A model generated the notes under the pieces. The model searched no databases and was not told the DNA's origin. It saw only the letters and a program-made list of their open reading frames with translations. From Cupriavidus basilensis (GTDB lineage: Bacteria; Pseudomonadota; Gammaproteobacteria; Burkholderiales; Burkholderiaceae), in NCBI RefSeq assembly GCF_000876015.1, contig NZ_BBQM01000004.1, positions 186,001 through 250,000 on the forward strand: 64,000 bases of DNA, in the 5' to 3' direction. The stretch's first letter is position 1; each line of letters begins with the position of its first letter. The position numbers and the translations under genes are program-made. This document shows positions 1 to 64,000 of the stretch, in pieces.

Positions 1-4
1 CGCA

Positions 5-844
5 TCAGCGGGCCGCCGGCTGCCGGGCGGTCAGCCCCGCCTGCAGCAGCCGCAGCGCTTCCGGCAGGCGCGGGCCGAAGCCGAGCAGCAGCAGGTCGTC
101 CATGACGACGATGCGCCGGTTCCTGGCCGCCGGAGTCGCGTTGAGGCCCGGCTGGGCCAGGAAGGCGTCGGCGCTGCCGCTGGCGCCCACCGACATCGTG
201 GTCGTCACGATCACGTCCGGCTTCAGCGCGGCCGCGGCCTCGGCCGAGAACGGCTTGAACCCGGTCTGCTCGGCCAGCACGTTGGTGGCGCCCGCGAGCC
301 TGAGCATCGCATCGCCGGCGGTGTCGCTGCCCACCGCCTGCATCTTGCCGGTATGGCTGCTGACGATCAGCACGCGCACCGGCTGGCCGACGGGGCGGAT
401 GTCGCGCAGTTCGGCGTGCAGCCGCTCGACCAGGGCCTGTCCGCGCCCGGGGATTTCCAGCGCCGCGGCCGCGCCGAGGATGCGCTGGTCCAGCGCCTCG
501 ATCGTGGGCGCGGACGGCAGTATCACGACCTTGCTGCCGAGCTTGCGGATCTGCTCCAGCGCCTGGGGCGGGCCGGTCTGGTCGGAAGCCAGCACGAGGT
601 CCGGCTTCAGGCTGGCGAGCCCTTCCACCGAGACCGTGCGGTAGTAGCCCACCTTCGGCAGCTTCGACGCCGCGGCGGGGTAGATGCTCGACGCGTCCGC
701 GCCGACGAGCGCGCGGTCCGCGTCCAGCGCGTAGATGATTTCGGTGACGGCGCCGCCCAGCCCGACCACGCGGGCGGGCGGCGCGGCCTGGGCCATGCCC
801 GCCGCGCACAGCAGCGGCAGCAGCGCGGAACGCAGCAGTTTCAT
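5..844 (-). CDS. hmuT: Periplasmic heme-binding protein HmuT
   Basis: The 279-residue product is the substrate-binding protein of a heme ABC importer; it would carry heme from the outer-membrane receptor to an inner-membrane permease expected just outside the window. The N-terminus is a signal peptide ending near AQA. A TroA-like fold follows, with VVGLGGAVTEIIYAL near the start and the loop VGYYRTVSVEGL, whose Tyr lies where the heme-ligating Tyr of ShuT/PhuT proteins sits. I chose the ATG at 844 because GGAG lies six bases upstream; an in-frame ATG at 859 would add five residues. It is last in the operon seen here, 20 bp after hmuS. Family assignment is firm; heme rather than another chelate rests mainly on the neighbours. 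Confidence 0.88.
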   Translation of the reverse strand: MKLLRSALLPLLCAAGMAQAAPPARVVGLGGAVTEIIYALDADRALVGADASSIYPAAASKLPKVGYYRTVSVEGLASLKPDLVLASDQTGPPQALEQIRKLGSKVVILPSAPTIEALDQRILGAAAALEIPGRGQALVERLHAELRDIRPVGQPVRVLIVSSHTGKMQAVGSDTAGDAMLRLAGATNVLAEQTGFKPFSAEAAAALKPDVIVTTTMSVGASGSADAFLAQPGLNATPAARNRRIVVMDDLLLLGFGPRLPEALRLLQAGLTARQPAAR

Positions 845-864
845 CGTTGACTCCGGCATGCGCG

Positions 865-1905
865 TCAGGCGGCCAGCGCGGCCGGGCAGAGCGACTGGAG
901 CAGTGCCCGCCACGCGCCCAGCTCCGGCTTGCCGGGCTTGCGCTCGCCGAAGAACTGCGCGATCAGCTCGCCATTGGCGCCGAACAGTTCCAGGGACGTC
1001 ACCCAGCCGTCCACCGTGGGCTTGTTGACGACCCAGCTCGACGCCACGGCACCGGTGTTCAGGTGCAGATTGAACTTGTCGTCGAGCACGTTGAACCACG
1101 TACCGGTACGCACCAGCTTGTGCACCGGCCCCGTGTGGATCTGCACGATGCCCCGGTTGGCGACGAAGCACATGATCGGCAGGCCCGACCCGGCGGCGCG
1201 CCCGAGCATGGTCTCGATGGCCGCGTCGTCCACCTGCTGCGCCAGGTCGCTGCCCGCGCTGCGCAGCGCGCCGAGGCGCGACACGCCGAACTGCCGCAGC
1301 ATGGCGAAGAAATCGTGCGTGTCCTTGAGGCCGCGCCAGTGCTCGCGCATGGCCCCGGCGTCGGCGGGCAGGTCGGCCTCGGCAACGGCGGCGATGGCCT
1401 CGACCACCACCGGCGCCACCGCGTCCACGGCGTGCCGGTCGACGTACGCCTGCCACGCCGCGGCGTCGGTGGCATCGGTCCGGTAGACCTTGTGCACCGC
1501 CTCGCCGGCCTTGTCGAAGAACTGCACGCTGTCGCGGCCGTTCTCCGTCACCGCGTAGAAGTAGCGCCAGGCGCCGAAGAACATGCGCAGGTCGATGTCG
1601 GGCCCGAGCACGATGCCCACGGGCCCCTCGGCTTCGATGCCCTGGTACTGGCCGTGCCGCTCGTGGACCGCATGGTCGTTGCGCGACAAGGCCATCACCG
1701 GCCCGAGCATGCCGAGGTCGCGGAACAACTGCTGCGCCGTGCCCCCGAGCTGCCGCGTCTGCACGCCGCAGCCCGCGGCGACGAGTTCGGCCTCGCTCAC
1801 CCCGAGATGCCGCGCGCGGTCCCGGATGCGTAGTTTCGGTTGGGCCGCGGCCAGTTCCTGGTGCCGCCGGCGCAGCGCGTCAATGCTTTGTCGTTCCATT
1901 TCCAT
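865..1905 (-). CDS. hmuS: Hemin-degrading / heme-trafficking factor HmuS
   Basis: This is a 346-residue cytoplasmic protein of the HemS/ChuS/HmuS family, which binds incoming heme and degrades it or passes it on. Length and layout fit the family: two repeated halves, the first with LGGTAQQLFRDLGMLGPVM and MFFGAWRYFYAV, the second with HDFFAMLRQFGVSRLGALR and VHKLVRTGTWFNVLD. The conserved stretch MCFVANRGIVQIHTGPV is intact. It lies between the HmuY-like lipoprotein (16 bp gap) and hmuT (20 bp gap), consistent with one transcript from the Fur-controlled promoter upstream of the receptor. Confidence 0.9.
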   Translation of the reverse strand: MEMERQSIDALRRRHQELAAAQPKLRIRDRARHLGVSEAELVAAGCGVQTRQLGGTAQQLFRDLGMLGPVMALSRNDHAVHERHGQYQGIEAEGPVGIVLGPDIDLRMFFGAWRYFYAVTENGRDSVQFFDKAGEAVHKVYRTDATDAAAWQAYVDRHAVDAVAPVVVEAIAAVAEADLPADAGAMREHWRGLKDTHDFFAMLRQFGVSRLGALRSAGSDLAQQVDDAAIETMLGRAAGSGLPIMCFVANRGIVQIHTGPVHKLVRTGTWFNVLDDKFNLHLNTGAVASSWVVNKPTVDGWVTSLELFGANGELIAQFFGERKPGKPELGAWRALLQSLCPAALAA

Positions 1906-1921
1906 GCGGGTCCGGGAGGGT

Positions 1922-3262
1922 TCAGGGCTGGACGTCGAAGTTGATCGTCCAGGTCTGCTGGCTGCTGTTCGAGTTCGGGTCGGCGTAGGCGATCTTCGTC
2001 AGGTGGAAGCGCGCATACGTGGCACCCTCGCCGCCGCGGATCAGGCCGCCGGCGTCCGGATTGGCGCTGATCAGGTGGGCCACCGCCGGCAGGCCGTTCG
2101 CCGCGGCCGCCGCGGCGGTCGGGAAGTACGAGTACCAGCCGTAGTTCAGCGGGTTCGGGTAGGCGCCGGTGTAGGTGGGATTGAGCAGCGATGCCGTCGC
2201 ATCCTTCTTCCACTGGCTGGCCGCGGTGGGCAGGCTCATGTCGGCGGCGGTCAGGTCGGCCAGCGTGGTGGTCACGCTGTTGACGTTGGTGAACGCCGAT
2301 GCCACGGGCTTGTTCGACGCGTCATAGAACCCGGCGGGCGTCTTGCCCAGGAAGCCGGCCACCGTGCCGGTGCCCGATTCGCCGCCGTTGAGCTTGACGT
2401 TGTAGCGGTTGAACGCGATGTGCCACGGACCCGTGGCCGTGGTTTCCACGCGGTTGACCAGATCGTAGTAGACCCAGTCGGCCGAGGCGTTGACCGTCGC
2501 CGTGTACACGGTGCCCGGGGCGCTGCGGTCGACGAAGCGGAAGCTCGGATATCCGGAGGTGGTGCCGCCCGGGCCGCCGTAGTAGCCGGTGATCTGCAGC
2601 GCGAACACGGGCGCCGCCACGGTGCCGGTGGTATCGGGCAGCGCGCTGTTGGTGGTGATCAGGAACGTGCGGAAGGTGGGATACAGCGAGTGGTCGGTGG
2701 CCGCGCCGGTCACGCCGTACTCGAACACGGCCGAACCGATGTCGTTGCTGCCCGCGAACACGCCGCTGGCCGAATCCTTCAGGAACACCGCGGCGGGCAG
2801 GGCGCCGTTGACCGGGTCGATGGTCGCGTTCTTCCACGCCGTCAGCGCGGTCCAGGTGTGGTCGAAGGGGCTGCCGAAGGCGCCGCCGTTGCCGGTGCCG
2901 GTGGTGCCGCTGTTCGTCCACAGCGTGGCGGTGCGCCCGCCCGTGTCGGTCTTGACCTTCAGGTCCCACGCGGTGCCGGTGCAGGCCGTCTCCGCCTTGG
3001 TGTTGAAGTCGTAGCAGAGCGACGCGCTGGCCGCCGGCAGCGCGAAGGTCCATTCGGCCGACTGCGTGAATGCCGTGGTCGCGGCGGGCGGGGTGGTGGT
3101 GCCGCCGCCCGTGGTGCCGTTGCCCCCCGTGCCGCCGGTGCCGCCGGTGGTGGTGCCGCCGTCGTCGCCGCCGCCGCCGCAGGCGGCCAGCGCCAGGGCG
3201 AGCGTGATCGTGCCGAGCGCGCCGGGCAGCCGGCGGCGCAGTGAGAGAGTGTCATTCATCAT
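1922..3262 (-). CDS. HmuY-like surface lipoprotein of the heme operon
   Basis: This is a 446-residue predicted lipoprotein. The signal peptide ends in a lipobox, LALAAC, followed by a Gly/Thr/Asp-rich linker to about residue 65. The body has two similar stretches in which aromatic-rich strands precede a WDLK- or WHIAF-type strand: one around SLCYDFNTKAETACTGTAWD and one around WVYYDLVNRVETTATGPWH. That layout resembles the HmuY heme-binding fold, here apparently duplicated. Position between the TonB receptor (27 bp gap) and hmuS (16 bp gap) supports a role in capturing heme or heme proteins at the cell surface. The family call comes from motif memory and context and is less certain than those of its neighbours. 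Its start has two adjacent ATG codons. Confidence 0.6.
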   Translation of the reverse strand: MMNDTLSLRRRLPGALGTITLALALAACGGGGDDGGTTTGGTGGTGGNGTTGGGTTTPPAATTAFTQSAEWTFALPAASASLCYDFNTKAETACTGTAWDLKVKTDTGGRTATLWTNSGTTGTGNGGAFGSPFDHTWTALTAWKNATIDPVNGALPAAVFLKDSASGVFAGSNDIGSAVFEYGVTGAATDHSLYPTFRTFLITTNSALPDTTGTVAAPVFALQITGYYGGPGGTTSGYPSFRFVDRSAPGTVYTATVNASADWVYYDLVNRVETTATGPWHIAFNRYNVKLNGGESGTGTVAGFLGKTPAGFYDASNKPVASAFTNVNSVTTTLADLTAADMSLPTAASQWKKDATASLLNPTYTGAYPNPLNYGWYSYFPTAAAAAANGLPAVAHLISANPDAGGLIRGGEGATYARFHLTKIAYADPNSNSSQQTWTINFDVQP

Positions 3263-3289
3263 GATGCGTGTTTCCCCATTGATTTCTTG

Positions 3290-5275
3290 TTAGCGGGCGA
3301 CGTCGACGTTGAACCGCGCGCCCAGGTAGATAAAGCGCCCCGCCACAGGCCCGAAGTCACTGGCATTCGCGAAATCGCGTTGACGATTGAAGAGGTTGTT
3401 GACGCCGGCGAATGCGGTGACGCTGCGGCCGATCTTCTGGTTCAGCACGAGGTCGAGCGTGGCCCAGCCCGGCGAGCGCGCGGCGGCGGCGGAGTCGGTC
3501 AGCTCGCTGCTCTGGAAGCGCGCGCGGGTCGACAGCTCGGTGGACGGAAAGACGCGCCAGTCGATGCCCGCGCGGCCCATGTGGCGGGGCCGGCGGGTCA
3601 GCTCGGTGCCGGTGTTGAGGTCTTCGGTGTCGGTGAAGGTGTAGGCCGCCGTCAGGTTGAGCTGGTTCGTGGCACGCCAGCGCAGCGACGTCTCGGCGCC
3701 CTGCGTCCGGGCGCGCGCCACGTTCCGGTACGTATAGACCGCGATGCCGTTGACCATCGAGAAGTTGGTCATGTCGGTCTGGATCAGGTCCGTGACGCGG
3801 TTGTAGAACAGGTTGGCATCGAGCGTCACGCGCTCGCGCCAGGTGAGCTGGCCGCCGAACTGGAAGCTGTTCGACGACTCCGGCTTCAGGTCCGGGTTGC
3901 CCAGCACCATGTAGCCCAGCGAGCTGTGGTCGAACAGGTAGTGGCGTTCCTTGAGGTTGGGCACGCGGTAGCCCTGGCCATAGTTGGCGCGCAGCACGCC
4001 TTTCCAGGTGTCGCTGGAGAGCAGGTTGGCGCGCAGGCCCACCTTGGGCGCGAAGTGGCTGCCGAAGTCGGAATCGTGCTGGCCGCGCAGCCCGACGATC
4101 ATTTCCCAGGTGTCGTTGAACAGGATGTCGTTCTGCACGTAGAGCTCGCCCGCGTGGCGCTCGGCGCTGCCGGCGCCGGTCAGCTCCGACGCCCCGTTGA
4201 CGTTCTGGTTCAGCGTCTCGCGGTGGAAGTCGCCGCCGAACTGCCAGAGCTGGCGGTACCACGCCGGCATGTCGAACTGGGCGGAGACATGGTCGGTCTG
4301 CTGCGAGGAATCGCGCGTGGCGGTCTGGAAGCCGTTCGAGTATTCGCGGGAGGTGCTGTCGTAGGTCTCGTGCACGCCGGCCAGCCGGGCGCGCACGCCG
4401 TTGGCGAATCCCCATTGCCCGCCATAGGTGTAGCGGTTGCGGTCGATGTCCTCGGTCTTGCGCTGCGGCACGTAGTTCGGCGGCGCGTAGTACTGGTAGC
4501 GCTGCTCGTCCGTCTCGCGGTAGGCGCTGGCGTCGAGCCAGAACTTGCCCGTCGCGGTGGGGAGCCATTCGAGCCGGCCCGCGTATTGCCCGCGGCGGAC
4601 CTTGTCGCCGTGGCGCGTCCAGTCGTCCGCGTCGACGGCGTAGCCCTTGTTGTCCAGCGCGTCCGCGCTGATGCGCGCCCGGAACTGCTCGGTGCCGCCC
4701 TCGACCCGGACATTGCCATGCAGCACGCCCGGCGAACCGTCGGCGTTCTGGCCGCCGTAGGTGCCGGTATCGGCGGTGACCGCGCCCGAGAGGCCCTTGG
4801 CGACCGGCCGCGTGATCACGTTGATGACGCCGCCCATCGCCGAGCTGCCGTACTGGGCCGAGCTGGCGCCCTTGACCACTTCGACGTGGTCGACCTCGGT
4901 GAGCAGGTATTGCGAGACGTCGACCGTCGAGCCGGTGCTGGCCGTGATGGGCAGGCCGTCGATCAGGATCAGCACCTGGTCGCTGGTCATGCCCTGCAGC
5001 GTGACTTCATAACCCGACTTGCCGTGGATCTCGCGCAGCTGCAGGCCGGGCACGTTCTCCAGCGCGTCCTTGAGCGTGCGCGCATGGGTGCGCTCGATTT
5101 CCTGGTGGTCCACCACCTCGGTGCGGATCGGCGTCTCGTCCAGCGTCTTCTCGCTGCGGGTGCCGGTGACGACCACCGTCGGCAGCGGGTCTCCCGGCGC
5201 GGCCTGTTGCGCCCGCGCGTGCGGCGTAGCGGAAAGTAGGGTGCTGGCGACGACGGCAAGGTATTTCAGACGCAT
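3290..5275 (-). CDS. hmuR: TonB-dependent heme/hemoglobin receptor
   Basis: This is a 661-residue outer-membrane receptor with a signal peptide ending near ARAQ, a TonB box (TVVVTGTRSEK), and a plug domain with the TLKDALENVPGLQLREI and QVLILIDGLPI signatures. The beta-barrel runs to a terminal strand ending in an aromatic-rich motif (FIYLGARFNVDVAR). Between about residues 430 and 470 it has the FRAP/NPNL-type region of heme receptors, read here as GYRVPNLKER, a His in FDHSSLGYM, then NPDLKPE. It is first in the heme operon and follows a Fur box by about 50 bp. The general receptor class is certain; heme as substrate follows from the motif and from hmuS and hmuT downstream. Confidence 0.88.
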   Translation of the reverse strand: MRLKYLAVVASTLLSATPHARAQQAAPGDPLPTVVVTGTRSEKTLDETPIRTEVVDHQEIERTHARTLKDALENVPGLQLREIHGKSGYEVTLQGMTSDQVLILIDGLPITASTGSTVDVSQYLLTEVDHVEVVKGASSAQYGSSAMGGVINVITRPVAKGLSGAVTADTGTYGGQNADGSPGVLHGNVRVEGGTEQFRARISADALDNKGYAVDADDWTRHGDKVRRGQYAGRLEWLPTATGKFWLDASAYRETDEQRYQYYAPPNYVPQRKTEDIDRNRYTYGGQWGFANGVRARLAGVHETYDSTSREYSNGFQTATRDSSQQTDHVSAQFDMPAWYRQLWQFGGDFHRETLNQNVNGASELTGAGSAERHAGELYVQNDILFNDTWEMIVGLRGQHDSDFGSHFAPKVGLRANLLSSDTWKGVLRANYGQGYRVPNLKERHYLFDHSSLGYMVLGNPDLKPESSNSFQFGGQLTWRERVTLDANLFYNRVTDLIQTDMTNFSMVNGIAVYTYRNVARARTQGAETSLRWRATNQLNLTAAYTFTDTEDLNTGTELTRRPRHMGRAGIDWRVFPSTELSTRARFQSSELTDSAAAARSPGWATLDLVLNQKIGRSVTAFAGVNNLFNRQRDFANASDFGPVAGRFIYLGARFNVDVAR

Positions 5276-5626
5276 GGGGGGGCGGAACCGGCCGCGACAG
5301 ATCCGGTAGATACAAAGGGATGCCGAATGATAATGATTCTCGTCTGCATCTTCCGTTAAGATTGCTTAATGCAGTTTCACCAGCGCTGTTTCCCCGGCGC
5401 AGGCCGGCATGGCCCTGCAAAAGAAGGTGCGTGCCCGGCCGCGCGGCGGCGGCTGGCACGCATGCCGGCCCGGCGGCGCCGCTCCGGTGCGGCGTACGGC
5501 ACGTGCGCGGCTTTTGCACTATCCTCAGGGGGCTTTGCGGCGCGCGCCCACCGGGCGGTGGACGGTGCCGCCGGCCGGCCGCGCCTTGCGCGGACCAGGG
5601 CAAACAGACCCAAGGAGTTCCCCCCA
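5276..5626. other. Divergent intergenic region, heme operon / iorAB
   Basis: This 351-bp gap separates the leftward heme operon from the rightward iorAB pair. Its left part is unusually AT-rich and holds the Fur box and the TTAAG/CTTAA inverted repeat. The right part, about 5370-5610, is GC-rich; open frames there lack ribosome sites and recognisable motifs. AAGGAG at 5612-5617 is the ribosome-binding site of iorA. I cannot assign a clear -35/-10 pair for either direction. Confidence 0.6.
5325..5343 (-). promoter_or_regulatory. Fur box of the heme operon
   Basis: The 19-bp site reads GAATGATAATGATTCTCGT. It matches the 7-1-7 Fur consensus with a perfect left arm (TGATAAT) and five of seven bases in the right arm. 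It lies about 50 bp upstream of the receptor ATG, where bound Fur-Fe would block transcription of the heme operon. A 14-bp inverted repeat, TTAAG-ATTG-CTTAA, sits just beyond it at 5356-5369. Confidence 0.8.
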
Positions 5627-6085
5627 ATGACCACCCTAGACATCAATGGCAAGCCATTGCAGGTCGACGTCGACCCCTCCACGCCGCTGCTGTGGGCGCT
5701 GCGGGACAGCCTCGGCATGACCGGCACCAAGTTCGGCTGCGGCATCGCCTCGTGCGGCGCGTGCACGGTGCACGTAAACGGCCAGCCCACGCGCAGTTGC
5801 GTCACGCCGGTTTCGGCGGCGCAGGGCGTGCGCATCACCACCATCGAAGGCGTGGCCGGCGACAAGGTCGGGCGCGCGGTGCTCGACGCCTGGATCAAGC
5901 ATGACGTGGCCCAGTGCGGCTACTGCCAGAACGGCCAGGTCATGAGCGCGACAGGGCTGCTGCGCAACAAGAAGCACCCGACCGACGCCGACATCGACCA
6001 GGCGATGGCGGGCAACGTGTGCCGCTGCGGCACCTACCAGCGCATCCGCGCCGCCATCAAGGATGCGGCGCGCGCGCTGGCATAG
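5627..6085 (+). CDS. iorA: Isoquinoline 1-oxidoreductase-type 2Fe-2S subunit (IorA-like)
   Basis: The 152-residue product is the small electron-transfer subunit of a molybdenum hydroxylase. The N-terminal plant-type ferredoxin cluster is in [15 protein letters not shown] with a further Cys in TRSC; the second [2Fe-2S] domain has QCGYCQNGQ and [10 protein letters not shown]. All eight Cys ligands are visible. Many longer frames start upstream, but this ATG follows AAGGAG at a good distance and begins directly with the ferredoxin fold. It is 10 bp upstream of the catalytic subunit gene. The natural substrate cannot be told from sequence; isoquinoline is only the family name. Confidence 0.88.
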
Positions 6086-6095
6086 GGAGACCATC

Positions 6096-8369
6096 ATGCG
6101 AATCCAGAATCTCGAAGCGCTGGTCGGCAACGGCTGGCGCACGGACGCAGTCGCCGGCACCGTGGACGCCGCCGCCGCCGTCGAATCCCCGGCCACGCTC
6201 GGCCGCCGCAGTTTCCTCAAGCTCGCCGGCTTTGCCGGCGGCGGCCTGGCGCTCGGCGTGCTGCCGCTGTCCGCCGCGCAGGCGCAGGAAGGCGGCGCGC
6301 CCAAGGCGCCGCCCTCCGCGCCGCAGGCCTTCGTGCTGATCGCGCCGGACAACACGGTCACGGTGGCGGTGAACCGCCTCGAATTCGGCCAGGGCGTGCA
6401 CACCGCGCTGCCGATGGCGCTGGCCGAGGAGCTCGACGTGGACTGGCGCAACGTGCGCGCCACGTTGGCGCCCGCCGGCGACGCCTACAAGGACCCCGCC
6501 TTCGGCATGCAGATGACGGGCGGCTCCTCCGCGCTCAACCATTCCTTCCAGCAATACCGCGAGCTCGGCGCGCGCGCCCGCGCCATGCTGGTGGCCGCGG
6601 CGGCCAGGCAGTGGCAGGTCGAGCCCGCCAGCTGCCAGGTGGCGCTCGGCGTGGTGACTTCCGGCAGCCACCGCGCCACCTACGGCGAGCTGGCGCAGGC
6701 GGCGATGGCGCTGCCGGTGCCGCAGCAGGTGGCGCTGAAGGATCCCGCGCAGTTCAGGATCATCGGCAAGCCCACGCCGCGCCTGGACGCGCGCGGCAAG
6801 CTGGAATCCACCACCGCGTTCGGCATCGACACCCGCCTCGAAGGCATGAAGGTGGCGCTGGTGGCGCGCCCGCCGCGCTTCGGCGGCAAGGTGAAATCGT
6901 TCAACGCCGACAAGGCGCGCGCGATCAAGGGCGTGGCCGACGTCATGCTGGTGCCGGTGGACCGCGGCGGCACCGGCGTGGCGGTGGTGGCCGACGGCTA
7001 CTGGCCCGCCAGGCAGGGGCGCGACGCGCTCGAGATCGTGTGGGAAGACGCCGGCTCGAAGGTCACGTCCAAGGACCTGTTCGCCGACTACCGCAAGCTC
7101 GCCGCGCAGCCCGGCGCGGTGGCGGTGGCGGGCGACGTCGGCGCGCTCGCGGGCGCGGCGCGCACCATCGACGCCTATTACGAGTTTCCCTATCTCGCCC
7201 ACGCGCCGATGGAGCCGCTGAACTGCACCATGCAGGCCGAGCTGTCGGGCAAGACGGTGCGCTCGGTCAAGGTCTGGGTCGGCTCGCAGTTCCAGACCGT
7301 GGACCAGGCCGCCATCGCGCGCACGCTGGGGCTCAAGCCCGAGCAGGTCACGCTCAGCACCATGATGGCGGGCGGCGGCTTCGGCCGGCGCGCGGTGCCC
7401 ACCTCCGACTACGTGGTCGAGGCGGCCAACGTGCTGCAGGCCTGGATCCGGAATGGCCATGCCGAGCCGCTCAAGGTGATGTGGAGCCGCGAGGACGACA
7501 TCCGCGGCGGCTACTACCGTCCGCTGCACCTGCATCACGCCCGCATCGGCACCGATGCCCGCGGGCAGGTGGTGGCGTGGGACCACACCATCGTCGGGCA
7601 GTCGATCCTCACCGGCACGCCGTTCGAGGCCTTCGCGGTCAAGGGCGGCGTCGACGGCACGATGGTCGAGGGCATCGCCGAGAACGACTACGGCTTTCCG
7701 CTGCGCCTGAGCGCGCACCACCCGCAGGTGGACGTGCCGGTGCTGTGGTGGCGCTCGGTGGGCAACACGCACACCGCCTTCGTCAAGGAGACCCTGATCG
7801 ACGAGATCGCGGCGGGCGCGCGCCAGGACCCGGTGGCGTTCCGGCTCGCGCGCCTCGACGAGGCCAAGCACGCGCGCCACCGCGCGGCGCTGCAGCTGGC
7901 GGTGCAGAAATCCGGCTACGGCAAGCGGCGCCTGCCCAAGGGCCAGGCCTGGGGCGTGGCCGTGCACGAGTCGTTCGGCACCGTGGTGGCCTACGTGGCG
8001 GAGGTGTCGCTGGTGAAGAACGAGCCGCGCGTGCACCGCGTCACGGCCGGCGTGCATGCCAACCGCGTGGTCAACCCGATGTCCGCCGAGGCGCAGGTCC
8101 AGGGCGCGTGCATCTTCGGGCTGGCCGCGCTGCGGCCGGGCTTCGCCATCGAGATCGAGAACGGCGTGGTGAAGAACAGCAATTTCCCCGACTATCCGCC
8201 CGTGCGCATGCCCGACGCGCCGCCGGTGGACGTGTTCTTCGTGCCCTCCGAAGACCCGCCCACCGGCCTGGGCGAGCCGGGTGTGCCGCCGATCGCCCCG
8301 GCGGTGGCCAACGCGCTGTTTACGCTCACCGGCAAGCGCCAGCGGCAGTTGCCGTTCGTGCTGGCCTGA
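6096..8369 (+). CDS. iorB: Molybdopterin-binding catalytic subunit (IorB-like), Tat-exported
   Basis: This 757-residue protein is the catalytic subunit of a xanthine-dehydrogenase-family hydroxylase that hydroxylates N-heterocycles or aldehydes with water as oxygen donor. A twin-arginine signal ([13 protein letters not shown], about residues 35-48) indicates export of the folded, cofactor-loaded complex with IorA. Family signatures include [32 protein letters not shown], and the C-terminal [17 protein letters not shown], which carries the Glu of the active site. The start is the ATG after AGGGAGACC; earlier frames are extensions. No maturation factor (XdhC-like) or cytochrome subunit lies nearby, so cofactor insertion and electron transfer partners must be encoded elsewhere. 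It converges on the anti-sigma gene with an 18-bp gap. Confidence 0.88.
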
Positions 8370-8387
8370 GCGGCGCGCGCGGCCCGG

Positions 8388-9248
8388 TCAGCGCGCGCGG
8401 CCGTCCGCGGCCGCGCGCCAGGCCTGGGTGAAGCGCAGCAGGTCGTCGGCGGAAGCATCGGTGACGGCGGCATAGCGCATGCCGTCCGCTTCCCAGCGGG
8501 CCAGCTGGTAGCCCTGGTGCGATTCGATGGCGGGCGGCAGGGCGGCGGGATCGGCCCCGGCCGCCTTTTTTTCGTCGGCCAGCGGCAGCACGAACATATC
8601 GATGGGATGCTGGCTGTCGCGGTACACCAGCACCGCCACCGCGCGGCCATGCACGTAGTCGAGCCGCCCGCCGGCCAGCGGGAAGCCCTGCGCGGCGAGG
8701 TTGCGCACCGGCGGCGCGTAATCGAGCCGGCCGTTGAACCACGGCTTGACGGTATGGCGGTCCGACGAAGCCACGTCGATGGCGTGGCCGGACAGCAGCG
8801 CGCGCACGTGGCTGCTGACCACCTCGCGCGCCACCGTCGGTTCGGCGGCGTCGCGCAGCGCGTACTGCGCCATGCCGATGCCGAGCGCGGCCACCGTCAC
8901 CGCGGCCATCGCGGCATTGGCGGCCGGGCCCCAGGCGAAATGGCGGCGCAGCGGTTGCCACCAGCGCCACCAGCCGGCGGCGCCCGGCGTGCCGCGCGGC
9001 CGCGCCGCGGCGGCGCCGTCCGCCGGGGCCGCGTCGAGCGCGGCCAGCACCCGCACGCGCAGCGCCGGACTGGCGCGGTGGTACGGCGCGTGCGCGCGCA
9101 GCGCGGCGCGCATCTCGCGCAGCCGCGCCAGCCGCGCGCGGCACTCGGGGCATTGCGCCAGGTGGCGCTCCACGCGCAGCGTGTCGCCCGCGCCGGATTC
9201 GCCGTCCGCGCAGGCTTGCAGCAGCATGCCGATCTCATCGCAGTTCAT
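8388..9248 (-). CDS. Zinc-finger anti-sigma factor
   Basis: The 286-residue product has a cytoplasmic zinc-binding anti-sigma (ZAS) domain at its N-terminus, with HLAQCPEC matching the HxxxCxxC motif. One membrane segment lies around residues 107-127 ([19 protein letters not shown]), and a periplasmic sensor domain of about 155 residues has no motif I recognise. It would hold the ECF sigma factor at the membrane until a periplasmic signal is received. Its ATG overlaps the sigma gene stop (ATGA), a standard coupling of sigma/anti-sigma pairs. The signal is unknown; the cupredoxin in the divergent operon hints at copper or redox stress. Confidence 0.85.
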
Positions 9249-9898
9249 GGCCCGTCTCCCCGGCGGGAAGCGGCGGGAAGCGGCGCCGCCGCGCTCCTGC
9301 CTGTCGTGGTGGCCGGCGCCGCGCCGCCCGCCGCGCGCGCGCCCTGCATTTCCTGCGCGCGCTGCGCCAGCACCGCCGCCGCCAGCAGTTTGCGCGCGCG
9401 CGCCAGGCGCGACATCACGGTGCCCAGCGGAATCTCGGCAATGGCGGCGATGTCGCGGTAGGGCAGGTCCTCCAGCTCGCGCAGCACCAGCACCTCGCGG
9501 AACGCCAGCGGCAGGCGCGCCAGCGCCACGTGCAGCAGGCGCACGTCCTCGGCGCGCAGCAGCCATTGCTCGGGGCTGTCGCCGTGGCCGTCCTGCCAGC
9601 CGGGCAGCGCGGCGCCGTCGAAATGCGCGTCGTCGTAGCCGGCGCTGGCGCCTTCGCCCGGCTGCCGGCGCTTGCGCCACGCGGTAAACCAGGTATTGCG
9701 CACGATCGCCAGCAGCCACGCGCGCGGCTGGTCGCCGCGGAAGCTGTCGAAGAAGCACAGCGCGCGCAGGCAGGCCTCCTGCACCACGTCGTCGGCCTCC
9801 GTGGCGCTGCCGGAGAGCCAGCGCGCCAGGTTGTAGGCGGCATCGAGATGCGGCAGCACGAGTTCGTCGAATCGGCGGCGCCGGTCGGCAGCGTCCAC
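9245..9898 (-). CDS. ECF RNA polymerase sigma factor
   Basis: This is a 217-residue sigma-70 family factor of the extracytoplasmic-function class. Region 2 is seen in ATEADDVVQEACLRAL and FRGDQPRAWLLAIVRNTWF; region 4 is seen in LPLAFREVLVLRELEDLPY, then IAAIAEIPLGTVMSRLARA. I chose the GTG at 9898, preceded by AAAGGAG, because it starts just before the region 2 fold; longer frames run into the promoter. It is transcribed with the anti-sigma gene. A GGAATAAAC / GGTAT promoter lies 54 bp upstream, and a matching copy faces the opposite operon, which suggests autoregulation and a shared regulon. Confidence 0.88.
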   Translation of the reverse strand: MDAADRRRRFDELVLPHLDAAYNLARWLSGSATEADDVVQEACLRALCFFDSFRGDQPRAWLLAIVRNTWFTAWRKRRQPGEGASAGYDDAHFDGAALPGWQDGHGDSPEQWLLRAEDVRLLHVALARLPLAFREVLVLRELEDLPYRDIAAIAEIPLGTVMSRLARARKLLAAAVLAQRAQEMQGARAAGGAAPATTTGRSAAAPLPAASRRGDGP

Positions 9899-9951
9899 GT
9901 CACTCCTTTGGCTGGGCGCGCGCACGGCAAGGCCCGTGCGCGCGATCCCGT

Positions 9952-9978
9952 ATACCGGAGACGCGTCGAGTTTATTCC
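9952..9978 (-). promoter_or_regulatory. Putative ECF promoter of the sigma/anti-sigma operon
   Basis: Read on the minus strand, GGAATAAAC (9978-9970) is followed by 13 bases and GGTAT (9956-9952). GGAAT with a 16-17 base gap to GGTAT is the layout of ECF-dependent promoters. It ends 54 bp before the sigma GTG. The same two elements with the same gap occur on the other strand at 10022-10048. Confidence 0.7.
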
Positions 9979-10021
9979 CGCTTTCCGGCCCGCGCGCGAA
10001 AAATAAATCCACCGCGCGGCC

Positions 10022-10048
10022 GGAATAAACGCGGCGCGGCATCGGTAT
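10022..10048 (+). promoter_or_regulatory. Putative ECF promoter of the phosphoesterase/cupredoxin operon
   Basis: GGAATAAAC (10022-10030) is followed by 13 bases and GGTAT (10044-10048), ending 41 bp before the phosphoesterase ATG. Elements and spacing are identical to the divergent copy at 9952-9978, whereas the 13-base spacer differs at several positions. That is what is expected if both are read by the same sigma factor rather than being a recent duplication. Confidence 0.7.
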
Positions 10049-10089
10049 GACAGGCATCCCCACATCACATCTGTCACGGAGGTGCCGGA

Positions 10090-10974
10090 ATGCAGCAACG
10101 ATCATGGAAGCGGCGCGACTTTCTCGGCCTGGCCGCCTGCGCCGGCGGCGCGGTATTCGCGCAGGCCCTGCCCGGCTGGGCCGCCGGGCGCGACGAGGCG
10201 TTCTACTTCGTGCAACTGTCGGACGCGCACTGGGGCTTCCAGGGCCCGCCCAACCCCGACGCGCGCGGCACGCTGCCCAAGGCCGTGGCCGCCGTCAACG
10301 CGCTGCCGCAGCCGCCCGACTTCCTGATGTTCACCGGCGACCTCACCCACACCACCGACGACGCCGCCGAGCGCCGCCGCCGCATGCGCGAGTTCCAGGC
10401 CATCGTCGCCGGGCTCAAGGTGCCGGTGGTGCACCTGATGCCGGGCGAGCACGACGCCAGCCTCGACCAGGGCGCCGCCTACCAGGAACTGTTCGGCCCC
10501 ACGCACTACGTGTTCGACCACAAAGGCATGCACTTCATCGTGCTCGACAACGTCTCCGACCCCGCCGGCCGCGTCGGCGAGGCCCAGCTCGGCTGGCTCG
10601 CCGACGACCTCGCGCGCCAGCCGCGCGACGCGCGCATCGTGGTGTTCACCCACCGCCCGCTGTTCGACCTCTACCCGCAATGGGACTGGGCCACGCGCGA
10701 CGGCGCGCAGGTGATCGAGCGCCTGATGCCCTACGCCAACGTCACGGTGTTCTACGGCCACATCCACCAGGAGCACCACCACATGACCGGCCACATCGCC
10801 CACCACGCGGCGCGCTCGCTGATGTTCCCGCTGCCCGCCGCCGGCTCCCAGCCCCAGCGCCAGCCGGTGCCGTGGGACCCGGCCCGGCCCTACCAGGGCC
10901 TCGGCTGGCGCGAAGTGCAGGCCGGCCGGCCCGGCGGCGAGTTCGGCATCGACGAAAAGCCGGTGGCCGGCTGA
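10090..10974 (+). CDS. Tat-exported calcineurin-like metallophosphoesterase
   Basis: The 294-residue protein has a twin-arginine signal (KRRDFLGLAACAGG) and so should act in the periplasm. The metal-binding motifs of the calcineurin-like phosphoesterase fold appear in order: LSDAHWG (D-x-H), FTGDLTH, PGEHD, FTHRPLF and GHIHQEHHH. In most family members the third motif is GNHD; here Glu replaces the metal-bridging Asn. It is the first gene of an operon with the cupredoxin and is controlled by the putative ECF promoter 41 bp upstream. The substrate is not known; hydrolysis of a phosphoester is inferred from the fold only. Confidence 0.82.
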   Translation: MQQRSWKRRDFLGLAACAGGAVFAQALPGWAAGRDEAFYFVQLSDAHWGFQGPPNPDARGTLPKAVAAVNALPQPPDFLMFTGDLTHTTDDAAERRRRMREFQAIVAGLKVPVVHLMPGEHDASLDQGAAYQELFGPTHYVFDHKGMHFIVLDNVSDPAGRVGEAQLGWLADDLARQPRDARIVVFTHRPLFDLYPQWDWATRDGAQVIERLMPYANVTVFYGHIHQEHHHMTGHIAHHAARSLMFPLPAAGSQPQRQPVPWDPARPYQGLGWREVQAGRPGGEFGIDEKPVAG

Positions 10975-11017
10975 ACGGCATCAGCCACGGCAACGCACGG
11001 ACGCGAGGAGTCCCGCC

Positions 11018-11389
11018 ATGACGAAGACAGAAACGAAACCCGGCCGCCGGCGCGCGCTGCGCTGCCTGCTGGCGCTGGCGGCGGGCACGCCGCTGTTGCA
11101 CAGCACCGCCGCCGCGCCGCGCGTGATCAAGGTGCATGCGCGCAAGTTCATCTTCACGCCCGACCGTATCTCACTGCGCGTGGGCGAGCCGGTGGTGTTC
11201 GAGCTGACCGCGCAGGATGTGGTGATGGGGTTCAGCGTGCCGGATCTGGGGATTCGGGCCGATCTGCCGCCGGGGCAGGTGGTGAGGCTGGCGGCCACGC
11301 CCGCCAGGGCGGGGACGTTTGGGTTTTTATGCGATATTTTTTGTGGGTCGGGGCATGAGACTATGAATGGGGTGATTGAGGTTATGTGA
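11018..11389 (+). CDS. Small exported CuA-like cupredoxin
   Basis: This 123-residue protein has an Arg-rich signal sequence (GRRRALRCLLALAAG) and a single cupredoxin domain resembling the CuA domain of cytochrome oxidase subunit II. CDIFCGSGHETM matches the C-x3-C-x3-H-x2-M ligand loop. The upstream ligand His, found in DVxHSF/HGF contexts, is Met here (DVVMGFSVPDLGIRADLPPG), and the Glu between the cysteines is Ile. It may therefore bind copper as an altered CuA or type-1-like site, or act as a copper carrier. It lies 43 bp after the phosphoesterase and probably shares its ECF-controlled transcript. Confidence 0.75.
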   Translation: MTKTETKPGRRRALRCLLALAAGTPLLHSTAAAPRVIKVHARKFIFTPDRISLRVGEPVVFELTAQDVVMGFSVPDLGIRADLPPGQVVRLAATPARAGTFGFLCDIFCGSGHETMNGVIEVM

Positions 11390-11493
11390 GGGTTTTTTTG
11401 GGGCTTGTGTGTTTGTGGGTCTTTAGGCTCGGGCGGTTTTGGTGCTTGAATCCAACGGCCATATGACATCCCCGCTGCGCGGGGCTGCCAGTC

Positions 11494-12098
11494 ACTTTCT
11501 TTTGTCTGAAAAGAAAGTAACCAAAGAAAGCAGACCCCTTGCAGGGGGGCTGGGCGCTCAGACTTTACTTGCGTGGTGGTTTCGTGGTGCGGGCGTTGGC
11601 TTCGATGAGGCTGCTGACGCTACCGGTTTGCTTGCCTGCGGCGTCGCAAGCGAAATTGGATTCGTGGTGACGCTGCATGATGGCGTTGGCCCAGGCCCTT
11701 CAGGCTGCTGCCGCGACCGGGGCGGATGCCCACGGCATAGGGACGGTGCTGGTTTCGTGGTGGGCGCAGTGGCCCAGCAATCCCGGTTCCAGCAACCCCG
11801 CACACCCGCGCTGGGGCCACCGCGCCCACCACGAAACCACGAGGATGCTATGTCGTGGCCGCCCAAACCGGTAACGGCAGATAGCCGAACAAGCAGTGCA
11901 CTCGCCATCATAGGTCTGACCACGAAACCAACACCGCCAGCAAAGTCGCGGTGGTTCGCGCCGGTAACGGCAGGATGCCAGCAGAACCTCAGACCCCACG
12001 ACGAAACCAGAAATACCAGAAACCCCAACGTTTCTGCCCCTGCCGGCCAGGCAGTCCGCTTTCTTTGCCTACTTTCTTTTCGGAAAAAAGAAAGTAGG
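11494..12098. mobile_element. MITE-like element with hairpin-containing terminal inverted repeats
   Basis: The left end has a perfect 10-bp stem, ACTTTCTTTT / AAAAGAAAGT, around a 5-base loop (11494-11518), then AAAGAAAGCAGAC. The right end has the same core extended to a 13-bp stem (12068-12098) and, read on the other strand, AAAGAAAGCGGAC. The two ends are thus about 40-bp imperfect inverted copies of one another. Inside, GGTTTCGTGGT-like motifs occur in both orientations (near 11577, 11750, 11827, 11919, 12000), and CGGTAACGGCAG occurs twice (near 11869 and 11961). No transposase is present. A non-autonomous element or a structured repeat family of the species are both possible. Confidence 0.55.
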
Positions 12099-12115
12099 TC
12101 GCGCCGGGGGCGCGA

Positions 12116-12206
12116 AAGCCTTTGACTTTGACTTTAAGATTTTGACTTTAAGCCTTTGATCTTAAGCCTTTGACTTTGAAGCTAAGCCTTTAACGTTAAA
12201 GCCTTT
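12116..12206. repeat. Degenerate AAGCCTTT repeat run
   Basis: AAGCCTTT occurs at 12116, 12150, 12164, 12184 and 12199, interspersed with TTTGACTTT and CTTAAG. It abuts the right end of the hairpin-bounded element and the 3' end of the RND pump gene. Function is unknown; it could be part of the same repeat family or a decayed terminator region. Confidence 0.5.
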
Positions 12207-12232
12207 ACCTTCGAAGCCAAATCAAAACCCCC

Positions 12233-15200
12233 TCAATCCCCCTCCCCACCCGCCAACACACGCGAAACGGGCGCCCCAGGTTCGTCATGCGGAGCCAACC
12301 CCGCCCTGCGCCGCGCCCGGCGCTCCTTGCGCTTCACATACCAATAATGCGCCCGGTCCAGATACAGATAGACCACCGGCGTGGTGAACAGCGTCAGCGC
12401 CTGCGACAACACCAGCCCGCCGACCATCGCGTAGCCGAGCGGCCTGCGCAGCTCGGACCCGGCGCCATGCCCCAGCATCAGCGGCAGCCCGGACAGCAGC
12501 GCGCACATGGTGGTCATCATGATCGGGCGGAAGCGCAGCAGGCAGGCCTGGTAGATGGCCTGCTCGGGCGTCATGCCGTGCTCGCGCTCGGCCGTGAGCG
12601 CGAAGTCGACCATCATGATGCCGTTCTTCTTGACGATGCCGATCAGCAGGATGATGCCGATCAGCGCGATCACGGTGAGGTCGTAGCCGCCGGCGAGCAG
12701 GATCAGCAGCGCGCCCACGCCGGCGGAGGGCAGCGTCGAGAGGATGGTGAGCGGGTGGATGTAGCTCTCGTACAGCAGGCCGAGCACGATGTACACGGCG
12801 ATCAGCGCGGCGGCGATCAGGTAGGGCTGCGATGCCAGCGACGCGCCGAAGGCCTGGGCGGTGCCCTGGAACGAGCCGCCCAGCGTCTGCGGGCGGCCCA
12901 TGCCGGCGAGCGTGCTGTTGATGGCGTTGACCGCGTCGCCGAGCGCCGCGCCCCTGGCCAGGTTGAACGAGATGGTGACGGCGGGGAACTGCCCCTGGTG
13001 GCTGATCGACAGGTAGGCGGTGCTGTTGGTGTCGATCTTGACGAAGGTGGACAGCGGCACCTGCTCGCCGGTCAGCGGCGAGGTGACGTAGAGCTTCGAG
13101 AACAGGGTCGGGTCTTCCTGCAGCGCCGGCGTGGCTTCGAGGATCACGTGGTAGCTGTTGATCTGCGTGAAGTACTGCGCCACCTGGCGCTGGCCGATGG
13201 CGTCGTACAGCGTGGCGTCGATCAGCGCCGGCGTGATGCCGAAGCTGGAGGCGCGCGCGCGGTCGATGGTCAGGCGCGCGGCGGCGGCGGCGTTCTGCTG
13301 GTCGGAGGCGACGTCGGTCAGCTCCGGCAGGCCGCGCAGGCGCTCCAGGATGCGCGGCGCCCACTGGTTGAGTTCGTCGAGGTTGGCGTCCACCAGCGTG
13401 TACTGGTACTGCGTGCGCGACAGCCGCCCGCCCACGTTGATGTCCTGGCCGGCCTGCAGGAACAGGTTGGCGCCCTGCACCTGCGCCAGCTTCGGGCGCA
13501 GCCGCGCGATGATCTCGTCGGCGCTGGCGGTGCGGCCCTGGTCCTTGGGCCGCAGGCTGATGAAGAAGTTGCCGGTGTTGATGGTGTTCTGCCCGCCGGT
13601 CATGCCGACCGCCATCACGTCGGGGTCGGCGCGCACCACGTCGGCCAGCTGCACCATGCGCGCGTTCATCGACTTGAACGAGGCGTCCTGGGCGGACTCG
13701 GCGAAGCCGAACATGAAGCCGGTGTCCTGCTGCGGGAAGAAGCCCTTGGGGATGTAGACGAACAGCGCCACGGTGGTGGCCACCGTGCCGATGAACACGC
13801 ACAGCGTGATGAACTGGTGGCGCATCACCACGTCGAGCCCGCGCTTGTAGCCGGCCAGCATGGTGTCGAAGCCGCGCTCGAACCACTGGTAGAGGCGCCC
13901 GTGCTGGTGCCCGCGCGGCGGCGTCAGGTAGCGCGAGCACAGCATCGGCGTGAGCGTGAGCGAGACGATCACCGACACCCCGATGGTCAGCGTGACGGTC
14001 ACGGCGAACTCGCGGAACAGCCGCCCGACGATGCCGCCCATCAGCAGCAGCGGAATGAACACCGCCACCAGCGAGACCGAGATCGACACGATGGTGAAGG
14101 CGATCTCGCCGGCGCCCTTGAGCGCGGCCTCCATCGGCGTCATGCCGTCTTCGACGTGGCGGTAGATGTTCTCCAGCATGACGATGGCGTCGTCCACCAC
14201 GAAGCCCACCGCGATGGTGAGCGCCATCAGCGACAGGTTGTCCAGGCTGTAGCCGAGCAGGTACATCGCGCCCGCGGTGCCGAGCAGCGCCAGCGGCACG
14301 GTGACGCTCGGGATCACGGTGGCGGCCACGTTGCGCAGGAAGATGAAGATGATCATCACCACCAGCGCGATGGTCAGCACCAGCGTGAACTCGACGTCGG
14401 CCACCGAGGCGCGGATGGTCTGGGTGCGGTCGACCAGCGTGTTGACGCTGATGGTGGGCGGGATGGCGGCCTGCAGGCGCGGCAGCGCGGCGCGGATGCG
14501 GTCCACCGTCTCGATCACGTTGGCGCCGGGCTGCTTGGTGATGGCGAGGATGATGGCGCGCCCGTTGTGGAAGGTGTTGTCCGCGGGCGCGGCCGCGCCC
14601 GCGAAGCCCCAGCCGGCCAGCTTGACGTTCTCGGGCGCGTCCACCGCCACGCCCACGTCGCGCACGCGCACCGGCGCGCCGTTGCGGTAGGCCAGCACCA
14701 TGTCGTTCCACGGCGCGGCCTTGGTGAGCTGGTCGTTGGTGTAGACGTTGAAGGCCTTGGTGCGCCCGTCGGTGGCGCCGGTCGGCTGGTTGACGGTGGT
14801 CGAGGCGATCACGCCGCGCACGTCTTCCAGGCTCATGCCCATCGAGGACAGCTTCTGCGGGTCCACCTGGATGCGCACAGCGGGCTTCTGCTGGCCGCCG
14901 ATGTTGACCAGGCCCACGCCGGAGATCTGCGAGATCTGCTGCGCCAGCACGTTGTCGGCGTAGTCGTTGATCTCGGTCAGCGGCAGGGTGTCGGACTGCA
15001 CCGCCAGCACCAGGATCGGCGAGTCCGCAGGGTTGATCTTGCGGAAGGTCGGCGGCGTCGGCAGGTTGCTCGGCAACTGGCCGCTGGCGGCGTTGATGGC
15101 GGCCTGCACGTCGACCGCGGCGGCGTCGATGTTGCGGTTCAGGTCGAACTGCAGCGTGATCTGCGCGTTGCCCTGGGCGCTGGCCGAGGTCATCTGCGTG

Positions 15201-15430
15201 AGGCCGGCGATCAGCGAGAACTGGCGCTCGAGCGGCTGCGCCACGTTCGACGCCATCGTCTCCGGGCTGGCGCCGGGCAGCGAGGCCGAGACCTGGATGG
15301 TGGGGAAGTCGACCTGCGGCAGCGGCGCGATCGGCAGCAGCGGCCAGGCCGCCACGCCGACCAGCAGCAGCGCCAGCGCCAGCAGCGAGGTGCCGATCGG
15401 GCGCTTGATGAAGTTGGCGGAAATGCTCAT
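12233..15430 (-). CDS. RND multidrug efflux pump, MdtB/MdtC-type inner-membrane subunit
   Basis: This is a 1065-residue hydrophobe/amphiphile RND transporter driven by proton influx. The N-terminus (ANFIKRPIGTSLLALALLLVG) starts the first membrane helix; the proton-relay Asp pair is visible in VGFVVDDAIVMLENIYRH, and the second half ends with the RFRPIMMTT and GLVLSQALTLFTTPVVYLYL signatures. The sequence is closer to MdtB/MdtC/MuxC than to AcrB. Enteric mdt operons carry two different pumps; only one is present here, so it presumably works as a homotrimer. Its ATG overlaps the membrane-fusion gene stop (ATGA). Substrates cannot be inferred. Confidence 0.9.
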   Translation of the reverse strand: MSISANFIKRPIGTSLLALALLLVGVAAWPLLPIAPLPQVDFPTIQVSASLPGASPETMASNVAQPLERQFSLIAGLTQMTSASAQGNAQITLQFDLNRNIDAAAVDVQAAINAASGQLPSNLPTPPTFRKINPADSPILVLAVQSDTLPLTEINDYADNVLAQQISQISGVGLVNIGGQQKPAVRIQVDPQKLSSMGMSLEDVRGVIASTTVNQPTGATDGRTKAFNVYTNDQLTKAAPWNDMVLAYRNGAPVRVRDVGVAVDAPENVKLAGWGFAGAAAPADNTFHNGRAIILAITKQPGANVIETVDRIRAALPRLQAAIPPTISVNTLVDRTQTIRASVADVEFTLVLTIALVVMIIFIFLRNVAATVIPSVTVPLALLGTAGAMYLLGYSLDNLSLMALTIAVGFVVDDAIVMLENIYRHVEDGMTPMEAALKGAGEIAFTIVSISVSLVAVFIPLLLMGGIVGRLFREFAVTVTLTIGVSVIVSLTLTPMLCSRYLTPPRGHQHGRLYQWFERGFDTMLAGYKRGLDVVMRHQFITLCVFIGTVATTVALFVYIPKGFFPQQDTGFMFGFAESAQDASFKSMNARMVQLADVVRADPDVMAVGMTGGQNTINTGNFFISLRPKDQGRTASADEIIARLRPKLAQVQGANLFLQAGQDINVGGRLSRTQYQYTLVDANLDELNQWAPRILERLRGLPELTDVASDQQNAAAAARLTIDRARASSFGITPALIDATLYDAIGQRQVAQYFTQINSYHVILEATPALQEDPTLFSKLYVTSPLTGEQVPLSTFVKIDTNSTAYLSISHQGQFPAVTISFNLARGAALGDAVNAINSTLAGMGRPQTLGGSFQGTAQAFGASLASQPYLIAAALIAVYIVLGLLYESYIHPLTILSTLPSAGVGALLILLAGGYDLTVIALIGIILLIGIVKKNGIMMVDFALTAEREHGMTPEQAIYQACLLRFRPIMMTTMCALLSGLPLMLGHGAGSELRRPLGYAMVGGLVLSQALTLFTTPVVYLYLDRAHYWYVKRKERRARRRAGLAPHDEPGAPVSRVLAGGEGD

Positions 15431-16659
15431 GGCCGTGCGTTCCCGGCGCCGGCCGCGGCCGGGGTGGCGGATGGCGCGGCGGCAGGTCCGCCGCCCGCGC
15501 TGGCCACGGTGCCGGCGGGCGCGCTTTCGGTCACGCGCGCGCCGGGCTTGAGCTTGTACTGGCCGTCCACCACCACGCGCTCGTCCGGGGCCAGGCCCCG
15601 GGCGATGATGGCGCGCGTGTCCTGGATCTCCGTCACCTCGACCGGGCGCGAGGCCACGGTGTGGTCGGCCTGCACCACGTAGACGTAGGTGCCGGCCTGG
15701 CCGCGCTGCACCGCCGGCGCGGGGATGGTCAGTGCCTGGTCGCGCTCGCCCAGCACCAGCCGCGCGTTGACGTACTGGCCCGGCCACAGCGTGTGGGTCG
15801 GGTTGGGGAAGCGGCCCTTGAGCTGGATCGTGCCGGAGGTGGTGTCGATGGTGTTGTTGAGCAGGATCAGGCTGCCGCGGCCGAGCGGCTTGCCGCTCTC
15901 GCGCTCCATGGCTTCCACGGCCAGCGGCGTGCCGCTGGTCTGGATGGCGTGGTTGATGCGCTGGAAGTCGCCGTCGGGCAGCGTGAAGACCACGTCGATC
16001 GGGTCGATCTGGCGGATCACCACGATGCCGCTGGCGTCGGCCGCGTGGATGATGTTGCCGGGGTCCACCAGGCGCGCGCCCACGCGCCCGGACAGCGGCG
16101 CGTTGATGGTGGTGAAGTCCAGCTGCACGCGCGCGGCGTTGACCTGCGCGTCGTCGTTCTTCACGGTGGCGGCGAGCTGCGCCACCAGCGCGCGCTGGGT
16201 GTCGAGCGTCTGCTGCGTGGTGGCGTTTTCGAGGATCAGGCCCTCGAAGCGCTTGAGGTCCACGCGGGCGTTGGCGAGCTGCGCCTCGTCGCGCGCCTTC
16301 TGCGCCTGGGCCTGCTGCAGCTGCGCCTGGAACGTGCGCGGGTCGATCTGCGCGAGCAGCTGGCCGGCCTTGACGTCCTGGCCCTCGACGAAGCCGACGC
16401 GGTCGAGCTGGCCGTCCACGCGCGACTTGACCGTCACCGTGGCCATCGCCTGCACGGTGCCGACGCCGGTCAGGCCGATCGGCACGTCCTCGCGCCTGGC
16501 CAGCGCGCTGGACACGGCGACCGCGGGCGCGGGCGCGGCCGCCTGCCGCGGCGCCAGCATGTGCTTGAGCGGGCCGCTGGCGAACCAGGCCAGCACGGCC
16601 AGCGCGAACACGGCGAGGCCGATCAGGAAGGGGTTGCGGCGGGAGGGCTGAGTCGCCAT
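15427..16659 (-). CDS. RND efflux periplasmic adaptor (MdtA-like)
   Basis: This 410-residue membrane-fusion protein joins the pump to the outer-membrane channel. It has an N-terminal membrane anchor (FLIGLAVFALAVLAWFA), a lipoyl-like half (VKSRVDGQLDRVGFVEGQDV), a coiled-coil hairpin rich in Gln/Ala (QLQQAQAQKARDEAQLANA), the second lipoyl half (TTINAPLSGRVGARLVDPGN), and a Pro/Ala-rich tail. I chose the ATG at 16659; the open frame continues upstream through low-complexity Pro/Arg sequence that does not look coding. It is 34 bp from the outer-membrane gene and overlaps the pump gene by 4 bp. Confidence 0.9.
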   Translation of the reverse strand: MATQPSRRNPFLIGLAVFALAVLAWFASGPLKHMLAPRQAAAPAPAVAVSSALARREDVPIGLTGVGTVQAMATVTVKSRVDGQLDRVGFVEGQDVKAGQLLAQIDPRTFQAQLQQAQAQKARDEAQLANARVDLKRFEGLILENATTQQTLDTQRALVAQLAATVKNDDAQVNAARVQLDFTTINAPLSGRVGARLVDPGNIIHAADASGIVVIRQIDPIDVVFTLPDGDFQRINHAIQTSGTPLAVEAMERESGKPLGRGSLILLNNTIDTTSGTIQLKGRFPNPTHTLWPGQYVNARLVLGERDQALTIPAPAVQRGQAGTYVYVVQADHTVASRPVEVTEIQDTRAIIARGLAPDERVVVDGQYKLKPGARVTESAPAGTVASAGGGPAAAPSATPAAAGAGNARP

Positions 16660-16693
16660 GGAATGCCTTGGAAAGTAAGTCTGCCGATGCAAA

Positions 16694-18199
16694 TCAGGGG
16701 TGGGCCGGGGCGGGCGAGGGCGGGGTGGCGCCGGCGGTACTGTCGCCGCCGCTCGCGCCCGTGCCATCGGCCCGGGCCAGCGCATCGCTGCTCCAGCCGC
16801 CGCCGATCGCCTTGATCAGCCCCACGCTGGCGGCCAGCTCGCGGCCGCGCACCTGGATCGCGCTACGTTCATTGGACAGCGAAAGGGCCTGTGCCGTTAC
16901 CACCGTCAGGTAAGACGTCGTGCCGGCGCGGTACTGCGCCAGGCTCACGCGCTCGGCGGTGCGCGCGGCTTCCACCGCGCGGTCCTGCACCACCACTTCG
17001 TCGTCGAGCACGCGCAGCGCGGAGAGGTTGTCCTCCACTTCCTGCATGCCGCCGAGCACGGTCTGGCGGTAGGCGGCCGCGGCGCCGTCGTAGGCGGCCA
17101 CGGCCTGGTCGTTCTGCGCGTTGCGCAGGCCGCCGTCGAAGATGGTGCCGGCCAGCGCCGCGCCGAGCGACCACACGCGCCCGGGCGGGCCGAACCAGTC
17201 GGCGAGGCTGCCGCTGCTGCCGCCGCCCACGGCCGACAGCACCAGCGAAGGGAAGTACGCCGCGCGCGCCACGCCGATGTTGGCGTTGGCCGCGGCCATG
17301 CGGCGCTCGGCCGCGGCGATGTCGGGGCGGCGCTCGAGCAGCGCCGAGGGCAGCCCCGGCGGCACCGCCAGCGGGCGCATGGCGAACTCGGCCGGCGGCA
17401 GCGAGAACTCGGCCGGCGCGCGCCCGACCAGCACGGCGATGGCGTGCTCGAGCTGGGTGCGCTGCACGTCCAGGTCGATCGCCTGCGCGCGCGCCGATTC
17501 CAGCGTGACCTGCGCCAGCGCGACGTCGCCCGAGGTGGCCACGCCGGCGCGGAACTGGCTCTGCGTGAGCTTGAGCGATGCCTCGTAGGCGGTCAGCGTG
17601 CGCGCGAACAGCGCCTTGAGCACGTCGGTCACGCGCAGCTGCACGTAGTCCTGCACCAGCTCGCCCTGGATGGTCAGCCGGGCCGCGGCCAGATCCGCGG
17701 CGCTGGCCTGCGAGTTGTCCCGCGCGGCTTCGATGGTGCGCCGCACCTGGCCCCACAGGTCGACTTCCCAGCTGGCGTCCAGGCTGGCCGAATGCGTGTT
17801 GGACACCGACGCCATGCCCAGCGTGCTGCTGCGCGCGCGGCCCACCGAGGCGCCGGCGCCGAGCGTCGGGAACAGGCCGGCGCGCGCCGCCTGCGCCAGC
17901 GCGCGCGCCTGCCGGTATTGCGCCTCGGCCTGGCGCAGGGTCTGGTTGGCCGCGTTGGCCTGCGTCACCAGTTGGTTCAGGCGGGCATCGTCGAAGCCGC
18001 TCCACCAGTCGTGGTCCAGGTCCACCGGCCGCGGCTCGGCGATCTTCCACTGGTGGTCGGGCGGCGTGGCCTCGCGGTAGGCGGCCGGCGCGTCGGCCGG
18101 CGGGCGCTGGTAGTCGGGGCCGACGGCGCAGCCGGCCAGCCAGGCGCAGGCCAGGGCGATGCAGAGCTTGCGCGGCGCAAGCGGGCGCGCTGTCTTCAT
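16694..18199 (-). CDS. RND efflux outer-membrane channel lipoprotein (NodT/OprM family)
   Basis: This 501-residue outer-membrane factor is a lipoprotein with lipobox LAGC followed by AVGPDYQRPP, the usual start of the NodT/OprM family. Two repeated OEP domains follow, with SLDASWEVDLWGQVRRTIEA in the first and SLGAALAGTIFDGGLRNAQN in the second. It is the first gene of the efflux operon. Its start overlaps the stop of a possible 9-codon leader ORF (18225-18196) that has AAGG in Shine-Dalgarno position, so translation may be coupled. Confidence 0.88.
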   Translation of the reverse strand: MKTARPLAPRKLCIALACAWLAGCAVGPDYQRPPADAPAAYREATPPDHQWKIAEPRPVDLDHDWWSGFDDARLNQLVTQANAANQTLRQAEAQYRQARALAQAARAGLFPTLGAGASVGRARSSTLGMASVSNTHSASLDASWEVDLWGQVRRTIEAARDNSQASAADLAAARLTIQGELVQDYVQLRVTDVLKALFARTLTAYEASLKLTQSQFRAGVATSGDVALAQVTLESARAQAIDLDVQRTQLEHAIAVLVGRAPAEFSLPPAEFAMRPLAVPPGLPSALLERRPDIAAAERRMAAANANIGVARAAYFPSLVLSAVGGGSSGSLADWFGPPGRVWSLGAALAGTIFDGGLRNAQNDQAVAAYDGAAAAYRQTVLGGMQEVEDNLSALRVLDDEVVVQDRAVEAARTAERVSLAQYRAGTTSYLTVVTAQALSLSNERSAIQVRGRELAASVGLIKAIGGGWSSDALARADGTGASGGDSTAGATPPSPAPAHP

Positions 18200-18819
18200 G
18201 GGCGGGGTAGACGGTCGGGCGTCATGGACGAGCCTTCATGGGTGATGCCGGTTTTTTGCACTGTCCTGCAACGCTTCGCGGTGTGTCTCGCCCGGGGACA
18301 CGGCGGCACGGCGGCGGGGGACCGGGATGCCGTCGGGCATGGACGGATGCGCGCCGCCCGCGGGGCGCCGCGAAGTTGCTTATCGCAAGGATAGTGCCGC
18401 GCGCGGCGCGGTGAAACGCGCCGCGCATTACCGAATATTTCATTGGTTTACGGCGTTGCGCGCCGCCCGCGGCATGCCGCCGCCGCGATGTGCCGCGTGC
18501 ACGACACCGGGCGCCGGGGCCGCGACGCCGGTTCGCGGCCCTGTTACGGCATCTTGCAGCGGGCGGGGGCTTGTGCGGTGCGGCAGCGCCGCGCTGCGCG
18601 CGGCTGGCAGGAACCATTCGCCACGCGCATTGTCTTGCCGCGCGGCCTGACGCGGCCCGTCCGGGCGCGCGCGCCAGGCTGTTGTAATCTTGTGTAATTG
18701 TGCGGCGGCGCGCGCCGGCAGGTTGCTTTTGCCTGGGCCGCCGCGTAGAAAGTAGGTGTCGGGCGGGCCGCCGGCCGGCGCGCAGCGACGATCCGGACGA
18801 CCAGCGGGAAGGCGGGGTT
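18200..18819. other. Divergent intergenic region, efflux operon / ArsR-like regulator
   Basis: The 620-bp gap lies between the leftward efflux operon and a rightward small HTH gene. At 18196-18225 (minus) there is a 9-codon ORF overlapping the channel gene start. AT-rich islands occur near 18365-18450 and 18680-18705, the latter with TTGTAAT and TGTAATT close together. Open frames across the gap are shadows in GC-rich sequence. I see no firm promoter. Confidence 0.5.
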
Positions 18820-19104
18820 ATGGAGACCGATCAAGAAAGCACACTCACCTATGCGCTGCTGACCGTGCCGGCGCGCGCCGCCATCTGCCGCGCGCTGCTG
18901 GAGGCGGGCGACGCGGGCATGCCCGCCAGCGACCTGGCCAGCGTGGCCGGGCTGAACCTGGCGCGCGCCAGCCACCACTTCCGCGAGATGACGCAGGCCG
19001 ACGTGCTGGCCCTGATCATCCGCGACCGCCAGGTCGTCTACGCGCTCAAGGCGCGCCGCGCGGTGCGCATGGCGCTGGAATATCTCGACAGCGGCGGCAT
19101 GTAG
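18820..19104 (+). CDS. Small ArsR-like winged-helix regulator
   Basis: The 94-residue protein consists almost entirely of a winged helix-turn-helix: ALLTVPARAAICRALLEAGD, then MPASDLASVAGLNLARASHH as the recognition region, and a wing ending DRQVVYALKARR. I chose this ATG over an upstream frame because the fold starts here and the preceding codons are low complexity. No metal-binding Cys pairs are present, so it is not a classical ArsR metal sensor. It may control the efflux operon that diverges from it, but no operator could be identified. Confidence 0.65.
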   Translation: METDQESTLTYALLTVPARAAICRALLEAGDAGMPASDLASVAGLNLARASHHFREMTQADVLALIIRDRQVVYALKARRAVRMALEYLDSGGM

Positions 19105-19245
19105 GCTGGCGCGGCGGCGCGCCGTATAATCGCCGCCGGCGGTGGCGCCTGCGCGGTCGCGCCGCTCCGGGCGGCTTCGCCCCGGCGGTGCCGCCCCGCC
19201 TTGCGCCGCCCGCCTCATCCCATCCATTCCTGCATCTCCTTGTCC

Positions 19246-19926
19246 ATGTCCGAGCTGGAAAACCTGTTTGCCGACCTTGAAGCGCAAGGCTGGGCGGTCT
19301 CCGACGACCTGATCGGCCGCGCGCTGGCGACCCGCCTGCACGGCGAGAGCCGCGCGGCCTGGGAGGCCGGGCTGTTCCATCCGGCGCGGGTGGGCCGGGG
19401 CGAGGGCACGACGCGCGAGCCGGGCATCCGCGGCGACGCGATCCTGTGGCTCGACGACGCCCCGGCCGGCCCGGCCGTGCGCGAGTTCCAGGCCTGGGCC
19501 GAGGGATTCCGCCGGGCGCTCAACGCCCGCTACTTCCTCGGCCTGCGGCGCGAGGAATTCCACTTCTCGCACTATCCGGCCGGCACCGCATACAAGAAGC
19601 ACCTCGACCAGCACCGCGCGATGCGCGACCGCCAGATCTCGCTGGTGCTCTATCTGAATGCGGAGTGGGGCGAGCACGACGGCGGCGAGCTGGCGATCTA
19701 CCCGCCCGACGATGCGTGCGGCGACGTGGCCGAGAATGCGCCCGATAGCGCGTCCGACAGCGCGCCCGATAGCGCCCCCGGCGCTCCCGGCGCCGCGCCG
19801 CACCGCGTGCTGCCGCGCCTGGCGCGGCTGGTGGTGTTCCGCAGCGACCTGATCCCGCACGAGGTGCTGCCGTGCCGGCGCACGCGCTGGGCGCTCACCG
19901 GCTGGTTCCGCACCGACGCGGCCTAG
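19246..19926 (+). CDS. SM-20-like 2-oxoglutarate/Fe(II) dioxygenase
   Basis: This is a 226-residue protein of the prolyl-4-hydroxylase-like 2OG-Fe(II) family. The iron-binding HxD is in YKKHLDQHR, the distal His in LIPHEVLP, and the 2-oxoglutarate-binding Arg in TRWALTGWFR. The C-terminal sequence is characteristic of SM-20/EGLN-like bacterial proteins. An Asp/Ser/Ala/Pro-rich insert at about residues 165-185 (DSASDSAPDSAPG) comes from a short DNA repeat near 19735-19785 and is probably a variable surface loop. A perfect TATAAT lies at 19125-19130 upstream, without a clear -35. The protein substrate is unknown. Confidence 0.8.
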   Translation: MSELENLFADLEAQGWAVSDDLIGRALATRLHGESRAAWEAGLFHPARVGRGEGTTREPGIRGDAILWLDDAPAGPAVREFQAWAEGFRRALNARYFLGLRREEFHFSHYPAGTAYKKHLDQHRAMRDRQISLVLYLNAEWGEHDGGELAIYPPDDACGDVAENAPDSASDSAPDSAPGAPGAAPHRVLPRLARLVVFRSDLIPHEVLPCRRTRWALTGWFRTDAA

Positions 19927-20008
19927 CCCGCCGGGCGTGAGGCGCCCGTTGCCGCCGCCGTCGTTGCGCGGCGTCCGGCTTTTCGATTCGACCGGGGAGT
20001 GCAGGCAG

Positions 20009-20941
20009 ATGGAGTGGAGCGACATCAGGATCTTCCTCGCGATCGCGCGGGCCGGCAGCCTGGGCGGCGCCGCGCGCGCGATCGGGCAGACCCAGCCGAC
20101 GATGGGGCGCCGGCTCAGGGCGCTGGAGCAGGCGCTCGGGCAGACGCTGTTCCAGCGCACCAGCGACGGTTTCGTGCTGACCGCCGAGGGCGCCGCCGTG
20201 TTCGCGCACGCGGAGCGCATGGAGGAAGAGGCGCTGGCCTTCGCGCGCCAGCTGTCCGGGCGCGGGCGGGAGCTCGACGGCATGCTGCGCGTCTCGTCGT
20301 CGGACTGGTTCGGCGTGCACATGCTCACGCCGGTGATCGCCGGCTTCATCCGCGCGCATCCGCGCGTGGCGGTGGAACTGGTGACGGACGCGCGCCTGTT
20401 CAGCCTGGCGCGGCGCGAGGCCGACCTGGTGTTCCGCATCCGCGCCTTCGACGAGGCCGACGTGGTGCAGCGCAAGCTCATGCGCATGGAATACGCGCTC
20501 TACGCGGCGCCCGGCGTGGCGCCGCCGCGCGCGGGCGGTGGCGAGGGCCACGCGCTGCTGACGCTCGACACCGGCTTCGCCGACCTGCCGGACGTGGCCT
20601 GGATGCGCCGGCTGCTGCCCGCGGCCAGGGTGGCGTTCGGCAGCAACAGCCGCGAGGCGCAGGCCCGGCTGTGCGCGGCCGGCGCCGGGCTGGCGGTGCT
20701 GCCGTGCCTGCTGGCCGAGCGCGTCGGCGGCCTGCGGGCGGTCGACCTGGGCGAGCCGCCGCCGGGCCGCGACGTGTGGGTGGGCTACCACCGCGACCTG
20801 CGCCGGCAGGGCCGGCTGCGCGCGTTCCTCGACGCCGTGTTCGAGCAGCTTGGCGATGGCGGCGCGCCGCCCGGCGCCGATCCTGCCGCCGATCGCTCCG
20901 CTCATCCCTCCGCCCCTCCTTCCATCCCTCCCGCCGGCTAG
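20009..20941 (+). CDS. LysR-family transcriptional regulator
   Basis: The 310-residue LysR regulator has an N-terminal HTH (IFLAIARAGSLGGAARAIGQ, then TMGRRLRALEQALGQTLFQR) and a substrate-binding domain. The effector is unknown. The ATG at 20009 was chosen because the HTH begins at residue 3; the frame is open further upstream. The C-terminal 20 residues are Pro/Ala/Ser-rich. Its stop codon overlaps that of the GGDEF gene, so the two genes are tail to tail. It is oriented with the upstream dioxygenase gene and may be co-transcribed with it. Confidence 0.85.
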   Translation: MEWSDIRIFLAIARAGSLGGAARAIGQTQPTMGRRLRALEQALGQTLFQRTSDGFVLTAEGAAVFAHAERMEEEALAFARQLSGRGRELDGMLRVSSSDWFGVHMLTPVIAGFIRAHPRVAVELVTDARLFSLARREADLVFRIRAFDEADVVQRKLMRMEYALYAAPGVAPPRAGGGEGHALLTLDTGFADLPDVAWMRRLLPAARVAFGSNSREAQARLCAAGAGLAVLPCLLAERVGGLRAVDLGEPPPGRDVWVGYHRDLRRQGRLRAFLDAVFEQLGDGGAPPGADPAADRSAHPSAPPSIPPAG

Positions 20942-21879
20942 AAGGCCACCCGGTTGCGGCCGGCCGCCTTGGCGCGGTAGAGCGCCTCGTCGGCCTGGTG
21001 CACGAGCTGGTCCGCGCTGGCGGTCGCGTGGCAGGCCTGCGCCACGCCCACGCTCGCGCTGACGGCGATGGCGTGGCCGGCGTAGCGCACCGTCTCGGCG
21101 CGGATGGCGCCGCGGATCCGCTCCGCCACCGCGATGGCGTCGGCAAACGCCGTGTTCGGCAACAGCACGGCGAATTCCTCGCCGCCGTAGCGGGCCACCA
21201 CGTCGCGGTCGCGCAGGCAGGCGGCGACCCGCTGCGCCACCGCCTTGAGCACCGCGTCGCCGCCCGGGTGGCCGTGGTCGTCGTTGATGCGCTTGAAGTG
21301 GTCCAGGTCGAAGATCAGCACGGAGAGCGCGCGGCCGGACTTGCGCCAGCGGTGGAATTCCTCCTGCAGGCGGTCCTCGATATAGCGGCGGTTGTAGAGC
21401 CCGGTCAGCGCGTCGCGGATCGACGCCTCGCGCAGCGCGTCGACGGCCTCGTCGCGCGCGCGCTGCGCGATGGCGAGCTCGGTCGCGTCGAGGATGGTCA
21501 CGCACACGGCGATGACCTCGTCGCCTTCCATGAGCGGCAGGAACTCGCAGTCCTGCCGCATCCATTCGAAGTCGCACGTGACCGGCAGGTCGTGCGGGAA
21601 GCGGAACAGGTAGGGCCGGTGCTCCCACGAGGTGAACGCGCTGATCTTCAGCAGGAACACCGATTCGAGCGTGCGCCGCAGCCACGCCGCGGGCAGCTCG
21701 GGAAACAGGCCGAGCAGCCGCTGGCCCAGCGCGGCTTCCGCGCTCACGCCGCTGCGGTCCGCCATGAAGTGGTTCCACAGCGCGATGCGGTGCTCGCGGT
21801 CCACCACGAACACGCCGCAGCCCATGCGCGCCAGCGCCAGTTCGTGCAGGCGCGCCTGCTGGGACGGTTCGAGAGGCAT
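20938..21879 (-). CDS. PAS-GGDEF diguanylate cyclase
   Basis: This 313-residue protein has a PAS sensor domain (about residues 15-130, with GVFVVDREHRIALWNHFMAD) followed by a GGDEF domain starting at DALTGLYNRRYIEDRL. The active-site motif is GGEEF in ARYGGEEFAVLLPN, and the inhibitory I-site RxxD is present as RDRD five residues upstream, so c-di-GMP synthesis with product inhibition is likely. No membrane segment is seen, so it is cytoplasmic. It lies 47 bp downstream of the CheC-like gene on the same strand, suggesting a small signalling operon. Confidence 0.88.
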   Translation of the reverse strand: MPLEPSQQARLHELALARMGCGVFVVDREHRIALWNHFMADRSGVSAEAALGQRLLGLFPELPAAWLRRTLESVFLLKISAFTSWEHRPYLFRFPHDLPVTCDFEWMRQDCEFLPLMEGDEVIAVCVTILDATELAIAQRARDEAVDALREASIRDALTGLYNRRYIEDRLQEEFHRWRKSGRALSVLIFDLDHFKRINDDHGHPGGDAVLKAVAQRVAACLRDRDVVARYGGEEFAVLLPNTAFADAIAVAERIRGAIRAETVRYAGHAIAVSASVGVAQACHATASADQLVHQADEALYRAKAAGRNRVAF

Positions 21880-21926
21880 GTCGGGGGCTCCGGGCGTTGC
21901 CGATGCTGCGGGCGGATGCCGCCGTG

Positions 21927-22634
21927 CTACAGGCTGTCGAGGGTCGCGTCGAGCGCCGCGCACAGCCGCCCGAACGCGCTGCGCGCCAGCAGCGCGGCCA
22001 GGCAGGCCCGGAAGCGGCGGTCCTCGATGCGGACGTGCAGGTCGAGCAGCAGCGCGCTGCCCGCGGCCGGATTGCCCGACCTGGCGATGGCGCCGACGAT
22101 CTGCGCCGCGTCGGTCTCGCGCGGCACGGAGAAGGCCGGCACGCGGCCGAGCTGCCCGAGCAGGCCGCAGACGCACGCGCCCGCGAGCACGTTCGCCACT
22201 TCGGGCAGCAGGCCGCGCAGCGCGGTCCCGCCGCCTTGGCCGCTCTCGCCGCACTCGCCGCTTTCGCCGCTCTCGCTGGCCAGGTCCTGGCGCCCGTAGA
22301 GCGCCTCGCAAAGTTCGCGCGCGCCGTCGCGCGCGAAGAACACCAGGCTCTCGCCGGCGATGTCAGCGCGGAAGCTCTGGCGGAAGGCCACCATGCCGCG
22401 CATGGCGCCGAGCCGCCGCTCGATTTCCTCCTTGAGCCGCTCCGGGTCGGCCACGCCGATGCGCGGGATCGACAGCGTGACGTGGCGGCCCAGCAGGCAG
22501 GCGAGCCTGGCGCCGGCCACGCCGATGCCGGCGTTCGCCAGCGCCTGCAGCGCATCGTGCCGCGCCGCGCCGAGCACGGCCGGCGCGCGGCGCGAACTGC
22601 GCCGGTCGCGGGCGCCGTGGCCGCGTTCGGTCAT
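21927..22634 (-). CDS. CheC-like protein (CheY-phosphatase family)
   Basis: The 235-residue protein resembles CheC/CheX phosphatases. Its N-terminal half has ALQALANAGIGVAGARLACLL followed by VTLSIPRI, and a second similar helix is LLPEVANVLAGACVCGLLGQL, where the Glu and Asn lie at the positions used by CheC to dephosphorylate CheY. Such proteins act on a response regulator; none is encoded next to it. A short Glu/Ser/Gly repeat (SESGESGECGESG) interrupts the middle. I chose the ATG at 22634, which overlaps the stop of a well-placed leader ORF; an in-frame ATG at 22646 is also possible. It pairs with the PAS-GGDEF gene 47 bp downstream. Confidence 0.65.
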   Translation of the reverse strand: MTERGHGARDRRSSRRAPAVLGAARHDALQALANAGIGVAGARLACLLGRHVTLSIPRIGVADPERLKEEIERRLGAMRGMVAFRQSFRADIAGESLVFFARDGARELCEALYGRQDLASESGESGECGESGQGGGTALRGLLPEVANVLAGACVCGLLGQLGRVPAFSVPRETDAAQIVGAIARSGNPAAGSALLLDLHVRIEDRRFRACLAALLARSAFGRLCAALDATLDSL

Positions 22635-22720
22635 GGCCGCGGCCATGCGCGCCGGCTGGCGGCAGCTTGCGCGGCACTGGCGTCGCGGACAAGCATTGGG
22701 GGTGGGACTGGGCGTGCCAT
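22631..22720 (-). CDS. 29-codon leader ORF ahead of the CheC-like gene
   Basis: ATG at 22720 follows GGAGGAG at ideal distance, the best ribosome-binding site in this neighbourhood. It begins MARPVPPPMLVRD and ends at a TGA that overlaps the CheC-like ATG (22634) as ATGA. It could be a leader peptide that couples translation. Alternatively, a single-base sequence error separates the true N-terminus from the CheC-like frame. The peptide has no recognisable motif. Confidence 0.4.
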   Translation of the reverse strand: MARPVPPPMLVRDASAAQAAASRRAWPRP

Positions 22721-23316
22721 GAATCTCCTCCGATCTTGACTGGGCGGCACGCGGTGGGGCTCCGCATGGGATTTGCCGGCGGCATTCGCGGCTGAACCGG
22801 CAATCCAGGCCGGTAAACAGTGACGGCGCCGGAATATCCGCGCGCCGCTCTCAATTAGATGAGGATGGTGGCGAAGAGTAAAGCGATTTGTTTTTATGCG
22901 GCATCGGTGGCGCGGCGGCGACCGGCGCGAGAAATACGGCGCGCGAAATTGGGATTATTCTTAAACGATGACGATGCCGGAAGACGGCCGTTGCCTGCGC
23001 GGCAGTCGTCGGGCGGAGGCGGCGATGCGGCGGAAATGTGGCGGCAATACGGCGAAAGCGCGGGGGAATGTCCGCGTCCGGATGGCGAATGCGTCGAAGG
23101 CGGTTGACAGGGTGCCGGCACGGCATCGTCCAATCCCTGTTTATTTGATGAGATTTGTCTTAATTTTTCTTAAAGGGTTTTCCATGAAAATGGCGAACCA
23201 AAAACAGGGAATTCCCATGATCCGATTCCGATTCACGGGAAATGGGCCGGTTATCCGCCTTTGTTCCCCGTTTTGATTCGCGCGCCGCCCGCCACCTCCG
23301 CGGCGGCCGGCGCGCG
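22721..23316. other. AT-richer intergenic region, possible small transcript or 30-residue ORF
   Basis: This 596-bp gap lies upstream of the CheC-like gene and downstream of the oxidoreductase stop. From 23130 to 23280 it is much richer in A and T than its surroundings. TTGACA occurs at 23104-23109. Inverted copies TCCCTGTTT (23134-23142) and AAACAGGGA (23202-23210) enclose a 30-codon frame start (ATG 23184, AAAGGG six bases before, stop at 23276), and a palindrome GGGAATTCCC lies at 23207-23216. Whether this is a small protein, a regulatory RNA or only a promoter region is undecided. Confidence 0.4.
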
Positions 23317-24321
23317 CTAGCGCCGCGCGATTTCCACCACGAGCTTGCCCCGCGCCGTGCCGGTCTCGATGGCGCGGTGCGCCTCGATGGCGTCGTCCAG
23401 GCCGAAGCGCCGCGGGTCGACGCGCACGGCGAGCTTGCCGGCGTCGGCCAGGCGCGCGGCCTCGCGCAGGATCGCGCCGTGGCGCGCGCGGCCGCGGCCG
23501 GTCAGCAGCGGGAGCAGCGTGAAGACGCCCGAGTATGTCGCGGCGCGCAGCGACAGCGGCGCCAGGCTGTGCGTGCCCCAGCCCAGGCAGCTCACCACGT
23601 GGCCGCCGCAGGTACGCGCGGCGAGGAAGGCGTCGTCCAGCACCTTGCCGCCGACCGTGTCGTAGACCACGTCGAAGCCGTCGCCGCCGGTGTACTGGCC
23701 GACATACTGCTCGACCGTGACGGTGGCGAAGTCGATCGCGGTCGCGCCATAACCTTCGATGATGTCCCGGCTGGCGGCCGAACCGGTGGCATGGACCCGC
23801 GCGCCGGCCGCGCGGGCGATCTGCACCGCGACATGCCCCACGCCGCCGGCGCCGCCGTGCACCAGCACCGTCTGCCCGGGCTGGACGCCGGCCCGGTCCA
23901 CCAGCCCCTCCCACGCGGTGATGAACACCAGCGGCAGCGCGGCCGCCTCGCGCATCGAGAGCCGGGCCGGCTTGCGCGCGAGCAGGTCGGCGTCGACCGC
24001 GGCATACTCCGCCAGCGAGCCCTGCACGCCGCCCACGCCGCCGGTCATGCCGTAGACCTCGTCGCCGGGCGCGAAGCGGGTCACGCCCGGCCCGACCGCC
24101 TCCACCACGCCGGCCAGGTCGAGGCCGAGCACGGCCGGCAGCGGCTGGCGCGCATGCGCGGCGCTGCCGGCGCGGATCTTGGTGTCGAGCGGGTTGACGC
24201 CGCTGGCGAGGATGCGGACCAGCACCTCGCCGGGGCCGGCCTGCGGCCTGGGCAGGCTGGCAACCCGGAACGGCGCGTTGGCGCGCTCGGCGATCAGGGC
24301 CTGCATGGTGGCTTGGGACAT
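23317..24321 (-). CDS. Zinc-type/quinone oxidoreductase of the MDR family
   Basis: The 334-residue NADPH-dependent oxidoreductase has the GroES-like N-terminal domain (LVRILASGVNPLDTKIRAGS, LGLDLAGVVEAVGPGVTRF) and a Rossmann domain with the nucleotide-binding motif VLVHGGAGGVGHVAVQIA. The catalytic-zinc Cys/His pattern of true alcohol dehydrogenases is absent, so it belongs with quinone reductases and enone reductases. The ATG at 24321 follows GGAG by six bases. Two palindromes lie 60-100 bp upstream and may be operators. The physiological substrate is unknown. Confidence 0.85.
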   Translation of the reverse strand: MSQATMQALIAERANAPFRVASLPRPQAGPGEVLVRILASGVNPLDTKIRAGSAAHARQPLPAVLGLDLAGVVEAVGPGVTRFAPGDEVYGMTGGVGGVQGSLAEYAAVDADLLARKPARLSMREAAALPLVFITAWEGLVDRAGVQPGQTVLVHGGAGGVGHVAVQIARAAGARVHATGSAASRDIIEGYGATAIDFATVTVEQYVGQYTGGDGFDVVYDTVGGKVLDDAFLAARTCGGHVVSCLGWGTHSLAPLSLRAATYSGVFTLLPLLTGRGRARHGAILREAARLADAGKLAVRVDPRRFGLDDAIEAHRAIETGTARGKLVVEIARR

Positions 24322-24407
24322 GGGGGACTCCGTTGGCAATGTCGTGGTGGATGTCCCATTCTTGGGCATGCCCGGATGAAGATAAATCAACTTATCGGCA
24401 TCCCGTC

Positions 24408-24423
24408 CATGCAGATCTGCATG
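24408..24423. promoter_or_regulatory. Perfect 16-bp palindrome upstream of the oxidoreductase gene
   Basis: CATGCAGATCTGCATG is self-complementary over its full length and lies 87 bp upstream of the oxidoreductase ATG. A second symmetrical site, GATAAATCAACTTATC, is 12 bp closer. Such pairs suit binding by a dimeric repressor of the oxidoreductase, but no cognate regulator is adjacent. Confidence 0.4.
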
Positions 24424-24511
24424 CGTGCGGCAGCGCCCTCGGTGGCGGCGCCGGCGTGGCCGGCCAACAAATTCGCGCGATCCAAGGGTAAACACGTATC
24501 AAGTCGCTGAC

Positions 24512-24540
24512 TTGAAAACGTAAACCCCCGTCCCTATAAT
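24512..24540 (+). promoter_or_regulatory. groESL promoter
   Basis: TTGAAA at 24512-24517 and TATAAT at 24535-24540 are separated by 17 bases, a near-consensus housekeeping promoter. The -35 reads CTTGAAA and the region before the -10 is rich in C, so sigma-32 may also use it. The -10 runs into the CIRCE operator. Confidence 0.75.
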
Positions 24541-24566
24541 TAGCACTCGTTGGGTTAGAGTGCTAA
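24540..24566. promoter_or_regulatory. CIRCE operator (HrcA binding site)
   Basis: TTAGCACTC (24540-24548), nine bases, then GAGTGCTAA (24558-24566) is a perfect CIRCE inverted repeat. HrcA bound here represses groESL until heat or misfolded protein occupies GroEL. The site overlaps the last base of the -10 and lies 93 bp before the groES ATG, so it would also be at the start of the mRNA. Confidence 0.92.
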
Positions 24567-24658
24567 CAGCGCTCTCTCAGCCTTCCGATTCTGCTGGCAG
24601 CTAGCCAAAGCGGCCAGTTTTGTGAACGTAAAATCACTTTTTGTACCAAGGAGTCCGT

Positions 24659-24949
24659 ATGAATCTGCGTCCTTTGCACGACCGCGTGATCGTCAAGCGT
24701 CTGGACAATGAAACCAAGACCGCTTCCGGCATCGTGATTCCCGACAATGCTGCCGAAAAGCCTGATCAAGGTGAAGTGCTGGCCGTGGGCCCCGGCAAGA
24801 AGGATGACAAGGGTGCTTCGATCGCGCTCGACGTCAAGGTGGGTGACCGCGTGCTGTTCGGCAAGTATGCCGGCCAGGCCGTGAAGGTGGATGGCCAGGA
24901 ACTGCTGGTCATGCGCGAAGAAGACATCATGGCCGTGGTGAACAAGTAA
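24659..24949 (+). CDS. groES: Co-chaperonin GroES
   Basis: The 96-residue GroES (Hsp10) forms the heptameric lid of the GroEL folding chamber. [20 protein letters not shown] is the standard start, the mobile loop [20 protein letters not shown] is complete, and the protein ends [10 protein letters not shown]. Size is that of the family. The ATG at 24659 is preceded by AAGGAG; an upstream in-frame ATG at 24641 would add six residues and lies before the ribosome site. It is followed by groEL after 38 bp. Confidence 0.97.
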
Positions 24950-24975
24950 TCACGCCCCCATCCGTACAGATTTAG

Positions 24976-26631
<1,656 letters not shown>

Positions 26632-26685
26632 ATCTGCCGGCCCGCCGCACAGGCAGCCTGCTCTACCCGCATTACCCGCAGTAGC

Positions 26686-26721
26686 AAAAACCCCCGCTGG
26701 CGCGAGCCGGCGGGGGTTTTT
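26686..26721 (+). terminator. Rho-independent terminator of groESL
   Basis: A GC-rich inverted repeat (CCCCCGCTGG / CCGGCGGGGG with one mismatch) is flanked by AAAAA on the left and TTTTT on the right. It lies 54 bp after the groEL stop and would work in both directions, also serving the convergent phosphoesterase gene. Confidence 0.9.
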
Positions 26722-26771
26722 GTCTTTGGCGGCGGTGTTTTACGCGGATTGGCCCGGACGCGCGCGGACGC

Positions 26772-27560
26772 TCAGATCTCCACCGTGAAGCACCAGTCGA
26801 AGGCCGGGTTCTCCGGCTCGCCGGTCTGGCGGCGCACGTAGCCGCGCGGGTTGCATACCACGCGCGCGCCGTCGAGCCGGTAGTCGAAGCCCGTGTGCGT
26901 ATGGCCGTGGACCCACAGGTCGGCCTGTGCGACCAGGTCCGGGCGGCGCGAGATGAAGCCGGCCGACACCACGTCGTGCGAATAGCGCGGGTCCAGGCTG
27001 CCGAGGTCGGGCGCGTGGTGCGTCACCACCACGGTCTTGCCGCCGAACGGCGCGGCGAGCTGTGCCGCCAGCCAGGCGCTGGCCGACTCGTGCAGCGCCA
27101 GCGCGTCGGCCGTGGTGAAGCGCCGCCGCTGGCCGTCGTCCCCGTCGGTCTCGATCAGGCGGTGGTCCACCATGCGGGCCGCGCAGGCCAGCATCGCCTC
27201 CTCGCGCCGGCCGGTGCCGAACAGCGCGTAGTCGCTCCACCAGGTCGTGCCGATCACGCGCACCCGCTCGCCGCCGGCGCCGTCGAAGTACGCCACCGCG
27301 CCGTTGAGCACATGCACGTTCGCCGAGGCCCGCGCGGCGTCGGTCATGGCGGCGTCGGCCGCGTCGAATGAGCTCTCGTAGTATTCGTGGTTGCCCGGCA
27401 CGTAGACCACCGGCTGGGCAAAGGCGCCGGCGGCCCAGTCCACGCCGGTGCGGCCGTTGGCGATGTCGCCGGCCAGCACCACCAGGTCGGCGGGGCAGGC
27501 GGGCATGGCTGCGGGGAAGTCGTGCTCGAGGTGCAGGTCGCTGAGGATGCGGATCTTCAT
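26772..27560 (-). CDS. Cytosolic calcineurin-like metallophosphoesterase
   Basis: The 262-residue phosphoesterase has the complete metal-binding set: LSDLHLE, LAGDIANG, PGNHEYYE, VVTHHAPD and HGHTHTGFDY. It has no signal peptide, unlike the Tat-exported phosphoesterase near the window start, and belongs to a different subfamily with TTWWSDYALFG in the middle. The substrate is unknown. The ATG at 27560 is preceded by GGAGACAGC. It stands alone between the groEL terminator and the methyltransferase gene. Confidence 0.85.
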   Translation of the reverse strand: MKIRILSDLHLEHDFPAAMPACPADLVVLAGDIANGRTGVDWAAGAFAQPVVYVPGNHEYYESSFDAADAAMTDAARASANVHVLNGAVAYFDGAGGERVRVIGTTWWSDYALFGTGRREEAMLACAARMVDHRLIETDGDDGQRRRFTTADALALHESASAWLAAQLAAPFGGKTVVVTHHAPDLGSLDPRYSHDVVSAGFISRRPDLVAQADLWVHGHTHTGFDYRLDGARVVCNPRGYVRRQTGEPENPAFDWCFTVEI

Positions 27561-27626
27561 GCTGTCTCCATGCCGTGCGCGCGCCGGGGCGGGGCGCGCG
27601 TATCCGCATGGATTCTTCAGAAAAGG

Positions 27627-27650
27627 GCGGCCGCGGTCAAGCGCGGCCGC
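27627..27650 (-). terminator. Hairpin downstream of the methyltransferase gene
   Basis: GCGGCCGCG and CGCGGCCGC form a perfect 9-bp stem around a 6-base loop. On the minus strand the stem is followed by CCCTTTTC, a weak U-run, 32 bp after the stop of the methyltransferase gene. It may end the Tad-locus transcript. Confidence 0.55.
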
Positions 27651-27681
27651 ATGCCGGGCCGGCCTGTTTGACGCGCCGCGC

Positions 27682-28362
27682 TCAGAAGACGCGGGGGATC
27701 ATGCGGGAGCGCACGTTGCGCTTGTAGCTGCGGTATGCGGGATCGTCGGACAGGAGCTTCTCCTCGCGGATGATCCGGATGCCCTGGAGCAGGAATTGCC
27801 CGGCAAACACCAGGAGGTTCTGCATGCCGAAATTGGCCAGCAGGAAGCCGATGTCGGTCACGAAGTAGCCGAGATAGATCGGGTGCCGCACGAACCGGTA
27901 GGCTCCCCTCGAGACGATGCCGCGGTTGGCCGGCAGTATGCCGAACGAATAGCGCAGCGACGCCTTTGCGAAGATCTGCCACCCCAGCCCGGCGATCTGG
28001 AGGCCGGCGCCGATCGCCTCCGGCACGACCCGCGTGCCGGGCGCGAGCTGGAAGGCGAGGAAATAGTAGGTGCCGGCAAGCGAGCACAGCACGGCAACGG
28101 GATTCCAGTCGCGCCGCGCCGGCGCGCGCACCACCAGCGACAGGCCGAGCGTCAGGCACTCCGCCACCACCATGAGCAGCAGCGTGACGCGGGTCGGGTC
28201 GGCCATCCACTGCTTGATCGCCGCGAAGGCGAACATCCCCAGCAGGAAGGCGGTGCTGCCCCGCAGGCAGGCTTCCAGTGCCGCGTCGCGAAGGCGCAGC
28301 AGCGGCGGCAGCGGGTCGCGCGCGAGCGCGCGTGCGAGTGGGATGGACTTGCTGTCGATCAT
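27682..28362 (-). CDS. ICMT-like membrane methyltransferase family protein
   Basis: The 226-residue integral membrane protein has about five hydrophobic segments and the C-terminal ICMT/PEMT signature: GAYRFVRHPIYLGYFVTDIG and EEKLLSDDPAYRSYKRNVR. Family members transfer methyl groups from S-adenosylmethionine to isoprenylcysteine, lipids or unknown acceptors; bacterial substrates are mostly undefined. It starts 57 bp after tadG and is on the same strand, so it may be transcribed with the Tad locus, though it is not a usual Tad component. Confidence 0.75.
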   Translation of the reverse strand: MIDSKSIPLARALARDPLPPLLRLRDAALEACLRGSTAFLLGMFAFAAIKQWMADPTRVTLLLMVVAECLTLGLSLVVRAPARRDWNPVAVLCSLAGTYYFLAFQLAPGTRVVPEAIGAGLQIAGLGWQIFAKASLRYSFGILPANRGIVSRGAYRFVRHPIYLGYFVTDIGFLLANFGMQNLLVFAGQFLLQGIRIIREEKLLSDDPAYRSYKRNVRSRMIPRVF

Positions 28363-28419
28363 GATGCCTCCGGCGTGTCGTGTGTGCTTCGGTGCGCGTC
28401 GATGCGCGCTGTGTGCTGC

Positions 28420-29883
28420 CTATCTGGAGATCCGCAGGATCTCCGACGCCAGTTTCGAGAAGCAGGGCTTCAGGTTGTCGATGGTCTTGGCGTAGCAGTA
28501 CACGCCGGAGGTCTGGTTCTTGTTGTAGAGCGGCGCGTCGGTGGTGTTGGCCATGTTCTTGAGCAGGCCCTCGTCGAAGCCGCCGTTGCCGTCCAGCCCG
28601 AGCGTGAAGATGTAGACGTTGTTGTCGCGCAGGTAGGAGGCCATTTCGATGGGCACGTTGGTGGCCGCGTAGTAGACGTTCTGCGCCGAATAGGCCGACG
28701 TGACGGTGTACGGCACGCTGGTGGGGTAGATCGCGTATTGCTGGTCGGCGGCGTTGTGCGCGTTGTACCACTGCGGCATCGCCATCGGCTGCGTCACCGT
28801 CGTCGTCACCGTGCCGTTGCGGCGGCCGTTGTTGGTGTCGCCGGTGGTGGTGGTCGTGCTGAGGCTGGCGCAGGCGCCGGACATCCTGGTGTTCTGCTGC
28901 GAGATGACGTAGAACCCGCTGAGGCTGCTGCCGGGCGAGGTGGCCGTGATGCCGCCCGCGCATACCGTGTTGGTGGGCACCGGCGCGCTGGTCGTGGTGG
29001 TGGTCGTGCAGTTGCGGTTGCAGTTGGTGGTGACGGCGGTGGTCGTGACCGTGCCCATCTTGTAGCTGGCCGACAGCGTGTTGGGCTGGCCGTCGGAGAA
29101 GAACACCACCACGCGCAGGCTGGAGCGGTTGCTGGTGATGCTGTCGAGCTGCGCGCGCGCCTGGTAGAGCGCCTCGGCGTAGTTGGTGTTGCCGCCGTTG
29201 GCCAGATTGCTGATGGTGTTCTGCATGTTGGGGCGGTTGAAGCCCCGGGTGGTGGTGCTGATCGGGATGTCGGACAGGCCGCCCGAGGCGAAATGCACGA
29301 GTCCGACGCGGTCCGACGACGGGCTGAACTGGTCGAGGAAGCTGTTGGCGTTGGACTTGACCGTGCTCCACACGGGCGACATCGAACCAGACGCGTCGAT
29401 CACGAAGATCAGGTCGAGATCCCGGCGGATCGACTGGGCCGTCGCGGCGACCGCCACGTTGTTGAAGCCGAGCACCTTCATCAGCGTGAGCGGCATGGTG
29501 GCCGACGCCGAGACGTTGATGGTGACCGCGCCCGAGGTCGGGGTGTCGAACAGCACGCTCGGCGTGGCCATCGCCGGCACGGCCTGCAGGTAGCCGCTCG
29601 GGAAGTTGGCGTCGAAGAAATCCTGCGCCGCCTGCCGCGCCGCGGCCGCCTGGTCGGACTGCGTGGTGCCGTTGGTGACGGCGCGGGCCGCCGCGACCGC
29701 GGCGGAGTCCACCGCGGCGTTGAGCTTGGCCTTGGTCACGTAGGCCATGCCCGCGTCGACCGCGAGCCCGGCCGCGCCGAGCAGGCCGATCATCGTCATG
29801 GCGGCGATCAGGGTGATCTGGCCGCGCTGCCTGCCGGTGCCCGGCGCGCGCGCGGTTCGCAGTGTCGTTGCGGGGCTTCTCAT
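28420..29883 (-). CDS. tadG: TadG-like pseudopilin with von Willebrand factor A domain
   Basis: This is a 487-residue protein with the N-terminal TadE/G pattern: RGQITLIAAMTMIGLLGAAG, a pilin-like membrane helix after a short basic leader. A vWA domain follows, with the metal site DASGSM at about residues 160-165 and ending near the SDGQPN motif. It is interrupted by a Thr-rich stretch with paired Cys, and two Cys near the C-terminus could form a disulfide. TadG proteins are thought to anchor or initiate the Flp pilus at the envelope. It is the last core gene of the Tad locus, 34 bp after tadF. Confidence 0.85.
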   Translation of the reverse strand: MRSPATTLRTARAPGTGRQRGQITLIAAMTMIGLLGAAGLAVDAGMAYVTKAKLNAAVDSAAVAAARAVTNGTTQSDQAAAARQAAQDFFDANFPSGYLQAVPAMATPSVLFDTPTSGAVTINVSASATMPLTLMKVLGFNNVAVAATAQSIRRDLDLIFVIDASGSMSPVWSTVKSNANSFLDQFSPSSDRVGLVHFASGGLSDIPISTTTRGFNRPNMQNTISNLANGGNTNYAEALYQARAQLDSITSNRSSLRVVVFFSDGQPNTLSASYKMGTVTTTAVTTNCNRNCTTTTTTSAPVPTNTVCAGGITATSPGSSLSGFYVISQQNTRMSGACASLSTTTTTGDTNNGRRNGTVTTTVTQPMAMPQWYNAHNAADQQYAIYPTSVPYTVTSAYSAQNVYYAATNVPIEMASYLRDNNVYIFTLGLDGNGGFDEGLLKNMANTTDAPLYNKNQTSGVYCYAKTIDNLKPCFSKLASEILRISR

Positions 29884-29917
29884 GGCGGCTCCTTGCGTCG
29901 TGGTCTCGCGGCGGCAG

Positions 29918-30556
29918 TCAGAATGACGTGACCGAATACAGGTTGGGGCCGATGTCCGGCATCCTGAGCAATCCGATGGTCAGCCCCTTGAACAGCATGT
30001 CGAAGTTGTAGTAGGACTCGACCACGTAGGCGATCTGGCCGTCGGTGAGAAGGCCCGTCATGGCGTTCGCGGTGGGCGACGTGCTGCCGCCGGCGGGCAT
30101 GCCGCCGCAGCTGCCGTCGTTCTGCCACTGGCCGGTGCCGCCGCCGCAATTCCACACCTTGCTGTCCGGCGCCGAGCCGCCGAGCGACCAGCCCCCGGCC
30201 CAGCGGTACTGCTCGAGCACGATGTTGCGCACGGCGCAGTTCGAGCCGCTCTTGTTGCACTCGTTGTCGCCCATGATCTTGGTGATGTAGATCATGCCGC
30301 GCTGGCTCATCTTCAGCGGCGGCGTGGTCTGCGCCAGCGCGACCATGATGTCCTGCGGCGTATAGGAGGCGCTGCGCGAGGCGAGGCTGGCGCCCTCGCG
30401 CGTCAGGTTGACGAGGATCAGGTTGGCCTGGATGGCGCGCGCGAAGTCGATCACCGGCAGCGTGAGGAAGATGAAGATCGGCAGCAGGATGGCGAACTCG
30501 ATGCTGGCGATGCCGCGCGCGGCGCGCCTGCGCGGAAGGGGGCGGATGCGGTTCAT
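29918..30556 (-). CDS. tadF: TadE/TadF-like minor pseudopilin
   Basis: The 212-residue protein starts with a basic leader and the TadE-family helix RGIASIEFAILLPIFIFLT, including the conserved Glu of pilin-like N-termini. It then has a periplasmic part with four Cys (NECNKSGSNC, WNCGGG, GSCGG). It should be processed by the Tad prepilin peptidase and join the Flp pilus as a minor subunit. The start shares one base with the tadE stop (TGATG), so translation is coupled. Assignment as TadF rests on position; E and F types are similar in sequence. Confidence 0.8.
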   Translation of the reverse strand: MNRIRPLPRRRAARGIASIEFAILLPIFIFLTLPVIDFARAIQANLILVNLTREGASLASRSASYTPQDIMVALAQTTPPLKMSQRGMIYITKIMGDNECNKSGSNCAVRNIVLEQYRWAGGWSLGGSAPDSKVWNCGGGTGQWQNDGSCGGMPAGGSTSPTANAMTGLLTDGQIAYVVESYYNFDMLFKGLTIGLLRMPDIGPNLYSVTSF

Positions 30557-31035
30557 CAGAAGGCCTCGTTGCGCATGGTGGCGGCCACGCTGAACGTGTA
30601 CTTGCCGCCCGTGGAGGAGAAGAACGCGGCCACCATCGGCGTGACCAGCGGCCAGGCGCAGTTGACCTGGATCACCACGAGGTCGCCCGCGCCGCCGAAC
30701 ATCGTGTTGCCGCTGGCCTGCGAGCTGCCGTTGACCCAGGTGGTCACAGTCGCGTTCGACATGTCGTAGATGCCCAGCGAGGCGTCGTGGATCCTGGCCA
30801 GCACGGCCTGGTAGCGCTGCTGGGCGGCGTTGGCCGGATCGAGGGTGTTCTGGCCGGTGATGGCGAAGCGCGCGCCCTCGCGCACGGCGTTCTGCATGGC
30901 GAGGTTGGCGAACATCATCATGCTGAAGTCGATGATGGAGAAGAACACCAGGAAGAACACGGGCGCCACCAGCGCGAATTCGACGGCGCTGGCGCCGCGC
31001 TGGCGCAGCCGCCCGAAGATGGCCGAAGGTTGCAT
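30556..31035 (-). CDS. tadE: TadE minor pseudopilin
   Basis: The 159-residue protein has the TadE signature QRGASAVEFALVAPVFFLVF at residues 12-31: a processing site, Glu at position 5 of the predicted mature chain, and a hydrophobic helix. It is predicted to be cleaved by TadV and assembled with Flp as a minor pilin. The remainder is a small periplasmic domain without known motifs. It sits between tadC (69 bp) and tadF (1-bp overlap). Confidence 0.85.
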   Translation of the reverse strand: MQPSAIFGRLRQRGASAVEFALVAPVFFLVFFSIIDFSMMMFANLAMQNAVREGARFAITGQNTLDPANAAQQRYQAVLARIHDASLGIYDMSNATVTTWVNGSSQASGNTMFGGAGDLVVIQVNCAWPLVTPMVAAFFSSTGGKYTFSVAATMRNEAF

Positions 31036-31104
31036 GGTAGGTCCTCCTGTCCTGGGTTGTGCCCGCCTGGCGCGCCCGCTGTGTCGCCGCGCGGCCTGGG
31101 TTGC

Positions 31105-32061
31105 CTATTGGTTGTTGCCCATCATGAACGGGATCAGCGAGCGGTAGAACTGGATGGCCGGCGAGCCGAGCAGCACCACGAACAGCGACGGCAGGATGAA
31201 CAGCGTCAGCGGAAACAGCAGCTTGACGGCAATCTTGGCCGCGCATTCCTCGGCGCGCTGGCGCCGCTTGGTGCGCAGCGTGTCGGCATGCACGCGCAGC
31301 GAGTCGGCCACGCTGGTGCCGAAGCGGTCGGCCTGGATCAGCATGCTGACCAGCATGTCGATGTCCTCCACGCCGGTGCGCAGCGCGAAGTTGCGCAGGG
31401 CCTTTTCGCGCGACAGGCCGGCGCGCAGTTCCAGCACCAGCAGCTCGAGCTCTTCGCCGAGCGCGCTGTTCTCGCCGCGGAATTCCTCGACGACCTTGAG
31501 CAGCGCGGCGTCGAGCGCCAGCCCGGCCTCGACGCAGACCGTGATCAGGTCGAGCGTGTCGGGGAACGCTTCGAAGATCGCCTGCTTGCGCACGCGGATG
31601 CGCCGGCGCAGGACCAGGTCCGGCAGGTAGAAGCCGGCGATGGCGGCGGCCAGCAGCGCCGCCGGCAGCAGGCGCGGGTTGTCCTCGCTGACCACGCCGC
31701 GCGTGAGCAGCAGCACCAGCAGCGGGAATGCCACCGCCAGCACGGTCTTGGCGGCGAAGTAGACCGCGATCGCCGACGGGCTGCGCCAGCCCGCATTCAT
31801 GAAACGGATGCGGATGGTGGAGGATTCCCAGCCTTCCTTGGGCAGGGCGAGCCTGGCCAGCGGCCTGGACAGCCGTTCCAGCTTGCGCATCCAGTCGTCC
31901 TGGAGCACCGAGGGCACGCTGTCCGCGCCCGCGGCCGACTTGCTCACCTGCGAGATGCGGCGCCGCAGGATGTCGGGCTGGAACAGCATCATGGCGGCCA
32001 GCGTCACGCCGAACGCCACCACGAAGGCGAGGATCAGGATCAGGATTTGCTCGATTGGCAT
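31105..32061 (-). CDS. tadC: Tad inner-membrane platform protein TadC
   Basis: The 318-residue integral membrane protein belongs to the T2SSF/GspF family. The F domain is seen in FPDTLDLITVCVEAGLALD and KALRNFALRTGVEDIDMLVS, between membrane helices at the N-terminus (ILILILAFVVAFGVTLAAMM) and C-terminus (LLFPLTLFILPSLFVVLL). With TadB it forms the platform on which the TadA ATPase works. It lies 31 bp after tadB. Confidence 0.9.
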   Translation of the reverse strand: MPIEQILILILAFVVAFGVTLAAMMLFQPDILRRRISQVSKSAAGADSVPSVLQDDWMRKLERLSRPLARLALPKEGWESSTIRIRFMNAGWRSPSAIAVYFAAKTVLAVAFPLLVLLLTRGVVSEDNPRLLPAALLAAAIAGFYLPDLVLRRRIRVRKQAIFEAFPDTLDLITVCVEAGLALDAALLKVVEEFRGENSALGEELELLVLELRAGLSREKALRNFALRTGVEDIDMLVSMLIQADRFGTSVADSLRVHADTLRTKRRQRAEECAAKIAVKLLFPLTLFILPSLFVVLLGSPAIQFYRSLIPFMMGNNQ

Positions 32062-32092
32062 GATGTGTCTCTCCCGGTTCTTCTGGCGGCGG

Positions 32093-33067
32093 CTACATGT
32101 GGATGCGCACGATCTTGCGCATCCACAGCAGGCCCAGCAGCATCAGCAGCACGGCATATCCCACGATCCACGGCCCGATGGGATCGTTGGCGAGCGGATC
32201 CAGGAACGTGGGGTTGAGCAGGTACATGGCCCCGGCCAGCGCGAACGGCAGCACGGCCAGGATGATTCCGGAGAAGCGCCCTTCGGCCGAGAGCACCCGC
32301 ACCTGCCCCAGCAGCTTCATGCGCTCGCGGATGATGCGGGCGACGTTGCCGAGAATCTCCGCCAGGTTGCCGCCGGACTCGCGCTGGATCAGCACGGCGA
32401 TCACCAGGTAGCGCAGGTCCGGCAGCGGGGCGCGCGCGGCCATGTTGTTGAGCGCGTCGTGCATGGACGCGCCGAAGTTCAGCTCGTCGAAGGTCAGGCG
32501 GAACTCCGCGCCCAGCGGATCGGGCAGCTCGTCGCCGGCCATGTCCAGCGCGCTGGAGAAAGAGTGCCCGGCGCGCAGCGCGCGGCTGATCAGGTCGGCG
32601 CCTTCCGGAAGCTGCGTCTCGATCAGCTGGAGGCGGCGACTGCGGCGCCGGAGCACAAACCAGAGCGGCGCCGCCGTCGAGCACAGGGCGGCGATGCCCA
32701 CCGCCGGGGCGGGAAGGCCCATCAGCATGCCGAACGCGCAGATCGCCAGCGCGGGCAGCAGGTTGAAGCAGAGAAACGTCGACACCGTCCAGTTGAGCCC
32801 CGACTGCATCAGCAGCCGGTCGAGCGCGTGGATGCGCGGCAGCAGGCGCAGCAGGCTGGCGAACGACGCCGAGCTGCTCAGGGCGCGCTCCTTCATGATG
32901 GACGACGACTGCTCCTGCCAGCCGGCCTGGACCGCCGCGCGCACGCGGCGCCCCAGGCGCCGCGCGCCGGCGCTGTGCTTGCTCTGCCACCACTGGTAGC
33001 CGGCCACCACCGCCAGCACGATGGCGATGAAGAGCGAGAGGCCGAAGGCCGCGAAGGTCTGGTTCAT
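32093..33067 (-). CDS. tadB: Tad inner-membrane platform protein TadB
   Basis: The 324-residue T2SSF-family membrane protein has the central motif [20 protein letters not shown] and the following [20 protein letters not shown], with terminal membrane helices. It pairs with TadC as the rotating platform of the Flp pilus machine. Gene order tadA-tadB-tadC with 31-bp gaps is canonical. Confidence 0.9.
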
Positions 33068-33098
33068 GGCGTGATCTCCTGGACGGTGCGCGCGCGGC

Positions 33099-34454
33099 TC
33101 ATACCTCGAAGCGCATCGAGGGCTCGAACAGCCGTTCCGGCACGTTCACGCCAAAGGCCTGCAGGCGCTCGCAGAAGTGCGGCCGCACGCCGGTGGCGCA
33201 GAAGTGCCCCTTCACGCGGCCCTCGGCGTCCACGCCGGTGCGCTTGAAGGTGAAGATCTCCTGCATGTTGACCACGTCGCTCTCCATGCCGGTGATCTCC
33301 TGCACGCTCATCAGCTTGCGGCGGCCGTCGGTCAGGCGCGAGACCTGCAGCATCACGGTGATGGCCGAGGTGATCTGCTGGCGCATGGTGCGCGGCGGCA
33401 GCGACAGGCCCGCCATGCTGATCATGTTCTCGAGCCGGGTCAGCGCGTCGCGCGGGGTGTTGGCGTGGATGGTGGCGAGCGAGCCTTCGTGGCCGGTGTT
33501 CATCGCGTGCAGCATGTCGAGCGCCTCGGCGCCGCGCACTTCGCCGAGGATGATGCGGTCGGGGCGCATGCGCAGCGCGTTCTTCACCAGCGCGCGCTGG
33601 GTGATCTCGCCGCGGCCTTCGATGTTGGGCGGGCGCGTCTCCAGGCGCAGCACGTGGTTCTGCCGCATCTGGAGTTCGGCCGCGTCCTCGATGGTGACGA
33701 TGCGCTCGCTGGCCGGGATGAAGCCCGACAGGATGTTGAGCATGGTGGTCTTGCCGCTGCCGGTGCCGCCCGAGATCAGGATGTTCAGCTTGGCCTTGAC
33801 CATCGCCTCGATCAGCTGCGCCATCGGCGGCGTGAGCGTCTGCAGCTCCACCAGGTCCTTGACCATCAGCGGATTGACCGAGAAGCGCCGGATCGAGAGC
33901 AGCGGGCCGTCCACCGCCGAGGGCGGGATGATGGCGTTGACGCGCGAGCCGTCGGGCAGGCGCGCGTCCACCATCGGGCTCGATTCGTCGATGCGCCGGC
34001 CCACGCGCGACACCATCTTGTCGATGACCTTCATCAGGTGCGCGTCGTCGCGGAAGGTCACGTCGGTCAGCTCGAGCTTGCCGCGCCGCTCCACGTAGAC
34101 CTGCCTGAAGGTGTTGACCAGGATGTCGGAGACGGTCGGGTCGGTCAGCAGCGGCTCGAGCGGGCCGAAGCCGAGCATCTCGTCGCGCACGTCCGACACC
34201 AGGCGCTTGCGCTCGCTCTCGTTGATCGGGATGTTGCGCTCGTCGATGATGCGCTCGACCAGCAGGGCCAGCTCGCGGCGCACCTGGTCGGGCGCGAGGC
34301 GCTGCAGTTTTTCCAGTTCCACGCGCTCGATGATGGCTTCGTGGATTTCCATCTTGAGCTGCTGGTAGGCGGCGTTCGCGGTGGGGGCGGCGGGGCCGAC
34401 GCGCTCGGCCACCGTTTCGCCGGCCTTCTCGTAGAGTTGTTCGCGCAGTGACAT
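33099..34454 (-). CDS. tadA: Tad pilus assembly ATPase TadA/CpaF
   Basis: The 451-residue secretion ATPase energises Flp pilus extension. The Walker A motif [13 protein letters not shown] is at about residues 225-237, the Asp box with [11 protein letters not shown] follows, and Walker B is [15 protein letters not shown]. The His box is [17 protein letters not shown]. An N-terminal domain of about 80 residues is typical of CpaF. It acts at the cytoplasmic face with TadB and TadC. It starts 67 bp after tadZ. Confidence 0.93.
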
Positions 34455-34521
34455 CTCGTTTCTCCGTGGCGCGTCGCGCGCCGGTATCTGGGTTGCCGGG
34501 GCGGCCGTCGCCGCGATCCGT

Positions 34522-35733
34522 TCAGGCGTGCCGCTCCACCGGCATGGCCTGCCCGGCGCGTTCCCTGCCGTGGCCGAGCAGCTTGCGCAGCAGGCCGTCC
34601 TCCTGCTTCGCGGTGTCCGGGAACACCGTGTCCACCATCTGCGCCAGCGCGCGCGCGATCGGGCTGCGCTCGGCGAGCTGCAGCACCGGCACGCCCTGGT
34701 TGCTGGCGTCGCGGGCCGGTTTGAGGTCGGACGGCAGGATGTGCGCGACCTTGCCGCCCAGCGTTTCTTCCAGCGTGCGCACGCTCACCGGCGAGTGCTT
34801 CTCGAACTCGTTGATCACCAGGTGCAGGCGGTCGGCGGGGTAGCCCAGCGAGCGGAAGATCTCCATCAGGCCGCGGCCCGCGCGCAGGTAGGGCAGGCTC
34901 AGCTGCAGCACCGGGTAGATGGTGTCGCTGTGGTCCAGCACCATGATCGAGGACGGGTTGATGTCCTGGCCGATGTCGAAGAGGATCACGTCGTAGGCCG
35001 GGCGCACCAGGTCGAGGATGTTTTCCAGGTGGGCGGACTTGATGTCGCCCGCCTTGACCGGATCGCCCGCGCCGGCGATCACGTCGAAGTTCGGGTGCGC
35101 ATGCGTGATGCAGGCATCGAGCAGCGCCAGGTCGAGGCGCTCGACCTGCTGGCAGATGTCCGCGAGCGTGGCCGGCGGCGCCTTGTCCGTGACCAGGAAG
35201 GCGCCGTCGCCGAACTGCTGCACCAGGTCCACCAGCAGCACGCGCTTGCCGCGCCGGGCGGCGATGGCGTAGCCGAAGTTGGCGGCGACGAAGGTGGTGC
35301 CGCTGCCGCCCTTGCAGGAGGCAAAGGTGAAGGTGCGCGCCTCGGCGTGGCTGCCGTTGAGCGGCTTGACCGCGAGCCGCTCCAGTTCCCCGTTGAACTC
35401 GCGCGGGTCCAGCGGCCAGCGCAGCACGCTGCGGATGCCCATGCGCATGGCGCGCATCAGCAGCTCGGCCGACGGCGACGGCGTGACCAGGATGCAGGGC
35501 ACGTCGCCGGGCTCCGGGAAGCGCTGGCGCAGGCGTTCCAGCACGTCGGCGCTGAAGTCGTCGGCCTGCAGGATCAGGAAGTCGGAGGGATGGATCAGCC
35601 CGGCCATGCCGAGTGCCTTCTCCGGGTCGGCGCAGACCAGCTGCAACTGCCTTTGCGTGGCGGCCTGGCCGGCCATCGAAGACATCTGCCGGGCCCGCGC
35701 CTCGTCGGCCGAGACCAGAATGAGCTTTGCCAT
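34522..35733 (-). CDS. tadZ: Tad localization protein TadZ/CpaE
   Basis: The 403-residue protein joins an atypical receiver-like N-terminal domain ([33 protein letters not shown]) to a MinD/ParA-like ATPase domain. The latter has the deviant Walker A motif [15 protein letters not shown] at about residue 140. TadZ/CpaE proteins place the Tad machine in the cell. Two starts are possible, GTG 35736 and ATG 35733; I chose the ATG, eight bases after GGGAG. Confidence 0.85.
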
Positions 35734-35820
35734 CACTGTTTCTCCCAGATTGTGTTGTGCCTGGCGGCCCGCGGCGGCGTTGCAGCGGGCCGCCGCATGT
35801 CACCGCGTGCCGCCATCGGG

Positions 35821-36141
35821 TCAGGGCGCCGACGAAGCGGACGAAGTGCCGACGCCGATCGCGTACGCATTCGTGTCCGCGGGCGGATTGCGGAACGACG
35901 TGTTGTAGCGGTCCATCGCGAAGGTGGCGCTGCGCGCGTCGACGCCGGTGACGGGGTCCGCGTTCAGCGAGGCATCGGGATTGAGCGTCTGCATGGCGCG
36001 CACGATGCGCACGGCTTCGCCGAAGTGGGCGTCGTACACCGGCGTGGTGGTCATGCAGCCGGCCAGTCCGGCGGCCGCGCCCGCGGCGGCGGCGGCCAGG
36101 GCGAGCCGCGCGCAGCGGGCGGCGAGTGTGCGGATGTCCAT
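35821..36141 (-). CDS. Small lipoprotein in the CpaD position of the Tad locus
   Basis: The 106-residue product has a signal peptide with lipobox LAGC followed by MTTTPVYDAHFGEAVRIVRA and a short Asn/Ala-rich C-terminal part. It occupies the place of CpaD/RcpB, the outer-membrane partner of the secretin, but is much shorter and only weakly similar in its FGxAV stretch. I chose the ATG at 36141, preceded by AGGGGA; an in-frame ATG at 36159 overlaps the secretin stop. It probably assists the secretin as a pilotin-like lipoprotein. Confidence 0.65.
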   Translation of the reverse strand: MDIRTLAARCARLALAAAAAGAAAGLAGCMTTTPVYDAHFGEAVRIVRAMQTLNPDASLNADPVTGVDARSATFAMDRYNTSFRNPPADTNAYAIGVGTSSASSAP

Positions 36142-36155
36142 GATGTTTCCCCTGT

Positions 36156-38063
36156 TCATTGCGCGGCATCGGCAGGCGTTGCCGTGCCGGCGATGGTCGG
36201 CGCCGGCGCGGCCGCGTCGGCGCTGTCGCGCGGGCCCGCCATCGGGTCCTTGCTGGTGGTGGGCGCGGCCGGGGCGGGCGCCATCGGCGCGGCCGGCGCG
36301 CTGACCGGCGCCGGCAGCGGCGCGCCGGCGGGCGCTCTCGGCGGCATGACCACGTCCGGATGGCCTTCCATGTTGCCGTTGATGAAGACCTCGCCCGGGG
36401 TGGGCCTGCCGAAGGAGTCGGTCGGCATCGGGTAGTTGGCCGGCAGCGGCTTGACCAGGCGCGGCGTGACCACGAACAGCAGCTCGCTCTTGTCCTGCTG
36501 GAAGTTGGTGCTGCGGAACAGGTTGCCGAGGATCGGCAGTTCGCCGGCGCCCGGCAGGGCCTTGAGGCTGCCCGTGACGTTGCTCTTGATCAGGCCGCCG
36601 ATGGCGAAGCTCTGTCCGTCCATCACCTGCAGCGTGGTGGACGCGCGGCGTGTGGTGATCAGCGGCAGGATGGTGCTGCCGCTCAGGTTGGGCGCCGAGA
36701 GCGCGACGCCGGTGGGCGACAGCTCGGACACCTCGGGCGCCACCTTCAGGTTGATGCGGCCGTTGGCCAGCACCGTCGGCGTGAAGCGCAGGCCGACGCC
36801 GAAGGTCTCTTCCTGCAGCGTGATGGTGGTGCCGCCCGCGCTGGAGGCCTGCGGCACCGGGATGAAGACCTTGCCGCCGGCCAGGAAGCTCGCCTCCTGC
36901 CCGCTGATCGCCATCAGGTTGGGCTCGGCCAGCACCTTGACCAGGCTGTCGCCCTTCTGCGCGTCGACCTGGAAGTTGAACGGCAGGTTGTTGTGCTTGA
37001 TGCCGGTGATCACGCCCGCGCCGCCCGAGAGGAAGTTGGCCAGCAGGCCGAAGCTCCAGCTGCCGAAGGCGCCGTTGAGGTTGGACGCGGCGCCGAGCTG
37101 GTCGATCAGCGTCTTGGACACCTCGGCCACCTTCACTTCGAGCATCACCTGCTGCGGCGAATCCACCGTCATCATGTTGATGATGCGCTGGCTGCGCAGC
37201 GGCTGTCCGCCGGCGTTGCCGGTGCCGGCCATGCCCATGCCCATGCCGCCCATCGGCATGCCGTTCATGGCCAGCATGGGCTGGCCGGGCGCGCCGAAGC
37301 CTTGCGGCGGCGCCTGCAGGGGGCCGCGCGTCTGGCGCACGACAAAGGCGTTGGCGATGTCGATCACCATCTGGGCCACGGTGGAGTCCGGCACGTTGCC
37401 GGTCAGCACCAGGCTGTCGGCGGCGGCGGACACGCGCACGCCGCGCGCGCCGGGCAGCAGGTCGTGCAGGGTCGACTGCAGGCCGCCGGGGTCGGCGCCG
37501 ACCGTCACGTCGATGACCGTGCAGTTGCCGCTCTTGCCTTGCACGATCATGTTGGTGGTGCCGACATCCAGGCCGAGCAGGTAGAGCGTCTGCGGCGACA
37601 CCAGCATGGCCTGCACCACGCCGGGATTGCCCAGCGTGCGCGTGCGCACCGGCTCGGGCAGCGGCAGCATGCGCGACTTGCCCACCGGCACCGCGATCTG
37701 CTGCGGCTCGCGCGCCGCGCCCATGCAATTGGGCCCGCGGCTGAGGCCGGCATCGCTCGGCGGCGGCGGTACGCTGGCCGCGCCGATGGTGAGCTGGATC
37801 GGACCGTTGGCGGCGAGCTTCATCGCCTGCGGCGCAGTTTGTGCTGCCTGCGCGGCCTGTGCCTGGGCGGCGCCCGCCGCGCCCGCATTCCCCGTCGCGC
37901 CGGCGGTGCCGGCGGCCGCGGCATCAGCGGCCCGGGCCTGCTCGCTGCCCAGCCAGACGCAGGTCATCGACAGCACGGCGAGCGCGGTCAGGTTCAGGCG
38001 TGAGGGGCCGTTGCGCGGCGCGCGGCCGCGCGGGCTGCCCTCCTGGGTATGGTGTCGGTCCAT
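36156..38063 (-). CDS. rcpA: Tad pilus secretin RcpA/CpaC
   Basis: The 635-residue outer-membrane secretin forms the channel for the Flp pilus. It has a signal peptide, an Ala-rich linker, the pilus-associated N-domain (GKSRMLPLPEPVRTRTLGNP, VTVGADPGGL), a BON-like segment (RVSAAADSLVLTGNVPDS), and the secretin core with EVKVAEVSKTLIDQLGAA and LPILGNLFRSTNFQQDKSEL. The Ala/Pro-rich C-terminal extension of about 100 residues is unusual in length. I chose the ATG at 38063 because the frame upstream is not signal-like. Confidence 0.9.
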   Translation of the reverse strand: MDRHHTQEGSPRGRAPRNGPSRLNLTALAVLSMTCVWLGSEQARAADAAAAGTAGATGNAGAAGAAQAQAAQAAQTAPQAMKLAANGPIQLTIGAASVPPPPSDAGLSRGPNCMGAAREPQQIAVPVGKSRMLPLPEPVRTRTLGNPGVVQAMLVSPQTLYLLGLDVGTTNMIVQGKSGNCTVIDVTVGADPGGLQSTLHDLLPGARGVRVSAAADSLVLTGNVPDSTVAQMVIDIANAFVVRQTRGPLQAPPQGFGAPGQPMLAMNGMPMGGMGMGMAGTGNAGGQPLRSQRIINMMTVDSPQQVMLEVKVAEVSKTLIDQLGAASNLNGAFGSWSFGLLANFLSGGAGVITGIKHNNLPFNFQVDAQKGDSLVKVLAEPNLMAISGQEASFLAGGKVFIPVPQASSAGGTTITLQEETFGVGLRFTPTVLANGRINLKVAPEVSELSPTGVALSAPNLSGSTILPLITTRRASTTLQVMDGQSFAIGGLIKSNVTGSLKALPGAGELPILGNLFRSTNFQQDKSELLFVVTPRLVKPLPANYPMPTDSFGRPTPGEVFINGNMEGHPDVVMPPRAPAGAPLPAPVSAPAAPMAPAPAAPTTSKDPMAGPRDSADAAAPAPTIAGTATPADAAQ

Positions 38064-38131
38064 TTGATTTTCCCCCCGGTTGTTGACCCCAGTGGCTGGG
38101 GCCGGCATCTGGCGTCGTCGGCGTCCGTGCC

Positions 38132-38983
38132 TTAGAAGCATTCCTGGTTTTGCTGCATGCCGCTGATCACGCCCACGCAGTTGCTGGCGATCTTCTTCTC
38201 GGTCAGCCGCTGCACGACCTGTATCACCTTGGCCACCGGCGCCGGGGCCACCGCGGCCTTGAGCACGGGCTCGTTGAGCAAGCTGCGCTTGGTGGCGCCG
38301 GCGGTGTCGACCGGGCGCGGGTCGACCTGGTTGCGCAGCACCAGCGAGAGCGTGCCCACGCTGCGCGCCAGGTCGAGCTTCTCGGCTTCTTCCGGCGAGA
38401 CTTCCAGCGTCACGGCATTGACCACCTTGGGCTTGGTCTCGTCGCGGTTGACCTCCTGCGCGATGGCCAGCACCAGGATCTTCTCGAGCACGATCTTGGA
38501 GATCGACTGCTCGTTCTGCGTGGCGCCCTCGCTCCTGGCCTGGTCTTTCTGCGTGTTGACGATGATGTCGACGAAGCTGCCCGGCAGCGCGAAGCCGGCC
38601 ACGCCCACCACGTCGTTGACGCGCACGGTGATGGCGCGCTTGCCCTCGGCGATCACGGCGGAGAGGCCGCCGCGCGTGCCGACGGGCGTGAGCTTGGATT
38701 CGAGGATGGGCTCGCCGCGCATCACGCTGGCCTTGGTCACGCGGCCGTCGATCAGCTTCTGGTCGGTCAGCGCGCCGGGCGGCAGGCTCTCGCGCGGCCA
38801 GTCCACGACCTTGACGAACTCGGGCGCGAGCCGCTGGCCGAGGTTGATGTCGGTGCCGGCCACCACCACCTTGGTGACGCTGCCCGAGCTCTGCTGCATC
38901 ATCCAGCGCGAGGCCAGCACCACCGCCGCCAGCCCGGCCAGCGCCGCCACCAGCAGCATCACGATTGCGCGTACGTTTCTCAT
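38132..38983 (-). CDS. rcpC: Tad pilus assembly protein RcpC/CpaB
   Basis: The 283-residue protein has an N-terminal membrane anchor (AIVMLLVAALAGLAAVVLA) followed by an SAF domain (VVVAGTDINLGQRLAPEFVK, LTPVGTRGGLSAVIAEGKRA) and the RcpC/CpaB C-terminal domain (VNDVVGVAGFALPGSFVDII). It sits in the periplasm with the secretin. Two Cys close to the C-terminus (NCVGVISGMQQNQECF) could form a disulfide. It is 68 bp upstream of rcpA and 148 bp after the peptidase gene. Confidence 0.88.
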   Translation of the reverse strand: MRNVRAIVMLLVAALAGLAAVVLASRWMMQQSSGSVTKVVVAGTDINLGQRLAPEFVKVVDWPRESLPPGALTDQKLIDGRVTKASVMRGEPILESKLTPVGTRGGLSAVIAEGKRAITVRVNDVVGVAGFALPGSFVDIIVNTQKDQARSEGATQNEQSISKIVLEKILVLAIAQEVNRDETKPKVVNAVTLEVSPEEAEKLDLARSVGTLSLVLRNQVDPRPVDTAGATKRSLLNEPVLKAAVAPAPVAKVIQVVQRLTEKKIASNCVGVISGMQQNQECF

Positions 38984-39131
38984 TTGATGGTCCTCCCCAG
39001 TGTGGATCCAGGCATCGGCGCCGCCGGCGAGGCGCGAGTGCCTCCCCTGGCCCTGGCGCCAGTTCCGTTCATCGTCGTCGTCGTTGTTGTTTTGTCTTTG
39101 TCTTTCGTGGCGGGGCCGTGCGCCCGGCTCG

Positions 39132-39659
39132 TCAGAGCACGCCCGTCATCACCAGCACCACGCCGCCCGCGATCGCCACCGCGTAGGGCAGGCGGGCCGC
39201 CGTGGTCAGCTTGTCCCTGCCGGCCAGATTGGCCCGCAGGCCGAGCGGCAGCCACAGCAGGCGCGTGCCGATCCCGGACAATGTCTTTCTCACCCGCTTG
39301 CGCATCAGCATGACGGCCAGCGCGAGCAGCCCTCCCACGGCGAAGCTCGCGATGGCGATCTCCAGCGCCGCCTGCGGTCCGGCGAAGGCGCCGATGCCGG
39401 CCATCAGCTTGGCATCGCCGGCGCCCACGGCGCCGAGCAGGTACAGCGCCAGGTAGGGCGCGAATCCGGCCAGCGCGCCGGTCAGCCAGGCCTGGGCGCC
39501 CTGGCCTGGCCCGTGCAAGGTCATCTGCAGCGCCAGCGCCAGCAGGAGTCCGGCCGCGACCAGCCAGTTGGGGATACGGTGGCTGCGCATGTCGCTGGCG
39601 GCGGCAAGTCCGGCCAGGGCGAGCAGGTATCCGCTGGTAAGAGGGTCAAAGGTACTCAT
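39132..39659 (-). CDS. tadV: Tad prepilin peptidase TadV/CpaA
   Basis: The 175-residue polytopic membrane aspartic peptidase cleaves the Flp and TadE/F leaders. The two catalytic Asp are visible in ASDMRSHRIPNWL and AVGAGDAKLMAG (the GxGD motif). It lacks the methyltransferase domain of PilD-type enzymes, as is normal for the Tad family. It lies 110 bp downstream of the pilin gene flp. Confidence 0.9.
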   Translation of the reverse strand: MSTFDPLTSGYLLALAGLAAASDMRSHRIPNWLVAAGLLLALALQMTLHGPGQGAQAWLTGALAGFAPYLALYLLGAVGAGDAKLMAGIGAFAGPQAALEIAIASFAVGGLLALAVMLMRKRVRKTLSGIGTRLLWLPLGLRANLAGRDKLTTAARLPYAVAIAGGVVLVMTGVL

Positions 39660-39769
39660 GGCATCCTCGTTGCATGAAGCGCGTGACGGCGTGATACCGA
39701 GGCATTCGCGGGCAGGCGGCGCGCGGCCCGGTCGGATTCGGATCCGGCCGGGACGCGCGGGCGGCAGGC

Positions 39770-39955
39770 TCAGGCGGCCGCCGTCGTCAGCGCCGCCTGG
39801 ATCTTCGACCAGATGCTGCCGACCGCGGTGGCCAGGGCCGGGCCCGACACGATCATGACCAGCGCCACGAACGCCAGCAGCAGCGCATATTCCACGCCGG
39901 CAGCCCCGTCTTCTTCACGCGCAAAACGCTTGATGCCTTCGAACATGGTGTTCAT
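39770..39955 (-). CDS. flp: Flp-type major pilin
   Basis: This 61-residue prepilin is the structural subunit of the Flp/Tad pilus. A short charged leader ends at REEDG, and the predicted mature chain starts AAGVEYALLLAFVALVMIVS, with the conserved Glu-Tyr pair at positions 5-6. Cleavage by TadV after the Gly leaves about 45 residues. The ATG at 39955 has a strong ribosome site (AAGGAG). It is the first gene of the locus, as usual, and its promoter must lie in the long gap upstream. Confidence 0.92.
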   Translation of the reverse strand: MNTMFEGIKRFAREEDGAAGVEYALLLAFVALVMIVSGPALATAVGSIWSKIQAALTTAAA

Positions 39956-41214
39956 GTCCTTCTCCTTTACGTCATGGTTCAAGGGGAAAAAGCGCCCGCT
40001 GAGAGTCGGGCACAAGATTCGGCCGGTGGTGCCGGCCGTGGCCAAGCCAGGGGGATTCCTCGATGACGCGTGCGCGGTGGCGCAGCAGCGATGCAAGCAT
40101 CGCCGCCTCCCCGTGGCGCTACGCGACAAGGCGGGCCTCCCGGCTCCACCAGTCTTCAGGGAACCGTGTGGCTGGGTGCCAGCCGCGGGTCCTCACCCGG
40201 CGCGGTCGCCGCTTGCTGCGGCTTGTTGCGCTGGTAGGTGCCGCGAACCGGTTCTGACCTCCCTCAGGAACCGGTCCGCGCCTGAAAGTGCTGCAAGACT
40301 GCCTGTGATCGCCGCCGCGGCGCGTTGCTCGTCGCCGCTGCGGCGTGGGCCGTGGAAACAAAGATTGCGCCGGCCCGCCGCCAAACCTCCCCGCGAAACG
40401 GCTGCCCTGTCACGGCAACCGCTTCCCCCCCGTTTTCAATGCTTTGTCGTGATGCCGGGGCTGCCGGATTGCACCGGCTTGGCCCTGGCATCCTCGGCGT
40501 ACCGTGTTGTCTTGTTCCCGGTCGCTCTGGTCTTTGTAACGGGCATAAGAGCGACGAACATGCCAGTGAACCTAAGTGTTTGATTTGATTGGTGATGTTT
40601 TTGGGCTACTTGTAACTTGACGCGGTTCTTGTAACAGGATGTTTCCCTGGTGTTACTGTGGCGCGGTGCTGCCGTGCCCGGCCGGATCGCGCGGGCCGGC
40701 CGCGTAGTGGCGTGGCCGGCGCCTGGCGGTGCGATCAAGTGCATGACAAGGCGCGCTCGTCATGTTTTCAGGCAAAATCGTGCCCGGCGGGGTCGGGTAA
40801 GCGCGCAGGCGCATCCGGGTGGTGGAGCAGCCGCCGCACCGTCGCGCAAATGGTTTCATGCGCGATACGGCGGGGCCCGGAGCGGGCCGCGTGGGCCAGC
40901 GCACGCTGCGCCGCGCGCATGCCCGCCGGCGGTGCGGGCAACGCGCGTCCGGATGAGGCCGGCGCCAAAAGCTGTAGCCGCGCTGTAGTCGCGCGGTAGG
41001 CCAACGTGGGCCGGCGCACGCCCGGGGCGGCGCTTTCTCGCTCTGTTGGATGAGGCAGGAACTTCTTACAAATCGGCCCGGTGACGGCGATTTTGGTTGC
41101 AGTCCTGATACATTGCTCGCCGCCACGATGGCGGTGGGCTATCGTCGCCCGATTTTCCGCCGGCGCATGGGCCTAGACGGGTACCGTTTGCGGCATTCAA
41201 GGGAGAAGCCAGCA
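39956..41214. other. 1.26-kb gap between the Tad locus and the DUF898 gene
   Basis: No gene could be supported here, though frames of 60-160 codons exist. Near the flp start the sequence has a GGCCGG / CCGGCC hairpin (40021-40037). At 40243-40280 an imperfect inverted repeat includes the palindrome GAACCGGTTC. At 40530-40660 the sequence is AT-rich and has TTGTAAC three times (ending near 40540, 40616 and 40635), plus GTAACA / TGTTAC arms at 40631-40656. The part from 40660 to 41160 is GC-rich and featureless. The AT-rich block is the best candidate for the flp promoter, which would give a long leader RNA. Confidence 0.5.
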
Positions 41215-42288
41215 ATGCACGACAGCAATAACGATTTCCCGGTGCCGGCCTCGGCCGCGCCCGCCGCGCAGCCGCATCCGCTGCGGTTCGAGTTCGTCGG
41301 CTCGGGCTCGGAGTACTTCCGCATCTGGATCGTCAATGCGCTGCTGACGATCGTCACGCTGGGCATCTACTCGCCCTGGGCCAAGGTGCGCACCATGCAG
41401 TATTTCTACCGCAACACGCGGCTCGACAACGCCAGCTTCGACTATCACGGCCGCCCCACGGCCATCCTCAAGGGCCGGGCCATCGTGTTCGCGCTGGCGG
41501 CGGTGTTCCAGCTCACCGGCCACGTCTCCATACTGCTGTCGCTGGCGCTGGGCCTCGCGCTGGCGCTGGTGTTCCCGCTGCTGCTGGTGCGCTCGCTGCG
41601 CTTTCGCATGGCGAACTCCAGCTACCGCGGCCTGCGCTTCGCCTTCACCGGCGGCGACGCCGAGGCCTACAAGGTGTTCCTGCTGTGGCCCGCGCTCGCG
41701 GTGCTCACGCTCTATGCGCTGGCGCCGCTGGCGCACCAGCGCTTCAAGCGCTACCAGCACAACCACACGCGCTTCGGCACGGCGCCGTTCGCCATCGATG
41801 CCGCCGCGGGCGGCTTCTACGGCGTGTACCTGCGCGCTTTCGGCATGATGGTGGCGGTGGGCGTGCTCGCCGCGGTCGTCGTCGGCGTGCTCGGCCATGC
41901 CCTCGGCGGCAGCGCGGGCGGCGCGGCGATGGCCTTCCTGGCGGCGGTGGCGGGTTTCTACGTGGCGCTGCTGTCGATCGGGCCGTTCTTCATGGCGCGC
42001 CTGCAGAACCTGGTGTGGAACCACACCACGCTGGCGCCGCATGCGTTTCGCAGCGAGGTCAGGGCCGGGCGGCTGTTCTTCATCTTCTTCACCAACCTGA
42101 TCGTCACCGTGTTCACGCTGGGCCTGTTCATGCCGTTCGCCAAGGTGCGCTCGACGCGCTACCGGGTCGAGAGCATGACCATGCTGGCGGCGGCGCCGCT
42201 GGATGCCTTCGTGGCCGGCGAAACCCAGCAGGTCGGCGCGCTCGGCGACGCGGCGGTGGACTGGTACGACATCGACATCGCGCTGTGA
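41215..42288 (+). CDS. YjgN family (DUF898) inner-membrane protein
   Basis: The 357-residue polytopic membrane protein belongs to the YjgN/DUF898 family, whose function is unknown. Repeated signatures include VTLGIYSPWAKVRTMQYFYR near the start, SLRFRMANSSYRGLRFAFTG in the middle and FTLGLFMPFAKVRSTRYRVE near the end, which shows an internal duplication. The ATG at 41215 follows GGGAG. The M48 protease gene begins 36 bp downstream; the pair is often found together and may act in envelope quality control, which is an inference. Confidence 0.85.
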   Translation: MHDSNNDFPVPASAAPAAQPHPLRFEFVGSGSEYFRIWIVNALLTIVTLGIYSPWAKVRTMQYFYRNTRLDNASFDYHGRPTAILKGRAIVFALAAVFQLTGHVSILLSLALGLALALVFPLLLVRSLRFRMANSSYRGLRFAFTGGDAEAYKVFLLWPALAVLTLYALAPLAHQRFKRYQHNHTRFGTAPFAIDAAAGGFYGVYLRAFGMMVAVGVLAAVVVGVLGHALGGSAGGAAMAFLAAVAGFYVALLSIGPFFMARLQNLVWNHTTLAPHAFRSEVRAGRLFFIFFTNLIVTVFTLGLFMPFAKVRSTRYRVESMTMLAAAPLDAFVAGETQQVGALGDAAVDWYDIDIAL

Positions 42289-42324
42289 GCCCGCCGTGAG
42301 CCTTGCCTTGATCCCGTCCGCCTG

Positions 42325-43473
42325 ATGCCGCATCCCTCCCAGGCTCCGGCCCCGGTCGCCGCCACTTACTACGATGGCCGCTCGTCGCGCGCGCACGCGG
42401 CCAGCTTGTCGGTCGAGGGGCGCGAGGCGGTGCTGCGCGACGGCGGCGGCGCGGTGCTGCGGCGCGCTCCGCTGTCGGCGCTGCGGGTGTCGGAGCGCGT
42501 GCGCCGCGCGCCGCGCCTGGTGACGTTCGCCGACGGCGCGTTCTGCGAGATCGCCGACCACGCCGGGCTGGCCGCGCTGCTGGCCGCCAGCGGCCATCGC
42601 GAGGGCTGGGTGGCGCGCGCGCAGAACAGCTGGCGGCTGGTGCTGCTGTCGGTGCTCGGGCTGGCGGCGGTGCTGGCGGTCGGCTACGTCGTGGTGCTGC
42701 CGTGGGGCGCGGGCGTGGTGGCGCGCCGCGTGCCGCCGGCGCTGGAAGCGCGGCTCGGCGAGGCGACGCTGGCCAGCATCGACGACGGGCTGCTGGCGCC
42801 ATCCCGGCTGCCTGCCGCGCAGCAGGAGCGCGTCCGCGCGGACTTCGCCGCGCTGCGGCGCCCGCCCGACCCGGGCCACGACTACCGCATCGTGTTCCGC
42901 CGCGGCGGCCAGCTTGGCGCCAACGCGCTGGCGCTGCCGGGCGGCACCATCGTCGTCACCGACGAACTGGTGAAGCTGGCCGGCGCCGGCCCGGGCCTGA
43001 GCGGTGTGCTGGCCCACGAAGCCGGGCACGTGGCGCAGCGCCACGGATTGCAGCAGGTGCTGCAGGCCTCGGCGGTGGGCGCGCTGGCGGCGTATTTCTT
43101 CGGCGACTACTCCAGCGTGCTGGCGGGCGTGCCGGCGACGCTGCTGACGCTGCGCTACTCGCGCGAGCACGAGCGCGCGGCCGATGCCTACGCGGTCGAG
43201 GTCATGCGGGACAACCGCCTGCCGGTGTCGGCCTTCGCCGACGTGCTGGAGGCGCTGGAGGCCGCGCACAGGCAGGAGGAGGCGGCGGCGCCGGCGGCCA
43301 GCGGCGACGCCTCCGCCGGCGCCGGCGGGCGCGAGACCAAGCGCGAGCGCCGCAGCCGCCGCGCCGCCGAGGACGGCGACAAGGCCGGGGACAACGATTT
43401 CTTCTCCACCCATCCGCTCACGCGCGAGCGCATCGAGGCCCTGCGCGCGGCGGCGCGGAACCAGGGCGGCTAG
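42325..43473 (+). CDS. M48-family membrane metalloprotease
   Basis: The 382-residue zinc protease has one membrane segment (about residues 110-132) and a peptidase domain with the HExxH motif in VLAHEAGHVAQRHG. The third ligand Glu is in REHERAADAYAVEV, and THPLTRERIEAL is near the C-terminus as in BepA/Oma1-like enzymes. An Ala/Gly-rich and basic insert lies at about residues 320-350. It follows the DUF898 gene as a likely operon partner. Its stop overlaps that of the convergent LysR gene. Confidence 0.85.
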   Translation: MPHPSQAPAPVAATYYDGRSSRAHAASLSVEGREAVLRDGGGAVLRRAPLSALRVSERVRRAPRLVTFADGAFCEIADHAGLAALLAASGHREGWVARAQNSWRLVLLSVLGLAAVLAVGYVVVLPWGAGVVARRVPPALEARLGEATLASIDDGLLAPSRLPAAQQERVRADFAALRRPPDPGHDYRIVFRRGGQLGANALALPGGTIVVTDELVKLAGAGPGLSGVLAHEAGHVAQRHGLQQVLQASAVGALAAYFFGDYSSVLAGVPATLLTLRYSREHERAADAYAVEVMRDNRLPVSAFADVLEALEAAHRQEEAAAPAASGDASAGAGGRETKRERRSRRAAEDGDKAGDNDFFSTHPLTRERIEALRAAARNQGG

Positions 43474-44510
43474 ATCCCCGCGGGCCGCACGCCGTCCGGC
43501 AGCGACGAAGCCGCCACCTGCGCCTGCAGCCAGGCGTGGAACTGCTGGATGGTCTTCTCGCGCGGATTGGCTTCGCGCCAGATGACCCAGTAGTGCAGGC
43601 TGGACGGGATGCGCGCGGTGCCCAGCTGCACCAGCTCGCCGCTGGCGAGATAGTCGCGCGCCAGCTGCAGGCGCGCCGTGGCCGCGCCCTGGCCGGCCAC
43701 GGCCGATTGCAGCAGCATGCCGGCGTCCTGGAAGATCGGTCCGCGCTCGGGCTCGCTGGGCGGCAGGCCGGCCGCTTCCAGCCAGTCGCGCCACGGCCGC
43801 AGGGCGAAGCGCAGCATCGGCAGGCGCGGCAGGTCCGCCAGCGTGAAGCCGGGATAGCGCGCCAGCAGCGCCGGGCTGGCCACCGCGACCACGTGGTCCT
43901 CGATCAGGTTGTGGCAGGCGAAGCCGGGCAGGTCCACGCGCTGGTGCCAGATGCCCACGTCCACCGCGTAGGGGTCGGGCGGGCTGATCTCGGCGTGCAG
44001 CCGCAGGTGCAGGTCCAGCCCCGGCAGCACGTCGCGCAGGCTGGGCAGGCGGCGGATCAGCCAGGCATTGGCGAGATCCGCCATCACGCTCACTTCCAGC
44101 CGTATCACCTGCGGCGCGCAGCCGTTGCTGGCCTCGCGCAGGCCGTCCTGCAGCTCGGCCAGGCCGTCGCGGATGCGCTCGGCCAGGCGCGCGCCCACGC
44201 TGGTGGGCATCATCAGGTGGGCGGCGCGCTGGAACAGCTTGGTGCCGAGGCTGGCCTCCAGCGCGCGGATATGGTGGCTGATCGCGCTGTGGGTCAGCGC
44301 CAGCTCCTGCGCCGCGCGCGAGAAGCTGCGGTGCCGGGCCGCGGCCTCCACGGCGCGCAGCGCCTGCAGCGCGGGCAGGTGCGGGGCGGCGCGCTGGCGC
44401 GTGGCGCCGGGCGCCGGCGCGCCAGCGGGGCCATCGGCCACGGTGGCGGCGGTGGCCGGGATGGACGGCGGCGCGGCCGGCGGGGCGGGCTTGGGCGTTC
44501 GGGAGGTCAT
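43470..44510 (-). CDS. LysR-family regulator (GcvA-like)
   Basis: The 346-residue protein has a Pro/Ala-rich N-terminal extension of about 45 residues, then an HTH (LRAVEAAARHRSFSRAAQEL, ALTHSAISHHIRALEASLG) and a substrate-binding domain of the GcvA type (DVGIWHQRVDLPG). I chose ATG 44510; a TTG nine bases upstream is also open. It diverges from the MFS transporter gene with 77 bp between them, which holds a perfect inverted repeat, so it probably controls that gene. Confidence 0.85.
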   Translation of the reverse strand: MTSRTPKPAPPAAPPSIPATAATVADGPAGAPAPGATRQRAAPHLPALQALRAVEAAARHRSFSRAAQELALTHSAISHHIRALEASLGTKLFQRAAHLMMPTSVGARLAERIRDGLAELQDGLREASNGCAPQVIRLEVSVMADLANAWLIRRLPSLRDVLPGLDLHLRLHAEISPPDPYAVDVGIWHQRVDLPGFACHNLIEDHVVAVASPALLARYPGFTLADLPRLPMLRFALRPWRDWLEAAGLPPSEPERGPIFQDAGMLLQSAVAGQGAATARLQLARDYLASGELVQLGTARIPSSLHYWVIWREANPREKTIQQFHAWLQAQVAASSLPDGVRPAGI

Positions 44511-44559
44511 TGCCGTCAAATTCTACTCACAATCGCGGCAGGTATCTTTCGTTGGCCTT

Positions 44560-44583
44560 GCATTGTGCGACTCGGGACAATGC
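44560..44583. promoter_or_regulatory. Inverted repeat between LysR and MFS genes, likely operator
   Basis: GCATTGT (44560-44566) and ACAATGC (44577-44583) are exact inverted copies 10 bases apart, centred in a divergent LysR/target pair. The half-site ATTGT...ACAAT contains the T-N11-A core of LysR operators. It ends four bases before the MFS ATG, so it may also fold in the mRNA and cover the ribosome site. Confidence 0.55.
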
Positions 44584-44587
44584 CGGC

Positions 44588-45904
44588 ATGACTTCCGCCA
44601 ATCCTGCTTCTTCCTCCGCCACCTCCGCCGCCGTTGCCGCCTCGCCCGCGCCCGCCGCCGGCAGCCGGCCCGGGCCGGCCCTGCCGCGCGACGCCGGCGC
44701 GCGCTGGCGCGTGCTGTGCATCTTCTCGCTCGGTTTCCTGGTGTCCTATGTCTACCGCGGCGTCAACCTGGGCTTCGCGCCGCACCTGATCCGCGAGATG
44801 GGCCTGAGCGCCGCCGATCTCGGCCTGCTGACCAGTTTCTATTTCCTCGGCTTCGCCTGCGCGCAGATTCCGGCGGGCCTGCTGCTCGACCGCTTCGGCC
44901 CGCGCCGCACCGAGGCCGTGCTGCTGCTGGCGGCGGTGGCCGGCGCGCTGGTGTTCGCCAGCGCGCCCGGCATGGCGGCGCTGGCGGCCGGGCGCCTGCT
45001 GATCGGCATCGGCGTGTCGGTGTGCCTGGGCGCGGCCATCCAGGCGCTGTCGATCTGGTTCCCGCCGTCGCGCATGCCGCTGCTCAACGGCGTGGTCATG
45101 GCCATTGGCGGCCTCGGCGCGGTGGTGGTGGGCGCGCCGCTGGCGTGGCTGCTGTCGTGGACGGACTGGCGCACGCTCAGCTACGGGCTGGCCGGGCTGA
45201 CGCTGGGCATGGCGGCGCTGCTGTGGTTCGCCGCGCCCGAAGCCGGCGGCGCCGGCCAGCAGCGTCTCACCGAGCAGCTGCGCGGCACCTGGCAGGTATT
45301 GCGCAACGAGCGCTTCCTGCGCGTGGTGCCGCTGGCGCTGCTCAACCAGGGCATCTTCCTGTCGGTGCAGACCTTGTGGGTGGGCGCCTTCCTGCGCGAC
45401 GTGGCGGGCCAGTCGCCGGGGCAGAGCGCGCGGCTGGTGTCGGTGATCGGCTTCGCCATGATGGGCGGCTGCGTGTGCGCCGGCTGGGCCGCGCGCCACC
45501 TCGAGCGCGCCGGGCTGAGCCTGTATGCGTTCGCCGGCCTGGGCATGAGCGGCTTCATCGTGGTCCAGTGCCTGATCATCGCGGGCGTGCCGCTGCCGCC
45601 GGTGCTGATGTGGAGCGCCTACGGCGTGTTCGGCTCGAGCGGCATCCTGGCCTATGCCGTGCTGGCGCGCGGTTTTCCCGACGCGCTGATCGGCCGCGCC
45701 ACCACCGCGCTGACGCTGGCGGTGTTCCTGGCCACCTTCGCCTGCCAGGTCGGGGTGGGCATGGTGCTCGATCTCTGGCCGGTCGCGGACGGCCGCTATC
45801 CGGCGCGCGCGCACCTCGTGGTGTGGGGCGGGCTGGTGGCGCTGCAGGTGGCGGCGGCGGCCTGGTACGCGCTGGGCCGCGAGCGCGGCGCGCGGGCGGC
45901 CTGA
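44588..45904 (+). CDS. MFS transporter
   Basis: The 438-residue major facilitator protein has 12 predicted helices. The family motif between helices 2 and 3 is seen as AGLLLDRFGPRRTEAVLLL, and helix 1 is LCIFSLGFLVSYVYRGVNLG. The first 30 residues are a Ser/Ala/Pro-rich cytoplasmic extension. The ATG at 44588 was chosen over an upstream in-frame GTG/ATG region that overlaps the LysR gene. The substrate is unknown; the divergent LysR gene suggests it is inducible. Confidence 0.85.
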   Translation: MTSANPASSSATSAAVAASPAPAAGSRPGPALPRDAGARWRVLCIFSLGFLVSYVYRGVNLGFAPHLIREMGLSAADLGLLTSFYFLGFACAQIPAGLLLDRFGPRRTEAVLLLAAVAGALVFASAPGMAALAAGRLLIGIGVSVCLGAAIQALSIWFPPSRMPLLNGVVMAIGGLGAVVVGAPLAWLLSWTDWRTLSYGLAGLTLGMAALLWFAAPEAGGAGQQRLTEQLRGTWQVLRNERFLRVVPLALLNQGIFLSVQTLWVGAFLRDVAGQSPGQSARLVSVIGFAMMGGCVCAGWAARHLERAGLSLYAFAGLGMSGFIVVQCLIIAGVPLPPVLMWSAYGVFGSSGILAYAVLARGFPDALIGRATTALTLAVFLATFACQVGVGMVLDLWPVADGRYPARAHLVVWGGLVALQVAAAAWYALGRERGARAA

Positions 45905-45952
45905 CCGCGATCCGCGGCGAAGGCGCGCCTGCCGCCGCGCGGCCGGGGGGCG

Positions 45953-46459
45953 CTACAGCACCACCGGCCGGTCGTCCAGCTGGTTGTGTTTGGGTTTGCC
46001 GTCCTCGGCGGGGAAGTGCGTGGCGAGCAGGTGGTGGATCTGCTCCACCGCCGCCAGCACCGGCCTGACCGAAAGGTCGCGCGCCAGCCCGGCGGCCAGT
46101 TCGTTGCACAGCGCGCGCCAGGTCTCGGGGCCGACGCGGGCGTCGATGCCGCGGTCGGCCAGCAACTCGACGGCGTGGTCGGCCAGGTTGATGTAGAGCA
46201 GCACGCCGGTGTGGCCTTCGGTGTTCCAGACCTCGAGCGCGCCAAACAGGGCGCGCGCCCGCGCGCGCGGCGTGATGCCGGCGAAGGCCAGGCCGACCGG
46301 CAGGCTGGATTCGATCACCACGCGCACCTCGCCGTGGTGGCGCTGCTCGCCGGCGGCGACCGCCTGCTGCAGCTGCTGCCGGGCCTCGGCGGGGAAGTGG
46401 CGGTTGGCGGCACCGGGGCGGGTGCCGAGGTGGCGCAGCGCGCGTTTGAAGTGGGGCAT
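45953..46459 (-). CDS. TPM-domain protein (short form)
   Basis: The 168-residue soluble protein has a TPM domain: RQQLQQAVAAGEQRHHGEVR, then LEVWNTEGHTGVLLYINLAD and VELLADRGIDARVGPETW. TPM domains occur in thylakoid photosystem-repair proteins and in bacterial YgcG-like proteins; the bacterial role is undefined. It follows the longer TPM protein by 6 bp and completes a LemA-TPM-TPM operon. Confidence 0.8.
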   Translation of the reverse strand: MPHFKRALRHLGTRPGAANRHFPAEARQQLQQAVAAGEQRHHGEVRVVIESSLPVGLAFAGITPRARARALFGALEVWNTEGHTGVLLYINLADHAVELLADRGIDARVGPETWRALCNELAAGLARDLSVRPVLAAVEQIHHLLATHFPAEDGKPKHNQLDDRPVVL

Positions 46460-46465
46460 GCGTGG

Positions 46466-47350
46466 CTACCAGTTGCCGGAGGCGCCGCCTCCGTCGAATC
46501 CGCCGCCCCCGCCGCCGCCGAATCCGCCACCCCCTCCGCCGCCACCGCCGCCGAAGCCGCCTCCGCCGCCGCGTCCCCAGCCGCCGCCGAGCCCGCCGAG
46601 CGTGCCGCCCAGGCCGCCGGCGGCCGCGTCCCAGCCGCGCCGGCCGGTCACGATCTGCGGGCCGCGCGGGCGGCGCGCGGCGGAGATGAAGAAGAACAGG
46701 ATGATGGCGAGCGGGAACAGCACCGGCAGCCAGTCGGCCAGCGAATCGCGCTGGGCCGGCTTGCCGCCGGCCTGCGGGCCGGGCAGGCCTTCCTTGTCGA
46801 TGGTGGCCTGGATGGCCGAGACGCCGGCCGCGAGGCCGCCGTAGAAGTCGTTCTGGCGGAAGTGCGGCGCCATCACGTCCTGCAGGATGCGCTTGGACAT
46901 CGCGTCGGTGAGCGAGCCCTGCACGCCGCGGCCCACCTCGAGCCGCATCTTGCGCAGCCCGGGCGGGTTGTCCTTGGCGATCAGCAGGATCACGCCGTCG
47001 TCGATGCCCTTGCGCCCGGCGCGCCAGGCGTCGGCCACGCGGATGCTGTAGGCGTCGATCGGCTCGGGCTCGGTGGTGGACACCATCAGCACGAAGATCT
47101 GGCTGCCGCGCTGCTGCTCGTATTCGGCCAGCACGTTTTCCAGCGCGCCGCGCTGGCTGGCGCTGAGCGTGCCGGTGAGGTCGGTCACGCGCTGGGTCAG
47201 CGGCGGCACCGGCACGAAGCCGTCGGCGCCGGCCGCCGCCGCGGCCGGCCACGCCAGCAGCGCGCCGAGCATCAGCGCCAGCGCCAGCAGCGCGCCGCGC
47301 CAGCCGCGCGCGGCCGGCAGGGGGAGGGGTCGGGCCAGGTCTTGCCGCAT
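46466..47350 (-). CDS. YgcG-like TPM-domain membrane protein with Gly-rich tail
   Basis: This 294-residue protein has a signal peptide, a TPM domain (LTQRVTDLTGTLSASQRGAL, VATD-like ADAWRAGRKGIDDGVILLIA), one membrane segment (LPVLFPLAIILFFFISAARR) and a C-terminal tail of about 75 residues made almost only of Gly with Phe/Trp, ending ASGNW. This is the usual layout of YgcG partners of LemA. Its ATG is immediately preceded by a tandem 14-bp repeat whose units each contain AAGAGG in Shine-Dalgarno sense. It probably sits in the inner membrane with the TPM domain outside. Confidence 0.85.
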   Translation of the reverse strand: MRQDLARPLPLPAARGWRGALLALALMLGALLAWPAAAAAGADGFVPVPPLTQRVTDLTGTLSASQRGALENVLAEYEQQRGSQIFVLMVSTTEPEPIDAYSIRVADAWRAGRKGIDDGVILLIAKDNPPGLRKMRLEVGRGVQGSLTDAMSKRILQDVMAPHFRQNDFYGGLAAGVSAIQATIDKEGLPGPQAGGKPAQRDSLADWLPVLFPLAIILFFFISAARRPRGPQIVTGRRGWDAAAGGLGGTLGGLGGGWGRGGGGGFGGGGGGGGGGFGGGGGGGFDGGGASGNW

Positions 47351-47406
47351 GGGTTCAGCCTCTTGGGTTCAGCCTCTTGGGTTCAGCCTCTTGGGTCTAG
47401 CCTGCT
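47351..47406. repeat. 14-bp tandem repeat at the ribosome-binding site of the YgcG-like gene
   Basis: GGGTTCAGCCTCTT occurs three times without change (47351-47392), followed by a fourth degenerate copy to 47406. On the coding strand of the downstream gene each unit reads AAGAGGCTGAACCC, so the last unit supplies the ribosome site AGAGG eight bases before the ATG. Copy number could vary by slippage. Confidence 0.8.
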
Positions 47407-47422
47407 GCGTGCGCGGCGCGGA

Positions 47423-48055
47423 TCAGAACTTCACCGCCGGCGGCGCCGAGATGGCCTTTTCGTTCTCCACCGAGAAGGACGGCTTGACCGGGTACTTGAA
47501 CACCATCGCGGTCAGGTTGGTGGGGAAGCTGCGCGCCAGGACGTTGTAGTCGCGCACCGCGGCGATATAGCGCTGGCGCGCCACCGTGATGCGGTTCTCG
47601 GTGCCTTCGAGCTGCGACTGCAAATCGCGGAAAGAGGCGTCGGCCTTGAGCTGCGGATAGTTTTCCGACACGGCCAGCAGGCGCGACAGCGCGCCGCTCA
47701 GCTCGCCCTGGGCCTGCTGGAAGCGCTTGAAGGCCTCGGGGTCGTTGAGGGTCTCGGGCGAGACCTGGATGCTGGTGGCCGCGGCGCGGGCCTTGGTCAC
47801 GGCTTCGAGGGTCTCGCGCTCGTGCGTGGCGTAGCCCTTGACGGTGTTGACCAGGTTGGGGATCAGGTCGGCGCGGCGCTGGTACTGGTTGATGACTTCG
47901 CCCCAGGCTGCCTTGACGGCCTCGTCCTTGGCCTGGAAGTCGTTGTATCCGCAGGCGGACAGCAGGCTGGCGCACAGGGCCAGCAGCAGCCAGCGCAGGA
48001 CGGACCGCGCGGAGGCCGGGACAGAGGACAGGGCAGGGGACAGGGATGCGCGCAT
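47423..48055 (-). CDS. lemA: LemA family lipoprotein
   Basis: The 210-residue protein has a hydrophobic N-terminus ending in a lipobox (LLSACG), then the LemA coiled-coil domain: [35 protein letters not shown] and [20 protein letters not shown]. It ends with [21 protein letters not shown] chose the ATG at 48055 with GGAG six bases upstream; the frame continues to 48139. It is the first gene of the LemA/YgcG/TPM operon. The cellular role is unknown. Confidence 0.88.
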
Positions 48056-48509
48056 CGAACACTCCGGAAATCGGGGAAGCACCAGTGTAGCGCAGGGGGC
48101 GCCGCCGGCAAGCGCCGGCGTGCCGGTTGACGCCGGCATGCCGGTGCCGGTAGATTGTCGGCTTCGGCCCGGCGGCCGCGGTCCCGCACCGGCACCGCCG
48201 CGGCCTTGCCCGGATTCTCGATCCCCGGTTTTCCCGATCCCCGCTTCGCCATGCGCGCCTTTCCGCCGATTTCCGCACCCGCCCGAGCTGCCTCGCAGCC
48301 GCGGATGCCCGCGCGCGCCAAAGCCAAAAAACAGCCGCTCGTCTGACCGGGGCGCGCTGTTCCGTCAGATGAGCGACGGAACGGCACCTGCGACCAGGGG
48401 CGAGGCCGGCTTTGCCGCTTCCATCCTCCCGCTGTCCACGGCAGACCCAGCCGCCAATCCAGCGCCCTTCTGTACGGTTTTTTCCTGACCGGTCGTACAG
48501 GAGTGTTTC
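48056..48509. other. Divergent intergenic region, lemA operon / DapA-like gene
   Basis: The 454-bp gap separates the leftward lemA operon and the rightward DapA-family gene. A dense run of GCCGGC-type inverted repeats lies at 48100-48160 and could fold. The right end holds the CTGTACG / CGTACAG inverted repeat. The frames here are without ribosome sites or motifs. I see no firm promoter. Confidence 0.5.
48470..48500 (+). promoter_or_regulatory. Inverted repeat reaching into the DapA-like ribosome site
   Basis: CTGTACG (48470-48476) and CGTACAG (48494-48500) are exact inverted copies 17 bases apart. The right arm runs into the Shine-Dalgarno AGGAG (48499-48503) of the gene starting at 48510. 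It may be an operator, or an mRNA hairpin that limits ribosome access. Confidence 0.45.
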
Positions 48510-49442
48510 ATGCAGCAAGCAGAACAAGCAGAGCAATCACAACAACCGGCACGGCCGCCGCGGCAGGCCTTCGCCGGCATCTGGCTGCCGCTGGTGACGC
48601 CGTTCGCCCACGGCGAGGTCGACCACGCCGCGCTGGCGCGGCTGGCGCGCCGCTACGCCGCGAGCGGCATCGCCGGCTTCGTGGCGTGCGGCAGCACCGG
48701 CGAGGCGGCCGCGCTCGACGAGGACGAGCAACTGGCCGTGCTCGACACCGTGCTCGAGGCCGCCGGCGGGCTGCCGGTGATGATGGGCGTGGCGGGCAGC
48801 AACGCGCGCCAGGCGCAGGCGCGCGTGCGGCGCCTGGCCGCGCGGCCGCTGGCGGGCGTGCTGGCGTCGGCGCCGGCCTACGTGCGGCCGTCGCAGGCCG
48901 GGCTGATCGATTATTTCCGCATGCTGGCCGACGGCGCCGCCGCGCCGCTGGTGCTGTACGACATTCCGTACCGCACCGGCGTGAAGCTGGAGACCGACAC
49001 CATCCTGGCGCTGGCCGCGCACCCGAACATCCATGCCGTCAAGGATTGCGGCGGCGACTATCACGGCACCCAGGCGGTGATCGCCGACGGCCGCCTGGCG
49101 CTGCTGGCCGGCGAGGACCACCAGTTGCTGGGCACGCTGTGCCTGGGCGGCAGCGGGGCGATCGTCGCCTCGGCCCATCTGCGCTCGGAGTCGTTCGTGG
49201 CGCTGGCGCGCGCGGTGGCGGACCAGCGGCTGGAGCAGGCGCGGCGCCTGTTCCACGCGCTGATGCCGATGATCCGGCTGCTGTTCGCGCAGCCCAACCC
49301 CGGTCCGCTCAAGGCCATGCTGGCGCGCGAGGGCTGGCTGCGCAACGAGCTGCGCGCGCCGATGACACCGGCCGGCGAGGCGCTGGCGTCGGCGCTGGCA
49401 CGCGCTGGCGCCAGCCTCGGCGAGGCGGCCCCGCGCGGCTAG
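48510..49442 (+). CDS. DapA-family (dihydrodipicolinate synthase-like) lyase
   Basis: The 310-residue class I aldolase has the TIM-barrel signatures of the family: GIAGFVACGSTGEAAALDED near the start, the catalytic Tyr in LVLYDIPYRTGVKL, and the Schiff-base Lys in NIHAVKDCGGDYHG. A Gln-rich leader of about 17 residues precedes the domain. It might be DapA of lysine synthesis or a paralogue acting on another keto acid; its isolation from lysine genes and the leader make a paralogue possible. Confidence 0.8.
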   Translation: MQQAEQAEQSQQPARPPRQAFAGIWLPLVTPFAHGEVDHAALARLARRYAASGIAGFVACGSTGEAAALDEDEQLAVLDTVLEAAGGLPVMMGVAGSNARQAQARVRRLAARPLAGVLASAPAYVRPSQAGLIDYFRMLADGAAAPLVLYDIPYRTGVKLETDTILALAAHPNIHAVKDCGGDYHGTQAVIADGRLALLAGEDHQLLGTLCLGGSGAIVASAHLRSESFVALARAVADQRLEQARRLFHALMPMIRLLFAQPNPGPLKAMLAREGWLRNELRAPMTPAGEALASALARAGASLGEAAPRG

Positions 49443-49478
49443 CCACGCGGTGGTGCAGGCCGCGCAGGCGGCGCGGCG

Positions 49479-50771
49479 TCAGCCGGCGGCGAACGCCTTG
49501 CGCGCCGCCTCGATGGTGGTGGCGAGGATGGCGTCGTCGTGCTGCGCCGAGACGAAGCCGGCCTCGAACGCGGACGGCGCCAGGTAGACGCCGGCGTCCA
49601 GCATGGCGTGGAAGAAGCGGTTGAAGCGCGCGGTGTCGCACCGGGTGACTTCGGCGAAGCTGCCCGGCACGCCCTCGCGGAAGTACAGGCCGAACATGCC
49701 GCCGATGGCGTCGGCGGCGAACGGCACGCCGGCTTCGCGCGCGGCCGCGGCGAGGCCGTCGGCGAGCCTGCGGGTCTGCGCGGCGAGGCGGTCGTGGAAG
49801 CCGGGCGCCTGGATCAGCTTGAGCGTGGTCAGCCCGGCCGCCACCGCGAGCGGGTTGCCCGACAGCGTGCCGGCCTGGTAGACGCCGCCCAGCGGTGCCA
49901 GGCAGGCCATGATGTCGCGCCGGCCGCCGAAGGCCGCGGCCGGCATGCCGCCGCCGATCACCTTGCCCAGGCAGGTCATGTCCGGGGTGATGCCGTAGTG
50001 CGCCTGCGCGCCGCCCAGCGCCACGCGGAAGCCCGTCATCACCTCGTCGAAGATCAGCACGGCGCCGTGCCTGGTGCACAGCGCGCGCATGGCCTGCAGG
50101 AAGGCGTCGCTGGCGCGCACCAGGTTCATGTTGCCGGCCACCGGCTCGACGATCACCGCGGCGATCTCGCCCTCGTGCTTGATGAAGGCCTGTTCGAGCT
50201 GCTCGACGTTGTTGTACTCCAGCACCATCGTGTGCTTGGTCACGTCGGCCGGCACGCCGGCCGAGGACGGCGCGTTCTGCGTGGTGTCGGCGAACGTCAG
50301 CAGGCCCGAGCCGGCCTTGACCAGCAGGCTGTCGGCATGGCCGTGGTAGCAGCCCTCGAACTTGACGATCAGGTCGCGCTTGGTGAAGCCGCGCGCCAGG
50401 CGCAGCGCGCTCATGGTGGCCTCGGTGCCGGACGACACCAGCCGCACCTGCTCGATCGACGGCACCAGCTTGCAGATTTCCTCGGCCATCTCGATCTCGG
50501 CCTCGGTCGGCGCGCCGAACGAGAAGCTCAGGCCGGCGGTCTCGCGCACCGCGCGCACCACCTCGGGATGGGCGTGGCCGACGATCATCGGGCCCCACGA
50601 GCCGATGTAGTCGATGTAGCGCTGGCCGTCGGCATCCCACATGTAGGCGCCTTCGGCGCGCGTGATGAAGCGGGGCGTGCCGCCCACCGAGCGGAAGGCG
50701 CGCACGGGCGAATTGACGCCGCCCGGGATGGTTTGCTGGGCGCGGTCGAAAAGCTGCTGGTTACGAGACAT
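49479..50771 (-). CDS. hemL: Glutamate-1-semialdehyde 2,1-aminomutase
   Basis: The 430-residue PLP enzyme converts glutamate-1-semialdehyde to 5-aminolevulinate in the C5 pathway of heme synthesis. Diagnostic stretches are [41 protein letters not shown], the PLP Asp in FDEVMTGFR and the Schiff-base Lys in [11 protein letters not shown]. Length is that of the family. I chose ATG 50771 over a TTG 18 bases upstream. It diverges from rubredoxin with 214 bp between them. Confidence 0.96.
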
Positions 50772-50985
50772 GGCTTTGCGTGAGATCAAAAGCAGGAGGA
50801 ACGCGTTCTATCGGGCGGCAAGTCTGGCGGAAATGCCGGCAAAAAATCCCCAATGAAGGGCATTTGCGCGGTAACGTGCGCGAACACGGCGTGTTTGGCC
50901 CGGATCGTGCTTGCCCGGCTGGCGCCGGCGCCGCCGATTCGGTACCATCTGGCCCTGAATTTTAATGGAGAGTGACTGAACCGTT

Positions 50986-51156
50986 ATGGAATACAAGACC
51001 TGGATGTGCCTGATCTGCGGGTGGATTTACGATGAAGCCGCCGGCGCGCCCGAAGACGGCATTGCCCCCGGCACCAAGTGGGAAGACGTGCCCATCAACT
51101 GGACGTGCCCGGAATGCGGCGCGCGCAAGGAAGATTTCGAGATGGTGGCTCTGTAA
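50986..51156 (+). CDS. rubA: Rubredoxin
   Basis: The 56-residue rubredoxin carries one iron bound by four Cys, in MCLICGWIYDEAAG and WTCPECGARKEDFE. The core motif APGTKWEDVPINW is complete. It is a soluble electron carrier. The start follows an unusually distant GGAGAG (about 14 bases). That GGAGAG is itself inside a four-codon ORF (50966-50980) that ends six bases before the rubredoxin ATG. It lies between hemL (divergent) and pilG, a common arrangement in Ralstonia-like genomes as I recall it. Confidence 0.93.
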   Translation: MEYKTWMCLICGWIYDEAAGAPEDGIAPGTKWEDVPINWTCPECGARKEDFEMVAL

Positions 51157-51568
51157 GCCGCCGTCGCGCGGCTCCGTGCCGCCGCGCGCGCCGGGGTGTC
51201 GCATCCGCCGGCGGCGGGGCATCCCGGGCAGGGCAGCATGACGTGCCCGTGACAAGCCGGCCCGCGCCGCCGCGTCGCGTCGATGCGACAGATCGCCGGG
51301 GAATGTTCCGGATTCCGGATTGACGGCCCCACGGCGAGTTGTCACACTCTGTTTCAAATTTGAAAATCCCCCCTTTGGGGGCGGACTTGGGCAGGCGCGG
51401 GTACCACGCGCCGCCGTTTGCCGGGCGCGGGCCACCGCGGCGGTGTGTTTTTCGGGAATCAGGACGTTTTGTTTCGGGGTCCGCCGGCGCAGCCACGCTG
51501 CGCCGCGCGGAAGTTCTCAGGTGAATGCCGGCGGGTCCCGCGAGGGGCGCGCTGGTTGCGGGAACGGG
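51157..51568. other. Intergenic region upstream of the pil chemosensory operon
   Basis: The 412-bp gap follows rubredoxin. A possible promoter and palindrome lie at 51339-51367, and CCCCC-CTTT-GGGGG at 51369-51382 forms a small hairpin just after. The remainder is GC-rich. The open frame that runs into pilG is probably not translated before 51569. Confidence 0.55.
51339..51367 (+). promoter_or_regulatory. Possible promoter of pilG operon overlapping a palindrome
   Basis: TTGTCA (51339-51344) and GAAAAT (51362-51367) are 17 bases apart. A perfect 14-bp palindrome, TTTCAAATTTGAAA (51352-51365), overlaps the proposed -10, in a position suited to a repressor. The proposed start of transcription is about 200 bp before pilG. 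Confidence 0.4.
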
Positions 51569-52087
51569 ATGCGGGTCGCTCAACCACTAGAAAGTATTCG
51601 GGTCAACGCCGAACGGGTCAGTGCCGGAGCCATCGGAGCCACCGGCGTGGCCGAAGCCGGCGCGGCCGCCGGCGGCACGGTCGCGCCCGCGCGCCGCAAG
51701 GTGCTCGTCATCGACGACTCCAGCACCATCCGCCGCACCGCCGAGATCTTCCTGTCGCAGGCCGGCTGCGAGGTGCTGCTGGCCGAGGACGGCTTCGAGG
51801 CGCTCGCCAAGGTCGGCGACATGCACCCGGACCTGATCTTCTGCGACATCCTGATGCCGCGCCTGGACGGCTACCAGACCTGCGCCCTGATCAAGAAAAG
51901 CCCGCGCTTCCATGCCATTCCGGTGATCATGCTGTCGTCCCGCGACGGCGTGTTCGACCGCTCGCGCGGCCGCCTCGTCGGCGCGCGCGACCATCTCGCC
52001 AAGCCGTTCACCCGCGAGTCGCTGCTGCAGGCCGTCGATGCCTGCGTGCCATGTGCCGCCGCCGTGGTCAGCGCCGAACCGGCCTGA
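51569..52087 (+). CDS. pilG: Twitching motility response regulator PilG
   Basis: The 172-residue product is a single-domain CheY-like receiver of the Pil-Chp system, which controls type IV pilus extension. The acidic pair is in VLVIDDSSTIRRTAEIFL, the phospho-Asp in IFCDILMPRLDGYQTC, the Ser in VIMLSSRDG and the Lys in DHLAKPFT. The receiver starts at about residue 46. The preceding Ala/Val-rich extension is longer than in Pseudomonas PilG, and the true start is uncertain because no ATG lies closer. It is first of pilG-H-I-J-L. Confidence 0.88.
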   Translation: MRVAQPLESIRVNAERVSAGAIGATGVAEAGAAAGGTVAPARRKVLVIDDSSTIRRTAEIFLSQAGCEVLLAEDGFEALAKVGDMHPDLIFCDILMPRLDGYQTCALIKKSPRFHAIPVIMLSSRDGVFDRSRGRLVGARDHLAKPFTRESLLQAVDACVPCAAAVVSAEPA

Positions 52088-52107
52088 GCGCATATCTAGG
52101 AATACTC

Positions 52108-52476
52108 ATGACCATCAGCAAGATCCTCATCGTCGACGACTCCCCGACCGAAGCCCTGTTCATGTCCGACCTGCTCGGCAAGCAGGGCTTCAAGGTGTCG
52201 GTGGCCGGCAACAGCGACCAGGCCTTCGCCCGGCTCGAAAGCGAGCGCTTCGACCTGATCCTCATGGACGTGGTGATGCCGGGCCAGAACGGCTACCAGG
52301 CCACCCGCGCCATCAAGCGCGACGACCGCTTCAAGGACATCCCGGTCATCATGTGCACCAGCAAGGGCCTGGACACCGACCGCATCTGGGGCATGCGCCA
52401 GGGCGCGGCCGACTACATCGTCAAGCCGGTCGACGGCGCGGAGCTGCTCGGCAAGATCGCGGCGCTGGCCCACTGA
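52108..52476 (+). CDS. pilH: Twitching motility response regulator PilH
   Basis: The 122-residue CheY-like receiver has all phosphorylation residues: KILIVDDSPTEALFMSDLLG, LILMDVVMPGQNGYQATRAI, PVIMCTSKG and DYIVKPVD. In the Pseudomonas system PilH is associated with pilus retraction and dampening of the PilG output. It is 20 bp after pilG. Confidence 0.93.
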   Translation: MTISKILIVDDSPTEALFMSDLLGKQGFKVSVAGNSDQAFARLESERFDLILMDVVMPGQNGYQATRAIKRDDRFKDIPVIMCTSKGLDTDRIWGMRQGAADYIVKPVDGAELLGKIAALAH

Positions 52477-52534
52477 GCCGGATCGCCGCCCGCCTGCCCA
52501 CCCGCCTACTCCCTTGCCACGACGGAATCCGCCC

Positions 52535-53107
52535 ATGAACGCGCCGCGCCAGGATCTCCGGGCCAGACAGACCCGGCTGCAGGACTACCAGGCCATGCTG
52601 GCCCGCCGCCTGCGCGAGGCGCGCAGCCTGCCGGCGATGGACAGCTTTCTCGGCCTGCAGGTCGGCCAGCGCCACTGGCTGCTGCCGCTCAAGGAGACCG
52701 GGGAAGTGCTGGAGATGCGCCAGCCTAGCCGCGTGCCGCTCACGCAGGGCTGGTACACGGGGCTGGTGAACGCGCGCGGCAGCCTGCTCGGCGTGATCGA
52801 TTTCGGCCTGTTCTGCGGCGAGGGTGCCACCCCGCTGCAGCCGGGCAGCAAGATCGTGGTGCTGTCGCGCCAGGTCGAGCGCGCCTGCGGCATCCTGGCC
52901 ACGCGCGTGATCGGCCTGCGCCATGCCGGCGAGCTGAGCCTGCCGGCGGAGCCGCCGTCCATGCCGCCGCCGGGCCAGCCCCAGGACGCGCCGGAATGGG
53001 AGGGCGCGCGCTTCGCCGACCGCGACGGGCGCGACTGGCAGGTGCTGGACGTGAACCGCCTGCTGGCGTCGCCGGCCTTCCTGCAGGTCGGCCGGCAGGC
53101 TGCCTGA
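52535..53107 (+). CDS. pilI: CheW-like adaptor PilI
   Basis: The 190-residue CheW-domain protein links the receptor PilJ to the histidine kinase PilL. Seen are FLGLQVGQRHWLLPLKETGE near the start of the domain, TGLVNARGSLLGVIDFGLFC in its centre and WQVLDVNRLLASPAFLQV near the end. I chose ATG 52535; an earlier start at 52514 would add seven residues. It is 58 bp after pilH. Confidence 0.9.
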   Translation: MNAPRQDLRARQTRLQDYQAMLARRLREARSLPAMDSFLGLQVGQRHWLLPLKETGEVLEMRQPSRVPLTQGWYTGLVNARGSLLGVIDFGLFCGEGATPLQPGSKIVVLSRQVERACGILATRVIGLRHAGELSLPAEPPSMPPPGQPQDAPEWEGARFADRDGRDWQVLDVNRLLASPAFLQVGRQAA

Positions 53108-53255
53108 GGGGCGCCGGCGGCACGGAGGCGCATCGCGGGCGGCACGGAGAAGCGGCACGAAGAAGCGGCAGGCGGTGGGGAGGAGTCGGGCCCGCGCTGG
53201 CCGCGGACGCGCCGCAGAGAAACCAAGAATCGAAGAATAACGAACAGAGGGTGCT

Positions 53256-55421
53256 ATGGGTTTCAAGAACATCAGCCTGGGTCGCCGGGCGCCGGTGGCC
53301 GCTGCCGCCGAGGTGGCGGTGAACGCGGCGGCGCCGGCGGACAGGAGCACCCCGGCCGAGCGCATCGCCGACAGGCTGGCCCGCATCCCGTTCGCCGGCC
53401 AGCAGCGCGCGCTGACCGGCGGCGTGGTGCTGTCGCTGGTGGCGCTGCTGGCGTCGGTGTACGCGGACAACCGCGAGGCCAACAACGGCGCGGCGCAGAT
53501 CGAGATCGCCGGCGACATGCTGATGCACTCCCAGCGCCTGGCCAAGGCGGTGCCGGTGGCGCTGCTGGGCAATGCGCAGGGCTTCACGCAGCTGCGCCAG
53601 TCCAAGGCCGAGCTGGCCGGCGACTTGCAGTCGCTGCAGAACGGCAGCGATGAAAAGCACGTGCGCGCCACCGGCGGCGCGGCCGCGCCGCTGCTGGAGA
53701 AGGCCATCGAATCGTGGCGCCGCACCGAGAAGAGCGCGGGCGACGTGCTGGCCCAGCAGCCGACCCTGACCACCATCGGCCAGACGCTGCAGATCTTCAA
53801 CGCCTCCAACCCGGAACTGCTGGAAAGCGCCGAGCAGGTGGCGGCGATCAAGCTGCAGGGCGGCGCCAACGCGCGCGAGGTGGCCGCCTCCGCACAGCTG
53901 GTGATGCTGACGCAGCGCCTGGGCAAGAACCTCAACGAGTTCCTGGCCGGCGAAGGCGTCAACCCGGAAACCGCGTTCCTGCTGGGCAAGGACACCAACA
54001 CCTTCCGCGAGACGCTGGACGGCCTGCTCAACGGCAGCGAGGCGCTGCGCCTGGCGGCCACCGGCGACGCCGAGACGCGCACCTACCTGCAGCAGCTCTC
54101 GCAGCGTTTCGACGCCGTGCAGAAGACCACGCAGACCATCCTGCAGAACCTGCCCGGCCTGATCGCCGCCAAGCGCGCCCAGCAGCAGATCTTCAACGAC
54201 AACGAGGCGCTGCGCGGCGAGCTGTCGCAACTGCAGTCGGCCTACGCCGAAGGCGCGCGCGTGCGTCCGCTGACGCTGGGCGCGACCATCGTCTCGGCGG
54301 TGCTGACGCTGCTGTTCCTGGCCGGGCTGGCGGCGCTCTACCTGCGCGATTCGCGCGCCCGCGCCAGCGAGGCGGAAGCCCGCGAGCACGAAGCCGAGGC
54401 GCGCCGCCTCGAGGAAAAGCGCAACAACGACGCCACCCAGAAGGCCATTCTGCAGTTGATGAACGAGCTGCAGGACATCGCCGACGGCGACCTGACCAGG
54501 CAGGCCACCGTGACCGAGGACATCACCGGCGCCATCGCCGACTCGGTGAACTACACCGTGGAAGAACTGCGCGAGCTGGTCGGCCGGGTGCAGCAGACCG
54601 CGGGCGAGGTGACGCAGGCCTCGGGCCAGGTGCAGGACACCTCGACCCAGCTGGTGGCCGCCTCCGAGGAACAGTCGCGCCAGATCCGCCAGACCGGCGA
54701 GTCGGTGGTGGAGATGGCCGACCGCATCACCCAGGTGTCGCGCGGCGCGGCCGAGTCGGCCAACGTGGCGCGCGCCTCGCTGGCCGCCGCCGAGCAGGGC
54801 CAGCACGCGGTGCAGAACGCCATCGCCGGCATGAACGACATCCGCGAGCAGATCCAGGACACCTCCAAGCGGATCAAGCGCCTGGGCGAGTCGTCGCAGG
54901 AGATCGGCGAGATCGTCGAGCTGATTTCCGACATTACCGAGCAGACCAACGTGCTGGCGCTCAACGCCGCCATCCAGGCCGCCTCGGCCGGCGAGGCCGG
55001 GCGCGGCTTCTCGGTGGTGGCCGAGGAAGTGCAGCGCCTGGCCGAACGCTCGGGCGAGGCGACCAAGCAGATCGGCGCGCTGATCCGCACCATCCAGACC
55101 GACACGCAGGACGCGGTGCACGCGATGGAGCGCAGCACGCAGGGCGTGGTCGAAGGCGCCAAGCTGTCCGACAACGCCGGCGCCGCGCTGGTGGAGATCG
55201 GCCGCGTGTCGCGCCAGCTCGCCGAGCTGATCGAGCAGATTTCGCAGACCACCTCGCACGAAGCGGGGCTCGCCACCGCGGTGGCGCGCAATATCGAAGG
55301 GATCCTGCAGGTGACCGAACAGACCTCGTCCGGCACGCGCCAGACCGCGCTGTCGGTGCGCCAGCTCACCCTGCTGACCGAGGAACTGCGTAACTCCGTG
55401 CTGCGATTCAAGATCGCCTGA
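53256..55421 (+). CDS. pilJ: Methyl-accepting chemoreceptor PilJ
   Basis: The 721-residue receptor of the Pil-Chp system has two membrane helices, about residues 48-68 (LTGGVVLSLVALLASVYAD) and 333-356 (ATIVSAVLTLLFLAGLAALY), enclosing a large periplasmic domain with paired PilJ-type helical repeats (MLMHSQRLAKAVPVALLGNA, QLVMLTQRLGKNLNEFLAGE). A HAMP-like linker and the signalling domain follow, with the conserved tip EQTNVLALNAAIQAASAGEA. It senses pilin or surface contact in Pseudomonas; here that is inferred. Confidence 0.93.
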   Translation: MGFKNISLGRRAPVAAAAEVAVNAAAPADRSTPAERIADRLARIPFAGQQRALTGGVVLSLVALLASVYADNREANNGAAQIEIAGDMLMHSQRLAKAVPVALLGNAQGFTQLRQSKAELAGDLQSLQNGSDEKHVRATGGAAAPLLEKAIESWRRTEKSAGDVLAQQPTLTTIGQTLQIFNASNPELLESAEQVAAIKLQGGANAREVAASAQLVMLTQRLGKNLNEFLAGEGVNPETAFLLGKDTNTFRETLDGLLNGSEALRLAATGDAETRTYLQQLSQRFDAVQKTTQTILQNLPGLIAAKRAQQQIFNDNEALRGELSQLQSAYAEGARVRPLTLGATIVSAVLTLLFLAGLAALYLRDSRARASEAEAREHEAEARRLEEKRNNDATQKAILQLMNELQDIADGDLTRQATVTEDITGAIADSVNYTVEELRELVGRVQQTAGEVTQASGQVQDTSTQLVAASEEQSRQIRQTGESVVEMADRITQVSRGAAESANVARASLAAAEQGQHAVQNAIAGMNDIREQIQDTSKRIKRLGESSQEIGEIVELISDITEQTNVLALNAAIQAASAGEAGRGFSVVAEEVQRLAERSGEATKQIGALIRTIQTDTQDAVHAMERSTQGVVEGAKLSDNAGAALVEIGRVSRQLAELIEQISQTTSHEAGLATAVARNIEGILQVTEQTSSGTRQTALSVRQLTLLTEELRNSVLRFKIA

Positions 55422-55492
55422 CGGGTTACGCGAGCCACGGCCGCCGCGCGCCACGGACCGGCGCCACCGCATTGGACGCATTGGATGCAGTC

Positions 55493-58400
55493 ATGTCATT
55501 GAATTTCCCCGCCTCGCACGAGCCCGCCGGCGCCGGTCCGGCCGCGCCGGACGTGCCGGCACCGGCGGCCCAGCGCGCCGCCGGCACCACGCACGCCGCC
55601 GAAGCCGCCGGCAGCCCGGTGTCGCGCGACCTTTCCATGCTGGCATGGCTGGCGCCGAGCCTGCGCGCGGCGCTCGACGATGCCGCCGCCGAACTGGGCC
55701 ACTACGTCGATGAGGTGCAGCAGGCGCCCGAGGCGCTCGGCGCGCGCGACACCACCTCGCTGCGCCTGGCCGGCCAGCACCTGCACCAGGCCGCCGGCGC
55801 CGTGCACATCGTCGGCCTGCGCGGCGTGGACCCGTACTGCCAGGTGCTGCGCCGCCTGCTCGACGCCATCGACGCCGGCACCGTGCCGGCCGACGCGCAG
55901 ACGCTGGGCGTGTTCCGCCTCGGCGTGCAGGCGCTGGCCGAGTACGTCGACGACCTGATGGCCGGCGACGACGAAGACCCGGTGCGCCTGTTCCGCTCCT
56001 ATGCCGACGTGCTCGGCCGCCTCGGCGAAGACCGCGTGCATCCGGCCGACCTGTGGGTCGACGAGCTGCAGATGCTGCCCGGCATCCTGCTGCCCATGCG
56101 CATGGCCGCCTCGGTCACGCGCGCGCGCCAGCGCTTCGAGGCCGCGCTGCTCAAGGCGCTGCGCCTGCCGGTGCCGTGCCACGACGGGAGCCTGCTGCGC
56201 GAGGCCTACCTGCCGCTGGAGTCCGCGCTCGAAGACGTGCGCGCCAGCGAGCAGGAGTTGCGCCGCGCCACCGACCACCCCGACCGCGGCGTGTGGCACG
56301 TGCTGGCGCTGGTGTTCGGCGCGCTGGCCCACGGCCTGCTGCCCTCCGACCTGCTCGCCAAGCGCCTGGCGGCGCGGGCCCACCTGCTGCTGCGGCAGTA
56401 CCTGCAAGGCCAGGTGCGCGTGCCGCAGGCGCTGCTCAACGACGCCGTCTACCTGCTGGTCACGACCACCGGCGCCGGCGCGGCCGCGTCCGCCGGCGAG
56501 GCCGAAAGCCAGCCGGTGCTGGCGCTGCGTTCGGCCATCCGCGAATGCCTGCAGGCGTTCCGCATCGACGCCGCGCACGGCGTGGCGCGCGCCGATTTCC
56601 GCGTGCGCTACTACGGCTGGCTCGACCCGATCGACACGCGCAACCTGCAGCAGGCCGCCGCCGCGCTCGAGCGCGCCGCCGCCGACCCGCAGCATGGCGA
56701 CTGGCAGGGCGCGCTCGCGGCGCTGGCCGAAGCCGCGCAGCCGCTGGCCCAGCCCGCCTTGCTGCGCTGCCTGGACGCCGCCGCGCAGCCCGCCGTGCTG
56801 GCCGGCGGTGCGCGGCGGGAGGGCGTGCAGCAGGAAGGCGCCGAAGGCGAGGACATCGGCATCGGCGCCGTCGCGCTGTTCCTCGGCCGCGCGCTGGCGC
56901 TGCCGTGGCGCGTGCATGGCAACACCGGCCACGCCGCGGCCGCCGGTTTCGCGCAGCGCTGCGACGAACTGGCCGCCTACCTGGGCGAGCGCCAGCGGGG
57001 CAACGCCGCGGCGCCCGCGCCGCGCTGGCTGGCGCAGATGGTGGAGCAGGCGCGCGCGCAGCGCCTGCGCGAGGCCGCCGTGGCGCAGCTGCGCGGCCAT
57101 CTCGACAGCGGCGAATCCTGGCTCGACGCGTACGACCGCGACGCGGCCCGCCCCGAATCCGGCGCCCACCTGCGCGATGCGCAGCGCGCGTTCGTCGCGC
57201 TGGGCGCCACGCTGGAACAATTGCAGGACGCCGGCGCGCTGCCGGAGACGCTGCGCGCCGAGGCGCTCACCGTGGCCGCGGCGCTGCAGCGCGTGGCGCA
57301 GTCGCTCGGCCTGCTGGCCGGCGCGCGCGCCACGCCGGATGCTGTGCCGGACGCCGCCGCCGAGCGCGCCGGCTGGCTGGCCGCGATCGCCGGCGAGCTC
57401 GGCGCGGTGCATGCGTTCATCGACGCGCTCGCGTTCGGCCGCCGCGCCGCCGCCGACGCGCCGGATGGCGCGGAATACGATGCGGCCGGCCACGCCGCGG
57501 CGGAAGGCGGCGCGGTGTCCCACGCGGCCCTGCTCGCCAACGCGCGCGCGGCCGCCAGCGAGGTGGTGCGCCACCCGGCCGCCGCCGACGCGCCCGAGGT
57601 CAAGGCGCTGCGCGCCGCGCTGCAGGCGCTCAACGAGCAGGCGGCCATCGACGACGACGCCGGCCTGCGGCGCCAGGCCGACGAAGCCACCACCCAGCTC
57701 AATGCCTGGCTGGCCGGCTCGCAGGGCGCGGCCGAGCGCCTGGTGGTGGCGCTGGCGGACGCGCTGCCGGCCAATGTGGCGAGCGCGCCCGCCGCCGCGC
57801 CGGCGCCGCCGGCTGCCGCGGACAGCGCCGCCATCGATGCCGAGCTGCTCGACATCTTCCTCACCGAGGCCGACGAAGTGCTGGGCGAGGTCGCCAGCGA
57901 CCTGCGCGCCGGCCTTGCTGCGCTCGGCGACGCCGATACCGTCAGCCGCCTGCGGCGCGCCTTCCATACGCTCAAGGGATCGAGCCGCATGGTCGGGCTG
58001 CACCGCTACGGCGAGGCGGCCTGGGCCATCGAACAGGTGATGAACCTGTGGATCGCCGAGGCGCGCGGGCCGTCGCAGGCGGTGGTCGACCTGCTGCTGC
58101 GCGCGCACGGCGAGCTGGCCGCGTGGGTGACGGCGCTGCAGGTCGATCCGCTGGCCACGCACGACACCGCCGGCCTGCTGGCCGCGGCGCAGGCGGTGCG
58201 TGCCGGCGAGGAGGCTGCCGCTGCTGCTGCCGATGTCGCCGCCGCCGCGCCGGTGGAAGACCCGGCCGCGTTCGCGGCGCCGGCCTTCGAGGACGGGCTC
58301 GCGCTGCTCGACGCGGACGGCCAGCCGGGCGGCGAGAGCGGCGTGGCCGCCGGACTCGCGGGCGAACTCATGGCCGAATTCGTTCCGGGGTCCGAATTTG

Positions 58401-61400
58401 GGACCGGAAATGGGGTCGAAGCCGGGACCGAAACCGGGACCGAAACCGGGACCGAAACCGGGACCGAAACCGGGACCGAAACCGGGACCGGACCGGCAGC
58501 GCAACCCGCCGACCAGGCAACCGGCCTGACCGCCGACGACGAAGCCGCGGCCGACGCCAAGGTCATCCCGTTCCGCTTCGCCAGCACGCCCGCCGAGCAG
58601 AACGACCATTTCAAGGTGATCGGCCCGGTCCGCATCAGCCTGCCGCTCTACAACGTCTACCTGCAGGAAGCCGACGATCTGGTGCGCCAGTTCGCCACCG
58701 ACGTCTCCGAATGGCGCCACGAAGGGCGCCCGTGCCCGAGCGAGCTGGCGCTGCGCGTCGCGCATACGCTGCAGGGCAGCGCCTCCACCGTGGGCCTGGA
58801 GCCGGTGCGCGCGATCGCCGAGGCGCTCGAGCGCCTGATGCTGCAACTGGGCACGCATCCGGTGGCCATGCACCCCGGCGATTTCCGCCTGCTCGAACAG
58901 GCGGTCGAGCGCGTGCGCGGCATGCTGCACCAGTTCGCCGCCGGCATCTGGCCGGATGCCGACGACGCGCTGTGCCGCAGCCTGGCCGAGCTGGGCGAGC
59001 GCGCCATGGTGCGCCCGCGCCTGGCCGTGCCGGAATCGGCCGGCATGGCGCCGGAGGCGGAAGGCGCGCCGGTCGCGCTGCTGTTCGGCAAGCCATCGTC
59101 GCCATCATCACCGTCGTTTGCCGAGGCGCAGGACGGCGCGGCCGGGTTTGCCGCGGCCATCCCGCTCGTGCCCGAACCCGCTTCCGCGCACGCGACGGCG
59201 CCGCTGGCCGAGGCGGCCAACGAAAGCATCGCGCCGGACGGCGAGGCGCCGCTCGACCCCGCGCTGGTCGAGATCTTCCTCGAGGAAGCCCACGGCAGCC
59301 TGCCCGAGCTCGGCCGGCTGCTGCGCGGCTGGGAAGCCACCGCCGGCGACGGCCAGGATGCCCGCCACGCCGGCCTGATCCTGCGCGCCCTGCATACGCT
59401 CAAGGGCAGCGCGCGCATGGCCGGCGCGATGGCGCTGGGCCAGGCCGCGCACGAGATGGAGACGCTGCTCGACGCCGCCGTGCGCGGCGGGCGCGTCGAC
59501 GCCGCGCTGTTCGCGCGCCTGTATGCCTGGTACGACCGCATCCTCGCGCATGGCGAGGCGCTGCAGGGCGGCCGCCTGCTGGCGGTGGACGACCCCGAGC
59601 TGATCAATGCCGGCGACGCGCAGGTTGGCGAGCCGGAAAGCGGCGTGGCGGCCGAGGTGCGGTCCGATGTGCAGTCCGATATGCGGACCGAAGCGCCGGC
59701 CCTGCCGCAGCTGCCGCAGGCCGGAGCGAGGCCGCTGCCGCCGGGCGCGGTGGGCGTGGGCATGCTGCAGCCCGCCACCGTGCCGGTGCCGGCCGAGACC
59801 GGCGAGCGCCTGCGCGCGCTGGTGCGCGTGCAGGCCCGCACGCTCGACACCCTCATCACCGACGCCGGCGAAGTCGGCGCCACGCGCGCGCGGCTGGAAA
59901 GCGAGCTCGACGCGCTGCGCAGCTATCTCGGCGAACTCAACGACAACGTGGCGCGCCTGCGCGGCCAGTTGCGCGAGATCGAGATCCAGGCCGAGTCGCA
60001 GATGGCGTCGCGCATCGCCGACGCCCAGCATTCGCAGGACTTCGATCCGCTCGAATTCGACCGCTTCACGCGCTTCCAGGAACTGACCCGCATGATGGCC
60101 GAGTCGGTCAACGACGTGGCCACGGTCGAGCAGAACCTGCAGCGCGGCTTCGACCGCGCCACCGGCGACCTCGACGCGCAGGCCCGCCTCACGCGCGGCC
60201 TGCAGCGCAGCCTGATGCAGGCGCGCATGGTGCAGTTCGACGCGCTGGCCGAGCGGCTCTACCGCGTGGCGCGCCAGGCCGCCAGCGAGACCGGCAAGGA
60301 AGTGCGGCTGCTCATCAAGGGCGGCACGGTGGAAGTCGACCGCTCGGTGCTGGACCGCATGGCCGGCCCGATCGAGCACCTGATCCGCAACGCGGTGGTG
60401 CACGGCATCGAGCCGGCCGAGGTCCGCCGCGCGGCGGGCAAGCCGGCCGCCGGCGCGCTCACGCTCGAGGTGCAACAGGAAGGCAACGAGGTGGTGCTGC
60501 ATTTCGTCGACGACGGCGGCGGCCTGGACCTGGCGCGCATCCACGCGCGCGCCATCGAGCGCGAGCTGCTCTCGGCCGACGACGACGCCGGCGAGGCGCG
60601 CCTGACCGAGCTGATCTTCGCGCCCGGCTTCAGCACCGCCGAGTCGGTGTCCGAACTGGCCGGGCGCGGCGTCGGCATGGACGTGGTGCGCGCCGAGACC
60701 GTGGCGCTGGGCGGGCGCATCGCGCTGGCCACGCAGGCCGGGCAGGGCACCCGCTTCACCGTGCACCTGCCGCTGACCACCGCCATCACGCAGGTGCTGC
60801 TGGTCACGCTGGGCGGGCGCCAGTTCGCCATCCCCAGCGGCATGATCGACCAGGTCCAGCAACTGCGCTCGCAAGGCCTGCTCGAAGCCTACAACCGCGG
60901 CCGGCTCGACGCCGCCGGCGGCGAGGTGCCGTTCTACTACTTCGGCACGCTGCTGGAGGAAACGCCGGCCATCGCCGCGGGCCGCAAGTACTCGCCCGTG
61001 GTGGTGGTGCGCAGCGGCGCCGAACGCATCGCCGTGCACGTGGACGAAGTGATCGGCAACCGCGAAGTGGTGGTCAAGCACATCGGCCCCCACCTGGCGC
61101 GCCTCGAAGGCATCGCCGGCGCCACCACGCTCGGCGACGGCGAGATCGTGCTGATCTACAACCCGGTGGTGCTGGCGCAGCGCTTCGTGCGCGAGCGCGG
61201 CGAGCCGCCGCGCCTGCCGCTGCCGGGCCTGGAGCAGGCCGCGCAGCAGCCCGCGCTGGGCGCGGTGGCCGAACTGGGCCACGGCGGCGCCGCGCCGGTG
61301 GCTGGCCTGGGCACGCAGCCGACCATCATGGTGGTGGACGACTCGCTCACCGTGCGCAAGGTCTCGCACCGCCTGCTGACCCGCGCCGGCTACCAGGTGG

Positions 61401-61738
61401 TGCTGGCGCGCGACGGCGTGGACGCGCTGCGGCAACTGCAGGACGTGATGCCCGACGCCATGCTGGTCGACATCGAGATGCCGCACATGGATGGCTTCGA
61501 CCTGACCCGCAACGTGCGCGGCGACAGCCGCACCGCCCACATGCCGCTGGTGATGATCACCTCGCGCACGGCGGAAAAACACCGCCGCTACGCCGCCGAG
61601 ATCGGCGTCAACGTGTATCTGGGCAAGCCGTACAACGAGGATGAACTGCTGACCACGCTGCACCATCTGCTGGGCGAACGCGCCGCGGGCACCGCGGGCT
61701 CGGTGGCGCAGATGCTGGGAGACGATGCGGGGAATTGA
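55493..61738 (+). CDS. pilL: Hybrid chemosensory histidine kinase PilL/ChpA
   Basis: This is a 2081-residue CheA-like kinase. Histidine phosphotransfer motifs lie at His98 (LHQAAGAVHIVGL, degenerate), His825 (HTLKGSSRMVG), His1091 (HTLQGSASTVG) and His1301 (HTLKGSARMAG). A CheA-type dimerization and ATPase domain covers about residues 1440-1755, with IEHLIRNAVVHGIEP and DDGGGLD. A CheW domain starts near 1763, and a receiver spans 1943-2065 with phospho-Asp 1993 (LVDIEMPHMDGFD). Residues 978-999 are a GTET repeat. The ATG at 55493 was preferred to a TTG at 55472. It phosphorylates PilG and PilH. Confidence 0.93.
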   Translation: MSLNFPASHEPAGAGPAAPDVPAPAAQRAAGTTHAAEAAGSPVSRDLSMLAWLAPSLRAALDDAAAELGHYVDEVQQAPEALGARDTTSLRLAGQHLHQAAGAVHIVGLRGVDPYCQVLRRLLDAIDAGTVPADAQTLGVFRLGVQALAEYVDDLMAGDDEDPVRLFRSYADVLGRLGEDRVHPADLWVDELQMLPGILLPMRMAASVTRARQRFEAALLKALRLPVPCHDGSLLREAYLPLESALEDVRASEQELRRATDHPDRGVWHVLALVFGALAHGLLPSDLLAKRLAARAHLLLRQYLQGQVRVPQALLNDAVYLLVTTTGAGAAASAGEAESQPVLALRSAIRECLQAFRIDAAHGVARADFRVRYYGWLDPIDTRNLQQAAAALERAAADPQHGDWQGALAALAEAAQPLAQPALLRCLDAAAQPAVLAGGARREGVQQEGAEGEDIGIGAVALFLGRALALPWRVHGNTGHAAAAGFAQRCDELAAYLGERQRGNAAAPAPRWLAQMVEQARAQRLREAAVAQLRGHLDSGESWLDAYDRDAARPESGAHLRDAQRAFVALGATLEQLQDAGALPETLRAEALTVAAALQRVAQSLGLLAGARATPDAVPDAAAERAGWLAAIAGELGAVHAFIDALAFGRRAAADAPDGAEYDAAGHAAAEGGAVSHAALLANARAAASEVVRHPAAADAPEVKALRAALQALNEQAAIDDDAGLRRQADEATTQLNAWLAGSQGAAERLVVALADALPANVASAPAAAPAPPAAADSAAIDAELLDIFLTEADEVLGEVASDLRAGLAALGDADTVSRLRRAFHTLKGSSRMVGLHRYGEAAWAIEQVMNLWIAEARGPSQAVVDLLLRAHGELAAWVTALQVDPLATHDTAGLLAAAQAVRAGEEAAAAAADVAAAAPVEDPAAFAAPAFEDGLALLDADGQPGGESGVAAGLAGELMAEFVPGSEFGTGNGVEAGTETGTETGTETGTETGTETGTGPAAQPADQATGLTADDEAAADAKVIPFRFASTPAEQNDHFKVIGPVRISLPLYNVYLQEADDLVRQFATDVSEWRHEGRPCPSELALRVAHTLQGSASTVGLEPVRAIAEALERLMLQLGTHPVAMHPGDFRLLEQAVERVRGMLHQFAAGIWPDADDALCRSLAELGERAMVRPRLAVPESAGMAPEAEGAPVALLFGKPSSPSSPSFAEAQDGAAGFAAAIPLVPEPASAHATAPLAEAANESIAPDGEAPLDPALVEIFLEEAHGSLPELGRLLRGWEATAGDGQDARHAGLILRALHTLKGSARMAGAMALGQAAHEMETLLDAAVRGGRVDAALFARLYAWYDRILAHGEALQGGRLLAVDDPELINAGDAQVGEPESGVAAEVRSDVQSDMRTEAPALPQLPQAGARPLPPGAVGVGMLQPATVPVPAETGERLRALVRVQARTLDTLITDAGEVGATRARLESELDALRSYLGELNDNVARLRGQLREIEIQAESQMASRIADAQHSQDFDPLEFDRFTRFQELTRMMAESVNDVATVEQNLQRGFDRATGDLDAQARLTRGLQRSLMQARMVQFDALAERLYRVARQAASETGKEVRLLIKGGTVEVDRSVLDRMAGPIEHLIRNAVVHGIEPAEVRRAAGKPAAGALTLEVQQEGNEVVLHFVDDGGGLDLARIHARAIERELLSADDDAGEARLTELIFAPGFSTAESVSELAGRGVGMDVVRAETVALGGRIALATQAGQGTRFTVHLPLTTAITQVLLVTLGGRQFAIPSGMIDQVQQLRSQGLLEAYNRGRLDAAGGEVPFYYFGTLLEETPAIAAGRKYSPVVVVRSGAERIAVHVDEVIGNREVVVKHIGPHLARLEGIAGATTLGDGEIVLIYNPVVLAQRFVRERGEPPRLPLPGLEQAAQQPALGAVAELGHGGAAPVAGLGTQPTIMVVDDSLTVRKVSHRLLTRAGYQVVLARDGVDALRQLQDVMPDAMLVDIEMPHMDGFDLTRNVRGDSRTAHMPLVMITSRTAEKHRRYAAEIGVNVYLGKPYNEDELLTTLHHLLGERAAGTAGSVAQMLGDDAGN
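58424..58490 (+). repeat. 12-bp tandem repeat in pilL
   Basis: GGGACCGAAACC is repeated five times exactly (58424-58483) with a partial sixth, encoding Gly-Thr-Glu-Thr units. Degenerate related copies extend upstream to about 58386. It lies in the linker between the His825 and His1091 phosphotransfer domains, and length changes by whole units would keep the frame. Confidence 0.9.
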
Positions 61739-61760
61739 GGCGGAGGCGGGCTAGCTCCGG

Positions 61761-61784
61761 CCCTCTCCCGCGAGCGGGAGAGGG
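61761..61784. terminator. Bidirectional hairpin between pilL and the MFS gene
   Basis: CCCTCTCCCGC and GCGGGAGAGGG are exact 11-base inverted copies two bases apart, located between convergent genes 22 bp after the pilL stop. There is no U-run, so it may be a REP-type intergenic repeat or a transcript-end hairpin rather than a classical terminator. Confidence 0.6.
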
Positions 61785-61835
61785 GAGCACACCGGCGGAA
61801 ACTGCATTCGCCGGCGGCCCGGTTTTTCCACTTGC

Positions 61836-63140
61836 CTACTTGTTCACCATCTTCGCCGGCACCGACAAGGTCAGCGCCGCGCCGGCCACCAGGCACGCGG
61901 CTAGCAGGTACATGCCCGAATCCGTGCTCTGCGTCAGGTCCTTGAGCCAGCCCACCGCGTAGGGGCTGATGAAGCCGGCCAGGTTGCCCAGCGAATTGAT
62001 CAGCGCGATGCCGGCGGCCGCGCCGGTGCCGGCGAGGAACGCCGTGGGCAGGCTCCAGAACAGCGGCAGCGTGGTCAGGATGCCGATGGTGCCGAGCGTG
62101 AGCCCGAACAGCGCCAGCGCGGTGTTGCCGTGCCAGTGCACCGACAGCAGCAGCCCCGCCGCGCCCACCAGCGCGGGGATGGCGATGTGCCAGCGGCGCT
62201 CGCGGTTGCGGTCGGCGCTGTAGGCCACCAGGATCATGCCGATGACCGCGCAGCCGTAGGGGATGGCGGTGAGCAGGCCGATGTCGAGCGTGCTCTTGAC
62301 GCCGGTCTGCTTGATGATGGTCGGCAGCCAGAAGCTGACGCCGTACAGGCCCATCACGAACGAGAAGTAGATCGCGCTCATCAGCCACACGCGCGGGCTG
62401 GTCAGCACCTGCCTCACCGGCGCGTCTTCCTTGTGCATGTCCTCGCTGGCGATGTTGCGCTGGAGCAGCGCCTTCTCGTCCTCGCCGAGCCATTTGGCGT
62501 GGGCGATGCGGTCGTCCAGGTAGGCCAGCACGATCAGCCCCACCACCACCGACGGCACGCCTTCGATCAGGAACATCCACTGCCAGCCGGACCAGCCGTT
62601 GTGGCCGTCGAAGGACTGCATCACCCAGCCCGAGAGCGGGCCGCCGATCACGCCCGAGAGCGCGATGGCGGTCATGAAGAAGGTGGTGGTGCGCCCGCGC
62701 CGGTGCGCCGGGTACCAGTAGGTCAGGTAGAGGATGATGCCGGGGAAGAAGCCGGCCTCGGCGATGCCGAGCAGGAAGCGCAGCACGTAGAACATGGTCG
62801 GCGTGGTGACGAACATCATCGCCGCCGAGATCAGGCCCCAGGTGATCATGATGCGCGCGATCCAGATGCGCGCGCCCACCTTGTGCAGGATCACGTTGCT
62901 CGGCACCTCGAACAGGAAGTAGCCGATGAAGAAGATGCCCGCGCCCAGCCCGTAGATGGTCTCGCTGAACTTGAGGTCGCTGAGCATCTGCAGCTTGGCG
63001 AAGCCGACGTTGACGCGGTCCAGGTAGGCCACCACGTAGCACAGCAGCAGGAAGGGCACGAGGCGCCAGCTCACCTTGCGGTAGGTGGCGTCCTCGAAGG
63101 CGGTGCCGGAGGCACCGGGGTGTACTGCGGTCGTAGTCAT
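61836..63140 (-). CDS. MFS transporter, anion:cation symporter (phthalate permease-like) family
   Basis: The 434-residue permease of 12 helices has the ACS-family features: RLVPFLLLCYVVAYLDRVNV, VNVGFAKLQMLSDLKFSETI, and LFEVPSNVILHKVGARIWIA. Such permeases import organic anions such as tartrate, phthalate or sugar acids. I chose the ATG at 63140, preceded by AGGAGACAGC; the frame upstream reads through the next gene. The aldehyde dehydrogenase and small membrane protein upstream suggest uptake and oxidation of one compound, but which is unknown. Confidence 0.88.
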   Translation of the reverse strand: MTTTAVHPGASGTAFEDATYRKVSWRLVPFLLLCYVVAYLDRVNVGFAKLQMLSDLKFSETIYGLGAGIFFIGYFLFEVPSNVILHKVGARIWIARIMITWGLISAAMMFVTTPTMFYVLRFLLGIAEAGFFPGIILYLTYWYPAHRRGRTTTFFMTAIALSGVIGGPLSGWVMQSFDGHNGWSGWQWMFLIEGVPSVVVGLIVLAYLDDRIAHAKWLGEDEKALLQRNIASEDMHKEDAPVRQVLTSPRVWLMSAIYFSFVMGLYGVSFWLPTIIKQTGVKSTLDIGLLTAIPYGCAVIGMILVAYSADRNRERRWHIAIPALVGAAGLLLSVHWHGNTALALFGLTLGTIGILTTLPLFWSLPTAFLAGTGAAAGIALINSLGNLAGFISPYAVGWLKDLTQSTDSGMYLLAACLVAGAALTLSVPAKMVNK

Positions 63141-63235
63141 GCTGTCTCCTCTGGGATTTGCTCTCTCTGGTTGCACGATACCGCTGGATGTGGCGCCGCT
63201 CGGCGCGGCGCCGGGAAACTGTTCCGTGTCTTCTC

Positions 63236-63478
63236 CTAGTGGGCGAACGGGCCGCGCCCGCGCAGCGCGTTGGCCGTCATCATCAGCGCCAGCAGGAAGG
63301 GCAGCGCCACGTAGAGGCACCAGTGCACGCGGTCGCCCACGGCCTCGCCCCACTTGCGCTTGAAGACCTGCAGGCGCGGCATGCCGGAGGGATTGGTGGC
63401 GCGCTTGTTTCTGACGTGCCACGCCATCCAGAAAAAGAAGATGGCGAAGGCGACCGACAGGAAATTGATATTACCCAT
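63236..63478 (-). CDS. Small conserved-looking membrane protein of unknown function
   Basis: The 80-residue protein has two hydrophobic segments (INFLSVAFAIFFFWMAWHV and WCLYVALPFLLALMMTANA) separated by a basic loop. I do not recognise a family. Its ATG overlaps the end of the aldehyde dehydrogenase gene by 8 bp and it precedes the permease by 95 bp, so it is probably translated from the same mRNA. It may assist the permease; this is inference from position only. Confidence 0.65.
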   Translation of the reverse strand: MGNINFLSVAFAIFFFWMAWHVRNKRATNPSGMPRLQVFKRKWGEAVGDRVHWCLYVALPFLLALMMTANALRGRGPFAH

Positions 63479-64000
63479 GTTGTATGGCGATGGTTTTCAG
63501 TGTGGTGAATCCGTACAGGGCCTCGAAGCCCTTCTCGCGGCCGTGGCCCGACTGGCCGGTGCCGCCGAACGGCAGCTCGACGCCGCCGCCGGCGCCATAG
63601 TTGTTGATGAAGACCTGGCCCGCGCGCAGCTTGCGCGCGAGGCGCAGCTGGCGCGCGCCGTCGCGCGTCCAGATGCCGGCCACCAGCCCGTAGGGCGTGC
63701 CGTTGGCCAGCGCGACGGCCTCGGCCTCGGTGTCGAACGGCGTGGCGGCCAGCAGCGGGCCGAACACCTCTTCCTGCGCCAGCCGGTGCGAGGGCGGCAC
63801 GTCGCGGAACAGCATCGGCACCTGGTAGTAGCCGGCCTCGGGCGCCTCGGCCACGATCTGGCCCTGCGCCATCGCGACGATGCCGGCGTGCTGCGCGTCG
63901 GAGACGAAGTCCCACACGCGCTGCTGCTGCTTGCGGCTGATCAGCGGGCCGCATTCCAGGTCGAGCCCGGACGGCCCCACGCGCAGCGCTTCGAACACCG
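63471..64000 (-). CDS. Aldehyde dehydrogenase, C-terminal part (gene continues beyond window)
   Basis: The last 176 residues of an NAD(P)-dependent aldehyde dehydrogenase are present; the N-terminal part with the catalytic Cys lies outside the window. Visible signatures are GPLISRKQQQRVWDFV, QEEVFGPLLAATPFD (the conserved EEVFGP), NGTPYGLVAGIWTRD and LPFGGTGQSGHGREKG (the FGG-x-G-x-SG-x-GRE-G motif). It is probably the first of a three-gene operon with the small membrane protein and the permease. Confidence 0.9.
   Translation of the reverse strand, partial: VFEALRVGPSGLDLECGPLISRKQQQRVWDFVSDAQHAGIVAMAQGQIVAEAPEAGYYQVPMLFRDVPPSHRLAQEEVFGPLLAATPFDTEAEAVALANGTPYGLVAGIWTRDGARQLRLARKLRAGQVFINNYGAGGGVELPFGGTGQSGHGREKGFEALYGFTTLKTIAIQHG

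Follow-up and report, generated by a model that had tools for sequence, protein, structure and literature searches.

Two opposed promoters, predicted to be read by one ECF sigma factor, between a sigma/anti-sigma operon and a phosphoesterase/cupredoxin operon of Cupriavidus

An operon for an ECF sigma factor and its anti-sigma factor and an operon for a phosphoesterase and a cupredoxin point away from each other in Cupriavidus basilensis, and the same promoter-like sequence occurs on both strands of the short region that separates them. The question is whether these two copies are promoters of the neighbouring sigma factor. The comparisons described below, made over the whole stretch of 64,000 nucleotides analysed here (the window) and over related genomes, indicate that they very probably are conserved promoters, predicted to be read by this sigma factor, which would likely switch on its own operon and the divergent phosphoesterase/cupredoxin operon.

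A sequence-only reading had described GGAATAAAC-N13-GGTAT on both strands of a 97-bp stretch, and this was confirmed, the elements of each copy being exactly 13 bases apart. The promoter toward sigma/anti-sigma, GGAATAAAC-TCGACGCGTCTCC-GGTAT, occupies 9952-9978 of the minus strand (-35 GGAATAAAC at 9970-9978, -10 GGTAT at 9952-9956, GT core at 9955-9954), and that toward phosphoesterase/cupredoxin, GGAATAAAC-GCGGCGCGGCATC-GGTAT, occupies 10022-10048 of the plus strand (-35 at 10022-10030, -10 at 10044-10048, GT core at 10045-10046). Counted from the -35 element, both read GGAATA, then 17 bases, then GT. GGAATAAAC-N13-GGTAT had no match in 100 dinucleotide-shuffled versions of the window; in the whole Cupriavidus genome (7,826,077 bases) the exact pattern with 12 to 14 bases between the elements was present only in the two copies of the window, and its backwards-read control had no match. 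The 43-bp gap between both -35 elements (9979-10021) holds an AT tract, AAAAATAAAT (plus strand, 9999-10008), flanked by GC-rich arms. By eye, a TTTATTTTT-like tract was seen between the promoters at 9999-10008 of the window and in L003, L043, L047, L051, L060, L072 and L082, and was absent from the corresponding intergenic regions of L004-L009; one of the promoters may use it as an UP-type element.

Profile matches for the ECF sigma, zf-HC2, phosphoesterase and cupredoxin bore out the gene arrangement that had been proposed, with sigma/anti-sigma on one side and phosphoesterase/cupredoxin on the other. The sigma gene (9245-9898, minus strand, 217 aa) starts with GTG at 9898, preceded by AAAGGAG, and its product is of the NF009185/PRK12533 type, with 289.4 bits against NCBIfam NF009185 (PRK12533), above the curated cut-off of 248. 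Sigma70_r2 was found at residues 13-78 and Sigma70_r4_2 at 121-172, the other Pfam matches being region-2/region-4 type models, so that only sigma regions 2 and 4 are present, as expected of an ECF (group 4) sigma factor. The adjacent zinc-finger anti-sigma factor that goes with this assignment is encoded at 8388-9248 of the minus strand; it has a zf-HC2 head (28.7 bits vs. a Pfam cut-off of 22.2, with 8388-9236, without the first 4 residues, as query), and inspection of the sequence revealed one hydrophobic segment, followed by a periplasmic-type C-terminal part, and a start that overlaps the sigma stop. Further along on this side (3290-8369), a TonB-dependent receptor gene and a two-subunit molybdopterin oxidoreductase were noted, the latter facing the anti-sigma gene; a molybdopterin oxidoreductase also neighbours the locus in L003-L009.

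On the opposite side, the calcineurin-like metallophosphoesterase gene (10090-10974, plus strand) starts with ATG at 10090 behind GGAGGT, and its leader, KRRDFLGLA, is taken to be of the twin-arginine type. The protein bears only a weak resemblance to cyclic-AMP phosphodiesterases (46.7 bits, with a profile cut-off of 225) and, among PDB entries, to Rv0805 (37.7 bits). The copies of the promoter end 53 (left) and 41 (right) bases ahead of the sigma and phosphoesterase start codons, respectively. The cupredoxin gene (11018-11389, plus strand) encodes at its end a COX2-like, CuA-type string, CDIFCGSGHETM, which presumably corresponds to the C-x3-C-x3-H-x2-M pattern found in COX2-type copper sites. 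Both cysteines, the H and the M were kept in all 15 loci that gave a relative, and the position that is presumably histidine in COX2 was M in 13 of the 15 and H in two (Collimonas). Two types of copper protein were seen beside the phosphoesterase, CuA-like in Cupriavidus and some Paraburkholderia, and plastocyanin/azurin-like (CUP2-type, e.g. L027, L300) in Burkholderia and others.

The search for homologues of the window sigma gave at least 594 stretches and at least 318 relatives, and the analysis continued with the best 80. On the coding strand, within 400 bp upstream, GGAATAAA-N13..15-GGTAT was found in 15, 47 and 70 of these best 80 loci at zero, up to one and up to two mismatches, where the remaining sequence of these loci would predict 0.06, 0.22 and 0.58; as the counted rows are related species, these counts overstate independence. 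Exact GGAATAAA lay upstream in 68 of the 80, with T of the GT core invariant among them and G present in 67, most spacer columns being weakly conserved, and the distance from GGAATA to [CG]GT peaked at 17 (57 sites), with 22 as the next commonest (13 sites). A conserved promoter sequence precedes the sigma operon, whose autoregulation is predicted. No site with up to two mismatches was detected within 400 bp in ten of the 80 loci (L013, L027, L029, L032, L035, L042, L045, L048, L052 and L054). Among these, L013 and L052 carry GGAATAAA with a poorer -10, and L035, L048 and L054 (Pandoraea) have the site about 1.65 kb upstream of sigma, before a co-directional phosphoesterase, whereas L045 has none.

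Within the genus, 60 Cupriavidus genomes were drawn and the sigma was present (E <= 1e-35) in 34. Of 30 sigma loci scanned, 29 had GGAATA-N17-GT within 500 bp before the sigma match (exception L267); upstream of the phosphoesterase the same pattern was found in 29 of 30 loci, the exception being L377, with GGAATTTC, and GGAATAAA-N15-GT in 22 of 30. The facing pair was kept in 27 of the 30 sigma loci and absent from L260, L265 and L267; in L263 (G012) the gene on the far side of the pair is not the phosphoesterase. These 30-locus sets partly overlap the best 80 (e.g. L003/G047, with the same two sites). Exact GGAATAAA-N14-GGTAT was detected at 43 sites in 28 of the 60 genomes, with no match of the reversed control in any of them, and its presence followed that of the sigma, with 25 of 34 genomes having the sigma vs. 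3 of 26 lacking it (p 1.6e-6). The three sigma-less genomes share one identical site located elsewhere, GGAATAAACGTTTCATGTATCAGGTAT (G045:C38:73013, G051:C1:1551968, G054:C57:93337). This conservation marks GGAATAAAC-N13-GGTAT as a selected element.

The genes also occur together: sigma and phosphoesterase (the latter at E <= 1e-30) were both found in 33 of the 60 genomes and neither in 25, each being alone in a single genome (Fisher 1.3e-14). The sigma without phosphoesterase belongs to G012, a 54% complete genome. In G045, the phosphoesterase is in two frames and adjoins a stretch that matches the C-terminal portion of the anti-sigma (L383 about 2798-4308, G045:C22), and neither a sigma match nor GGAATA-N17-GT was found within the 8 kb fetched; this looks like a case in which regulator and promoters were lost together. 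In G009 and G049, the phosphoesterase lies away from the sigma and has the site before it; the sigma is also preceded by a site in G049, but not in G009.

Separation of the two operons is widespread among the relatives. In around half of the best 80 loci, sigma/anti-sigma lie between a LysR-type gene (cluster in 42) and ribosomal-protein genes (S6-like cluster in 39), the neighbours on the ribosomal side being presumably rpsF, priB, rpsR, rplI and dnaB, and in 41 of the 80 no phosphoesterase matching that of the window was found within the fetched flanks. When 29 Burkholderiaceae and related genomes were searched for GGAATAAA-N14-GGTWW (starting from 30 loci, with L028 left out), 47 sites were detected in 24 of them, compared to 8 for the reversed control. 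Many of the extra sites precede genes other than phosphoesterase or sigma: in 17 stretches around such sites, a phosphoesterase was downstream in four (L298, L299, L300 and L309), a sigma in one (L314), and the targets of the remaining 12 were other or unclear. Genes downstream of motif sites were called by crude ORF picking, and of 18 clusters those of the sigma, the phosphoesterase and the lipoprotein of a second ECF system (C29, see below) were followed. In G077, G081, G084 and G076, one site precedes a phosphoesterase/copper-protein operon. Further GGAATAAA-N14-GGTWW sites were seen in clusters in Trinickia and Paraburkholderia (L302 4456-9453, G083:C80; L303 4427-5041, G067:C40; L304; L305), some of them before small secreted-looking proteins, and are possibly targets of another ECF sigma. 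In L194 (4002-4092, G012:C170) and L187 (G006:C42), GGAATAAA is followed by a related small protein of secreted appearance in place of the phosphoesterase, and across from the L194 site is a sigma of the same type as in the window.

The phosphoesterase of G084 was then used as query in 37 genomes, drawn from 39 of the 41 loci (all but L028 and L068, and then without L055), and matched at E <= 1e-50 in 36 of them, G089 being without. In the 30 loci scanned (30 genomes, Burkholderia and Paraburkholderia), GGAATAAA-N15-GT was found 79-146 bp before the phosphoesterase match in every case, with a single other occurrence in the 212,322 strand-bases elsewhere in those loci; as 12 of the 30 phosphoesterases are Burkholderia proteins that are 92-100% identical, they represent fewer independent lineages than 30. 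Eight of 11 further phosphoesterase matches were scanned (three partial ones in G091 and G093 were left out) and seven had the site, L352 showing GGAATAATC..GGTAT. All 37 genomes have a sigma match, and in 27 of the 30 cases none lies on the contig of the phosphoesterase, which in the other three (G061, G091 and G093) is within 6 kb of a second sigma. These unlinked phosphoesterase operons that carry the motif core are, at the level of sequence comparison, the strongest test of the predicted promoters.

The same data bear on two readings in which the copies are not a pair of promoters serving both operons. The copies could stem from a local duplication without regulatory meaning for the right-hand gene. 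The sequence-only reading had argued for selection and against duplication because the spacers differ; the window's own spacers, however, have 8 of 13 positions in common, which makes this a weak argument from the window alone and even speaks for duplication. The exclusion of a recent duplication nevertheless stood on other grounds, as the window copies agree at only 10 of 44 positions outside elements and spacer (18 of 57 when the spacer's 8 are included; composition predicts 27%), and across the 27 facing pairs, that of the window among them, the number of identical spacer positions ranges from 2 to 9 of 13, with a mean of 5.4. The motif core before the unlinked phosphoesterases contradicts duplication as well, which is thus extremely improbable. 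Alternatively, the inverted repeat of GGAATAAAC, an arrangement present in the window and in those 27 of 30 Cupriavidus loci, could be the operator of a dimeric regulator. Against this, the gap between the arms is not fixed, since it ranges from 35 to 93 bp (-35 to -35) among the facing pairs; where the operons are unlinked in Burkholderia, a single copy precedes each; and every copy comes with a GGTAT at a constant distance and, as seen in the window, ends shortly before a start codon, making an operator very improbable. Both readings were rejected on the gap and spacer data: a varying gap together with divergent spacers points to two promoters kept independently, which neither duplication nor a fixed operator explains.

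That the motif defines a searchable regulon, as had also been suggested, holds, but this genome yields little beyond both window promoters. With up to two mismatches, GGAATAAA-N14-GGTAT gave 25 sites, the window's two included, vs. 12 for the reversed control, and GGAATAAAC-N14-GT with up to one mismatch gave 18 vs. 23, so that no wider regulon stands out and the idea of one in this genome was rejected. Exact GGAATAAAC-N14-GT was found three times, at the two window sites and before the C29 operon (G000:C29 about 21,120-24,886; L156 121-3886), which encodes a Lipoprotein_15 protein, an ECF sigma, an anti-sigma and MsrP-like and MsrQ-like proteins; these last names are our assumption from Oxidored_molyb and Ferric_reduct matches, and the C29 effectors are presumed to be periplasmic.

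The C29 system resembles that of the window in its -35, GGAATAAAC, in the equal distance to GT and in an anti-sigma with zf-HC2, although just under the cut-off (21.4 vs. 22.2 bits). It differs in that its sigma groups with RpoE6 of Sinorhizobium meliloti, its genes run in one direction instead of forming divergent operons, and its -10 is GTGTTTACT, an invariant run in the GGAATA-N17-GT sites found 535-589 bp before the C29 sigma in 30 of 30 genus orthologues scanned. Therefore, the two ECF systems share the -35 and differ in the -10. The shared element raises another explanation, namely that a different sigma, such as the ECF26-like C29 sigma, is the main or an additional reader of the window pair, which would still be genuine ECF promoters; the 16 NF009185 matches in this genome, the window sigma included, likewise mean that another sigma could read the sites. 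Against it stand the different -10, with GGTAT at the window pair, and the fact that exact GGAATAAA-N14-GGTAT tracks the window sigma, as described above, whereas the C29 sigma matches (E <= 1e-25) in 51 of the 60 Cupriavidus genomes. Such reading by another sigma appears unlikely, though it keeps a real share of the probability. The preferred reading, two opposed promoters of one ECF sigma, as first proposed from the window, is supported by the conservation of the sites, the unlinked phosphoesterase operons with the motif core and the co-occurrence of the genes, and from these we infer dependence on the window sigma.

The window promoters agree with the consensus of S. meliloti ECF26 promoters, -35 GGAATA and -10 GT, given in section 7 of PMC6180224. 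In the promoters of its Table 1, where bold and underlining are invisible in the version used, our own reading gives GGAATA-N17-GT for the rpoE1 and rpoE4 operons and N16 for others. RpoE1, RpoE4 and RpoE6 are also like the window system in having sigma upstream of anti-sigma. In contrast, the S. meliloti -10 is GTCT and that of the window GGTAT, and the targets are a sulfite oxidase or a serine protease instead of phosphoesterase and cupredoxin, although the sorT-sorU-azu2 operon controlled by RpoE4 holds a pseudoazurin gene (PMC6180224, PMC3511301). The regulons of these sigmas are likewise mostly small, RpoE6 having 40 targets (PMC6180224, PMC3511301). As for gene context, a neighbouring lipoprotein or serine-protease gene is given for ECF26 in PMC6180224; the neighbours at the window are phosphoesterase, cupredoxin and molybdopterin oxidoreductase, with no such gene among them, and a lipoprotein neighbour was found at C29 instead.

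Among the S. meliloti plasmid sigmas, RpoE6 was the best match to the window sigma (69.2 bits; RpoE8 54.0, RpoE5 53.5). However, a tree of 31 sigmas grouped RpoE6 (ECF26) with RpoE5 (ECF15) and the C29 sigma (96/97) and put the window sigma into a separate clade (94/90) together with sigmas from Burkholderiaceae, Oxalobacteraceae and rhizobial plasmids; RpoE6 is the sole ECF26 member of this tree, with RpoE1, RpoE3 and RpoE4 left out. As the promoter fits and the tree, with its one ECF26 member, places the sigma elsewhere, an assignment to ECF26 was rejected, and the window sigma is regarded as working like an ECF26 switch without being filed as one. Two other systems share single features with the window: the ECF29 sigma RpoE8 of S. 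meliloti lies beside a blue copper protein, amicyanin, but its promoter is GGGAAC/GCATCCAA (PMC6180224), and its sequence is not close to the window sigma; and ECF16 BcrS-AbcS with bcrXQP has one promoter type for the sigma and its target periplasmic-repair operon, but that promoter is (T/C)GTAAC-N17-CGAA (PMC8315932). The literature searched gave no paper joining an ECF sigma with metallophosphoesterase and cupredoxin, or ECF26 with metallophosphoesterase, no mention of PRK12533, and no GGAATAAA with an ECF sigma as the start of a word, a search that is blind to the string inside longer sequences. Looser searches, covering titles and the beginnings of abstracts, gave nothing on the phosphoesterase/cupredoxin pair, and the text available of Cupriavidus metallidurans papers had no word starting with "phosphoesterase", longer words escaping this search.

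On this basis, a mechanism can be proposed. In cells at rest, the sigma would be kept inactive by the membrane anti-sigma until released by an envelope signal; oxidative or copper-related stimuli are our guess, because of the cupredoxin and of the S. meliloti sulfite and amicyanin cases. Transcription by RNA polymerase loaded with the sigma would then begin near 9944 (minus strand) and near 10056 (plus strand), leaving leaders of approximately 45 and 33 bases, if the distance from GT to the start is that of the SMa0142 and SMc04049 promoters, 10-11 bases as marked by the lower-case start letter in Table 1 of PMC6180224. The sigma level would rise by positive feedback, with the co-transcribed anti-sigma as a brake, and the phosphoesterase and the copper protein would be supplied, two effectors of presumed chemistry for both of which export to the periplasm is predicted. 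A broader picture is possible, if doubtful: an ECF lineage outside the ECF26 clade, with a two-operon regulon (itself and an exported phosphoesterase/copper protein) whose GGAATAAA promoters were kept through relocation between replicons, which has its -35 in common with the cell's own MsrPQ-type ECF26 system, the -10 (GGTAT vs. GTGTTTACT) keeping the two distinct, with partial cross-fire possible between both envelope responses, the phosphoesterase/cupredoxin pair being an undescribed periplasmic damage response.

In summary, a regulator, two promoters and a pair of effectors were predicted from sequence, and the prediction survives the natural separation of regulator and target. A so far uncharacterised sigma family of Cupriavidus and Burkholderia thereby gains a candidate target and a searchable promoter, and the phosphoesterase/cupredoxin pair a putative regulatory link, none having been found in the literature searched. 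The locus also offers a case in which to study what keeps two ECF sigmas distinct when their -35 is the same.
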